From: Spirochaetales bacterium | GTDB lineage: Bacteria; Spirochaetota; Spirochaetia; SZUA-6; DRHE01 | DNA: 42,033 bases | Direction of reading: 5' to 3' | NCBI GenBank assembly: GCA_030604195.1 | Contig: JAUVWI010000028.1 | Span: 1 to 42,033 of the forward strand | Shown: positions 1 to 42,033 of the stretch, one piece after another | Layout of the letters: each line of letters opens with the position of its first letter | Numbering within the stretch: position 1 is the first letter of the stretch | Program-made: the position numbers and the translations under genes | Notes under the pieces: model-generated | The model's input: only the letters and a program-made list of their open reading frames with translations | Database searches by the model: none | What the model was told of the DNA's origin: nothing

Positions 1-2
1 CA

Positions 3-98
3 CTGGAGCAATTATGTGAAGCTCTGAATGAATATGATAATATCGACTTGGGATTAAGTTTCCGAAAGATAACTTTCAGTGTCCGAGGAAAACACTGA
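3..98 (+). pseudogene. C-terminal ORF fragment, unrecognised
   Basis: An open frame enters from the left window edge and stops at TGA 96-98, giving 31 residues that end SVRGKH. I do not recognise the family. It lies just ahead of a decayed YgiT-type antitoxin in the same orientation, so it could be the tail of the partner toxin, but nothing in the residues proves that. It may also be a chance frame in decayed DNA. Confidence 0.2.
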
Positions 99-123
99 TT
101 TAACCTTATTATCCGAGTTCTGA

Positions 124-303
124 ACTTATACACTAGAAAAAGATGGTAAGTTTATCATTGTTGAACATGTACCTGCCAGGGTATGTATTGAGACAGGTGA
201 GACCCTTTATTTTCCTGAAACTGTAGAAAAGCTTCAAAAAACGATCTTAACAAATGAAGCCCCAACACGAATAATAAAAACCCCGGTCTATGAGTACAGA
301 TAA
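124..303 (+). pseudogene. YgiT/MqsA-type antitoxin remnant
   Basis: The frame from 124 to TAA 301-303 reads TYTLEKDGKFIIVEHVPARV, then CIETGETLYFPETVEKLQ and finally IIKTPVYEY. This is the usual C-terminal half of small YgiT-type zinc-finger antitoxins (VEDVPA.VC...GE.YF.PE.VEKLQ). The N-terminal CxxC zinc half and any start codon are missing: an in-frame TGA at 121-123 lies directly upstream, and only one Cys of the second zinc pair remains. The family normally neutralises an adjacent RNase-type toxin and represses the shared operon. Here it is a 5'-truncated relic in a decayed accessory stretch. From 304 to 446 I see nothing but a 7-bp GC-rich inverted repeat (CTGCCGG/CCGGCAG). Confidence 0.55.
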
Positions 304-446
304 AGCAGTTAATACAGCGCAGCATCTATCAGGTGTCAAGCGGTCGATCCACTTATAAGGCTGCCGGCGGCCAGGGGCGGTGAAACCCGGCAGTAATGAT
401 TTATAATATATTTTAATAAATATTAATTTCGCAACCATGGAGTGCT

Positions 447-674
447 ATGCTTATCCTGCTATTCCGGTCAGATTGCGTTACGGCTACCAATATGGAGCAG
501 CGAGAGGCTGAAAAGCTCTTCTCCAGCACAGATGACCTGATCTTCCTGAAGAATAATACCTGGGTACCTGTTGAAATAACCCTGGCTAAGGGTGGTTCCA
601 TGAAGGCGTGGCGGAGCGGCTCCCGGGCATCGCGTCCCGGGAGCCTTTATAGCCTTTCCAACTGCCGGGCATAA
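447..674 (+). pseudogene. Transglutaminase-like protein fragment
   Basis: The frame contains EAEKLFSSTDDLIFLKN followed by WVPVEITLAKGGSMKAWRSG. This resembles the stretch after the catalytic core in bacterial transglutaminase-like proteins, where a line such as 'D-LI...-G-WIPVEIT-...-F-KAW' is common. The upstream catalytic Cys region is absent and nearby frames carry only short recognisable-looking pieces. Downstream, a perfect GC-rich palindrome at 618-645 replaces the expected coding sequence. The ATG at 447 has no convincing ribosome binding site. I read it as a gene remnant rather than a 75-residue gene. The family assignment is tentative. Confidence 0.35.
618..645. repeat. Perfect 10-bp palindrome (REP- or terminator-like)
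   Basis: Arms GGCTCCCGGG (618-627) and CCCGGGAGCC (636-645) flank an 8-nt loop. Three T residues follow on the plus strand, too few for a confident intrinsic terminator. It lies inside the decayed ORF at 447-674 and interrupts its family similarity. It could be a REP-like insertion, or a structure that stops transcription arriving from either side. Confidence 0.45.
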
Positions 675-796
675 GCCGGTCAGCGGCAGATGTAAACAGG
701 AACAGCCCACTAAAATCCCACTCCGGGTAATTCCCCAACTTATTTTTTTGCGGGTCCCAGGCAGTGAATTCGCTGCCGGCAAAGCTCTCCCCGGGC

Positions 797-1093
797 TCAT
801 GGATGTGGTGTGATAGCAGCAATAGTTATTTCACTTTTCAGCGGTCCGTAATACCAGAAGACTCTATATGCTCCCGGCGTTTTGTCTTGTGCATAGGATT
901 CGAAAATCTTTTCACCCGTTGGTCCGGATAGTGATTTATATTCATGGGTTTGTAATGAATTATGTCTCAAATTTATTTCCATGTAGCCCAAGCATTTAAG
1001 AACTGATTTATAGACAATTTTCTTTGCAGGATCTTTTTCTAATGTGGATAGCTCCTTATCAGCCTGCGGAGTGAATTTGAGACGGAACCTCAT
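797..1093 (-). CDS. RelE/ParE-like toxin
   Basis: A 98-residue basic protein starting MRFRLKFTPQADKELSTLEK, with KIFESYAQ and AYRVFWYYGP near the C-terminus. The N-terminal FTPQADKEL and the strand AYRVFWYYG fit the RelE/ParE fold of small type II toxins, which act as ribosome-dependent mRNA endonucleases or gyrase inhibitors. The sequence alone does not tell which. It starts 9 nt after the stop codon of the upstream antitoxin gene, so the two form an operon in the usual antitoxin-first order. The length is normal for the family and no lesion is visible, so it is probably functional. Confidence 0.7.
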   Translation of the reverse strand: MRFRLKFTPQADKELSTLEKDPAKKIVYKSVLKCLGYMEINLRHNSLQTHEYKSLSGPTGEKIFESYAQDKTPGAYRVFWYYGPLKSEITIAAITPHP

Positions 1094-1102
1094 ATAGATA
1101 TT

Positions 1103-1354
1103 CTACTTCGCGTATTTAGAAAAGGAACCTCTATCAATTGTTCCTTTCTGTGCTAAGCCTTTTTTTACACCAGCCAATGCTTTCGGATTTCTATGAAGCC
1201 AAAGTTCCTGGGCGGGTATTGAAACCATCGGTTTTAATAAAATGTTTCCATTTTCTAATATCGATGCGGTAACTGAGCTTACTTCATTAAATTTAAGCAG
1301 CTTGGAAAGGGATATTCTCTTTTTTGCATCCAGGGTCAGTGTTATTTCTGCCAT
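1103..1354 (-). CDS. Antitoxin, AbrB-like N-terminus
   Basis: An 83-residue protein beginning MAEITLTLDAKKRISLSKLL, a short beta-rich segment of the sort found in AbrB/SpoVT-like antitoxins. The C-terminal tail (GVKKGLAQKGTIDRGSFSKYAK) would wrap the toxin. I chose ATG 1354 because AAGGAGG lies 6 nt upstream. A TTG two codons earlier overlaps that site too closely. The gene precedes the RelE/ParE-like toxin with a 9-nt gap. Such antitoxins usually bind their own promoter, and a perfect 18-bp palindrome lies 48 bp upstream. The fold call is by pattern, the pairing by position. Confidence 0.65.
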   Translation of the reverse strand: MAEITLTLDAKKRISLSKLLKFNEVSSVTASILENGNILLKPMVSIPAQELWLHRNPKALAGVKKGLAQKGTIDRGSFSKYAK

Positions 1355-1385
1355 ATCCAACCTCCTTCAATTAGATAATAATTAA

Positions 1386-1419
1386 AAGTGGGATATGATT
1401 CAAGTGGGAATTCCCACTT
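1386..1419 (-). promoter_or_regulatory. Palindromic operator of the toxin-antitoxin operon
   Basis: AAGTGGGAATTCCCACTT (1402-1419) is a perfect 18-bp palindrome, and a further half site AAGTGGGA occurs at 1386-1393. The block lies just upstream of the antitoxin start, where autoregulation by an antitoxin/toxin complex is usual. Two and a half sites would suit cooperative binding. No binding is shown by the sequence itself. Confidence 0.6.
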
Positions 1420-1537
1420 ATTTCAATTGCTGGATATTAATTTAATATTGGTAGCCAGGCCTTCAACAAACTTCCTTATCAAGAAAGGCAGGCAAGTACG
1501 GTTGCCGCGGTGAAAGGGAAACATTATGCACAAAAGC

Positions 1538-1557
1538 ATTATGCTTTCAAGCATAAT
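1538..1557. repeat. 9-bp inverted repeat in intergenic stretch
   Basis: ATTATGCTT (1538-1546) and AAGCATAAT (1549-1557) form a near-closed palindrome with a 2-nt loop. It lies in the 359-bp stretch 1355-1713, which has no gene I can support. The stretch otherwise holds the operator at 1386-1419 and a promoter at 1678-1706. A related half, AAGCATTATGCTT, overlaps the left arm, so it may be a regulator site for the downstream gene. Confidence 0.3.
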
Positions 1558-1677
1558 ATATCCGCGAGGTTTTCCGATTATCCATTACTGCCGGATTTTT
1601 GTGCTTTCCATGTTGATCTAAAGTTTGCAGTCAGCTGTCAGCAGAAGCCGGCGCCGATAAAGCATAAAGCCCGACAA

Positions 1678-1706
1678 TTGACTTTAGCCCTTTCTGCGGC
1701 TAATAT
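1678..1706 (+). promoter_or_regulatory. Sigma-70-type promoter for the 2-TM protein gene
   Basis: TTGACT (1678-1683) and TAATAT (1701-1706) are separated by 17 nt, close to consensus. Transcription would begin near 1713, at or within a base or two of the chosen ATG at 1714. That would make the mRNA essentially leaderless, which agrees with the absence of a ribosome binding site there. Confidence 0.5.
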
Positions 1707-1713
1707 GTTTCCT

Positions 1714-2145
1714 ATGAGTAACAGGCGAAAAGAGCAGCATCGGAAAAGCGCCGGAGCCTCGATAACCACCGGATTGGTTTTTACCCTGGCCTTTGGCCTG
1801 GCCTGGGGTGTAACCGGGATCTGGCCCTTTATCTTTCCCATGTTTTTTGCCGGTGTTCTTCCCCTTTTAGAGGGCATTCGCCGTTCGCTGGTATACCGGC
1901 AAAGAGATAAGATCACTCCCCGCAATGATGAGGCGCTTGGAGAAAAGCAGGTTTTGCAGACTGCTAAGGCAGAAAAAGGACTGATTACCCCCGCTTTAGT
2001 GGCTCTGAAAACCGATCTGACCATGGAAAAGGCTGAGAAAATACTGGAAAGTATGGCACAGAAAGGCTATGCAGTGATGCATGTTAATGACAACGGCCGG
2101 ATCGAGTCTGAGTTTCCGGAGTTTATGCCGCAGCTGGAGGGTTGA
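1714..2145 (+). CDS. Small 2-TM membrane protein, unknown function
   Basis: A 143-residue protein: a charged N-terminus (MSNRRKEQHRKSAG), two hydrophobic segments at about 17-36 and 37-54, then a basic linker and a cytoplasmic-looking C-terminal domain. That domain (about 83-143) reads like a small winged-helix fold (LITPALVALKTDLTMEKAEK, then ILESMAQKGYAVMHVNDNGR). A longer open frame extends up to 1510, but a good promoter at 1678-1706 and poor upstream residues favour ATG 1714. Its stop lies 2 nt before the PAP2 gene start, so the two are co-transcribed. A membrane-tethered sensor or regulator is possible; I do not recognise a named family. Confidence 0.6.
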   Translation: MSNRRKEQHRKSAGASITTGLVFTLAFGLAWGVTGIWPFIFPMFFAGVLPLLEGIRRSLVYRQRDKITPRNDEALGEKQVLQTAKAEKGLITPALVALKTDLTMEKAEKILESMAQKGYAVMHVNDNGRIESEFPEFMPQLEG

Positions 2146-2147
2146 CC

Positions 2148-3038
2148 ATGACCGGCGTCCTCTACTGGGGTATCCATATAATCGAGCAGATCCAGTCCAT
2201 CCGTTTCCCGCTCCTGGATGCTTTTTTCAAGACTATTACCCTGCTTGGCAACGAAGAGTTTTACCTTATCTTTTTCCCCATACTCTTCTGGTCATTGGAT
2301 ATCAAGCTCGGTTATAAACTGGGATTGATATTTCTCTTTTCCGCTTACCTTAATCAAAGCTTAAAGGAGCTCTTTGCCCAGCCCCGTCCCGTTGATCTCA
2401 AAGCTGGGCTCAACCTGATAGAGGAGGGCGGCTATGGACTGCCCAGCGGCCATGCGCAAATGGCCATGGTAATCTGGGGCGGACTTGCACTGATAGTTAA
2501 GAGGAGCTGGTTCCGGCTTATGGCCGCTCTTCTGATCCTGCTGATCGGTTTTTCCCGGATATACCTTGGCGTACATTTTCCTACGGATGTTTTCGCAGGC
2601 TGGCTGCTGGGCGCGCTCATTCTGGCTGCTATTTTGCTGCTGCGCCGCACTATTCCTGAAATTAAGCTCAATACCCTTTCCTTAGTTATAGGCATCAACC
2701 TGATACCAATTGCAGTAATGATGTTCCAGCACAACAGGGTGATCACCTCACTTGTTGCAGTTTTCTGGGGATTCACCCTGGGTTTACTCTGGTGCCGCAG
2801 TATCTGTTCTTTTAACCCGGCAACAGCCACTGTCAGGCAGAAGCTCCTGCGGCTGCCCCTGGGGCTGATCCTGCTTTTTATTCTATACATTCTATTGAAG
2901 CTGATCTTTCCCGGTGAGGGGTCGTCTTTTTACTCGCTTTTCCGTTTTCTGCGCTATGGAATTCTTGGTTTCTGGATCAGCTTTGGCGCTCCTCTTCTCT
3001 TTAATAAGCTTCAGTTTAATAGATCAAGGAGGAAATAG
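2148..3038 (+). CDS. PAP2-superfamily membrane phosphatase
   Basis: A 296-residue polytopic protein with the three PAP2 signatures in order: K73 to R80-P81 (KELFAQPRP), PSGH at 99-102, and S136-R137...H143...D147 (SRIYLGVHFPTD). His102 and His143 are the expected catalytic pair for a phospho-His intermediate. The family dephosphorylates lipid phosphates such as undecaprenyl pyrophosphate or phosphatidic acid at the membrane, and the substrate cannot be told here. After the core come several more membrane segments (about 160-290), as in long bacterial PAP2 proteins. ATG 2148 is preceded by GGAGG with 7-nt spacing. The stop codon overlaps the GTG start of the broken adenine deaminase gene. Confidence 0.85.
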   Translation: MTGVLYWGIHIIEQIQSIRFPLLDAFFKTITLLGNEEFYLIFFPILFWSLDIKLGYKLGLIFLFSAYLNQSLKELFAQPRPVDLKAGLNLIEEGGYGLPSGHAQMAMVIWGGLALIVKRSWFRLMAALLILLIGFSRIYLGVHFPTDVFAGWLLGALILAAILLLRRTIPEIKLNTLSLVIGINLIPIAVMMFQHNRVITSLVAVFWGFTLGLLWCRSICSFNPATATVRQKLLRLPLGLILLFILYILLKLIFPGEGSSFYSLFRFLRYGILGFWISFGAPLLFNKLQFNRSRRK

Positions 3039-4901
3039 TGAAGAATATTCTAAAGACTTTGGTGAGCAGAAAAGAGCTGGCAGCCGTTGCCATGGGACAT
3101 ATCAAGGCGGATAAGGTAATTAAAAATGGTAATCTGATCGATGTTTATACGGGCAAGATCAGGCGCGCTGATATTGCCATAAAGGGAGAAAGGATTGCCC
3201 TGGTAGGAAATGCCGGCCATACAATCGGCGCTGAAACTCAGGTAATTGATGCAGGCGGTTATTATCTATCACCGGGGTTGATGGATGCCCATATACCCAT
3301 AGCAGTCTTCGACTGCAATGGACTTAATATTTCTTGCTATAATAACAAGATTCTGAGCTATCATAGCATATAGAGGCAAGCATGGTCAGCCCCGGCCAGT
3401 TTGCCAGGGCAGTGCTGCCAGGAGGAAATACTGCAGTAAACTGGGAAACCCTGTGGGCGGCTAATGTCCTGGGCGTGAGGGGTTTAAGAATGCTCCAGGA
3501 GGAGTGCAACCGGACGCCCCTGAAGTTTTTTCTAACCGCCACCTCGGGTGTGCCCTGTGCCGCGACCCACCTGGTAACCGCTAATGAGGTCTTTGAAACC
3601 GCGGATATAGAAGAGATGTTGAAGTGGCCGCAGATTGTGGGTCTTGGCGAGGTTGTTACCTTTAATGATGTTATTCAGGGCAGGGAGAGAGAGTTTGAAC
3701 AGATAGAGAAGGCCTTAGCTGTTGGCAAAACAGTTGACGGCAGCTCACCCGGCTTTACCGGCAAGGAACTCAACAGCTATACAGCTGCGGGAATCATGTC
3801 TGAACATGAGGCCATGACCCCGGAAGAGGCGCTGGAGCGGCTACAGCTGGGTTTAAGGCTGGTTATCCGGGAGGGGGGTCGAGTATGCGCAACATATTTG
3901 ACCTGCTCAAGGTGATCACCGAAAGCGAGGTTGACACCCGCCGCTGCTGTTTCTGTGTGGATGACAAGGATATCCGGGAGATAGCCGCCGAGGGTTTGAT
4001 TGATGACCTGGTACGAAAGGCCATCTCCGTAGGTATCGATCCGGTTACCGCGGTGCAGATGGGCTCGCTGAACACGGCCGAGTATTTCCGGCTGGACAGG
4101 GATATAGGGGGGATCGCTCCCGGAAGGTTTGCCGATATCCTCTTTATTGATAATCTGCCCGATTTTTCGGTGAACAGGGTTATGGTAAACGGCAAGCTGG
4201 TTGCTGAACACGGCAAGCTGCTGGCAGAGACAGCGGCAGCCAGCTACCCTGAATGGGCGGTTAATACGGTTAAACTGAGAAGAGAGCTTAGCCCTGCTGA
4301 TTTTGTTTTTTCCACCAATAAGAAGAATCAAGTCGAAGTGCGGGTGATCAAGGTATTCGGCGAGCAGATTGTAAGCTATGAGGAAAAAGAGAGGTTAAAA
4401 GTAGTGGGCGGAGCTATCCAGCCCGATCCCGGCAAAGATATTCTCAAACTGGTGGTCGTGGAGCGTTACGCTAAAACCCCGCCCAATATTGCCCACGGTT
4501 TTGTCCGGGGCTTTGGTTTCAAAGATGGGGCAATCGCTACCAGTATCTCCCCGGACATCCACCAGCTCATTGCAGTGGGCAGGGATGAGCATGATATTGC
4601 CGCAGCCCTGAACCACCTGATTGCCATCCAGGGAGGGGTCGTTGTCTGCAGGAAGGGAAAGATCCTGACAGAGCTCTCTCTGCCAATTGGCGGTCTGATG
4701 ACCGCTCAGCCCTATGAAGAGACCATTAAAGCGCTGGAAGCTATAAGCAAGGGCGGGGCCGGAGAGCTGGGCTGTGTACTGCCCTCTCCCCTGATGACCC
4801 TGGCCTTTGCCGGCTGTCCCACGCTGGTGGAGTTCAAGCTGTCAGATAAGGGACTGATAAATATTCTTGAGGGCAGCCTGGCGCCCCTGGAGGTGGATTA
4901 A
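3038..4901 (+). pseudogene. ade: Adenine deaminase, inactivated
   Basis: Three consecutive frames together match bacterial adenine deaminase (adenine to hypoxanthine). The N-terminus has IKNGNLIDVYTGKI...YYLSPGLMDAHI. The middle part starts MVSPGQFARAVLPGG. The C-terminal part runs from IFDLLKVITESEVDTRRCCF to PLEVD at 4901. The GTG start at 3038 has AAGGAGG 5 nt upstream. Lesion 1 is a 71-bp insert (3296-3366) that splits the HxH metal-binding motif; removing it restores DAHIHIEASMVSPG. Lesion 2 is a frameshift at a G6 run near 3872-3877, where four or seven G would restore REG(G)SSMRN. Missense changes also hit expected metal or catalytic residues: the DPHEIAN-type motif reads ETLWAAN and the VDGHAPG-type motif reads VDGSSPG. 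With several independent lesions it is dead, not mis-sequenced. It neighbours purine uptake and oxidation genes. Confidence 0.85.
3296..3366 (-). repeat. Structured repeat copy 1 (short form, 71 bp)
   Basis: Read on the minus strand it begins CTATGATAGCTCAGAATC and shares about 48 nt with copies 2 and 3: the TTGTTATTATAGCAA hairpin, then GAAATATTAAGTCCA. Its right part is replaced by a compact hairpin, CCATtGCAGTC-gaa-GACTGCtATGG, ending TGGG. It is therefore an internally shortened derivative of the 116-120 bp form. The 5' flank is TATATG and the 3' flank is TATATG. Excision of exactly 71 bp restores the adenine deaminase frame, which fixes both boundaries well. Confidence 0.8.
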
Positions 4902-4932
4902 CATAAGCCGGGACTGTACCGCCCCGGGCCTG

Positions 4933-4967
4933 GCCGCTTCCAATTGCGGCAGTATGGTAATTTTTTT
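4933..4967 (+). terminator. Possible terminator after the ade pseudogene
   Basis: GCCGC (4933-4937) and GCGGC (4946-4950) can pair around an 8-nt loop. A run of seven T follows at 4961-4967, but 10 nt separate the stem from the T run, which weakens the call. It lies between convergent transcription units, the ade remnant and the NifX-like gene. Confidence 0.3.
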
Positions 4968-5304
4968 ATACTTGCTTCAGCTCTCCCTTTTTGAAGGCTT
5001 CATAGGCCTGCTTTACCGTCATACTGCCGGCGCCGATATAGATCTTCATTCCCGATTGCTCTAAAGCGCGGGCCGCATTGCCGCCCGGTCCGTTGCCGGT
5101 AATCAGAATTTCCGGGTTAAGCTCGGAGAGTTTCTGAGCTGTCTGCGGGCCGGCTCCATGAGCTACATTCGCAATCGACCGGTTATCCAGGCTGGTAAGG
5201 TCTTCGCTCTGATCATCATATATCAACAGAAACTCAGTTCTGCCGAAACGGGGATCCATTGCAGAATCCCATTCTGTGCCTTTGGCTGTAAATGCAATTT
5301 TCAT
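4966..5304 (-). CDS. NifX-like / dinitrogenase cofactor-binding-domain protein
   Basis: A 112-residue single-domain protein beginning MKIAFTAKGTEWDSAMDPRF, with FLLIYDD and ILITGNGPGGNAARALEQSG. This is the RNase H-like fold of the dinitrogenase iron-molybdenum cofactor-binding family, also called orange-protein-like. Members bind metal-sulfur clusters, and most are unrelated to nitrogen fixation; there are no nif genes here. ATG 5304 is chosen because GGAG lies 5-6 nt upstream. It is the last gene of a four-gene minus-strand cluster and starts 2 nt after the MinD-ferredoxin stop. It lacks the HFGHC-type motif of the second NifX-like protein at 31670, so the metal mode may differ. Confidence 0.75.
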   Translation of the reverse strand: MKIAFTAKGTEWDSAMDPRFGRTEFLLIYDDQSEDLTSLDNRSIANVAHGAGPQTAQKLSELNPEILITGNGPGGNAARALEQSGMKIYIGAGSMTVKQAYEAFKKGELKQV

Positions 5305-5306
5305 AA

Positions 5307-6191
5307 TCACTCCTCATATTTTATTTGTTTTTTAATTTTTTGCCAGCTTTCGGTGAGTATGGCCTTTAATCTGTTATTGTCATATTCAACAATTGTCAGT
5401 CCCATAGTCATTGCCCTGGTGAATGTTTCATCATAGGGCAGGCTGCTGATGTGAATAATACTCTCTTTTTGCAGGTAGTTCTCTATTGTTCCGGTAACTC
5501 TGTTATTCAGGTCTGACTTATTGATAATGCAGCCAGCTTTCAGGTGGAATCTTTTGACCAGTTCATAAGCCCTCTTCAGATCGTGCAGGGCGGAGAGAGT
5601 CGGTTCGGTAACCAGCACTACGAAATCAGCTCCGGAGAGTGAAGATACAACCGGGCAGCCGATACCGGGAGATCCATCTACAATTACTATTTCCCCGCCT
5701 TTTTCCAGGGCAATACGCCTGGCCTCATTTTTTACCTTGGCAACCAATTTGCCGGAATTCTCGGCGCCGATCCCCAGCCTGGCATGTACCAGGGTGTTGC
5801 CGATCCTGGTGTTGGAGATATGCCATTTACCAATGTTGTTTTCATTCATAACAATGGCCTTTTCAGGGCAAATATGGAAGCAGTAGCTGCACCCCTCACA
5901 ATTTAGGGGGTTTACCTGATAGCGGCTGTCTATAACAGGTATGCCATCGAAACGGCATACCTCTGCGCATTGCCCGCAGCCGGAACATTTTTCCTGGTCT
6001 ATCACCGCGGTCAGGCCGCTGTAGAAATCCTCTGACTGCGCATAATCGGGCTGCAGCAACAGGTGCATATCCGCAGCGTCAACATCGCAATCGGCAACAA
6101 CCACATCCCGGCCCCCTATCAGAGCCAGGGAAGCGGTTATAGAGGTCTTGCCGGTGCCGCCCTTTCCGGATATTACTACTATCTCTTTCAA
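5307..6191 (-). CDS. MinD-family ATPase with ferredoxin insert (first of pair)
   Basis: A 294-residue cytoplasmic protein. Residues 9-17 form a deviant Walker A (SGKGGTGKTS) of the MinD/Mrp class. An inserted 2x[4Fe-4S] ferredoxin domain follows with C69, C72, C75, C79 and C98, C101, C104, C108. The second half has DGSPGIGCPVVSS and LVTEPTLSALHDL, the usual switch motifs. The start is TTG 6191, overlapping the previous stop (TTGA), with GGAGAG 5 nt upstream. Such tandem ATPases accompany NifX-like and DUF134 genes, and their Desulfovibrio counterparts form the ORP complex. The likely role is ATP-driven handling or insertion of a metal-sulfur cluster; the exact target is unknown. Confidence 0.85.
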   Translation of the reverse strand: MKEIVVISGKGGTGKTSITASLALIGGRDVVVADCDVDAADMHLLLQPDYAQSEDFYSGLTAVIDQEKCSGCGQCAEVCRFDGIPVIDSRYQVNPLNCEGCSYCFHICPEKAIVMNENNIGKWHISNTRIGNTLVHARLGIGAENSGKLVAKVKNEARRIALEKGGEIVIVDGSPGIGCPVVSSLSGADFVVLVTEPTLSALHDLKRAYELVKRFHLKAGCIINKSDLNNRVTGTIENYLQKESIIHISSLPYDETFTRAMTMGLTIVEYDNNRLKAILTESWQKIKKQIKYEE

Positions 6192-7054
6192 AGGATCTCT
6201 CCGGGTTTAAGATTGTCTATAAAATCTGCTATTGCTGCCAGCTCAAGTCTTACCTGTGAATTCTTACGAAAAATGAGTTCGCCCCTTGAGTATAATTCAG
6301 CCAGCCCGCGCTGATTTGGGATTTTTGCCAGAACCGGGATTTCTTGACTCCGGCAGTATTCAAAAACATCATCGTTGCCCAGCCCATGCCTGTTTACCAC
6401 TACACCAAAGTTTTTATCGAGTTTACGCATGGTTTCTACCGTGAGTTTCAGGTCATGGAGGCCAAAGGGTGTGGGCTCGGTAACCAGAATGACATAATCA
6501 GAGTCCTTTGCAGCTTCGATAACGGGGCAGGATGTTCCTGGCGGCGAGTCGAATATCTTCAGATATTCCCCGTCAAAATGTTGATCCACAAAGCGAATAG
6601 TCTGCGCTATCAACGGCACAGCCTGTTCCTGGCCGATGTCGAGCCGTCCTTCTACGAAGACAAGTTCCCCGGCTTTATAGTGGCTGAGTTCTCCCATTTT
6701 ATGCGGGATCATGGGGAGTGAATTTGTCTGACATAATTCCGAACAGGCATAACAGCTGTGACAGAGCTCGGGAAAGACCATTATCTGTTCTTTTATTTTT
6801 ATCACCGCATGAAAATTACATAGATCCTGGCAGCGTCCGCATAGGGTGCAGTTTTCTTTTTGCCAGACCGGTTTCATGGTGAATTTATCTTCCTTGTGGA
6901 TCAGTTTTCCTTTGATAAAGAGAGCGGAATTGGGTTCCTCCACATCCAGGTCGGCCAGAACGACCCTTCTATTATCCGCAAGATAACCGGCCAGGTTGGT
7001 TGCCAAAGTGGTCTTGCCTGTACCGCCCTTACCGCTGGCAATTGCTATTTTCAT
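6188..7054 (-). CDS. MinD-family ATPase with ferredoxin insert (second of pair)
   Basis: A 288-residue paralogue of the next gene with the same plan: Walker A SGKGGTGKTT at 7-16, and eight ferredoxin Cys at 69, 72, 75, 79, 98, 101, 104 and 108, identical in number and spacing to its neighbour. C-terminal motifs are FDSPPGTSCPVIEAA and LVTEPTPFGLHDL. The two probably work as a heterodimer, as for MinD-type ATPases that sandwich two nucleotides. I set the start at ATG 7054, whose ATGA overlaps the DUF134 stop. The frame remains open six more codons upstream, without a better site. Translation is likely coupled along the operon. Confidence 0.85.
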   Translation of the reverse strand: MKIAIASGKGGTGKTTLATNLAGYLADNRRVVLADLDVEEPNSALFIKGKLIHKEDKFTMKPVWQKENCTLCGRCQDLCNFHAVIKIKEQIMVFPELCHSCYACSELCQTNSLPMIPHKMGELSHYKAGELVFVEGRLDIGQEQAVPLIAQTIRFVDQHFDGEYLKIFDSPPGTSCPVIEAAKDSDYVILVTEPTPFGLHDLKLTVETMRKLDKNFGVVVNRHGLGNDDVFEYCRSQEIPVLAKIPNQRGLAELYSRGELIFRKNSQVRLELAAIADFIDNLKPGEIL

Positions 7055-7497
7055 TTTGGACTGTGCCCCCAACAGCAGGGGCCATGGCCGAAATTACCGG
7101 CCAGATCCTCCAGGTTGGCCCCGCCGCAGGCCGGGCATTTCTGCTTATCACTCTGAAAATCGGTATTGAATAGCTGACCACACTCCAGACAGCGGCTCAC
7201 ATTGGTGCGGAAATGAATGTTGCCGCCCTGGATGTACAACCTGGTGCCATCTATGAGCAACCGGGCAGTTTTCCTTCGCGCTTTTTCTATTAAGCGGGTG
7301 AAGGTGGAGCGTGATATTTCCATTTCTGCGGCTGCCTCTGCATGATCCATTCCCAGGTAATCGGCCAGCCTGATGGCCTCATATTCATCGAGACTCAAGG
7401 GGAGGCGGGGTAAAGCTCTTCCCCTTATACCGGCCGGTTTGAAAGCGGTGAATAGAGGCGGCCGGTGCACCATTCTCTCTTTTTCCGGACGCGGCAT
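7051..7497 (-). CDS. DUF134 family DNA-binding regulator
   Basis: A 148-residue protein. It has an N-terminal MPRPEKERMVHRPPLFTAFK, then a helix-turn-helix of the sigma-70 region 4 type (LSLDEYEAIRLADYLGMDHA, followed by EAAAEMEISRSTFTRLIEKA). Next come a beta segment (RLYIQGGNI), a Cys pair CLECG and a second pair CPACG that likely bind zinc or iron, and a His/Cys-rich tail FGHGPCCWGHS. ATG 7497 has AAGGAG 5 nt upstream; the ATG at 7512 overlaps that site. It heads the MinD/NifX-like cluster and is probably its regulator. A TGCAC-N4-GTGCA palindrome lies 38 bp upstream. Confidence 0.8.
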   Translation of the reverse strand: MPRPEKERMVHRPPLFTAFKPAGIRGRALPRLPLSLDEYEAIRLADYLGMDHAEAAAEMEISRSTFTRLIEKARRKTARLLIDGTRLYIQGGNIHFRTNVSRCLECGQLFNTDFQSDKQKCPACGGANLEDLAGNFGHGPCCWGHSPK

Positions 7498-7534
7498 ATC
7501 TACTCCTTCCATGAGTGTTCAGCGGTTAATATAA

Positions 7535-7548
7535 TGCACATAAGTGCA
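7535..7548. promoter_or_regulatory. Palindrome between DUF134 and Mo-hydroxylase operons
   Basis: TGCACATAAGTGCA has perfect 5-bp arms (TGCAC/GTGCA) around ATAA. It lies 38 bp upstream of the DUF134 gene and about 85 bp upstream of the divergent promoter at 7635. Autoregulation by the DUF134 protein is the simplest reading, by analogy with the palindrome beside the second DUF134 gene. Control of the Mo-hydroxylase operon by another factor is also possible. Confidence 0.4.
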
Positions 7549-7634
7549 AAAGGCAAATGGAAAACAATAGCACTGAAACTTGATTTAATGACAAGAAACC
7601 TATTACGGAAGTTGCACCCTCCTACTATAAAACA

Positions 7635-7662
7635 TTGACAATCCTTTTGCTAAAGGTATAAT
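7635..7662 (+). promoter_or_regulatory. Sigma-70-type promoter of the Mo-hydroxylase operon
   Basis: Perfect TTGACA (7635-7640) and perfect TATAAT (7657-7662) with 16-nt spacing. Transcription would start near 7669, about 38 nt before the first ATG at 7707. It is one of the best promoters in the window, so the operon should be well expressed unless repressed. Confidence 0.75.
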
Positions 7663-7706
7663 ATTTCTTTTTTGTTGTATTTATTGTCCTATGAGGAGAC
7701 TAAAGT

Positions 7707-8546
7707 ATGATCAAGCAATTTGCTTACTTTAAACCGGGCACGCTAGCTGAAGCGTTTGCTGCTCTGCAGACCGAAGGGTCAATACCCCTGGCCGGGGGAA
7801 CCGACCTGTTGGTTGAGCTGCGGGGCGGTGTAAAGAGCGCGGATTTAGTAGTTGATCTCAAGGGGCTGCCTAAACTGGCTGAACTCTCCGCAACCGCGGA
7901 TAATACCATCACCATCGGCGCCGGCGTTGATTTAAATTTTCTAGTTGATCACAGCAGGATACGGGAGTTCTGCCCGCTGTTGTCCGAGGCAGCCTGCAGT
8001 ATTGCCACCTACCAGCTGCGCAACCGGGCTACCCTTGGCGGTAATATCTGTAATGCATCGCCTGCCGCTGATATGGCGCCGCCCCTCTACGTGCTGGACG
8101 CTGTGGTTGTGGCAGCCGGTCCTGACGGGGAGAGAAGAATCCCGATAGTTGAGTTTTTTACAGGCGTTAAGAGAACCTCGCTCAAGCGAAGTGAAATTGT
8201 GGTCAGGGTGGAGATACCACCTGTGCCCGAAGCAAAGATGGCCTTTTTCAAAAAACAGAGAATAAAGGGTCATGACCTGGCTGCCATTAATATGGCGGGG
8301 CTGGCTGACAGTGGTTCCGGTACTTTAAGAATCTCCATCGGGGCCTGCGCAATTACCCCGATCATGCTCAAGGGTACAGATCAGCTCTACCGTGAAAATA
8401 AGGATGTTGAAAAGCTGGCTGAGAAGGTAGCGGCTCTGGCTGTGAATTCCATAAAGCCTATAGATGATCTCAGGGCAACCGCGGAATACCGGCTGGATAT
8501 GGCAGCGGTTTTCGCTAAGAGACTGGTTAGAAAAATCTGTGCTTAA
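7707..8546 (+). CDS. Xanthine dehydrogenase-family FAD-binding subunit
   Basis: A 279-residue protein with the two FAD-binding motifs of molybdenum hydroxylase medium subunits: PLAGGTDLL at 27-35 and TLGGNICNASPAAD at 109-122. The C-terminal CO-dehydrogenase flavoprotein-type domain begins near 175. It passes electrons from the Fe-S subunit to FAD and on to NAD or another acceptor. AGGAG lies 8 nt before ATG 7707. It is first in a three-gene operon with a 2Fe-2S subunit and a molybdopterin subunit, the usual split-subunit arrangement of bacterial and clostridial xanthine dehydrogenases. Purine genes nearby support a purine substrate, but nicotinate- or aldehyde-type relatives cannot be excluded. 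Confidence 0.85.
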   Translation: MIKQFAYFKPGTLAEAFAALQTEGSIPLAGGTDLLVELRGGVKSADLVVDLKGLPKLAELSATADNTITIGAGVDLNFLVDHSRIREFCPLLSEAACSIATYQLRNRATLGGNICNASPAADMAPPLYVLDAVVVAAGPDGERRIPIVEFFTGVKRTSLKRSEIVVRVEIPPVPEAKMAFFKKQRIKGHDLAAINMAGLADSGSGTLRISIGACAITPIMLKGTDQLYRENKDVEKLAEKVAALAVNSIKPIDDLRATAEYRLDMAAVFAKRLVRKICA

Positions 8547-8572
8547 GAGTCTATGAGTAGGAGAGATTAATT

Positions 8573-9055
8573 ATGGAAGCGTATAAAAAAAATATAGATA
8601 TTACTTTGAAAATTAATGGTATAGAATACCGGGAAAATGTGTCGGCCAATATGACCCTGCTTCATTTTCTAAAAGATAGGCTGCTGCTGACAGGAACAAA
8701 AGAGGGCTGTTCCATTGGCGAATGCGGCGCCTGTACCGTGATCATGAATGGTAAAACCGTTACTTCCTGCCTGGTCCTGGCCGTAGAGGCCCACGGCGCT
8801 GAGATCCGTACCATTGAAGGAGAGGCAAAAGATGGTCAGTTGTCAGCGCTGCAGAAGGCTTTTATCGAATATGGCGGCACCCAGTGCGGCTTCTGTACTC
8901 CGGGCATGATCATGTCGGCCAGGGAGCTGCTCGACCGTAACCCGAATCCTTCCAGGCAAGAGATCACTGAGGCAATTGCCGGTAATCTCTGCAGGTGTAC
9001 CGGGTATGAGCCGATTATTGATGCTATTGAAGCTGTGGCCGGCAATAAGAGCTAA
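8573..9055 (+). CDS. Xanthine dehydrogenase-family 2Fe-2S subunit
   Basis: A 160-residue protein. A plant-type ferredoxin domain holds C46, C51, C54 and C66 (EGCSIGECGACTV...TSC). A four-helix 2Fe-2S domain holds C105, C108, C140 and C142 (CGFC...NLCRC). All eight ligands are present. It relays electrons from the molybdenum centre to the FAD subunit in the cytoplasm. AGGAGAG lies 8 nt upstream of ATG 8573, and the gene sits 26 nt after the FAD subunit and 12 nt before the large subunit. Length and spacing are normal for the family, and no oddities are seen. Confidence 0.92.
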   Translation: MEAYKKNIDITLKINGIEYRENVSANMTLLHFLKDRLLLTGTKEGCSIGECGACTVIMNGKTVTSCLVLAVEAHGAEIRTIEGEAKDGQLSALQKAFIEYGGTQCGFCTPGMIMSARELLDRNPNPSRQEITEAIAGNLCRCTGYEPIIDAIEAVAGNKS

Positions 9056-9067
9056 GGAGAAATAGCT

Positions 9068-11443
9068 ATGAATGAATCAAAAAATAAATATAACCATGTA
9101 GGTAAAGGCTATGCCAGAAAGGATGGGGTGGAGAAGGTAACGGGTACTGCCGTGTATATCCATGACCTGGTAATCCAGGGTATGCTTTTCGCCAAAACGG
9201 TCAATTCCCCGCACGCTTATGCCAGGATTAAGAGCATTGATATAAGCGAGGCTTTGAAAATACCGGGAGTGCGAGCCGTTGTAACCGGTAAAGAGCTTAA
9301 TTACAAGGTCGGTTTATATGTGGTGGACAAAGATATACTGGCCAGGGATTATGTGCGCTACCAGGGTGAACCCCTGGCTGCTGTAGCCGCGGATACCGAA
9401 TTAATTGCCGAGCAGGCCTGCGAAAGAATAATAGTCGAGTATGAAGTTTTAGAGCCGGTGCTCGACCCCAGGGAGGGGCTTAAAGTAAATTCCCCCCTGG
9501 TCCATCCGGACCTGGAAAATTATTCATACATGAAGGGTGTTTTCTACCCCCAGGCGAAAACCAACCTTCCCCATATGCAGAAGGTGCGCAAGGGAAATAT
9601 AGAGGCTGGTTTTAAAAAGGCTGATTTGATTGTAGAGAACAGTTTCTATAATCCGCCTGTACAGCATGTGCCTATTGAGACCCATGTGAGTATTGCCCAG
9701 GCCCTGCCCAATGACAGGGTGCAGATCTGGACCTCGGCCCAATCCCCTTTTACTGTTCGCAATTTATTTTCCGTATGTTTCGGAATTCCACATGAGAAGA
9801 TCAGTGTTAAAGTACCTTATGTGGGTGGAGCGTTCGGCGGTAAAGCGGGAATCCATCTGGAACCGTTATGTTATGTGCTTTCCCAAAGGGCTCAGGGGAG
9901 GCCGGTAAAGCTCTCCATGACACGTGAAGAGGAGTTCAATACCATGCCCTCGCGGCAAGGACTCTATTCAGAGTTTAAAACCGGGGTTACCAAAGATGGC
10001 AAGATTACCGCCTTGGAAATCAACTACTACTGGGATGCCGGTGCTTATGCTGATTACGGGGTCAACATTGGCAGGGCGGCCGCCTATTCGGGCGCCGGTC
10101 CCTATGAGATTGAGAATTGTAAAGTTGGTTCCTACGTGGTCTATACGAACAAGGTATTCGGCACGGCGTTCCGGGGTTTCGGCCACCTTGAAGTGCATTG
10201 GGGGATAGAGCGCAATATGGACATTATTGCACGGAAACTCGGCATAGATCCGGTTAAGTTCAGGCAGAAGAATGTACTACTGCCCGGGGCCACAACCATA
10301 ACCGGAGAGAAGATAACCGAACATACCGGCCGCGTGGACAAATGTCTTGAGGCTGTAGCCGCAGAAATCGGCTGGCAGGGTGTAAAGAGCAAAGAGGAGA
10401 GGGAAAGGGAAAAGAAAACAGGCAAGGTGCGGGGCAAGGGAATTGCCCTGCTTCATAAAGCCCCGGCTATGCCCAGCTTTACCTCAACCGGAGTGGTGCT
10501 TAAGTTTAATGAAAATGGTTCTGTTGATCTGCTTCTCTCGCTTATTGACTACGGCCAGGGAACATACACAGCCATGGCCCAGATTGCTGCCGAAGAGTTG
10601 AGTATTCCCTTTGAGAGGATAAATGTGCCCTGGGATTCGGACACCTCGTTCACTCCCTATGACTGGCAGACCGTGGCCAGTAAAGGAGCCTTTTTCTCCG
10701 GCAATGCCACTATCATGGCTGCCCGGGATTGTATCAGGCAGATCAAAGAAACCGCTTCCCAGGTATTGCACTGTTCTGTAGAAGAACTGGTATGCAAGGA
10801 TGAAAGGGTATATGTAACCCACAATCCTGATGAGTATATTGAATACAGGCAGCTGGCCTACGGCTATACCTACCCCAACGGTAATGCCATCGGCGGGCCC
10901 ATTATCGGCAGGGGTGTGTACATTGCTCAAGGGCTTACCAATCTCAATCCGGAAACGGGCAAGGGACTTCCCGCCCTGAATTGGACCTATGGCGCGCATG
11001 GTATGGAGCTTGAGGTTGATGTGGAAACAGGAGAGGTAGAAATCCTGAAGATCGCCTCCTCCTTTGATGTGGGCCAGGTGCTTAACAGCGAGCTGGTGCG
11101 CGGGCAGATTATCGGCGGTGTTATCCAGGGGCTGGGCAGCGCGGTAAGCGAGGAGTTCCTCTTTTCCAAAGAGGGCAAATTATTGAACCCCTCTTTGGTG
11201 GACTATAAAATTTTAACAGCAAAGGATATACCTCAGAAAATGACCCAGCATACAGTTGAGACTAAGCAGCTTGACGGACCCTACGGCGCCAGGGGGATTG
11301 CCGAACACCCCATGATCTCTATACCCTCAGTTATGGGAAATGCCCTCTATGATGCCCTGGGTGTTGATTATTTTCGCCTGCCCCTCCATTCGGAGCGCAT
11401 CTACTTCGGCATCAAGAGCGGCAAAGAGAAATACCACGGGTAA
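9068..11443 (+). CDS. Xanthine dehydrogenase-family molybdopterin subunit
   Basis: A 791-residue catalytic subunit. Recognisable blocks are the N-terminal domain (GKGYARKDGVEKVTGTAVY), GGAFGGKAG near 255-263, AFRGFGHLEVHWGIE near 367-381, and the C-terminal GARGIAEHP, whose Glu is the expected general base of molybdenum hydroxylases. It binds the molybdopterin cofactor and hydroxylates its substrate with water as oxygen donor. Most likely this is hypoxanthine/xanthine oxidation, given the nucleoside transporter and the former adenine deaminase alongside; that is inference. GGAG precedes ATG 9068 by 8 nt. No cofactor-sulfuration chaperone (XdhC-like) is seen in the window. Confidence 0.87.
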   Translation: MNESKNKYNHVGKGYARKDGVEKVTGTAVYIHDLVIQGMLFAKTVNSPHAYARIKSIDISEALKIPGVRAVVTGKELNYKVGLYVVDKDILARDYVRYQGEPLAAVAADTELIAEQACERIIVEYEVLEPVLDPREGLKVNSPLVHPDLENYSYMKGVFYPQAKTNLPHMQKVRKGNIEAGFKKADLIVENSFYNPPVQHVPIETHVSIAQALPNDRVQIWTSAQSPFTVRNLFSVCFGIPHEKISVKVPYVGGAFGGKAGIHLEPLCYVLSQRAQGRPVKLSMTREEEFNTMPSRQGLYSEFKTGVTKDGKITALEINYYWDAGAYADYGVNIGRAAAYSGAGPYEIENCKVGSYVVYTNKVFGTAFRGFGHLEVHWGIERNMDIIARKLGIDPVKFRQKNVLLPGATTITGEKITEHTGRVDKCLEAVAAEIGWQGVKSKEEREREKKTGKVRGKGIALLHKAPAMPSFTSTGVVLKFNENGSVDLLLSLIDYGQGTYTAMAQIAAEELSIPFERINVPWDSDTSFTPYDWQTVASKGAFFSGNATIMAARDCIRQIKETASQVLHCSVEELVCKDERVYVTHNPDEYIEYRQLAYGYTYPNGNAIGGPIIGRGVYIAQGLTNLNPETGKGLPALNWTYGAHGMELEVDVETGEVEILKIASSFDVGQVLNSELVRGQIIGGVIQGLGSAVSEEFLFSKEGKLLNPSLVDYKILTAKDIPQKMTQHTVETKQLDGPYGARGIAEHPMISIPSVMGNALYDALGVDYFRLPLHSERIYFGIKSGKEKYHG

Positions 11444-11482
11444 GGGTTTACCCCGGGACGGAACCGAGGCATCGCTTGATTA

Positions 11483-11512
11483 TTGACACAACCGGAAGCA
11501 CTGTGCTACACT
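11483..11512 (+). promoter_or_regulatory. Promoter of tRNA-Pro
   Basis: TTGACA (11483-11488) and TACACT (11507-11512) with 18-nt spacing. The expected start is near 11519, about 11 nt before the mature tRNA 5' end at 11530. This fits a dedicated tRNA promoter with a short leader. Confidence 0.65.
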
Positions 11513-11529
11513 CCTGCTTGAGTTAATAT

Positions 11530-11603
11530 CGGGCTGTAGCGCAGTTGGTTAGCGTACACGTCTGGGGGGCGTGGGGTCGGCAGTTCAAATCTGCCCAGCC
11601 CGA
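11530..11603 (+). tRNA. tRNA-Pro (anticodon GGG)
   Basis: A 74-nt cloverleaf. The acceptor CGGGCTG pairs with CAGCCCG, discriminator A. The D arm is GCGC/GCGT. The anticodon stem CACGT/GCGTG carries loop CTGGGGG, so the anticodon is GGG (11564-11566). The variable loop is 5 nt, and the T arm GGCAG-TTCAAAT-CTGCC is perfect. The C1-G72 pair is typical of bacterial tRNA-Pro. No CCA is encoded (the sequence continues AAAAAA), so CCA must be added after transcription. It lies 31 nt before the next gene in the same direction and may be co-transcribed with it. Confidence 0.95.
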
Positions 11604-11633
11604 AAAAATTGAAATAGGTAAAGGCAATCTGCT

Positions 11634-12224
11634 ATGACTGAAATAAAATCCGCATTGGAAATTGCATTAGAGCGCACAAAAAATGTAGAGGCCAGCAAGG
11701 AGTCTCTGGAGGCCAGCACATACAACACCGAGGGCAAGAAACTTGTTTCCCGCTTTTTGAATGATGAAGAAATCGATCTGGCTCAAGAACTGAAAAGTTT
11801 TGACAGCTCAAAGGTGAAGTGGGTCAAAGCAGGCATTTATGAGGCGCTGTCAACAAATCTTATTCTGCCCATTGATGAAGTTGCCCTTAAAAAGAACAAA
11901 CGGGTACGTGAAGGTTTCTTTTGTATAATCAAAGATGTAAAAAAACTGACTCGCCTGATGAATCAGCTGGAGAATTTTCTGGGGGAGTATCTTGAGGAGC
12001 GTAAAAGGCTGCAGGTAGCCATTGAAGAGCAGTACGCGCCACGGCTTCGACAGAAGGAAGAGGAAATGAGCAAGCAGCTGGGGGCGCCGGTAAAAATCGA
12101 CCCCATGCAGGACCCGGAATTTGGGCAACTGCTCAGAAAGAACCTGGTAATGCTCGAGGACCGCTATTCCTCGGTGCTCAAGGAAGTGAAGCAGGAACTC
12201 AACAATATGTCAGGCTTGGCCTGA
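11634..12224 (+). CDS. Conserved hypothetical protein, alpha-helical
   Basis: A 196-residue soluble, charged protein with no signal peptide or membrane segment. It is predicted largely helical, with long polar helices (FLGEYLEERKRLQVAIEEQY and LVMLEDRYSSVLKEVKQELN) that could form a coiled coil. I do not recognise a functional domain, though it resembles small hypothetical proteins seen in spirochaetes. It follows tRNA-Pro by 31 nt and converges on the transporter operon, with one base between the two stop codons. The ribosome binding site is weak (GGTAAAGGC). No function can be assigned. Confidence 0.7.
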   Translation: MTEIKSALEIALERTKNVEASKESLEASTYNTEGKKLVSRFLNDEEIDLAQELKSFDSSKVKWVKAGIYEALSTNLILPIDEVALKKNKRVREGFFCIIKDVKKLTRLMNQLENFLGEYLEERKRLQVAIEEQYAPRLRQKEEEMSKQLGAPVKIDPMQDPEFGQLLRKNLVMLEDRYSSVLKEVKQELNNMSGLA

Positions 12225-12225
12225 A

Positions 12226-13119
12226 TCAATCCTCACCCTTTTCATAGGGTTTGCCGTCCGCGGCCGGGGCCCTGGCCTTGCCGGCCATTCCGGCAAGCAC
12301 CACTATAGCTAAAACATAGGGAAGCATCTGCACAAACTGGCTGGGAATGGGAATCTTGGTCTCAAACATGATGCGGAAGGTATCGGCGTAACCGAAAAGT
12401 AGAGAGGCTAAAACCGCTCCAATTGGGTGCCAGCGGCCGAATATCATGGCTGCCAAAGCTATAAAGCCGCGCCCTCCGGTCATACCGTTAATCCACTGGG
12501 ATGGATAGAGGGTGGCTGCGGAGAAGCCGCACATAGCGCCGGATATTATTACACCCGCGTAACGCATAAGATAGACATTTATGCCAAGGGTATCCGCAGC
12601 CTCGGGGTTTTCGCCCACGGTACGCAGCCTGAGGCCGAATACTGTGCGGTAGAGAATGAACCAGGACAACAGGGCTATTGGAATAATAGCAAAGGCAAAG
12701 GAATTGATACCCAAAAGGGTGGGAAAGCGGAAGGGGTTCATGGCGGACTGGGTTTCCTGGGCGAAAATGCGTTGAGAGAGAAAGCGGGCAATGCCGATTG
12801 CCAGAATATTGATTGCCACACCGGAAACGATCTGGTCGACCCGGTAGGTAATGGTTGCCACCGCATGGATCAGGCTCATCAGGATGCCGGCAGCAACCGC
12901 GGCCAGCAAGCCCATCCATATGGAGCCGAAGGCAATGGAGCCCCAGACAATGACAAAACTGGTAACGATCATAAAGCCTTCCAGGGCAATATTGACCACG
13001 CCGCTCTTTTCAGAAAAAACCGCTCCTAAAGCGGCAAAGCCGATAGGCGCCGACATTTCCAGTCCCTTTACCAAAAAATGAAGAAGAGTTGAAAAATCCC
13101 CAGCGCAGATTACATCCAC
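12226..13119 (-). CDS. Nucleoside ABC transporter permease (PnrE/YufQ-like)
   Basis: A membrane permease of the BMP-associated ABC family. It has FAALGAVFSEKSGVVNIALE near the N-terminus, SLIHAVATITYRVDQIVSGV in the middle, and GRGFIALAAMIFGRWHPIGA toward the end, with 8-10 hydrophobic segments. It imports nucleosides or purine bases together with the partner permease, ATPase and binding protein upstream. I place the start at GTG 13119, which has AAGGAG 7 nt upstream and gives about 20 residues before MSAPIGFAALG, as is normal. Both the ribosome site and the first seven codons lie within structured repeat copy 4. The open frame continues to 13167, and a downstream TTG is an alternative start. 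Confidence 0.85.
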   Translation of the reverse strand: MDVICAGDFSTLLHFLVKGLEMSAPIGFAALGAVFSEKSGVVNIALEGFMIVTSFVIVWGSIAFGSIWMGLLAAVAAGILMSLIHAVATITYRVDQIVSGVAINILAIGIARFLSQRIFAQETQSAMNPFRFPTLLGINSFAFAIIPIALLSWFILYRTVFGLRLRTVGENPEAADTLGINVYLMRYAGVIISGAMCGFSAATLYPSQWINGMTGGRGFIALAAMIFGRWHPIGAVLASLLFGYADTFRIMFETKIPIPSQFVQMLPYVLAIVVLAGMAGKARAPAADGKPYEKGED

Positions 13120-13217
13120 AACCGAACTCCTTAAAGCAAAAGTCCAATACAATGTATATTCGGGCACTGGACTTGATTATTTTTTGCGCTGAACACGCAA
13201 GATTTTAGAGGTAATAG
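13098..13217 (-). repeat. Structured repeat copy 4 (120 bp), overlapping permease start
   Basis: On the minus strand it is preceded by GATATG, begins CTATTACC and ends GCGCTGGGG. It shares with copies 2 and 3 the AAGTCCA...TGGACTT pair, the GTGCCCGAATATA loop, and the end GGATGTAATCTGCGCTGGGG. It is the most diverged copy: the first hairpin is TTGCG/CGCAA instead of TTGTT/AACAA or AGCAA, keeping the pairing. It lies between the two permease genes, right after the upstream stop codon. Changes to AAGGAG and GTG within the element appear to have made a translation start. Confidence 0.8.
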
Positions 13218-13221
13218 CATA

Positions 13222-14322
13222 TCAGCTGATCTCCTTTCTCCTGAGGGCGCGAATATACCTGGCTATAAGCTCATTGAAAACCACGATAAAAAGGATCATC
13301 GAACCGGTAATTACGTAAATAATAGAATTGGATACACCTGTGTGAAGCTGTAGCCCATATCCGGCCTGCTTGAGAAAGGCAAAGAGCAGGGCCGCGAAGA
13401 TAACTCCCAGGGGCGAGTTCCTGCCGATTAACGCAATGGCTATGCCGTCAAATCCCAGACCCGAAGCAATCTCATAGGTGTAGAAGCCCCTGATGGCAAA
13501 GATCTCCTGCAGGCCGATCAGACCGGCAAGGGCGCCGCTTAATAGAAAGGCGCCTATCTGTATTTTTTTTACCCTGATGCCCGCGTAATGTGATACATCA
13601 ATTGAGGTCCCCACCGCCCTGATCTCAAAGCCGTAGCGGGTTTTGAAGAGCAGGAACCAGATAAAGATACCCATTATCACTGCCACGATCAGGCTGTAAT
13701 CCAGGTAGACATAATCCGGGACCGGCCAGCCCAGGGCCCGGAAAAAGCCATTGAGCTTACCGAAGAGGGCTGTAGAGAGTATTTTGCCGGTTTGCGCTTC
13801 CAGTTGTGACTTTTCGGTAATACCTGAGAGTGGTCCATTTACCAGGTAGTTAACAAAAGCTAAGGCGATATTGTTAAACATTATGGTGGAGATTACTTCA
13901 TGGATTCCCTTGGCCACCTTTAACAATGCCGGGATCAGGGCCCATAAAGCGCCGCCGATCATGGCGAAAATAATGACCATGGGTATGTGGATAATGGGGG
14001 GCAGGGGAAGGTAAATGCCTATTAAGGCGCCAACCAGACCGCCCACGTAATACTGTCCCTCGACACCGATATTAAATACCCCGGCGCGGAAGGCCAGGGA
14101 AACGGCTAATCCGGAAAGAAAGAGGGGAATAGCAATGGATAGAACAGTTGCGATGCGGGCGGGAGTGCTTAAAGTGAGCTTGTAAATGGCCACAATGGCA
14201 TTGCGCGGGGTTTCGCCCACCAGGATAACCAGAATAAGAAGCACAACCATGGCGGCAAAAAAACCGATTACCGGTGACAGCATTTCATAAAATTTGTATC
14301 TGTTGAATTTCAGTTTAAGCAC
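13222..14322 (-). CDS. Nucleoside ABC transporter permease (PnrD/YufP-like)
   Basis: A 366-residue polytopic inner-membrane protein. It has the conserved blocks of the first permease of BMP-linked transporters: FRAGVFNIGVEGQYYVGGLV, GIHEVISTIMFNNIALAFV, SHYAGIRVKKIQIGAF and LGFDGIAIALIGRNSPLGVI. It forms the channel as a heterodimer with the permease encoded next. The start is GTG 14322, with GGAG 9 nt upstream, and it overlaps the ATPase gene by 8 nt, so expression is likely translationally coupled. Repeat copy 4 begins right after its stop codon. No lesions are seen. Confidence 0.88.
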   Translation of the reverse strand: MLKLKFNRYKFYEMLSPVIGFFAAMVVLLILVILVGETPRNAIVAIYKLTLSTPARIATVLSIAIPLFLSGLAVSLAFRAGVFNIGVEGQYYVGGLVGALIGIYLPLPPIIHIPMVIIFAMIGGALWALIPALLKVAKGIHEVISTIMFNNIALAFVNYLVNGPLSGITEKSQLEAQTGKILSTALFGKLNGFFRALGWPVPDYVYLDYSLIVAVIMGIFIWFLLFKTRYGFEIRAVGTSIDVSHYAGIRVKKIQIGAFLLSGALAGLIGLQEIFAIRGFYTYEIASGLGFDGIAIALIGRNSPLGVIFAALLFAFLKQAGYGLQLHTGVSNSIIYVITGSMILFIVVFNELIARYIRALRRKEIS

Positions 14323-15838
14323 TTTCCTGCTCCCCGGTCATATAAAAACCAACCTCTTCGCGGCTGGCATCCTCCCCCTTGAACTCTTTAATTATTCTGC
14401 CTTTGAAGATCACCCCGACCCGGTCGGCAAGTGAAAGGATTTCATCGAGATCCGCGGATATCAGCAGGACAGCCTTGCCCTGCTCTCTGGCCTTGATGAG
14501 CTGGCTGTAGATAAACTCCATGGCGCCGATATCCACTCCCCGGGTAGGCTGGGCAGCTACCAGGAGTTTGGGTTCAAAGCGCATTTCCCTGGCAATAATA
14601 ACTTTCTGCTGGTTGCCCCCGGATAGTGCATTGGCAGGGGTCAGCTCGGAGGGAGTGCGAATATCAAAAGACTCGATAGTTTCCCGTGAATAGGCCCTGA
14701 TCTGCTTCTGATCTATAATCTGGAATTTCTTTACAAAGGGAGGCTGATGGTGGCGGCCGAGCGTAATATTGTCAGCCAGGGAAAAGGGAAGGAGCAGCCC
14801 GTATTTGTGGCGGTCTTCGGGGATGTGGCCTATGCCTTGATCTCTTCGCCTGCGTACATCCCAGGTAAGTATGCTCTCACCCTCAAGCAGAACATCACCG
14901 GCATCGAGTTTTACCCGCTGACCTATTGCCTCTATCAGTTCTGTCTGGCCGTTACCCTCAACCCCCGCAATTCCGTAGATCTCCCCTGCATGAACCTCAA
15001 GATTAATACCATTCAATACTTTATGGCCGCGCTCAGAGGTAGCTTGAAGATCAGAAACCTTTAGAATAACCCTATCCGCGACCTTTGGTTTTTTATCAAC
15101 CTCCAGGAATACAGGCTTGCCCACCATGAGCTCGGCAATAAGGGGTTTGCTGGCCTCAGTTTGTTCAAGGGTTTTAATTACCCGTCCGCGCCTGATCACG
15201 GTAATCCGGTCGGCAATAGTTAAAACCTCGTCGAGTTTGTGGCTGATGAATATAATACCTTTACCCTGTTCCTTCATTCTGCGGAAGGTGTCAAAAAGCT
15301 CTTCAGCTTCATGTGGAGTGAGCACAGCCGTGGGTTCATCAAAAACCAGGATCTCGGCGCCGCGGTAGAGGATCTTCAAAATTTCCACCCGCTGCTGAAG
15401 CCCTACGGGCAGATCCTCTACATTAGTATTCAATTCAACCTGCAGACCATTTTCCCGGATAATTTCCGTCAGCCTTGCCGCAGGAATGTTCATGTTAAGA
15501 ACTCCGGCCCGGTGGCTTTCCTTGCCCAGGATAATGTTCTCCAGCACGGTGAAAGGAGGCACCAGCATAAAGTGCTGATGTACCATACCGATGCCCTGGT
15601 GGATGGCGTCTTTGGGGTTTTTAATGGAGACAGCCTGATCTTTAAGATAAATAGTCCCGGAATCGGGTTTCTGCAGGCCGTAGAGTATCTTCATGAGAGT
15701 AGTTTTGCCGGCCCCGTTTTCACCAACCAGGGCGTGGATCTCGCCGCTCTTCAGGTCAAAAGATACTCTGTCATTGGCGCGTACCCCGGGAAATATTTTG
15801 GTAATCTCCTCCATTCTCAACAGGACTGTTCCGGGCAT
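14315..15838 (-). CDS. Nucleoside ABC transporter ATPase (duplicated domains)
   Basis: A 507-residue protein with two ABC domains in one chain, as in sugar and nucleoside importers. The first has Walker [10 protein letters not shown] at 39-47, signature-like [13 protein letters not shown], and Walker B ILVFDEPT. The second has a degenerate Walker [10 protein letters not shown], a full [15 protein letters not shown] and [12 protein letters not shown]. Such asymmetric sites are normal in this subfamily. It energises import by the two downstream permeases, using the binding protein encoded upstream. ATG 15838 has only GAGG about 9 nt upstream as a weak ribosome site. A strong hairpin lies between it and the binding-protein gene. 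Confidence 0.9.
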
Positions 15839-15868
15839 TGAGTAAAGCCTCTTGCATTATCGATTATC

Positions 15869-15907
15869 AATAAAAAGGCGGGACCAGTCAAAGCCGGCCC
15901 TGCCTTT
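15869..15907 (-). terminator. Intrinsic terminator/attenuator after the binding-protein gene
   Basis: On the minus strand AAAGGC-a-GGG pairs with CCC-GCCTTT (15874-15907), followed by TTTTTATT. This is a good intrinsic terminator lying between the binding-protein gene and the ATPase gene of one operon. Partial termination here would let the abundant binding protein be made in excess of the membrane parts, a common arrangement for ABC importers. Confidence 0.7.
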
Positions 15908-15922
15908 AGCTTTTATGATAGA

Positions 15923-17077
15923 TTAGAAGGTCTTTGCCATCCAATCGGGCAGCTGGGAGTCGTGATCCGGTACGACTATTTCACCGCTGATTATCTTCTG
16001 TTTCAGCTTGTCAACCTCAGCCTTGACATCGGCAAGCCTGTCCTTGTTGAACTCATTCAGGGCATAGCCCACGCCGTCAACCGGTAAATTAAAGGTTGTA
16101 TAACCCCCCACAACCTTGCTGTTGTTAATCATTTCTTTGCCGGTCAGGTAAACAGAATTATCCACCCTCTTGAGCATGGAGGTAAGAATGTGTTCGGCCA
16201 TGGCCTTTTCTTCTTCATTATCCGCTGTGGCATAGCCGTATCCCTGGTCGGAGTCGACGCCAATGGCAATTTTGTTCATATCCTTAGCTGCTTTAAAAAG
16301 CCCATTTCCCGAACCGCCGGCAGCATGATAGATAATGGTAGCGCCCTGCTTGTACATATTTATGGCAATGCTCTCGCCTGTTTTGGGATCATTAAAGGCA
16401 GAACCATCTTTGCCGCAGTACTGTCCTAAAAGCATGCCCTCTTCGCGCATCTTGGGGTCTACATACATGGCACCGGCATAGAAACCGGCATGGAACTTAT
16501 GGATCAGGGGCATGTCCATACCGCCGATAAAGCCCAACTTGCCGCCCAGCTTTTTATTCTTGAGTCCGGCTATTGCGCCCACCAGGAATGAACCTTCATG
16601 TTCGGTGAATCCCAGGCAGGTAATATTGCTGCTTTCAGTCAGGTCGGGAAGCCAGCCGTCAATTATGCCGAAGTGTACATTGGGGAAGTCATTAGCTACT
16701 TTGCCGAGTGCATCGGAGTACATAAAACCCACGCCTATAACAAGGTTGTAGCCGTCTTCCGCCATTATACGCAGGAGCTGCTCCCTGTCCTGTCCTCCTG
16801 ATTTGGGCTCCAGGTATTTAAGCTCGATCTCTTTACCGAAATCCACATTATCAGGATCACCGGCAATATAGCCTTTAAAATCTTTGGCCAGGTGTACCAG
16901 GCCGGCATAGGCTGAATCATTGAAAGATTTGTCTCCCCTGCCGCCCACATCGAAGGCAATACCGATTTTGAATTTAGCTTCTTCTACTTTTTCGCCTTGA
17001 CCTCCTGCGAAGCTAAGCACAGAAACGGCAAGTAGGAAAATTGCAGCGATTCCCGCTATTTTTTTCCAATTCTTCAT
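15923..17077 (-). CDS. BMP-family purine nucleoside binding protein
   Basis: A 384-residue exported solute-binding protein of the Bmp/PnrA/Med family. The signal peptide is residues 1-24 (KKIAGIAAIFLLAVSVLSFA, then GGQ). There is no lipobox Cys, so signal peptidase I cleavage is expected. Family motifs are KIGIAFDVGGRGDKSFNDSA, GVGFMYSDALGKVANDFPN, GFTEHEGSFLVGAIAGL, IYHAAGGSGNGLF and IGVDSDQGYG. Asp at FDVGG, the GSGNG loop and DSDQ are typical ligand residues for nucleosides (as in Treponema PnrA). AAGGAGAG precedes ATG 17077 by 6-7 nt. It is the first gene of the uptake operon, with a possible promoter overlapping the end of ligA (17080-17138). Confidence 0.9.
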   Translation of the reverse strand: MKNWKKIAGIAAIFLLAVSVLSFAGGQGEKVEEAKFKIGIAFDVGGRGDKSFNDSAYAGLVHLAKDFKGYIAGDPDNVDFGKEIELKYLEPKSGGQDREQLLRIMAEDGYNLVIGVGFMYSDALGKVANDFPNVHFGIIDGWLPDLTESSNITCLGFTEHEGSFLVGAIAGLKNKKLGGKLGFIGGMDMPLIHKFHAGFYAGAMYVDPKMREEGMLLGQYCGKDGSAFNDPKTGESIAINMYKQGATIIYHAAGGSGNGLFKAAKDMNKIAIGVDSDQGYGYATADNEEEKAMAEHILTSMLKRVDNSVYLTGKEMINNSKVVGGYTTFNLPVDGVGYALNEFNKDRLADVKAEVDKLKQKIISGEIVVPDHDSQLPDWMAKTF

Positions 17078-17135
17078 TTCTCTCTCCTTATGGTATAATT
17101 ATTTTCTATACTCTAAAGCTCAAGTAGAGGAGAAG

Positions 17136-19208
17136 TCAAGTATATTTTTGGGGAGATTGGAGGAAATCCAGGAACTCTTCTTCCTTAATTATCTTCACTC
17201 CCAGGGAGAGGGCCTTTTCCATTTTGCTGCCCGCGGAGCTGCCTGCTAATAGATGAGTGGTTTTGCCGGTAACCGTGGAAGTCACCCTGCCGCCCCCCTT
17301 TTTTATCTCTTCTGCGGCCCGTTCACGCGGCTGGAAATGGACAAAACTGCCCGTTATACACCAGCTCTGGTCCTTGAAAATGGCCGGCGCCTCTCTTCCC
17401 GGCTCTGTTTTCGGGAGTGGTTTTTTTTCGCTGAATGAAAGCCCCTGCTTTTTTAGCCCCTCAATTCTCTGCCTTAACTTAGGGGTTTGCAGGCTGCTGA
17501 TAATTGAGGCTGCTGTTTTTTCACCGATACCGTGAATCGATGTAAGCGCCTCAAGGTTGGATTCTTCAGCCACCTTAAAAAGCGATTCAATGTTCCTGAA
17601 ACCCGCATCAATAAGGAGCTCGATTACCTTCTGACCCATCTCCGGTATGGCTAAAGACTGCAGCACAATCCGGTAGGGCTTTTGTTTGCTCGACTCGATC
17701 CCCTTTTTCAGCAGCTCTATTTTTTTGCGGCCGAAGCCCGGGAGATCAATTAGAACTTCCGGATCGAAATGGTAAATGTCCGCCGGATCTTCGATAAATC
17801 CTCTGTCAATGAGGACATCAAGGGTCTCCGGCCCCAGGTTTTCAATATCCATCTGGTTACGGGCGGCAAAGAAGTGGATCCTTGCCCGTACCTGGTCCGG
17901 GCAGTTGGTGTTAAAGCAGAAATGATGCGCGCCGCTGCGGCTTAAGGGGCTGGCGCATGAAGGGCAGAGCGCCGGCATCTGCCAGGTGGTGTTGCCCAGT
18001 TCGTTCTTTTCCACCAGCCTTTCAACTGCCGGGATCACATCGCCCCTTTTAGATACATTTACTGTATCGCCAATGGCCAGATCGAGGATATTTATATACT
18101 CCTGGTTATGTAGCGTAACATTGGCAATTGTAGAACCGGATATACTCACCGGCTCTACCCTGGCAACGGGAGTGGCCCTGCCGGTTCTGCCTATCTGTAC
18201 CTGAATATCCTCTATAATAGTGGACCCCTCAGGCGCTTCGAATTTGTAGGCTATGGCCCAGCGGGGATGGTGGCCGGTAAAGCCCAGAATTTCCCTTGCC
18301 CTGATCTCATTTACCTTTATCACCAGACCATCGATCTCATAATCCAATAGCTCTCGATTGGCTTGGGCCTGCTTTAGAAAAGCCTCTATTTCGCTGATAG
18401 TGCCAACCTTCCACAAGGGATGCTCCTGCCGGATTCCTGTTAAATCATCAGCGTCACTGAAAAAACCGATATTCTTGTTTAGCTTGAAGCCCAGAAGCTC
18501 CAGTTCACTCAGTATATGGCGGTGGGAAGCTGCCGGAGCAGCAAAGTAGCCTTCGTAAATAAATATATCCAGTGGCAGCTGTGCCGCCTCTGAGCTTTTC
18601 ACCCGGCGTAAAGTGCCCGAGGCCAGGTTTCGCGGGTTGGCATAAGGGGTTTCGAGCTTTGAGTTGATCTTGTTGAAGAGGGATTTGGCCAGGAAGATCT
18701 CCCCGCGCACCGTTAATGAAAGCGGTTTTTTCAGGCGCAGCGGCACTGCTCCTATGGTTTTTACATTGGCGGTTACATCATTACCCGTCAGACCGTTTCC
18801 CCTGGTCAGTGCATGGCTGAGCAGGCCGTCGCGGTAATAGAGCACAATAGAGGCGCCGTCGATCTTTTCTTCTATAATAAAAGAGAGCTCGCTGTCACTG
18901 TTGCGCCGGCACTTTTCTATCCATCCCATTAATTCAGAGAGAGCATAGGCTTTATCAAGGCTTAAGACCGGTATGGTATGCTCCATCTCAGGGAGTTCCC
19001 CGCTTAAGTCTGAACCAATTCTTTGAGATGGTGAATCAGCCTTTTTCAGGTCAGGGAATTGCTCTTCGAGTAATAGCAGGCGATCAAATAAACGGTCATA
19101 CTCCAGATCGGAAATAGTGGGGTTGCTTAAAACATAATATTCATATTGATACTGCCTGAGCCTGGCTGACAGCTCTTCAATCTCTTTAACGCCGCTCTCC
19201 CGGCTCAT
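17136..19208 (-). CDS. ligA: NAD-dependent DNA ligase
   Basis: A 690-residue full-length ligase. The order is an N-terminal Ia region (RQYQYEYYVLSNPTISDLEY), the nucleotidyltransferase with catalytic Lys115 in EEKIDGAS, an OB-fold (VQIGRTGRATPVARVEPV), a four-Cys zinc finger (CPSC...CFNTNC), HhH repeats (IDLPGFGRKKIELL, LTSIHGIGEKTAASI), and a C-terminal BRCT domain (from about 610, with GGGRVTSTVTGKTTHLLAG). It seals nicks in replication and repair using NAD. ATG 19208 has GGAG 8 nt upstream and starts 5 nt after the SPOR-protein stop, so the two are co-transcribed. All the domains and key residues are present. Confidence 0.96.
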   Translation of the reverse strand: MSRESGVKEIEELSARLRQYQYEYYVLSNPTISDLEYDRLFDRLLLLEEQFPDLKKADSPSQRIGSDLSGELPEMEHTIPVLSLDKAYALSELMGWIEKCRRNSDSELSFIIEEKIDGASIVLYYRDGLLSHALTRGNGLTGNDVTANVKTIGAVPLRLKKPLSLTVRGEIFLAKSLFNKINSKLETPYANPRNLASGTLRRVKSSEAAQLPLDIFIYEGYFAAPAASHRHILSELELLGFKLNKNIGFFSDADDLTGIRQEHPLWKVGTISEIEAFLKQAQANRELLDYEIDGLVIKVNEIRAREILGFTGHHPRWAIAYKFEAPEGSTIIEDIQVQIGRTGRATPVARVEPVSISGSTIANVTLHNQEYINILDLAIGDTVNVSKRGDVIPAVERLVEKNELGNTTWQMPALCPSCASPLSRSGAHHFCFNTNCPDQVRARIHFFAARNQMDIENLGPETLDVLIDRGFIEDPADIYHFDPEVLIDLPGFGRKKIELLKKGIESSKQKPYRIVLQSLAIPEMGQKVIELLIDAGFRNIESLFKVAEESNLEALTSIHGIGEKTAASIISSLQTPKLRQRIEGLKKQGLSFSEKKPLPKTEPGREAPAIFKDQSWCITGSFVHFQPRERAAEEIKKGGGRVTSTVTGKTTHLLAGSSAGSKMEKALSLGVKIIKEEEFLDFLQSPQKYT

Positions 19209-19213
19209 CCCGC

Positions 19214-20557
19214 TTACTCCCCATATTGAATAAAGGCATCTTTGAATCCACGGGATTTAAGATTGTAAAGTAAAACACCACTCTCATCATCATTTACCGG
19301 GCCGACCATTACTTTATAGATAGTTCCTCTATCCCTGCCGGCCGCGGGCAGGATTGCCACCGAGTAGGTGCCGGCAAGGTCATGACTTAGTTTCAGAGCC
19401 AGGCTTTTGGCTGTGTAAGCCCCAAGCTGTATGAAGTAGGATTTTTTAGGCAGTTTATCGATAAACAGGGGGCCTTCTCCGGCTGCGGCCGGTTGGGCGG
19501 ATTCTACAGCTTCTGCCGTTTCTACGGGAAGCCGTTCAGCAACCTCTTCACCGGCTCCACTCTCTTCTACCGGCGGCCTTGGCTCGGTGGGCTCCAGGGT
19601 AATAACGACTCTTTCAGGGGTTTCCTCAAGCGGCGGTTCCGGGGTGACTATGCCGATTTCTTCACCCTCTTCGGATGTATAGGCAAGGGGGTAAGTCTCT
19701 TCAATAAGCGGTATTTCTTCCTGCTCAACCCCGGGCAGCTCCAATGAGGCCTCCTCCGGGCTCTCTTCACCCGGCCGGATAAGGCCGGCAATAGTGCCCT
19801 TTTCTTCCGGAGCAGGCGGCTGGGGGGTTTCGATAAAGACAAAACGCTCATCTTCACGGGGAGGCATAAAAAGTTTTTTCTGCGGACTGCGGGAAGCATA
19901 GCGGGAAAGGTCATCCTGTGCCAATTCCACAGGTGTGCTTTCCGGCAGCTCCGGTGAAATAGAGGCTTCCTCTTCAGGCGGGACAATCAGGGTAAGTTCG
20001 GCCTCAGGCGGCGAGGCAATTTCTTCTATGACTTCAGCAGCAGTTTCCACCTCTTCAAGGGGCGCGTGAGCCGGTTCTTCCGGGAGTTCTTTTTCGGCTT
20101 CTTCTATCGGTTCTTCTGCGGGTTCAATCTTTACACTGCGCAGCTCTATTTCCGGAATAGACGCTGTGGGGTCGATATCCGGATCCGGATTGTAGGGCAG
20201 GTCATCAGGGAGTCCTGCCATTGCCATTAATGATCCGGCTGCCAGCCTGCTTTTCACCCTTATAACCTCAGATGGCCCAATACCCAGAGCGGCGGCGGCC
20301 TTTGCAGAGACTAAGAGGAAAATATTGGCAGATTGATCAATCCTTTTTAAAACAGTCACCTTGACCTGTTCGCCGGTCTCCAGGTTTTCAATCTCTATGG
20401 TGCTGTTTTTGGGAAATGAATTGGAAGCGGCGAAAAACCCGGGAGTAGTGAATTCTCCGGGCCTTATCTGTGCGGCCGTTCCCTCCCAGACTTCCTGGCT
20501 TGTTATTGTACTTAAGGCACAGAAGCTGAGCAGAAAAAAAAGCATTATCCTGCGCAT
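19214..20557 (-). CDS. RlpA-like/SPOR-domain envelope protein
   Basis: A 447-residue exported protein. The signal peptide is about residues 1-20 (MRRIMLFFLLSFCALSTITS). Residues about 25-110 resemble the double-psi beta-barrel of RlpA-type proteins (EGTAAQIRPGEFTTPGFFAA, LLVSAKAAAALGI). About 250 residues follow that are very rich in Glu and Pro, likely an extended spacer. The C-terminal SPOR domain is about 370-447 (KSYFIQLGAYTAKSLALKLS ... YKVMVGPV). SPOR domains bind denuded peptidoglycan at division sites, so a septal or wall role is likely. It has no lipobox. It sits immediately upstream of ligA. The RlpA assignment is weaker than the SPOR one. Confidence 0.78.
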   Translation of the reverse strand: MRRIMLFFLLSFCALSTITSQEVWEGTAAQIRPGEFTTPGFFAASNSFPKNSTIEIENLETGEQVKVTVLKRIDQSANIFLLVSAKAAAALGIGPSEVIRVKSRLAAGSLMAMAGLPDDLPYNPDPDIDPTASIPEIELRSVKIEPAEEPIEEAEKELPEEPAHAPLEEVETAAEVIEEIASPPEAELTLIVPPEEEASISPELPESTPVELAQDDLSRYASRSPQKKLFMPPREDERFVFIETPQPPAPEEKGTIAGLIRPGEESPEEASLELPGVEQEEIPLIEETYPLAYTSEEGEEIGIVTPEPPLEETPERVVITLEPTEPRPPVEESGAGEEVAERLPVETAEAVESAQPAAAGEGPLFIDKLPKKSYFIQLGAYTAKSLALKLSHDLAGTYSVAILPAAGRDRGTIYKVMVGPVNDDESGVLLYNLKSRGFKDAFIQYGE

Positions 20558-20614
20558 AAAGAGATCTCCTGTTATTAATAGTCGGCCTTATTGGCTGACT
20601 CTCTAACCATTATT

Positions 20615-21175
20615 TTATTGATCCGCCACTGCTTTAGCAACCGCTTTTTGGACCAGTGCGTTTCCCAGATTGAAGCAGAGGGTATGAAAATCAAGCTCTT
20701 TCTCCCTGCCGTCATTATCCCCGGATAATTGACCTTGATCAATAAGTTCACCGCTGGAAACCGCTACTATAAAATATATAACATCGGGCTGCACTTCGGC
20801 ACCGGGCTGCACTTCGGCACCGGGCTGCACTTCGGCACCGGGCTGCACTTCGGATTTTGCTTCGCTTCCCATGGTGGTTTGAATACGGCTCAGGATCAGG
20901 TATGAAGCTCCCCACTTTCCGGCTAGAGAAATAACTGTGCTGAAATCCGGCTGCTGCCAATCAACGGACAAATCCGGTGGGCCCAGATCAAAAGCAATAT
21001 GTTCCATTTCAAAGAGGGAATCAAGTATGCCCTCTTTTAGGGGCAGGGGCAGAGGAGCTTTTTCATAGTTGAGTAATTCCTCTGTATATATGGCAAAGGT
21101 TTCCGCACCCGCAGCAGCCGGCAGAGCCAGCAGTAAGAGCAGAAGTATAATTGAAAACTGTGATTGTCCGGCCAT
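20615..21175 (-). CDS. Exported hypothetical protein with VQPGAE repeats
   Basis: A 186-residue protein. The signal peptide is about residues 1-24 (MAGQSQFSIILLLLLLALPA, then AAGAE). The mature domain has alternating strands and helices (FSTVISLAGKWGASYLILSR) interrupted by a VQPGAE hexapeptide repeat, then YFIVAVSSGELIDQGQLSG. I recognise no family. The general shape, a small periplasmic domain asking whether a factor's activity can be 'seen', recalls lipoprotein-like assembly factors but is not diagnostic. ATG 21175 has AGGAGG 4 nt upstream. It lies 58 nt before the RlpA/SPOR gene on the same strand and is divergent from the VWA/PIG-L gene. Confidence 0.65.
   Translation of the reverse strand: MAGQSQFSIILLLLLLALPAAAGAETFAIYTEELLNYEKAPLPLPLKEGILDSLFEMEHIAFDLGPPDLSVDWQQPDFSTVISLAGKWGASYLILSRIQTTMGSEAKSEVQPGAEVQPGAEVQPGAEVQPDVIYFIVAVSSGELIDQGQLSGDNDGREKELDFHTLCFNLGNALVQKAVAKAVADQ
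20785..20853. repeat. 18-bp tandem repeat inside an exported-protein gene
   Basis: The unit CGGGCTGCACTTCGGCAC is repeated 3.8 times (20785-20802, 20803-20820, 20821-20838, 20839-20853) with no visible divergence. In the coding direction it makes the hexapeptide VQPGAE. The unit is a multiple of three, so copy number can change by slippage without breaking the frame. Confidence 0.9.
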
Positions 21176-21250
21176 GGATCCTCCTATCGGCGGAGTCAAT
21201 TTCAATAGAGCTTGACCAAATCACTGCAGGAGTTTAATCTTGCCTTGCTA

Positions 21251-23437
21251 ATGAAGAGGCTGCTGCCCTTTATCTTTATTATTCTTTTTCTTTTATCGGA
21301 TGCCTCTGCTAAAGAAATCAACAGGGCTGCTGCAAAAAGTGTTGTTCTTCTATTTGACCTCTCCTACAGTATGCGCCTCTTTGACACTCATTTTTCACAG
21401 GCAAGGATTGCCGGCGCGAAAAGAGCTGCAGTAACTCTGCTTGACAGGGCGGAGAAAAATGAAGAGTGGGCACTGTTAACTTTTTCAGACCGGGATGTAA
21501 TAAGGGTGCTTTTTCCCTTCACTAAAAGGGTTGAAGCTATTGTTCCGGTTATAACCTCACTGAAAAGTCACAATACATCACCCCTGGATAGGGCCCTGCG
21601 TGAAGCGGGCCGCTATATAATAGAAGAGGGCAAGGGAGATCAACGGGAGATAATCATGATCTCTGATTGTATGGTGACTGAGGGGGGATACCCCTCTCCG
21701 GAACTATTAATTGATCACGGTATTCGTCTGAATATAATCGGCTTCAAAGTGGAAACAAATCCACTCTGGGAGAGAGCGGCCCGCGCCCTGGCCCGGGCAA
21801 CCGGAGGGGACTTTTTCCCGCTTAACCGGGGTGATATACCCCTTCTTTACCCGGATGGTGCTGAGCAGTCAGGGGCAAGTTACAGATCAAATTTTAATAT
21901 TCTCCTGGTTATCGAAGGGTTCCTCTTATTGCTGTTGGCGGTTATAGCGGCCTATAGCATTTACCGGATCAAACTCTGGCGGCGCGCACTTGCCGGGGCA
22001 GCCAAAGTGGAAAAATATGTAAAATTCCTCTCACTACGCATTTTAGACCCCCGGGGCGGGAAAAAGATACACCGCTTTTCCAGTTTTCCAGTGCTGGTAA
22101 CCAGGGGAAAAGGGGGGGAGCTCTCTATAGAGCAGGGGGCGGAGCCGGCGGTACGCAGACAATCAGGTGCAGTCCAGGGCTTTACTATTGACATGGATAA
22201 TCAAAATGCCCGGCTCAATGCAATTAAGCCCCTGCTGGTAAATGGGGTTATGAGAAGTGAAAAGAAGCTTAAGCCGGGTGACCGGCTCAACTTAAGCGGC
22301 TACCGGCTGGTGGTTGAAGGATTTTTTTCTGAGAATGTAAGCCGGCCGGAAATTAAGAAACCGGATTTAATGCTGCAGGGTGCGGCATTTATTTTCCTGA
22401 CCGCCCTGGCTTTGATTCTGCCCGGAGTCATCGTTCCTGCCGGTCAGGCGGCAGCCGTTTCTGAAGCAGCTTCTCAAAGCGCTGTTGCAAGAAACCGGAG
22501 CAAAAACCATAGCGCCTCTTTACAGGCCCCTTTACAAGGGGAAGACCCCGGCGGCAAGGCGCCGGCGCAGGGCGGCTATGACCCTGCCGCGGTGATTGGC
22601 ATGGCTTTGGGGAGGGCCGGATCTTTTAAATCGTCAAAAACCCTTGAACTCGTGGAGCCTGATCAAAAGCCGGAATTTTATCAGGCCGATCTGCTCTTTA
22701 TCCATGCCCATCCTGACGATGAAAGCCTGGACTTCGGCGGCCTCATGGCCATGGCGGCAGAGAGCGGCAAAAGAATTGTGCAGGTGCTTCTTACTGATGG
22801 GGAATCAGGGCTGGACCAGTATCCGCGGAGAATAGTGGGAGGGCTTTACCCTGCCGGAGATATGTCCGGCAGCGAGCTGGCCAGTGTGCGGGTAAAGGAG
22901 GCAGCCGCGGCGCTGCAGCTTCTGGGGGCGGATACCTACATCCGTCTGGGGCTGCCGAATCATCCCTACAGCTCGGTGGCCCAGGAGTTGAGTATCTCCC
23001 GGGTTATAGAATCCTGGGGCGGTGAGGAGAGAGTGCTTTCCGGATTATTGGAGTTGATCAGGGGTTACCGCCCCAAAGTGATAATCTCTCCGGATGGCCC
23101 CAGCCGGGCAAGGGAGCATTTTGAGCATGAAGCCACAGGTTATCTTACTAAAAAGGCTCTTGCCGGCCTGAAGTTGGGGGGAGATGATTTTGTTATGGGC
23201 CATATAATCTCTGTAGATCCCCTGCAGAGGGCATTATACCCTGCTGCATTTAAACTGGAGGTAATGGGCCGCAACATTCCTTTTCGATTCCAACAGTTGC
23301 AGGCGTTGAAAGCCCATCAAACCCAGCGGGATGCATCGGTAATAGGGGTTGAGGTGCGCGCGAATTTCAAAGATGAATATTATAACCTGGAGTTCTGGGA
23401 TTCAGGAATGACCCTTGATGAATACTTAAGCAAGTGA
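21251..23437 (+). CDS. VWA / FHA-like / PIG-L deacetylase membrane protein
   Basis: A 728-residue multidomain protein. Signal peptide 1-20 (MKRLLPFIFIILFLLSDASA). VWA domain about 30-195 with MIDAS D36, S38, S40 (FDLSYSM). Membrane segment 216-236. Residues 278-357 resemble a degenerate FHA domain (LLVNGVMRSEKKLKPGDRLN). Second membrane segment 375-395. From 480 there is a PIG-L/LmbE-type domain with AHPDDE at 486-491 and a distal HFEHEATG, the usual zinc ligands for N-acetyl-sugar deacetylases. Topology would put the VWA and PIG-L domains outside the membrane and the FHA-like part in the cytoplasm. The start is uncertain: GGAG is 18 nt from ATG 21251, and TTG 21245 is an alternative. It heads the sugar operon, so sugar deacetylation fits. 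Confidence 0.75.
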   Translation: MKRLLPFIFIILFLLSDASAKEINRAAAKSVVLLFDLSYSMRLFDTHFSQARIAGAKRAAVTLLDRAEKNEEWALLTFSDRDVIRVLFPFTKRVEAIVPVITSLKSHNTSPLDRALREAGRYIIEEGKGDQREIIMISDCMVTEGGYPSPELLIDHGIRLNIIGFKVETNPLWERAARALARATGGDFFPLNRGDIPLLYPDGAEQSGASYRSNFNILLVIEGFLLLLLAVIAAYSIYRIKLWRRALAGAAKVEKYVKFLSLRILDPRGGKKIHRFSSFPVLVTRGKGGELSIEQGAEPAVRRQSGAVQGFTIDMDNQNARLNAIKPLLVNGVMRSEKKLKPGDRLNLSGYRLVVEGFFSENVSRPEIKKPDLMLQGAAFIFLTALALILPGVIVPAGQAAAVSEAASQSAVARNRSKNHSASLQAPLQGEDPGGKAPAQGGYDPAAVIGMALGRAGSFKSSKTLELVEPDQKPEFYQADLLFIHAHPDDESLDFGGLMAMAAESGKRIVQVLLTDGESGLDQYPRRIVGGLYPAGDMSGSELASVRVKEAAAALQLLGADTYIRLGLPNHPYSSVAQELSISRVIESWGGEERVLSGLLELIRGYRPKVIISPDGPSRAREHFEHEATGYLTKKALAGLKLGGDDFVMGHIISVDPLQRALYPAAFKLEVMGRNIPFRFQQLQALKAHQTQRDASVIGVEVRANFKDEYYNLEFWDSGMTLDEYLSK

Positions 23438-23456
23438 TAGGTTGGGCTTCAAGTTT

Positions 23457-23984
23457 ATGACCTATTACGTTATACAGGTGCAGACCGGGACGGAGGATAA
23501 ATACCTCCATCTGGCGGCAAATATTATAGAAGCAAACCAGGTGCGCCTCTTATGGCCCAGGAGGAAGCTGCGCATAAAACGAAGGGGTGTGTGGAAAGAT
23601 TACCTGGCTCCCATTTTTCCCGGGTATCTCTTTATTGAGAGTGAAAAAATAAGCCCTGAGTTCTACTGGCAGATCAAGCGGGTACCGGGTTTCCTACGCT
23701 TTTTAAAGGACAATCATAATATTGAACCCCTGGCCAGGCGTGACCAGGAGCTGCTTACTCATTTTTTATCCTTTGGCGAGGTGGTGGAACGTTCCAGGGT
23801 GATTTTTGATGAGAATAAACGCATCAGGGTGCTGCAGGGCCCCTTAAAGGGATTGGAGGGAAAGATAGTCAAGGTGAATCGCCGCAAAGGACGAGCCAGG
23901 GTGAAACTGGACCTTTACGAAGAGTCTTTTCTGATTGATTTTGGTTTTGAGCTCCTGGAGCCGACCGGTCAAGCTATGCTATGA
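23457..23984 (+). CDS. NusG paralogue (RfaH/LoaP-type antiterminator)
   Basis: A 175-residue protein with an N-terminal NGN domain (MTYYVIQVQTGTEDKYLHLA ... IFPGYLFIES, VPGFLRFL) and a C-terminal KOW domain (RVLQGPLKGLEGKIVKVNRR). Specialised NusG paralogues travel with RNA polymerase and prevent termination in long polysaccharide or secondary-metabolite operons. Its position just before the dehydratase, aminotransferase, phosphomannomutase and ManA genes fits that role. ATG 23457 is chosen for the fit of the NGN start. The TGA stop at 23982-23984 lies inside structured repeat copy 2, so the last residue or two may be altered from the ancestral end. The ribosome site is weak. Confidence 0.85.
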   Translation: MTYYVIQVQTGTEDKYLHLAANIIEANQVRLLWPRRKLRIKRRGVWKDYLAPIFPGYLFIESEKISPEFYWQIKRVPGFLRFLKDNHNIEPLARRDQELLTHFLSFGEVVERSRVIFDENKRIRVLQGPLKGLEGKIVKVNRRKGRARVKLDLYEESFLIDFGFELLEPTGQAML

Positions 23985-24094
23985 TAGCTCAAAAGTTTGT
24001 TATTTTAACAAGAAATATTTAAGTCCAGCGCCCGAATATATTGAGTTGGACTTCTGCCTTAAGAACTTCGGTTGCGGATGTAATCTGCGATGGG
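23979..24094 (+). repeat. Structured repeat copy 2 (116 bp)
   Basis: Preceded by GCTATG, begins CTATGATAGCTC, ends GCGATGGG. It contains hairpin TTGTT-atttt-AACAA, the pair AAGTCCA...TGGACTT around GCGCCCGAATATATTGAGT, and CTTAAGAACTTCGG then GGATGTAATCTGCG. It matches copy 3 at nearly every position over its whole length. It lies between the NusG-paralogue stop codon and the dehydratase start at 24145. It could therefore act as a leader structure for that operon, or simply be an insertion. Confidence 0.85.
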
Positions 24095-24144
24095 ATAAAA
24101 GGAAAATAATAATCAAGAGTGGAAGTACTGGCGAAAATCAATAT

Positions 24145-25626
24145 ATGGGCAACGGAAAATCAAAGAATAGAATATATATAATCGGCGCCGGTTTAACCGG
24201 TTTAACTATTGCCAGGGAGATAGAGGCCAAGGGTATTTTCGGCACGGTGGTGGCCTTTTTGGATGATGACCCGGCAAAAATCGGCACCAGGCTTAACGAT
24301 ATTCCCGTTTTAGGTCCTTTAGAGGATGTGATGGACCTGCTTAAAAGCACACCGGCAAATGAGGCAATTATCGCTATGCCCTCTGCCACCTGTGAACAGC
24401 TGCGGCGGGTTTATAACACTCTGAAAAAGGCGGAGTTTTCCCGTATCAGAATTTTGCCCGGGATTCCCCAGATCCTCGATGATCAGCCCCACTTGATCCA
24501 GGCGCGGGAAATAGACCCGGAAGACCTCTTAACCCGGAAGGCGGTTAAGATAAACCTTAAAGAGAGCCTCTGTTATGTGCGGGGAAAGCGGGTTTTAGTA
24601 ACCGGCGCCGGCGGCTCCATAGGCAGTGAGCTCTGCCGGCAGCTTCTCTCCGGCGGCGCTGAGCGCCTTTATCTATTCGGCCACGGCGAGAACAGTATCT
24701 ACGAGATAACCAGGGAGCTGCGCTTATTGCAGGAAGAAGGGGTGGGGGAAAAGGTGGATGTTGTACCGGTTATCGGCGAGCTGCAGGACCGGGATTTCAT
24801 GCTCTATATATTAAAGCGCTTGCAGGCCCAGGTGGTTTTTCATGCTGCAGCCCATAAACATGTGCCCATGCTGGAGGCCAATTCCGTAGAAGCGGTGAAG
24901 AACAATGTCTTCGGCACCTGGAATGTTGTTGAAGCTTCTATTGAGGCGGGGGTATCCCGCTTTGTCTTTATCTCCACAGATAAAGCGGTTAACCCAAGTA
25001 GTGTCTATGGCGCATCCAAGCTTTTAGCTGAAGAAATTGTTCTACAAGCGGGAAAAACCGGCGCCCAATACCTGGTTGTGCGTTTCGGCAATGTGCTTGG
25101 TTCGCGGGGAAGTATAGTGCCCCTGTTCAGGCGGCAGATACTGAAAGGCGGACCCGTTACCCTGACCCATCCGGAGGCCGGCAGGTTCTTTATGACCATT
25201 CCGGAGGCGGTGAGCCTGGTGTTAAAAGCCGGGGGGGTTGGTGAAGGCGGTGAGCTTTATCTGCTTGACATGGGCAAGCCGATCAATATTAAGGAGCTGG
25301 CTGAACAGATGATCCGTTTCTACGGCTACGAACCGGAAAAGGAGATCAAAATATCCTATACCGGTCTGCGCCCCGGTGAGAAAATGGTTGAGCGTTTATG
25401 GAGCGAGGAGGATTCTCCGGAAGAAACCGCTTACACAAAGATACTGAAACTCAAAAGGGCGAGAGCCATAAACGGCCGTTTAAATTCCGTGCTGGAAAAG
25501 CTTAAGCCGATATGTTTCGCAGATCATGATAAAGACACGGTATACCGCAATCGCCGTGAATTGAGAAAAACCCTGAGACTTGTCATCCCCAGCCTGAATA
25601 TTCCGGAAGATGAACCGGAATACTGA
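24145..25626 (+). CDS. UDP-sugar 4,6-dehydratase, CapD/PglF-like
   Basis: A 493-residue soluble protein of two Rossmann parts. Residues 9-135 form the CoA/NAD-binding-like N-domain common to CapD-type enzymes (IYIIGAGLTGLTIAREI, FLDDDPAKIG). From 148 comes the extended SDR domain with TGAGGSIG at 153-160, FHAAAHKHVPMLE, ISTDKAVNPSSVYGASK (Y288, K292) and LRPGEKMVE. It probably converts UDP-GlcNAc or a similar nucleotide sugar to the 4-keto-6-deoxy form. The N-terminal membrane segments of classical CapD are absent. The open frame extends back through repeat copy 2 to 23935, but ATG 24145 starts the domain cleanly. The following DegT aminotransferase fits a 4-amino product. Confidence 0.87.
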   Translation: MGNGKSKNRIYIIGAGLTGLTIAREIEAKGIFGTVVAFLDDDPAKIGTRLNDIPVLGPLEDVMDLLKSTPANEAIIAMPSATCEQLRRVYNTLKKAEFSRIRILPGIPQILDDQPHLIQAREIDPEDLLTRKAVKINLKESLCYVRGKRVLVTGAGGSIGSELCRQLLSGGAERLYLFGHGENSIYEITRELRLLQEEGVGEKVDVVPVIGELQDRDFMLYILKRLQAQVVFHAAAHKHVPMLEANSVEAVKNNVFGTWNVVEASIEAGVSRFVFISTDKAVNPSSVYGASKLLAEEIVLQAGKTGAQYLVVRFGNVLGSRGSIVPLFRRQILKGGPVTLTHPEAGRFFMTIPEAVSLVLKAGGVGEGGELYLLDMGKPINIKELAEQMIRFYGYEPEKEIKISYTGLRPGEKMVERLWSEEDSPEETAYTKILKLKRARAINGRLNSVLEKLKPICFADHDKDTVYRNRRELRKTLRLVIPSLNIPEDEPEY

Positions 25627-26809
25627 TTTTATTCCCTTTGCCCGGCCGGCCATAGGCAGAGAAGAAGAGAGAGCGGTAATCTCGGTTCTGCGCAGCGGCT
25701 GGCTAACTACCGGCAGGGAAGCTAAGAAATTCGAAGAAGAGTTTGGAGCGTATGTCGGCGCCAACTACACTTTAGCAGTCAGCTCGGCTACGGCAGGACT
25801 GCACTTAAGCCTGGAGGCTTTGGGAGTAAAAGCAAATAGTCTGGTTGTTACCACCCCCTATACCTTTGCGGCCAGCGCTGAGGTCATTCGCTATCTGGGC
25901 GCTTATCCTTTTTTTGTAGATATCGAAGAAGATAGTTTCAATCTATCACCTGAGAATTTAGAAAAGGCTTTAGCCCAACAGGGAGACAAAGTTTCAGCAA
26001 TCCTTCCGGTTCATATAGCGGGGTTGCCCTGTTCCATGGCTGAGATCCTGGAGCATGCAGGTAATTATAAGCTGCCTGTTGTGGAGGATGGAGCCCACAT
26101 GCAGCCGGCTAAATGTGCTGAGATGGACGGTTCCTATACAGGCGCCCTGGAAGGTACACGGGTATATTCCTTTTACTGCACAAAAACTATTACCACTGGT
26201 GAGGGGGGTATGGTGGCAACCGACCTGCAAGAGGTGGCGGAGCGTATCAGACTGATGCGCCTTCACGGAATAGACCGGGATGTTTGGGACCGCTACACCT
26301 CAAAAAAACCTTCCTGGTACTATCAGGTGGAAGAAGCGGGTTTCAAATACAACCTGACTGATCTGGCCGCGGCCATAGGGCGGGTGCAGTTAAGAAAGGC
26401 CGCGGGGTTCCTGAAAGCCCGGAAGAGGATTGCCGGGAGGTATCTGGCGGCCTTCTCGGCGCTGGATTTTTTGAAGATGCCGCAGAATAGTGAAGCACAT
26501 AGCTGGCATCTCTTCTTGCTTCGCATTGCTGAAGATCGCCTGTCAATTGGCAGGGATGCCTTTGTAAATGAGCTGCAGGAAAGGGGTATCGGCGTATCCG
26601 TGCACTTCATTCCTCTGCATATTATGCCCTATTATAAACGAAGGTACGGCTACCGGGAAAATGATTTTCCAACTGCTTTTAATAACTTCCGCACAAGTTT
26701 GAGCCTGCCCATCTATCCCGGGCTTATTGATGAAGAGGTGGAAAGGGTAATTGAAGCAGTTAAGGATATAGGATCAAAGTATTATCAGAGGAGGAGTTAT
26801 GGCGCTTAA
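25610..26809 (+). CDS. DegT/DnrJ/EryC1 aminotransferase
   Basis: A 399-residue PLP enzyme. PLP-phosphate and ring contacts are seen at SSATAGLHL (58-66) and ED (159-160). The Schiff-base Lys is K192 in YCTKTITTGEGG. The C-terminal small domain begins near 290. It would transfer an amino group to C4 of the keto sugar made by the preceding dehydratase, giving a 4-amino-4,6-dideoxy sugar as in bacillosamine-type pathways. ATG 25610 overlaps the dehydratase gene by 17 nt, and the next gene overlaps its 3' end by 11 nt, so the operon is tight. Length is normal and all key residues are present. Confidence 0.9.
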   Translation: MNRNTDFIPFARPAIGREEERAVISVLRSGWLTTGREAKKFEEEFGAYVGANYTLAVSSATAGLHLSLEALGVKANSLVVTTPYTFAASAEVIRYLGAYPFFVDIEEDSFNLSPENLEKALAQQGDKVSAILPVHIAGLPCSMAEILEHAGNYKLPVVEDGAHMQPAKCAEMDGSYTGALEGTRVYSFYCTKTITTGEGGMVATDLQEVAERIRLMRLHGIDRDVWDRYTSKKPSWYYQVEEAGFKYNLTDLAAAIGRVQLRKAAGFLKARKRIAGRYLAAFSALDFLKMPQNSEAHSWHLFLLRIAEDRLSIGRDAFVNELQERGIGVSVHFIPLHIMPYYKRRYGYRENDFPTAFNNFRTSLSLPIYPGLIDEEVERVIEAVKDIGSKYYQRRSYGA

Positions 26810-28289
26810 ATTCGGGACCAGCGGGGTCAGGGGTCTGGTAACGGAAATGACCGATCTTGAATGTGCGCTCTACACCAGGGCATTTATTCTCTATCTTAAA
26901 AATGGGGGTTATGCGGCTGCTGTCACCCTGGCCGGTGATTTTCGCAGCTCCACTCCCAGGATTCTAAAGGCGGTGGCCTTTGCCATAGAAGATGAAGGGC
27001 TGGCTGTTGATTTCTGCGGTTTCATACCCACCCCGGCTTTAGCCGCCTACTCTATGGAAAGAGCAGAAGCCGGTATAATGGTTACCGGGAGCCATATTCC
27101 TGATGACCGCAACGGAATCAAATTCTATATGCCTCAAGGAGAGGTGCTTAAAAGAGATGAGCAGGAGATTTCCGGTTTCTATGGCCGGTTAAAAGACGGG
27201 CTAAAAAGCGGGCTAAAAGACAAAACCGCGGCGGCAGTCTTTAATAGTGAGGGCTATCTTAAGGAAGAGTTTATTCCACGGCTGGGAGAAGCCAATGTCC
27301 GGGCTGAAGAGAGCTATAAGGAGCGTTATCTCAAGTACTTTAAGCAGGGCGCTCTTGCAGGCTTAAAGCTGGTGGTATATGAGCATTCATCGGTTGCCAG
27401 GGATATACTGCCCGGGATTTTAGCAAGCCTGGGTGCGGAGGTAATCCGGGTTGGACGCTCAGAGAGCTTTGTTCCGGTCGATACGGAGGCGGTGGAGGAA
27501 CCAGAGCGCCTGGCAAAGTGGGTTGCGGATTATAATGCCGATGCATTACTCACCGCGGATGGGGATGGCGACCGGCCGTTATTGGTAGATGAGAGCGGCA
27601 GGGTAGTGCGCGGCGATATTCTTGGTATACTGGTTGCCGAATATTTGAGAGCGGATTCCATTTCCACACCGGTAAGCTCCAACACCGCTCTGGAAAAAAG
27701 CGGCGGTTTTGATTTTATAGAACGCACTAAAATCGGTTCCCCCCACGTTATCGCCTCAATGCTAAAAGCTGCCGGGAGTGGTTATAAGCGGGTGGTGGGC
27801 TATGAGGCAAATGGCGGTTTTTTAACGGCCAGCCATATGGTAAGTCCCAAAACCGGGGCTGAGCTGAAAGCCCTGCCCACCAGGGATGCGGCTCTGCCCC
27901 TGATAGCAGCCCTGCTTCTGGCAAAAGAGCGCGGCGCCAGGCTATCTGAACTGATTGCCGGTCTGCCCCCCCGTTTTACCTGCAGCGGTATAATCCGGAA
28001 CTTTCCCTCTGAGGTAGGCAGAGTTGTGGTGGGCAGGTTCGAGAGAGAGGGCCGGAAGCACGCGGATAAATATTTCGCTGCTGTTTTCGGCGCAGCTGTG
28101 TACCTTGATCTCACTGATGGCGCCAGGATAACCTTTGCCGGCGAAAACATTGTACATCTGCGTCCCTCGGGGAATGCGCCGGAGTTTCGCTGTTACACGG
28201 AATCTTCAACCGAAGAGGAGGCAGTGGCAAATAACCGAAAAGCTATTGAGATAATCCGTACTGTTTTAAGAGAGGATGCGGAAGAATAA
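26799..28289 (+). CDS. Phosphomannomutase/phosphoglucomutase
   Basis: A 496-residue alpha-D-phosphohexomutase. The phosphoserine is S98 in TGSHIPDDRNGIKFY. The metal loop is DGDGDRP (Asp 254, 256, 258). The sugar-binding segment is GYEANGGFL, and the C-terminal phosphate loop LRPSGNAPEFR. It interconverts hexose 6- and 1-phosphates. With mannose-6-phosphate isomerase next door, mannose-1-phosphate for GDP-mannose is the likely product. AGGAGGAG lies close before ATG 26799, which overlaps the aminotransferase 3' end. The stop shares its last A with the manA ATG (TAATG), so translation is coupled. Confidence 0.9.
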   Translation: MALKFGTSGVRGLVTEMTDLECALYTRAFILYLKNGGYAAAVTLAGDFRSSTPRILKAVAFAIEDEGLAVDFCGFIPTPALAAYSMERAEAGIMVTGSHIPDDRNGIKFYMPQGEVLKRDEQEISGFYGRLKDGLKSGLKDKTAAAVFNSEGYLKEEFIPRLGEANVRAEESYKERYLKYFKQGALAGLKLVVYEHSSVARDILPGILASLGAEVIRVGRSESFVPVDTEAVEEPERLAKWVADYNADALLTADGDGDRPLLVDESGRVVRGDILGILVAEYLRADSISTPVSSNTALEKSGGFDFIERTKIGSPHVIASMLKAAGSGYKRVVGYEANGGFLTASHMVSPKTGAELKALPTRDAALPLIAALLLAKERGARLSELIAGLPPRFTCSGIIRNFPSEVGRVVVGRFEREGRKHADKYFAAVFGAAVYLDLTDGARITFAGENIVHLRPSGNAPEFRCYTESSTEEEAVANNRKAIEIIRTVLREDAEE

Positions 28290-29506
28290 TGCAGATCGCT
28301 AAATTGAAAAACAGTATACAGGAGTATGCCTGGGGTTCTTATACCGCTATACCAGAGCTTCTGGGTGAACCCTCTCCGGCTGAAACCCCCCAGGCGGAGC
28401 TCTGGATGGGGGCCCACCCCAAAGCGCCGTCCGAGGTGATCATGGGTAAGAGGAAGATTCCCCTGCCTGAACTTATAAAAAAAGATCCTGCTGCAATTCT
28501 CGGCAGCAAGACGGCTGAAAAATTTAACGGCTCGCTGCCATTCCTCTTTAAGGTCTTAGCCATGGCAGAGCCCCTTTCCATTCAGGCCCACCCCAACCTG
28601 GCCCAGGCCAGCGAGGGGTTTGCCCGGGAGAATGAGCAAAATATCCCTGTTGATGGTTTTAAGCGCAACTACCGGGATGCAAATCACAAGCCGGAGATAC
28701 TCTGCGCTCTAACCACCTGCTGGGCGCTTAAGGGTTTCCGTCCGATTGAGCAGATTGTCAGTATAATGACTCCTCTGAATATTATCGGGGTAGCGCCGCT
28801 AGTTGACGCTCTGGATAAAAATCCCGATGAGCAGGGGCTGCGCCGTTTTTTTTCCTCCCTTTTGACCCTTGATCCGGAGAGCAAGAGAGTGGCTGTGGCT
28901 GAGGTTATATCACATATTCAGCAGAAAATGGGTGATACTGAAGGGGCCGGTGATGTTTGCCGGCGCTGGATTGTTAAGCTTAATGAGAGATATCCCGGAG
29001 ATATCGGGGTATTGGGTCCCCTCTTTTTGAATCTGGTTGAGGTTAAGCCGGGTGAAGCGCTCTTTTTGCAGGCGGGCCAGCTTCATGGTTATCTAAAGGG
29101 TGTGGGTATTGAGCTTATGGCCAACTCGGATAATGTGCTCCGGGGGGGATTGACTCCCAAACATATAGATGTGGAAGAGCTCTTATCCATACTGGATTTC
29201 AAGGGGGAGGAAGCGGAAAAGGTCCAGGTTGAAAGCTCAGCCGCAGGCGAGGAGTTCTACCTTACACCGGCAGCGGAGTTCAGGTTGTCACGAATTTCTG
29301 TTGAGGAAGGGCGGGAGTATTTGAGCAGCCGGGAAAGGAGCATTGAGATTATCATCTGTACCCGGGGCGCCGCTTCAATTTGGGATATGTCAACTGTGGC
29401 CGAATTTCCGGTAAAAAAAGGAGATTCATTTATTATTCCCGCTTCGGTTGAAGAGTACCGCATTGCAGGCAGCGCGCACCTGTATAAAGCGGCAGTGCCT
29501 GTTTAA
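28289..29506 (+). CDS. manA: Mannose-6-phosphate isomerase, class I
   Basis: A 405-residue zinc isomerase of the class I (PMI/ManA) type: KNSIQEYAWGSYTAI at the N-terminus, Q99 and H101 in SIQAHPN, E136 in HKPEIL, and a distal His in GQLHGYLKG, which together form the zinc site. Also GIELMANSDNVLRGGLTPKH, a strong family signature. It converts fructose-6-phosphate to mannose-6-phosphate for the mutase encoded just upstream. ATG 28289 overlaps the mutase stop codon. An intrinsic terminator at 29567-29595 closes the operon. Confidence 0.94.
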   Translation: MQIAKLKNSIQEYAWGSYTAIPELLGEPSPAETPQAELWMGAHPKAPSEVIMGKRKIPLPELIKKDPAAILGSKTAEKFNGSLPFLFKVLAMAEPLSIQAHPNLAQASEGFARENEQNIPVDGFKRNYRDANHKPEILCALTTCWALKGFRPIEQIVSIMTPLNIIGVAPLVDALDKNPDEQGLRRFFSSLLTLDPESKRVAVAEVISHIQQKMGDTEGAGDVCRRWIVKLNERYPGDIGVLGPLFLNLVEVKPGEALFLQAGQLHGYLKGVGIELMANSDNVLRGGLTPKHIDVEELLSILDFKGEEAEKVQVESSAAGEEFYLTPAAEFRLSRISVEEGREYLSSRERSIEIIICTRGAASIWDMSTVAEFPVKKGDSFIIPASVEEYRIAGSAHLYKAAVPV

Positions 29507-29566
29507 CGTTTACGGGGTTTGCGAGGTTTCCGAGGTTCGCGAGTCAGCGAGTTCGCGGGAAAGAGC

Positions 29567-29595
29567 AGCGGGCGGTTTAATTACCCGCCGCTTTT
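29567..29595 (+). terminator. Intrinsic terminator after manA
   Basis: AGCGG-g-CGG pairs with CCG-CCGCT (29585-29592) around a 9-nt loop, with one bulged G, followed by TTTT. It lies between convergent manA and the DUF5320 gene and may serve both strands, though the T run favours the plus strand. The 50 nt before it carry short imperfect GAGGTTTGCGAGGTTTCC-type reiterations of no clear meaning. Confidence 0.65.
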
Positions 29596-29604
29596 CCCTG
29601 CAGG

Positions 29605-29991
29605 CTATTCCTGATCCTTGTGCTCTTCGATTTCAGATATCCTCTGTTGAGTTGCCTTAATGCCATCCTCCATATATTTTAGCTGCTCCCGCAGAGCCTG
29701 GACCTCGTCCTGGGGCGAAATCTGCGGGGCGGCGTAGGGTGGAGGAGCTTGAAAGGCCATATCTCTTTGCCAGCCGTAAAGGCCGGTGGCATAGTACCTG
29801 TTCCTGTAACCCCTGCCTCCACCGCGGCCCACACCATAGGCGGGAAAACCGGCTGCCTGGCCAGGCCCAGGAATCCCTCTGCCTACTCCAAAATTTGCAT
29901 AGCCGGGTATTGAATATCCGGCACAGAAACCGGCAGCCCTGCCGGTCATTGGTCCATATCCTGAAGGACCTGTTCGATCACCTCTTGGCAT
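29605..29991 (-). CDS. DUF5320-like small protein
   Basis: A 128-residue protein. The N-terminal motif MPRGDRTGPSGYGPMTGRAA, then a Gly/Tyr/Arg-rich low-complexity middle (GVGRGGGRGYRNRYY), and a C-terminal coiled coil (about 93-128, EVQALREQLKYMEDGIKATQ). This is the layout of DUF5320 proteins, small companions of Mrp/MinD and NifX-like metal-cluster genes. Function is unknown; the coiled coil suggests oligomerisation or binding. AGGAGG lies 8 nt before ATG 29991. It is the second gene after the DUF134 regulator, 27 nt downstream. Confidence 0.75.
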   Translation of the reverse strand: MPRGDRTGPSGYGPMTGRAAGFCAGYSIPGYANFGVGRGIPGPGQAAGFPAYGVGRGGGRGYRNRYYATGLYGWQRDMAFQAPPPYAAPQISPQDEVQALREQLKYMEDGIKATQQRISEIEEHKDQE

Positions 29992-30018
29992 AATTTGCCT
30001 CCTCTATTAGTTTTTTCA

Positions 30019-30603
30019 TTAGCCCTGAGATCTTCCCTGTCGTTTGCCGCCGCCTCTGCCGCGGCCCTGCGCTCCGCCCTTCCCTGGGCCACGGTCACCA
30101 CCGGGGCCGTCGCGCCGACCACCGCGCCGGCCTCTGCCAGGACCACCACCAGGACCCCCACCCTGGGGAGCCGGACTCCATCCCGCCTGTCTGGCCAGGT
30201 CCAGGAATTCTTTACTGCCGCACTGGGGGCATAGCGTTTCATTTTGCATAAGGGCGGTTCCCAGATTCGCTTCCCAGGTGTGGCGGCACTCTGAACAGTA
30301 GTAGCGGTTGGCGCTCAAATTGTAGCTCCCGCCTTCAATCCTGATAGCCTTTGCCAGGGTCAGGGCCTCGGCGATCTTTTTATGCGCGCTTTCCACAATC
30401 CTGGCGCAGGTCGGCCGCGAAACCGCCATCATCCCTGCCGCTTCTTCCTGGTCGTGGCCCTCATAATCCACCAGCCTGATGGCTTCATATTCATCCAGGC
30501 TTAAGGTAACCTGTTGCAGATGGAACAAGGGTATGCCCTGGGGTTTAAAGTATACAGCCATGGGCGGATACTTTACGGTTCTGCTTTTCTTCGGCTTGGA
30601 CAC
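30019..30603 (-). CDS. DUF134 family DNA-binding regulator (second copy)
   Basis: A 194-residue protein. After a basic N-terminus comes the DUF134 helix-turn-helix (LSLDEYEAIRLVDYEGHDQE, then EAAGMMAVSRPTCARIVESA). A beta segment (AIRIEGGSYNL) and two Cys pairs (YYCSEC, LCPQCG) that may bind metal follow. A low-complexity Gly/Arg tail (GGGPGGGPGRGRRGGRRDG and on) takes up the last 45 residues. That tail is absent from the first DUF134 protein and resembles RGG-type nucleic acid-binding tails. The GTG start at 30603 has GGGAG 7 nt upstream. A perfect palindrome lies 15 nt before the gene, so self-repression and control of the divergent Mrp gene are likely. Confidence 0.8.
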   Translation of the reverse strand: MSKPKKSRTVKYPPMAVYFKPQGIPLFHLQQVTLSLDEYEAIRLVDYEGHDQEEAAGMMAVSRPTCARIVESAHKKIAEALTLAKAIRIEGGSYNLSANRYYCSECRHTWEANLGTALMQNETLCPQCGSKEFLDLARQAGWSPAPQGGGPGGGPGRGRRGGRRDGPGGDRGPGKGGAQGRGRGGGKRQGRSQG

Positions 30604-30617
30604 GGAAAATCTCCCAT

Positions 30618-30660
30618 AATGAGAATATTCTCATTTAAATTATAATGAACATATTCTCTT
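30618..30660. promoter_or_regulatory. Paired palindromic operators between DUF134 and Mrp genes
   Basis: AATGAGAATATTCTCATT (30618-30635) is a perfect 18-bp palindrome. An imperfect second copy, AATGAACATATTCTCTT, lies at 30644-30660. The pair sits in the divergent spacer, so one regulator could control both directions. The DUF134 protein encoded beside it is the obvious candidate; that link is inferred. Confidence 0.65.
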
Positions 30661-30720
30661 TTGTCAAGAAATTCTGTATATTTAAAGGAACTTATTATAA
30701 AACAAAGGAGCCTGATTTTA

Positions 30721-31530
30721 ATGACCCATAAAAGTCGTGAACAGGAGATGAATGAACAGGAAGAGCGGATCAAGGATAGGCTGGCCGGGATCAGGAATAT
30801 TCTTATAGTAATGAGCGGTAAAGGCGGAGTAGGCAAGAGCACGCTAGCGGTTAATCTCGCTGTGGGTCTGGCGCAGAGCGGTTTTAAAACCGGGCTTATG
30901 GATATAGACCTTCATGGCCCCAGTACCCTGAAAATGCTCGGTCTGGAGGATAAACCCATGAATTCTGAAGCCGGTTTTTTAATCCCCCTTTCCTTTAACC
31001 AGGAGCTGAAAGTTATTTCCATGGCCAGTCTTTTAGAAAACCCTGATGCTGCGGTTATCTGGCGGGGACCATTGAAAATAGGAGCTATTAAGCAATTTAT
31101 TGCCGATGTGCTCTGGGAGGATCTCGATTATTTGATAATAGATTCACCGCCGGGTACAGGCGATGAGCCCTTAACTGTTGCTCAGCTTATTCCCCGGGCG
31201 AAAAGTATTATTGTGACCACTCCTCAGCAAGTATCTATACTGGATATCAGGAAATCCATTACCTTCTGCAGGCAGACCAATATGGATGTGGTGGGAATTA
31301 TTGAGAATATGAGCGGCTTAACCTGTCCCCACTGCGGTGAGCAGATAGATCTCTTCTCTTACGGTGGCGGAGAAAAGACGGCAGAGGATATGGGTGTGCC
31401 TTTTCTAGGCAGGCTGGCAATTGATCCCAGTATTGTTGCCGCCTGTGACCAGGGAAAGCCCTTTATTTTAGATCCTGCGACTGCTGAATGCTTTAACCCG
31501 ATTGTCGAGAGGATAGTGCAGGGGACATAA
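30721..31530 (+). CDS. Mrp/NBP35-type Fe-S cluster carrier ATPase
   Basis: A 269-residue P-loop ATPase. The deviant Walker A SGKGGVGKST spans 32-41. The block DIDLHGPST is at 61-69, DSPPGTGDEP at 141-150, and the C-terminal pair C202/C205 (TCPHCG) is the usual bridging site for a [4Fe-4S] cluster at the dimer interface. ApbC/Mrp/NBP35 proteins carry and transfer Fe-S clusters. Unlike the two MinD-ferredoxin ATPases at 5307-7054, it has no ferredoxin insert. ATG 30721 is preceded by AAAGGAG 10 nt upstream; a longer frame to 30661 lacks support. It is divergent from the DUF134 gene and followed by a NifX-like gene. Confidence 0.9.
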   Translation: MTHKSREQEMNEQEERIKDRLAGIRNILIVMSGKGGVGKSTLAVNLAVGLAQSGFKTGLMDIDLHGPSTLKMLGLEDKPMNSEAGFLIPLSFNQELKVISMASLLENPDAAVIWRGPLKIGAIKQFIADVLWEDLDYLIIDSPPGTGDEPLTVAQLIPRAKSIIVTTPQQVSILDIRKSITFCRQTNMDVVGIIENMSGLTCPHCGEQIDLFSYGGGEKTAEDMGVPFLGRLAIDPSIVAACDQGKPFILDPATAECFNPIVERIVQGT

Positions 31531-31669
31531 CAGCCGGCCATTCTCTGTTTTCAGGGCGGAATAGGAAAAAACAAAATTTAAAAAGGGTATTATTCTGCCC
31601 ATTTGTAAATATTAATAGTATTATAAGAGGGACATAGTTAATAATATTCAATTGATGGAGGATCTAAAG

Positions 31670-32002
31670 GTGAAAATAGCCATACCATTAGCGGGGGGAA
31701 ATCTCTCGCAACATTTCGGTCACTGTGACCAATTCGCTTTTTTTACGGTAGAGGATCAGAAGATTCTAAAGCGCGAGCTGAAGGAACCCCCTGAGCATAT
31801 ACCGGGCAGTTTTCCGAAATGGGTAAAAGAAGAAGGCGCTTCAGTGGTGATCGCCGGGGGAATGGGAAGCAGGGCTGTGGACCTCTTCAAAGAGGCTGGA
31901 GTGGAGGTTGTAAGCGGCGCTCTCTGTGAAGAGCCACAGGTAATCGTTGAGCAGTACCTGAAGGGAGAGCTTGAAGCAACGGGAGGCGACTGCGGACATT
32001 AA
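31670..32002 (+). CDS. NifX-like protein with HFGHC motif
   Basis: A 110-residue dinitrogenase cofactor-binding-type domain: KIAIPLAGGNLSQHFGHCDQ (positions 3-22 or so), FFTVEDQKI, VVIAGGMGSRAVDLF and a His/Cys tail GGDCGH. HFGHC and the terminal Cys/His are likely metal ligands. Proteins of this kind sit next to Mrp ATPases and probably receive or scaffold a metal-sulfur cluster. The GTG at 31670 is preferred, with GGAGG 8 nt upstream. ATG 31655 and TTG 31652 overlap that site. Its end overlaps a 7-bp inverted repeat (GACTGCG/CGCAGTC, 31988-32010) that lacks a T run. Confidence 0.8.
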   Translation: MKIAIPLAGGNLSQHFGHCDQFAFFTVEDQKILKRELKEPPEHIPGSFPKWVKEEGASVVIAGGMGSRAVDLFKEAGVEVVSGALCEEPQVIVEQYLKGELEATGGDCGH

Positions 32003-32010
32003 TCGCAGTC
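31988..32010 (+). terminator. Hairpin at the end of the NifX-like gene
   Basis: GACTGCG (31988-31994) and CGCAGTC (32004-32010) pair perfectly around a 9-nt loop that contains most of the stop codon region. There is no T run, so it may protect the mRNA end or be a factor-dependent stop rather than an intrinsic terminator. Confidence 0.35.
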
Positions 32011-32067
32011 ATACCCATACTTGGGCTTAAAACAGGCCGCATATTGACCTGTCAATAGCTATCTATG

Positions 32068-32183
32068 CTATGATAGCTCACAATTTTGTTATTATAGCAA
32101 GAAATATTAAGTCCAGCGCCCGAATATATTGAGTTGGACTTCTGGCTTAAGAATTTCGGTTACGGATGTAATCTGCGCTGGGG
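32068..32183 (+). repeat. Structured repeat copy 3 (116 bp, best preserved)
   Basis: Preceded by TCTATG, begins CTATGATAGCTCACAATT, ends GCGCTGGGG. Paired parts: hairpin TTGTT...AGCAA, hairpin AAGTCCA...TGGACTT, and a long-range pair CCAGCGC...GCGCTGG, perfect at 7 bp, that competes with the second hairpin for the CCA. It occupies most of the 211-bp gap between two convergent genes, with no obvious gene to control, which argues that the element can sit anywhere rather than being a fixed leader. I use it as the reference copy. Confidence 0.85.
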
Positions 32184-32213
32184 ATTATGGATGTTGCTGT
32201 TTTTTTAAAAGTT

Positions 32214-32810
32214 TTATTTGTCTACCATTTTTGTGTAGGGCATGCTTGATTCTTCAATAAATTGCAAAAGGTCTCTTTCCATCTCCCTTTCACATTCAGG
32301 ACAAATTCCATGAGTGAACTTAGCTTCAGAATGATTGCTGATATACGCCTCAACCCGATGCCAGTAACCCTGATCATCTCGAATTTTCTTACAGTGGGCA
32401 CAGATTGGCAATAAACCGCTTAATGATTGTTTTTTCTGTAATGCATTACTGAGCTTGTTGTTAGTCTTACGCAAACGGCAGTTAAGATTTCTTATATAGC
32501 CCACTATTGCGCCGATTAAGATCATTGCCAACCAGCCGATTATTTTTGCATGTGGAAATAATCCATTCCCTGGTTCGGCAAAGAGGTAAAACAGGAGGGC
32601 ATTTACCGGATAACTGATAATTCCCGCCAATATTCCCCAAAGTAAGCCGAAACAGCATGCAGCGGCTAAAATAGGCAATACAATAAATACCTCTGCTGCC
32701 TGTCCGCTCCAGCGATAAAAACAGGTGAAACCGAATACATAAGCGGCAATTGATACTAAAATTATTACCGACTTCACTAATAAACCCCGGGCTGTTCCTT
32801 TAATCTTCAT
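32214..32810 (-). CDS. Membrane protein with C-terminal CxxC...CPEC module
   Basis: A 198-residue protein with about four membrane segments (roughly residues 10-28, 38-58, 60-78 and 88-106), a short coiled coil (RLRKTNNKLSNALQKKQ), and a C-terminal module LLPICAHCKKIRDDQGYWHR ... FTHGICPECEREM. This Cys module usually ends PAS- or receiver-domain signalling proteins, where it follows a coiled coil in the same way; four Cys suggest metal binding. Here the sensor part is only a membrane domain. AGGAGGAGGGG lies just before ATG 32810. Function is unknown; a membrane redox or metal sensor is possible. Confidence 0.65.
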   Translation of the reverse strand: MKIKGTARGLLVKSVIILVSIAAYVFGFTCFYRWSGQAAEVFIVLPILAAACCFGLLWGILAGIISYPVNALLFYLFAEPGNGLFPHAKIIGWLAMILIGAIVGYIRNLNCRLRKTNNKLSNALQKKQSLSGLLPICAHCKKIRDDQGYWHRVEAYISNHSEAKFTHGICPECEREMERDLLQFIEESSMPYTKMVDK

Positions 32811-32999
32811 CCCCTCCTCCTGATGGTGAGTTGCCTGGCCAAAACTAAAGAGCGCTTTACATCAACTCCGCTGGTTCAGTCAGCATTATGCAACTAAGAG
32901 TAGTATTTTGTCAAACATTATTTCTACTTTCGGTTTATGGAATCCTTTCACTTAAAACTATACAAATGACATACACTTAACTTAACCACAGGAATTACC

Positions 33000-33380
33000 A
33001 TGGAACTCAATAAGATTGGCCAAAAGATCAAGATTTTCCGTAAACAAAGGCAGCTCAGCCAGATGGAGCTTGCCGAGCGGATCAACGTCTCGTTCCAACA
33101 AGTTCAGAAGTATGAGAATGGCAAAAGCCAGATTACCCTGCGACGCCTGGTGGCAATTATCCGGGCTTTGAACATCCCGATAACCGAATTCCTGGAAGAA
33201 GAGACTCTTCTCAAAATTTCGGAGGATTCCGGTTCTTATACTCCGGGAGAGATCCTTCTGCGCATTTCTAAAGAGGAAGCCGCTTTTTTAAAACAGTATC
33301 GAAAGATCCGCAGTAAAAAAGCCAGGGATCACATACTTAAATTCCTCAAAGTAATTACTGAGATCGAAGCCGGGGAGTAA
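33000..33380 (+). CDS. XRE-family transcriptional regulator
   Basis: A 126-residue protein. A Cro/C1-type helix-turn-helix at about 7-62 (IGQKIKIFRKQRQLSQMELA, then VSFQQVQKYENGKSQITLRR) is followed by a helical C-terminal part (about 75-126) that probably dimerises. The ribosome site is a short AGGA 6 nt before ATG 33000. Its target is not evident. The 190-bp gap before it contains nothing else I can support. Confidence 0.85.
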   Translation: MELNKIGQKIKIFRKQRQLSQMELAERINVSFQQVQKYENGKSQITLRRLVAIIRALNIPITEFLEEETLLKISEDSGSYTPGEILLRISKEEAAFLKQYRKIRSKKARDHILKFLKVITEIEAGE

Positions 33381-33410
33381 GCAGCACCCCACCCCTTAAT
33401 CCCGGCGGCT

Positions 33411-33438
33411 TTGACAATGGCATTTCAGCCGTTATAAT
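33411..33438 (+). promoter_or_regulatory. Sigma-70-type promoter before the PPC-like gene
   Basis: Perfect TTGACA (33411-33416) and perfect TATAAT (33433-33438), 16-nt spacing. An AAAGGAGG ribosome site and ATG 33460 follow. The promoter is intact although the gene behind it is frameshifted. Confidence 0.75.
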
Positions 33439-33459
33439 TATAAAGGAGGATGAAACCTG

Positions 33460-33884
33460 ATGTCTTATAAAACATTGCATAAAAACCGTTACCTTAAAAT
33501 CTTAATCGCAGGGATATTTTTCCTGTCAGCAGCAGTGTCTCTTTTTTGCCAGACTACAGTGTTTGAGGGAAGACTGGATTCCGGAGATGCCAGGCTGGGA
33601 AGGTATTTTGATACTCACAGCCTTCAGCTTAGATCCGGAGTGCGGGTAGTCGCTGTATTGACATCATCAGATTTTGACACCTATCTCTATGTTGAATCGC
33701 CGGGTGGAGTAGAAAGAAAGAATGATGATTATGGTGAAGATGGAACAAATTCCCGTTATCACGTATTGAGTTGGTTACCGAGCAGGCCGGTGAATACTTG
33801 ATTACCATTTCCTCCTATGAGGAGGGTGAAAGCGGCAACTATGCTTTGAAGGTCTTCACCTGGGATGATGCCAGCGGTAATTAG
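33460..33884 (+). pseudogene. Exported PPC-domain-like protein, frameshifted
   Basis: The first frame encodes a signal peptide (ILIAGIFFLSAAVSLFCQ; the FCQ may be a lipobox, with Cys at about residue 30) and a jelly-roll domain (FDTYLYVESPGGVERKNDDY). It then drifts into unrelated residues and stops near 33801. The -1 frame continues the fold without a break: RIELVTEQAGEYLITISSYE ... ESGNYALKVFTWDD, stop 33882-33884. Together they match a bacterial pre-peptidase C-terminal (PPC)-type domain of about 130 residues. The shift lies near 33755-33770; removing 8 nt (TATCACGT between two CGT triplets) would join N-S-R to I-E-L-V. A sequencing error is an alternative. Confidence 0.65.
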
Positions 33885-33933
33885 GGCCTAAATAAGTGAA
33901 CCGTTAACCATGTCGGGCTAATAAAATGAGCCG

Positions 33934-35196
33934 CTATAACTTGCTTACCTTCAGTTTCCTCAACGCGGCAAGCCGCTCTACCAGCGCCGGGTGGGAGTAA
34001 TGATAGAAGCTGTACAGCGGATGGGGGGTAAGGTTGCTCAGATTATCACGGCTTAAGTTTATCAATGCGCCCTGCAGGGACTCGCTCTCGCCCATAGCCC
34101 TTGCTGCAAAGCGGTCAGCCGTATACTCATGGCTTCTTGACCAGGCCGAGAATAGCGGCTTGAGCAGGAAGCTAAAGGGACCTGAAAAAAAGAGAAAGAT
34201 GACCAGGGCGCTGTGATTGCCCGCCTCTGCAAAGCCGAAAGCGGTGAAAAAGGGATCATAGTTAAGCAAAAGGCTGATCAGCCAGAGGCCGAATAAGAGT
34301 GATATCATGGAGATGATAAGGTGGATCAACACATGGCGCTTCTTCTGATGGCCGATCTCATGGGCCAGTACTGCGGTTATCTGCTTTTCCTTTAATTTTT
34401 CCATCAGGGTATCGAACAGAACAATGCGCTTGCTCCTGCCGAAACCGGTGAAGTAGGCATTGCTGTGGCCCGAGCGCTTGCTGCCGTCAACAACATATAC
34501 TCCCTTTATGGGAAAACTCTCCGCTTGAGTAAGCCCGATTATCCTCTCCTTCAAGCTGCCCTCTTTCAATGGTGAAAACTTGTTAAAGAGGGGGGCGATC
34601 AGGGTGGGATAGATAAAAATTACAACTATCTGAAAAATGGCAATCAGGCCGAAAGCCCACAGCCACCACCAGGCGCCGGTCTCTTCCATGAACCAGAAGA
34701 GGACAAAGAGCAGGGGGGTAAAAAGAATAAGGGAGACTGCCAGACTCTTAAGCAGATCAATAAAGAAGAGTTTCAACGTCATGCGGTTGAAGCCGTAACG
34801 CTCTTCAATAATGAACTGCGAATGTAGTGAAAATGGCAGGGAGATCAGGCTGAAGATTAAAGAGATAAGGTAGATATAGAGAATACTCTTCAGGCTGCCG
34901 ATAATGGGCAGAGCCTGAATAAGTCTATCGAGTTGTCCGAGCCAGCCGTTTAATATCATGAGCAGGATGAAAAGAGCAGTGACCGTAGAGGAAATCAGGG
35001 CAAAACGGCTGCGCTCCAGGGTGTAATCCACTGAACGGGAAAATAATTTCAAGGTAATGTGGCGGCTTAGTGGTTCAGGCGGCTTCTTGCCGTGGCTGCG
35101 CACATAGCGCATGTTGAGCAGGGTAAGAAACCTTTCCCAGATAAAATCAGCGGCAAATACTAAAAGATAGATAATTAAGATAGTTTGTGCTTTCAT
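33934..35196 (-). CDS. M48-family zinc peptidase (Ste24/CAAX protease-like)
   Basis: A 420-residue polytopic membrane metalloprotease. The zinc motif HEIGH is at 279-283 and the third ligand is in SHEYTADRFA near 350. The N-terminal region LLNMRYVRSHGKKPPE and YTLERSRF match Ste24-type enzymes, which carry an N-terminal peptidase_M48_N domain. It likely cleaves membrane or membrane-associated proteins in quality control. I place the start at ATG 35196, which gives the expected start MKAQTILIIYLL. The frame extends to TTG 35220, and neither has a clear ribosome site. The catalytic residues are complete. Confidence 0.87.
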   Translation of the reverse strand: MKAQTILIIYLLVFAADFIWERFLTLLNMRYVRSHGKKPPEPLSRHITLKLFSRSVDYTLERSRFALISSTVTALFILLMILNGWLGQLDRLIQALPIIGSLKSILYIYLISLIFSLISLPFSLHSQFIIEERYGFNRMTLKLFFIDLLKSLAVSLILFTPLLFVLFWFMEETGAWWWLWAFGLIAIFQIVVIFIYPTLIAPLFNKFSPLKEGSLKERIIGLTQAESFPIKGVYVVDGSKRSGHSNAYFTGFGRSKRIVLFDTLMEKLKEKQITAVLAHEIGHQKKRHVLIHLIISMISLLFGLWLISLLLNYDPFFTAFGFAEAGNHSALVIFLFFSGPFSFLLKPLFSAWSRSHEYTADRFAARAMGESESLQGALINLSRDNLSNLTPHPLYSFYHYSHPALVERLAALRKLKVSKL

Positions 35197-35291
35197 AGTG
35201 ATTGCTATAGAATATAACAATTTAACGGATCAATTTCAATTATATCAGCGGTTGCAGTTATGGTAATTTAGAAAATAGGGGAGTTAGAAAA

Positions 35292-36254
35292 ATGCATAGA
35301 GAAATCAACAATATTCTGATTGCCGGTATCGGCGGGGTAGGCGGTTATTTCGGCGGCAGAATTGCCGCCGGTCTGGCCGATAAGCCTGAAAATCAGAGAC
35401 AGAAAGTCTATTTCCTGGCCAGGGGAACGCATCTGCAGGCGATAAAAAGGAATGGTCTGCTCTTGAAACCCGGGCATGGACCGGAGCTTCGCTGCCGGCC
35501 CGAGCTGGCAACTGATACCCTTGACCGGATACCCACTCCTGACCTGGTTCTGGTTAGTGTGAAGAGCTACGACCTGGCTGGATTGATGGATGGATTATCA
35601 GGGATTATCACCGGAGACACCATGATAATTCCTCTGCTCAATGGCATTGATATCTATGAGAGGATCAGGGAAATACTGACTGCAGCCATTATTCTTCCCG
35701 CCGGCGTTTATGTAAGCGCAAATGTTGCTGAACCGGGCGTGGTGGTTCAGCGCGGTATGGCAGGGACTATTTTCTGCGGCCCTGACCCGGAGCATGGTGG
35801 CAATGATTATCAGCACCTTGCCGGCTTTTTCCAGGGTCTGGATATCAACTTTCAATGGTATGAGAATCCCTTTTATCCGCTCTGGGAAAAGTATATCTTT
35901 ATAGCCTCCTTTGGCCTGGTAACCGCTTACAGCGGCGAGTCATTCGGCGGCGTGCTGGCCGATGCCAGGCTGGAAGAGCTGGTGATGCAAGTTATACAGG
36001 AGCTTATTGCTCTTGCGCAGGCAAGGGGGATCAGATTAAAAGAGGATGTGGCAGATAGCGTGATTACCAAAGCCCGGGCTTTTCCTTATGAAACAAAAAG
36101 TTCATACCAGCGGGATATTGAGGCTGACAGGAGAAACGAGGGAGATATTTTTGCAGGAACCATATTGCGTTTCGGTCGGGATTCCGGTGTACCAACGCCG
36201 GTAACCGGGGAGCTCTATTCTGCAATAGAGAAAAAGAAAGGCAAAGGGTTATAG
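35292..36254 (+). CDS. Ketopantoate reductase family protein (ApbA/PanE-like)
   Basis: A 320-residue NADP-dependent dehydrogenase. N-terminal Rossmann fold with GIGGVGGYFGGRIA (12-25). The conserved blocks are VLVSVKSYDL, PLLNGIDIYERI, and a C-terminal domain with LWEKYIFIAS, whose Lys is the usual catalytic residue. The late SSYQRDIEADRRNEGD region is strongly family-like. The canonical reaction reduces 2-dehydropantoate to pantoate for CoA synthesis, but many paralogues use other 2-keto acids, and no pan genes are nearby. GGGGAG lies 8 nt before ATG 35292. It stands alone, convergent with the Fpg-like gene. Confidence 0.85.
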   Translation: MHREINNILIAGIGGVGGYFGGRIAAGLADKPENQRQKVYFLARGTHLQAIKRNGLLLKPGHGPELRCRPELATDTLDRIPTPDLVLVSVKSYDLAGLMDGLSGIITGDTMIIPLLNGIDIYERIREILTAAIILPAGVYVSANVAEPGVVVQRGMAGTIFCGPDPEHGGNDYQHLAGFFQGLDINFQWYENPFYPLWEKYIFIASFGLVTAYSGESFGGVLADARLEELVMQVIQELIALAQARGIRLKEDVADSVITKARAFPYETKSSYQRDIEADRRNEGDIFAGTILRFGRDSGVPTPVTGELYSAIEKKKGKGL

Positions 36255-36261
36255 CCGCACT

Positions 36262-37095
36262 CTATTTCCAGTTGATAAAATGTTCCAAATAGTTAGGCTG
36301 GCAGCGGGGACAGAAAAAGGCGTCATAGCCCAGGACTCCCGCCCTTCTTATTGTGGTGCCGCAAATAATGCAGGCAAGGCCCTTGCGGTTTCGTACCTTC
36401 AGATGGCTGCGCACCTTCACCTCAACCGGTTCTGCGGCTTTGGCAACTTCTGTAATTCCCCAGGCAATCACCTCTTTGATGGTGTTGTATAACCGCTCAA
36501 TATCACTTTTGAAGAGCTGTGAGCAGAGGGTTTTCGGGTGGATACCGGCGGCGAATAGGATCTCATCAGCATAGGCATTGCCGATGGCGCTTAAAGATCG
36601 CTGATCCATGATAAAAACCCGCACCTGGCTGCGTTTCTTTTCGATCAATTTGACGAACCTCTCGAGGGTAAAATCCCGGCTCAAAATATCGACTCCCTGC
36701 TCATTATATCCCGGAATTTGTTCATAACGGTTCTCTTCAATCAAATAGACCCTGCCCATCTTTTTATTGTCGCCGTAGTGCAGGGCCAGACCATTGTCCA
36801 GGTAGAGGGTGAAGCAGATATTTCCGATTCGTTTTGTGCCGGGTTCCTGAAGCTGAAACCGGCCGCTGAGCATGAAATGGATTATCATCTGTAAAGAGCT
36901 AAAGTTGATCTTAAGAAAGGGCCCGTGTCTTTTAACAGCTTCGATCCGTTCCGATGAAAGAGCCTCTTCAAAGCTCTGCTTGAGCATAACCCTGATCACA
37001 ATGGGCTGCTTAACCTCTACCCGCTCAATTTTCCTCCCGGCAAGGTCGTTCTTTAATCTTTTTTCGATATACACCAGGTCGGGAAGTTCAGGCAT
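36262..37095 (-). CDS. Fpg/Nei-family DNA glycosylase-like protein
   Basis: A 277-residue protein with the family N-terminus (MPELPD, so the Pro2 and Glu3 catalytic positions are kept), H2TH region (MDQRSLSAIGNAYADEILFA AGIHP) and a C-terminal zinc finger C242, C245, C262, C265. The region equivalent to the RRGKYL segment, which carries active-site Lys57 in E. coli Fpg, reads KRHGPFLK with Pro or Gly in its place. The enzyme may therefore recognise different lesions or use altered chemistry. It removes oxidised bases in typical members. It is divergent from the TRAP operon, with 155 bp between them. The call is good for the family, open for the substrate. Confidence 0.82.
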   Translation of the reverse strand: MPELPDLVYIEKRLKNDLAGRKIERVEVKQPIVIRVMLKQSFEEALSSERIEAVKRHGPFLKINFSSLQMIIHFMLSGRFQLQEPGTKRIGNICFTLYLDNGLALHYGDNKKMGRVYLIEENRYEQIPGYNEQGVDILSRDFTLERFVKLIEKKRSQVRVFIMDQRSLSAIGNAYADEILFAAGIHPKTLCSQLFKSDIERLYNTIKEVIAWGITEVAKAAEPVEVKVRSHLKVRNRKGLACIICGTTIRRAGVLGYDAFFCPRCQPNYLEHFINWK

Positions 37096-37113
37096 AAGCC
37101 TATTATATATCCC

Positions 37114-37124
37114 TTTGGTGTATA
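37114..37124 (+). promoter_or_regulatory. TTTGGTGTATA motif upstream of the TRAP operon
   Basis: The 11-mer TTTGGTGTATA lies in the 155-bp spacer between the Fpg-like gene and the TRAP binding-protein gene. The same 11-mer occurs at 40140-40150, as part of a perfect palindrome after the operon. It could be a site for a regulator linked to the sensor kinase encoded downstream. The spacer otherwise shows only A-rich DNA and a strong AAAAGGAGG ribosome site. Confidence 0.4.
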
Positions 37125-37250
37125 TCTGTTAATAAAAAACGGAAAAAAAAATAAAAATAGGGAGAATGGTGAATATCTATCTCAATCAGTTGATGGTAAG
37201 AAATTATCAAAGAGAGTTGCTCTTTCTAATAACAAAAAAAGGAGGCTCCC

Positions 37251-38270
37251 ATGAAGAGCAAGAGCCTGGTTGTCAAGGTTGCAGTATTATTGATTTTACT
37301 CACTGCAATAGGGAACGTTTTATTTGCCGGAGGGCAGAAAGAGGGCGCAGGGCAGGAGGTCGCTGAAGTAATGGAGTTGAAGCTGGGACATTTAGCCGAC
37401 CCGCTGAATCCCTATGCTTTGGGGTCCGCCCGCTTTGCCGAGCTGGTGGAAGAGAGAACAAATGGGCAGGTGGTAATCAAAATCTTTCCCAGCTCGCAGC
37501 TTGGTAAAGCACAGAAGTTGATCGAGGGTTTGGTCCTGGGAACAATTGACTTTGCCCTTACTACCACTGCTGTCCTGGGACAATTTGAGCCAAAACTGCT
37601 GGTATTCGGTTTTCCCTATATGATGCGGGACAGGGACCATGCCTATAAGGCGCTGGACACCATAGGCCTGGAGCTGGCTGAGAGCATGGAACCTAAGGGC
37701 TTAAAAGTCCTCTGTTATATGGAGAATGGCATACGCCACATGATCAATGATAAGCGGGAATTGAATTCTCCGGATGACATGAAGGGCTTAAAAATGAGAG
37801 TAATGTCCACTCCCGTTTATATTGAGATGATGAAATCTCTGGGAGCAGATCCCACACCAATGGCTTTCGGCGAGGTTTACTCCGCATGCCAGCAGCATAC
37901 AATTGACGGTTTAGAGTGTCCGGCAGTCCATTTCTGGCAGAAGCGGTTTTTTGAGGTCAATAAGCACATTACCCTTACCGGCCATACCTATGAATCTGAG
38001 CCAATGATGATCTCTATGAAAACCTGGGAAAAGTTATCTCCGGAGGTTCAGAAGATTATGCTCGATGCTGCAGCCGAAGCCTGTGACTATGCCAGGAAAA
38101 TTGCCGTGGAACAGGAAGCAGGATATTTCCAGCAGATCCTGGATTCAGGCAAATGTGCGATCGATAAGGTCGATACCGCGCCCTTTGCTGAAAAAACAAA
38201 AATCGTCTGGCAGATATTGGAAGAAAAGGTGGGCAGAGACCTGATTGAACGTATACAGGCTGTTAAATAA
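37251..38270 (+). CDS. TRAP transporter solute-binding protein (DctP family)
   Basis: A 339-residue exported protein. Signal peptide 1-26 (KVAVLLILLTAIGNVLFA, then GGQKEG) without a lipobox Cys. The mature part is a DctP fold: LKLGHLADPLNPYALGSARF, VVIKIFPSSQLGKAQKLIEG, and the conserved KMRVMSTPVYIEMM whose Arg binds the substrate carboxylate. Also GQ-like LECPAVHFWQKRFFEV. TRAP systems import organic acids on a sodium gradient. Substrate is not given by sequence. AAAAGGAGG lies 6-7 nt before ATG 37251. It is followed by the two membrane subunits, with a hairpin in between. Confidence 0.93.
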   Translation: MKSKSLVVKVAVLLILLTAIGNVLFAGGQKEGAGQEVAEVMELKLGHLADPLNPYALGSARFAELVEERTNGQVVIKIFPSSQLGKAQKLIEGLVLGTIDFALTTTAVLGQFEPKLLVFGFPYMMRDRDHAYKALDTIGLELAESMEPKGLKVLCYMENGIRHMINDKRELNSPDDMKGLKMRVMSTPVYIEMMKSLGADPTPMAFGEVYSACQQHTIDGLECPAVHFWQKRFFEVNKHITLTGHTYESEPMMISMKTWEKLSPEVQKIMLDAAAEACDYARKIAVEQEAGYFQQILDSGKCAIDKVDTAPFAEKTKIVWQILEEKVGRDLIERIQAVK

Positions 38271-38277
38271 TTTTTAA

Positions 38278-38315
38278 TGCTGGAAGTGACTGCAAATGTT
38301 GCTTCCGGCAGTTTT
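38278..38315 (+). terminator. Hairpin between dctP- and dctQ-like genes
   Basis: TGCTGGAAG pairs with CTTCCGGCA (38302-38310) with one G-T pair, then GTTTTA. It lies in the 65-bp gap between the binding protein and the small membrane subunit. Partial termination would raise binding-protein output relative to the membrane subunits, mirroring the hairpin in the nucleoside ABC operon. Confidence 0.5.
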
Positions 38316-38335
38316 ACCTTTGGGAGAATCTAACT

Positions 38336-38827
38336 ATGAAAAAATTAATATCCCTGGCTGACAGATTATTGGGCCATATTGATAATTTTATTCGCTGGCT
38401 TTCGATTATTATCATGAGCTTTATGCTGCTTTTGACATTTGTCAATGTTACAGGCAGATATGTGTTTAAGAAATCAATCTTTTTTTCTGAGGAGCTGGCC
38501 AGGTTTCTATTTGTCTGGGTCGTTTTCTTAGGCGCAGCTATAATAATTAAGGACAAGGGCCACGTAGCCGTTACCCTGTTAACCGATAAGTTGAGAGGCG
38601 GAAAGGGCGGAATTGTGCTGGAATTAATAATCGGCATCTGCGGTTATATTTTCCTGGTAATTGTCTTCCTGGGGGGGATCAGGCTGGCCGGAGCCATGAA
38701 TATTTATGCCAGCGCTGCCCTGGAAATACCCATGGGCTATGTTTATTGGGCCATTCCCCTGGGCACCGGCATCATGATGATTCACCATACAAAAAACATT
38801 ATTTCCCTCTTTAAAAAAGGCAGGTAA
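38336..38827 (+). CDS. TRAP transporter small membrane subunit (DctQ family)
   Basis: A 163-residue protein with four membrane segments (about 19-40, 53-73, 90-112 and 130-150). It carries the DctQ signature NVTGRYVFKKSIFFSEELAR, then FLFVWVVFLGAA. It pairs with the large subunit to form the membrane unit of the importer. GGGAG lies 9 nt before ATG 38336, and the next gene starts 3 nt after the stop. Confidence 0.92.
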   Translation: MKKLISLADRLLGHIDNFIRWLSIIIMSFMLLLTFVNVTGRYVFKKSIFFSEELARFLFVWVVFLGAAIIIKDKGHVAVTLLTDKLRGGKGGIVLELIIGICGYIFLVIVFLGGIRLAGAMNIYASAALEIPMGYVYWAIPLGTGIMMIHHTKNIISLFKKGR

Positions 38828-38830
38828 GGA

Positions 38831-40111
38831 ATGGCATATTTTATTTTTTTCAGTCTATTCGTCGGGTTGATAATGATCGGCGTGCCTATTGCCTATTCAT
38901 TAGGATTGTCATCAGCCTTTTTAATTGTGGCTCATCTGCACCTGCCCCTGGTGCTGGTTGCCCAGCACATGTTTGCTGCGGTTGATTCCTTTTCTTTCCT
39001 GGCAATTCCCTTTTTCATGCTGGCCGGGGCTTTTATGTCCTACGGAGGGGTAACTAAGAGGCTTATCAATTTTGCCCATTCCCTGGTGGGCTCTTTCAGC
39101 GGCGGCCTGGCTCAGGTTGTTGCCGTATCAGGCATGTTTTTCGGGGCTATCTCCGGTTCCTCTGCTGCGACTACGGCGGCAATCGGGGCAATAATGATCG
39201 ACGCCATGGAGGAAAAGGGCTATGAAAGAGAATTTACCGCCGGCGTGGTTGCCGCAGGAGGCATGGTGGGAATTATTATTCCGCCGAGCATTACCCTGGT
39301 AGTCTACGGTGTTATTGCCGGTGTCTCTATTGGGGAGCTTTTTCTGGGAGGGTTCGGCCCCGGCATTTTAATGGGAGTCTTGATGTGCATTTTGAGTTAT
39401 TTCATCTGTAAAAAGAAGGGTTGGGGTGGGGAAGGCAAATTTAAAATAAGCAATGTGATCAAAGCCTTCCTGGATAGCTTCTGGGCTTTATTGACGCCGG
39501 TAATAATCATCGGCGGTATATACGGCGGCATATTCACACCAACCGAAGCAGCGGCTGTGGCCTGCGTTTACGGGCTAATTATCGGTTTTTTTGTGTATAA
39601 GGAATTAAAGATCAGAGACCTACCTGAAATAATATCAAAGGCGGTGTACAGCACTACGGTTATTATGTTTATTGTAGCAGCGGCCAAGGTTTTTGGCTGG
39701 ATACTGACCAATGCCCAGATACCGCAGCAAATCGGAGCATTTATTGCCGCCATAGCTCCCAATAAATTCGTTTTCCTGATCTATATGAATATAATCCTGT
39801 TGATACTGGGCACCATGGTGAATCCATCAGCCGCTGTGGTAATTCTAACTCCGATCCTTTTACCGACTGTGATCCAGTTCGGCATAAGCCCGGTATTCTT
39901 CGGGGTTTTGATGATCGTTAATCTGGCCATCGGCAATGTAACGCCTCCTGTAGGCCTGGACCTCTTTGTGGTAAGCGCGGTGACCAGGATTTCTATTGAC
40001 CGGATTGCCAGGGCAATGTTTCCATACCTTTTAATCCTGATTCTGGGTTTGATTATTGTCACGTATGTGCCCGGGATTATTATGTTCCTGCCCAATTTAT
40101 TGAGCCATTGA
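38831..40111 (+). CDS. TRAP transporter large membrane subunit (DctM family)
   Basis: A 426-residue protein with about 12 membrane segments and clear DctM blocks: SFSFLAIPFFMLAGAFMSYG, GAISGSSAATTAAIGAIMI, IIPPSITLVVYGVIAGVSI, YGGIFTPTEAAAVACVYGL and NLAIGNVTPPVGLDLFV. It is the sodium-driven transport channel of the TRAP system. The start codon ATG 38831 follows the previous stop by 3 nt, so it is coupled to the small subunit. No lesions. A perfect palindrome follows its stop. Confidence 0.94.
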   Translation: MAYFIFFSLFVGLIMIGVPIAYSLGLSSAFLIVAHLHLPLVLVAQHMFAAVDSFSFLAIPFFMLAGAFMSYGGVTKRLINFAHSLVGSFSGGLAQVVAVSGMFFGAISGSSAATTAAIGAIMIDAMEEKGYEREFTAGVVAAGGMVGIIIPPSITLVVYGVIAGVSIGELFLGGFGPGILMGVLMCILSYFICKKKGWGGEGKFKISNVIKAFLDSFWALLTPVIIIGGIYGGIFTPTEAAAVACVYGLIIGFFVYKELKIRDLPEIISKAVYSTTVIMFIVAAAKVFGWILTNAQIPQQIGAFIAAIAPNKFVFLIYMNIILLILGTMVNPSAAVVILTPILLPTVIQFGISPVFFGVLMIVNLAIGNVTPPVGLDLFVVSAVTRISIDRIARAMFPYLLILILGLIIVTYVPGIIMFLPNLLSH

Positions 40112-40125
40112 TAGAGCGCCGATTC

Positions 40126-40155
40126 CCACCTATACACCATTTGGTGTATAGGTGG
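40126..40155. promoter_or_regulatory. Perfect 14-bp palindrome between TRAP and kinase genes
   Basis: CCACCTATACACCA (40126-40139) and TGGTGTATAGGTGG (40142-40155) with a 2-nt loop. There is no T run, so it is not a simple terminator. It shares TTTGGTGTATA with 37114-37124 upstream of the operon, so I favour a regulator site over an RNA-end hairpin. A dyad this exact is unusual here. Confidence 0.5.
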
Positions 40156-40253
40156 AGCCGGTATTCCTGAATTTACTTAAAAATACTCAAAATGATGGAT
40201 GGATTTCCGGAATATTACCTGTATAATATTTCTTAAAATATGGATTCCGGTTA

Positions 40254-41918
40254 ATGAATATTACCAGGCTGAAAGTCAAGAACTGGGGATTGAAGTATAA
40301 AATACTCTTCAGTTTTTTAATCATCTCCATTATTCCAATTATGGCTGCTTCCTATATCCAGTATAAAGAAAGTTCTAAATATATACTTAAGCTGGAACAG
40401 GACAGTCTTTCTGTTCATGCTGAAATAATCCGGAAACAGATCGATCTCTATTTCGATGACATGAAGAATGTCACCATGATGCTGGCCTTGAATCAGGAAA
40501 TTATCGAGCTGATGGTGAAAAAGGAAAAAAGTGAAGAGAAGGTTGATCAGGTTAATGGATTGCTGGACAGCGCCAAAATGATAAGTGACCGGGAATACTC
40601 GGCAATTTTTATTCTGGATGTAGATGGGGTCTGCGTGGCCTCTACTGACCGGCGTTTTATAAAAACAGATTATACATTCAGACCCTATTACTGGAATATT
40701 GTGGATATTGGCAATGTCTATTACATATCCAACTTTTCAATAGGCTTGAGAAGCCTGATACCCGGAGTTTTTATATCCGCGCCGATCAGGAATAACAATC
40801 ATGAACTTATCGGTGTAATGGTGTTAAAAGTGGCCGGTGCAGCGATCTGGCAGTTGATTGAAGATTTCAGCAGGGATTACCGCCTGCGCATAGCTGAGAA
40901 TGAAGATCTTTCCCAAGCCGATAATGTGATCTTTGAAGAAGAAAAATATTCAAAACCCTATCCGGAAGTTTACCTGGTTAACCAGGACGGCATTATTATA
41001 TCACACCGGGAAAGAGAGCTGGTATATAAGAGCCTGGACACCCTTTCGGAGGAGACTATTGACAGGATAATCAGCTCCAGGCAATTCCTGGAGAGAAAAA
41101 TAGAAAGCATCAATAACCCGGTGCTTAAAGAGCTGCATGAAGAGGCTGTTAAATATAAAAGACCGGTAGCCAGAACCTATTTTTATAATGATAGATGGAA
41201 TGTAATAGCAATTTCCCCCCTGGAAAATAAATCATGGAGTGTTGGAGTATCTCAGAGTTACAGTGAATTCAGTTTTTTAGCCAGAATTCTGCTTAATAAG
41301 ATGGTAATTTTATCCGGTTTTTTTATAGCAGGCATAATATTACTGGCCCTGTTGCTCAGTAAAATTATTACGAAACCAATGGTATATTTGATATCAATAA
41401 TTAAAGAACTGGGCAATAAGAAATGGTCGGCTAGAGTGGCGGTTAAAAGTCAGGATGAATTCGGCCTCCTGGGAAGGCAATTCAATCAACTGATCGATAT
41501 CATCGAGGAATACTCCAATAACCTGGAGGCTAAGGTAATAAAACGAACGGAAGAGATTACCCGGCTGCAGCAGGAGAATTTGCGATTAAGAATAATTGAG
41601 GAGAAGGAGCATATCTACGGTGATCTTCATGACTCTCTGGGCGCCAGGCTGACCAATATATTTATCTGTAATGATGTTGCTCAATCTGTTCCCGGCAAAG
41701 ATCATAAAAAAATAAAGGGAATGCTTGAAAGGATTGAAAGCAACTGTCAACTGGCAATCAGTGACTTAAAGGAGATAATATTAGATAAGGAGGATAGATA
41801 TAAAAGGATTGCTGATTTTCCGGGTATAATAATTCTTAATATTGAAAGAAGACTGAAGTTGAAAAACATCAATTTTGATTATTCGATTAAAAATCAGAAA
41901 AAGCTGATAGCCTATTGA
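40254..41918 (+). CDS. Sensor histidine kinase, stop before ATPase domain
   Basis: A 554-residue protein. First membrane segment about 16-36, extracytoplasmic dCache-like sensor about 37-340 (FILDVDGVCVASTDRRF, VFISAPIRNNNHELIGVMVL, YLVNQDGIIIS), second membrane segment about 345-365, HAMP (ITKPMVYLISII...), coiled coil, and a HisKA_3-type phosphoacceptor helix with His459 in GDLHDSLGARLTN. The chain stops at TGA 41916-41918 after the dimerisation helices, with no N, G1 or G2 box. The remaining 115 nt of the window show no ATPase domain in any frame I could read. It may be truncated, or the ATPase may lie beyond the edge in a broken gene. It follows the TRAP genes and probably senses the transported substrate. 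Confidence 0.8.
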   Translation: MNITRLKVKNWGLKYKILFSFLIISIIPIMAASYIQYKESSKYILKLEQDSLSVHAEIIRKQIDLYFDDMKNVTMMLALNQEIIELMVKKEKSEEKVDQVNGLLDSAKMISDREYSAIFILDVDGVCVASTDRRFIKTDYTFRPYYWNIVDIGNVYYISNFSIGLRSLIPGVFISAPIRNNNHELIGVMVLKVAGAAIWQLIEDFSRDYRLRIAENEDLSQADNVIFEEEKYSKPYPEVYLVNQDGIIISHRERELVYKSLDTLSEETIDRIISSRQFLERKIESINNPVLKELHEEAVKYKRPVARTYFYNDRWNVIAISPLENKSWSVGVSQSYSEFSFLARILLNKMVILSGFFIAGIILLALLLSKIITKPMVYLISIIKELGNKKWSARVAVKSQDEFGLLGRQFNQLIDIIEEYSNNLEAKVIKRTEEITRLQQENLRLRIIEEKEHIYGDLHDSLGARLTNIFICNDVAQSVPGKDHKKIKGMLERIESNCQLAISDLKEIILDKEDRYKRIADFPGIIILNIERRLKLKNINFDYSIKNQKKLIAY

Positions 41919-42033
41919 CTTAGCTCATCAGACTCTTTATATAGCAGGGAACTAAAACGGATGTAACAACAGGCTGTCCCGCAACTATGTCTGGAGCGAA
42001 TATTCATGCATCAGGAACCTTTTTTTTGCTTAG

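Follow-up and report, generated by a model that had tools for sequence, protein, structure and literature searches.

A family of short hairpin-bearing repeats behind TATG in a Spirochaetales genome, with many copies at predicted start codons

Four copies of the repeat in the window

The window analysed here is a whole contig (C54; 42,033 nt) of a Spirochaetales genome of 3.83 Mb in 145 contigs, with 97% completeness and 5.9% contamination. It contains four copies of a short structured repeat, each directly preceded by the tetranucleotide TATG. The copies (with ranges that include the TATG) and the features within or next to them are:

32064..32182, plus strand: copy 4, A type, 119 nt; TATG at 32064-32067, inserted segment at 32068-32182
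32086..32100, plus strand: left-end hairpin of copy 4, TTGTTA pairing with TAGCAA around a 3-nt loop; helix 1 of the covariation analysis, also present in DNA folds of the A and B versions
32109..32141, plus strand: middle stem of copy 4, 32109-32115 (AAGTCCA) pairing with 32135-32141 (TGGACTT); covariation helices 2 and 3
32161..32177, plus strand: right-end hairpin of copy 4 with a GTA loop, separated from the element end by 5 nt; covariation helix 4
23975..24094, plus strand: copy 3, A type, 120 nt, located at the upstream gene's 3′ end; TATG at 23975-23978, insert at 23979-24094
13099..13221, minus strand: copy 2, B type with restart site, 123 nt; TATG at 13221-13218, insert at 13217-13099
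13127..13132, minus strand: AAGGAG within copy 2, a Shine-Dalgarno-like site read from the sequence, with a putative function in restart
12226..13119, minus strand: gene after copy 2, 297 codons from the GTG at 13119-13117 inside the copy, in phase with native codon 2
3296..3370, minus strand: copy 1, short form, 75 nt; TATG at 3370-3367, insert at 3366-3296

As the first-pass annotation of this DNA had remarked, the four copies sit in unrelated contexts. By the open reading frame listing and a simple gene caller, copy 1 lies antisense within a plus-strand reading frame, the flanks of which resemble an adenine-deaminase motif; copy 2 follows a predicted start codon; copy 3 lies at a gene end; and copy 4 is placed between convergent open reading frames. 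At copy 2, the native ATG (13220-13218) is contained in the TATG, and the frame opened by it stops after 29 codons, while the restart frame from the GTG at 13119-13117 is open to 12226 and encodes what we take, by resemblance, to be an ABC-permease-like protein.

The coordinates given earlier were exact for the inserts at 3296-3366 and 23979-24094, but ran one base too low for the insert at 13099-13217 and one base too high for that at 32068-32182. The same annotation had paired copies 2 and 3 as near identical and set copy 4 apart as diverged; the near-identical pair is instead copies 3 and 4 (93%), with copy 2 belonging to the other subtype (B; 84% over the aligned part). Copy 1 is indeed shorter, but there is more to it than shortening: its 5′ 52 nt are shared with the other copies and the remainder is replaced by a short hairpin, yielding the 75-nt form. 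Elsewhere in the window (20782-20853), an 18-bp unit, CACCGGGCTGCACTTCGG, is repeated about four times head to tail within a minus-strand open reading frame.

Dispersal, fold and insertion junction

We built a covariance model on 52 copies taken from three genomes, which match it by construction; it finds at least 99 matches at E≤0.01 dispersed over the 3.83-Mb genome; as 150 of the 1589 first-look candidates were scored, the true copy number may exceed 99. BLASTN with copy 4 recovers at least 41 places at E≤0.01 in the same genome (the best 40 of 108 first-look candidates being scored), and its best match after itself (E = 6.2e-45) is far beyond chance. At E≤1e-4 the repeat is present in 3 of 26 genomes of the order, namely its own (80 matches), the sister genome G001, the nearest relative compared (22), and a second relative, G003 (32); the remaining 23 have zero model matches at this threshold. 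The phage and plasmid records searched gave no match to the repeat. Viral contigs were considered as carriers and rejected: a 15-base pattern has 43 matches in them, which the covariance model did not support as copies, finding only three weak partial matches (best E 0.13). A 17-base pattern occurs in at least 99 stretches of a genome collection, and among those listed BLAST confirmed element copies in four, all from the Spirochaetales MAG HyVt-362.

Copies in the genome span 69–154 nt and fall into A (mostly 120 nt), B (mostly 121 nt), B-SD (mostly 123 or 144 nt) and short (mostly 75 nt) forms. Of the 99 matches, 47 are B copies (including 10 B-SD), 21 are A and 31 are short, as sorted by simple sequence rules, with C128:145630, which these rules assign to the short forms, counted as B. 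The ends are constant, with TATG first in 65/99, TGGG last in 83/99 and A as the next base in 61/99. Inspection of the aligned copies reveals no terminal inverted repeats, the ends reading TATG, then CTAT at the start of the insert, and TGGG at its close. The longer forms appear by eye to have small hairpin modules within their stems. Short hairpin modules (GACCGGAGGAAGTCCT, GATGGAACATGCCAGCATGG, CCGCAGGTGCCCGTACAGGGCG) recur in or at the end of many copies in the manner of nested repeats (e.g., L022, L023, L029, L221, L243, L258, L264, L224 and L240), and at three places (L046, L226, L011) paired copies stand in the same orientation about 11–104 nt apart. We also observed, in G003 (L343–L353) and G001 (L371, L372), an approximately 86-nt sister repeat (TATACTATGATG...GCAGCCGCAGGCTGCGCTATG), which has the left-end hairpin in common with the main repeat and a different target and right end; 11 of its 14 sites were seen in this form and TC precedes 13 of the 14.

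The main repeat folds into hairpins close to both ends, with a further stem in the middle. Standard pairs occupy 94.2% of the alignment cells as compared to 34.0–48.1% when one side is slid; the structure was derived from the same sequences, which biases this contrast in its favor. Changes on both sides of a pair occur in 42 cells as against a shuffled mean of 18.1, with two of the five covariation measures not rising above the shuffles. Pairing holds in 88.6% of cells in helix 1 (the left-end hairpin), in 97.2% and 93.1% in helices 2 and 3 (the middle stem), which have zero both-side changes, and in 97.2% in helix 4 (the right-end hairpin), where one pair is changed on both sides. Triloops of the d(GNA) kind make unusually stable DNA hairpins; DNA folds of the right-end hairpins display GTA, GAA and GCA loops in the A type, the short type and the sister family, with one variant right end folding with a 5-nt loop.

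Eight sites of this genome (copies 1–4, C32:15053, C32:19314, C77:42675 and C77:45544) were searched for by DNA in the sister genome G001. Three have clean empty counterparts there: copy 2 (in G001:C255), C32:15053 and C77:45544. All three share one junction, with the insert directly behind TATG and no target duplication. In the BLAST alignments of these sites, a single sister base is aligned with both the G of TATG and the element's final G, and therefore the cut is either TAT^G or TATG^, without duplication. The sister site of copy 3 (in G001:C345) continues from TATG at once into ATAAAAG-AAAAT, as in the right flank of copy 3, the rest of that flank following only after about 80 more nt (a second length difference); it is compatible with an empty site but is not a clean one. 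At the site of copy 1, a G001 contig (L323) spans one flank and then runs into a different right-end-like hairpin at what seems to be the same junction. For the other three sites (copy 4, C32:19314 and C77:42675), no G001 contig spans the position. Orthologues of the gene after copy 2 in G003, G006, G002 and G004 have, by eye, starts without the element. Five other copies of this genome have counterparts in G001 ahead of the same protein, as judged on the downstream residues, which marks them as older, shared insertions.

The earlier proposal of a mobile or once mobile element of about 0.1 kb is supported by the 99 dispersed matches together with the three clean empty sites and their single junction. 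The contrary outcome it had envisaged, namely just four copies at fixed orthologous positions, did not occur, there being more than four copies at positions that are not all fixed.

Copies at predicted gene starts

For the codon phase we considered the gene-like frame directly after each copy (at least 60 codons and a coding score >10, both cut-offs on codon-hexamer scoring being set by us). An in-phase predicted gene follows 27/47 B, 2/21 A and 2/31 short copies, the best frame being out of phase, by eye, in 3, 4 and 7 copies, respectively. Hence, 27 of the 30 B copies with such a frame are in phase (p=1.7e-10), and the A and short forms, with 4 in versus 11 out of phase (4/15), are at chance expectation. 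The upstream frame closes within 45 codons before the TATG in 26 of the 27 in-phase B copies, as at a gene start, with C102:13552 as the exception in having an open frame upstream. Shine-Dalgarno-like motifs, by a loose match judged by eye, precede the TATG in 16/27 in-phase B copies as compared to 5/20 other B and 5/52 A or short copies; a recognizable motif is absent in 11 of those 27. Start-like TATGs account for 98 of 2184 in 361 kb of the genome, or 98/512 (19%) of the start-like and intergenic ones. In the relatives, under the same cut-offs and by eye, 12/18 B copies in G001 and 5/23 in G003 are in phase, with none having its best frame out of phase.

In the examples inspected, the genes behind copies resume at their apparent codon 2. 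The host proteins among these examples include ones that resemble LemA, ThiI, an aldolase and several signal-peptide proteins; for another, the name TolC is given by the database entry of a sister copy. Many B-type copies follow predicted gene start codons, the ATGs of which may be in use.

Two kinds of continuation are seen behind these starts. Among the 31 in-phase copies of all types, the frame from the ATG is open to the gene in 20, an AAGGAG/C-type site is combined with a GTG in phase in 9, and neither feature is present in 2, while the respective numbers among the other 68 copies are 31, 1 and 36. An open leader or a restart site is accordingly present in 29/31 in-phase copies as compared to 32/68 others (p=4.6e-6). 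Nine of the 10 B-SD copies, which are mostly frame-shifted, are in phase and carry AAGGAG. Stops interrupt 0/12 of the 121-nt B copies that are in phase and 4/11 of those that are not. The A and short forms also have open frames, yet rarely lie at gene starts; in the A-type 120-nt copies a second ATG opens a 38-codon frame. The plain description of the element as non-coding in the first-pass annotation is not supported for the many B copies that stand in phase after a predicted start with read-through or a possible restart site.

The differences between leaders amount to 11/17/14 bases at codon positions 1/2/3 over four ortholog pairs, a fifth pair being excluded for unequal length. With the differences spread in this way over the codon positions, the leader peptide itself is not conserved and its codons show no purifying selection, so that a functional leader peptide is not supported. 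By this comparison of sequences, the leader is probably tolerated baggage rather than a function. Two database searches with leader regions returned 6 and 8 proteins, 11 of them distinct, in which the leader is joined to otherwise unrelated sequences; their domains include TolC-, methyltransferase-, ABC-ATPase- and PF01182-type ones, and two of the proteins (P0006 and P0010) have similar mature proteins with different leader types.

Kindred elements, the candidate enzyme and alternative explanations

The repeat reaches the threshold of no Rfam family, and the first-pass annotation had likewise been unable to name it: Rfam has 0 matches in the window at gathering score, and at E up to 5, over five copy loci and one viral contig, there are four weak matches, none at threshold. 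One of these, RAGATH-30 (28.5 bits, where the gathering score is 59.5), lies on the opposite strand and overlaps the end of a short-form copy, and the other three are not on a copy. An origin from attC sites of integrons was set aside by inspection, and a classical MITE was rejected given the absence of both terminal inverted repeats and target duplication.

By resemblance, the closest kind is the palindrome-associated transposable elements (PATEs) of Haloquadratum (PMC3119063): both lack terminal inverted repeats and target duplication, have near-terminal palindromes, are too short for a transposase, occur in many copies and have small repeats nested in palindromes. However, PATEs are archaeal whereas the current repeat is bacterial; their ends are described as related to an IS605-type transposon, while no matching element was traced for the repeat; and here many copies lie behind predicted starts and have either a read-through leader or a restart site. 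IS200/IS605 elements (PMC7290912, PMC8266576) likewise have a hairpin near each end and insert 3′ of a specific tetranucleotide without duplication, as does the repeat, with TATG as the fixed tetranucleotide 5′ of the insert at all three clean empty sites; in contrast to them, it has neither tnpA nor tnpB, and no Y1 gene is found in its 69–154-nt copies. REP/BIME sequences with TnpA-REP (PMC8266576) also comprise many hairpin copies, with a mover thought to be an HUH enzyme, but REPs are 20–50 nt with a GTAG-type tag rather than about 70–150 nt with a hairpin near each end.

Likened by description, the Rickettsia palindromic elements (PMC10969869) are palindromic, about 100–150 bp long and encode in-frame peptides in unrelated proteins. 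They differ in lying inside genes rather than directly behind TATG at predicted gene starts, and in one subtype here a putative restart site takes the place of the open frame. The enterobacterial RU-1/2/3 repeats (PMC2759123) are similarly small, mobile and in frame with unrelated open reading frames, some N-terminally, with no start-codon rule in the passages compared. Within the open-access literature searched, the passages compared report in-frame palindromic repeats from Rickettsia and enterobacteria, none of them aimed at start codons.

We propose, with a probability of roughly 60%, that the observations as a whole are best explained by a start-codon-compatible repeat spreading as folded single-stranded DNA by means of a Y1 transposase in trans. 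For this we infer the Y1 enzyme, the single-stranded intermediate, the use of the ATGs and translation from them. Such an enzyme, of the IS200/IS605-like type, would act by cutting and joining the folded element. As the target contains ATG, the phase is the same for every insertion at a TATG start codon, and this would give the element two means of preserving the host gene: B copies (mostly 121 nt) could be read through as a 39-codon leader starting at the host ATG, and in the frame-shifted B-SD copies (mostly 123 or 144 nt) translation could restart at the AAGGAG-type site and GTG, in phase with host codon 2. The more specific claim, that a selfish single-stranded DNA element with a start codon in its target has evolved the 39-codon leader and the SD–GTG restart as two ways of hiding, we put at about even odds.

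With regard to the enzyme, Y1 searches gave two partial matches in the element's own genome, one of 38.3 bits and one of 21.6 bits that falls below the cut-off; G001 has no match, and G003 has a single Y1 gene, with a complete element copy about 1.3 kb away. Besides that copy, the G003 Y1 locus has only short chance-level stretches of the repeat (best E 0.015), and none of the four Y1 loci inspected has ends shared with the repeat. Since a transposase with matching ends was not found, the enzyme remains a matter of inference and the filing with PATEs one of resemblance; the mobilizing insertion sequence may lie in unassembled parts. A Y2 (IS91-like) HUH transposase in place of Y1 is an unlikely mover, even though Y2_Tnp matches are present in all three repeat-carrying genomes and are more numerous in G003 (15 matches, with long open frames). 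IS91 inserts at a tetranucleotide without duplication. Yet the repeat matches at Y2 loci are only element copies in 4/16 loci, one abutting a Y2 gene fragment, ends shared with the repeat were not found there, and the two-hairpin layout fits Y1 ends better. Also improbable is a remnant of an OMEGA or HEARO-type (IscB/TnpB) system whose RNA part spread alone: a short structured element with a fixed 5′ target would be in keeping with it, but the copies are too short for such a gene and no HEARO match appears in Rfam at E up to 5 over the five copy loci and the viral contig.

A further possibility, which we regard as tentative, is that the codon phase is a matter of survivorship, with insertion behind any TATG and persistence where the gene stays readable, free of any adaptation to start codons. 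The target contains ATG, and phase is set by the target alone; the leader codons, with their 11/17/14 differences, are also without purifying selection. Against this reading, start-like TATGs make up only 19% (98/512), yet 27/47 B copies are in phase as compared to 4/52 A or short copies, and 9/10 of the mostly frame-shifted B-SD copies are both in phase and furnished with AAGGAG. That the repeat is a cis-acting RNA element spread by duplication, i.e., a structured 5′ or intercistronic regulator, appears improbable. Copy 4 does have a stable RNA fold (z = -3.69), and 53/99 copies are flanked on either side by same-strand genes according to the simple gene caller. However, the precise insertion behind TATG and the empty sites disfavor such a regulator, as do the lack of an Rfam family at threshold, the occurrence of copies between convergent genes or, in antisense orientation, inside a reading frame, the Shine-Dalgarno-like motif that, where present, lies upstream of the element, and the wholesale swapping of stems between subtypes.

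Small repeats in bacterial genes are usually regarded as tolerated accidents. Under the proposed spread of a start-codon-compatible element, a repeat can evolve to keep its host genes translated because the ATG in its target fixes the phase at start codons, and the survival of selfish DNA inside genes becomes a directly testable question. Should the predicted starts be in use, many proteins of these spirochaetes would bear an extra N-terminal leader, several of the leader-bearing proteins being, by eye, secreted or lipoprotein-like.
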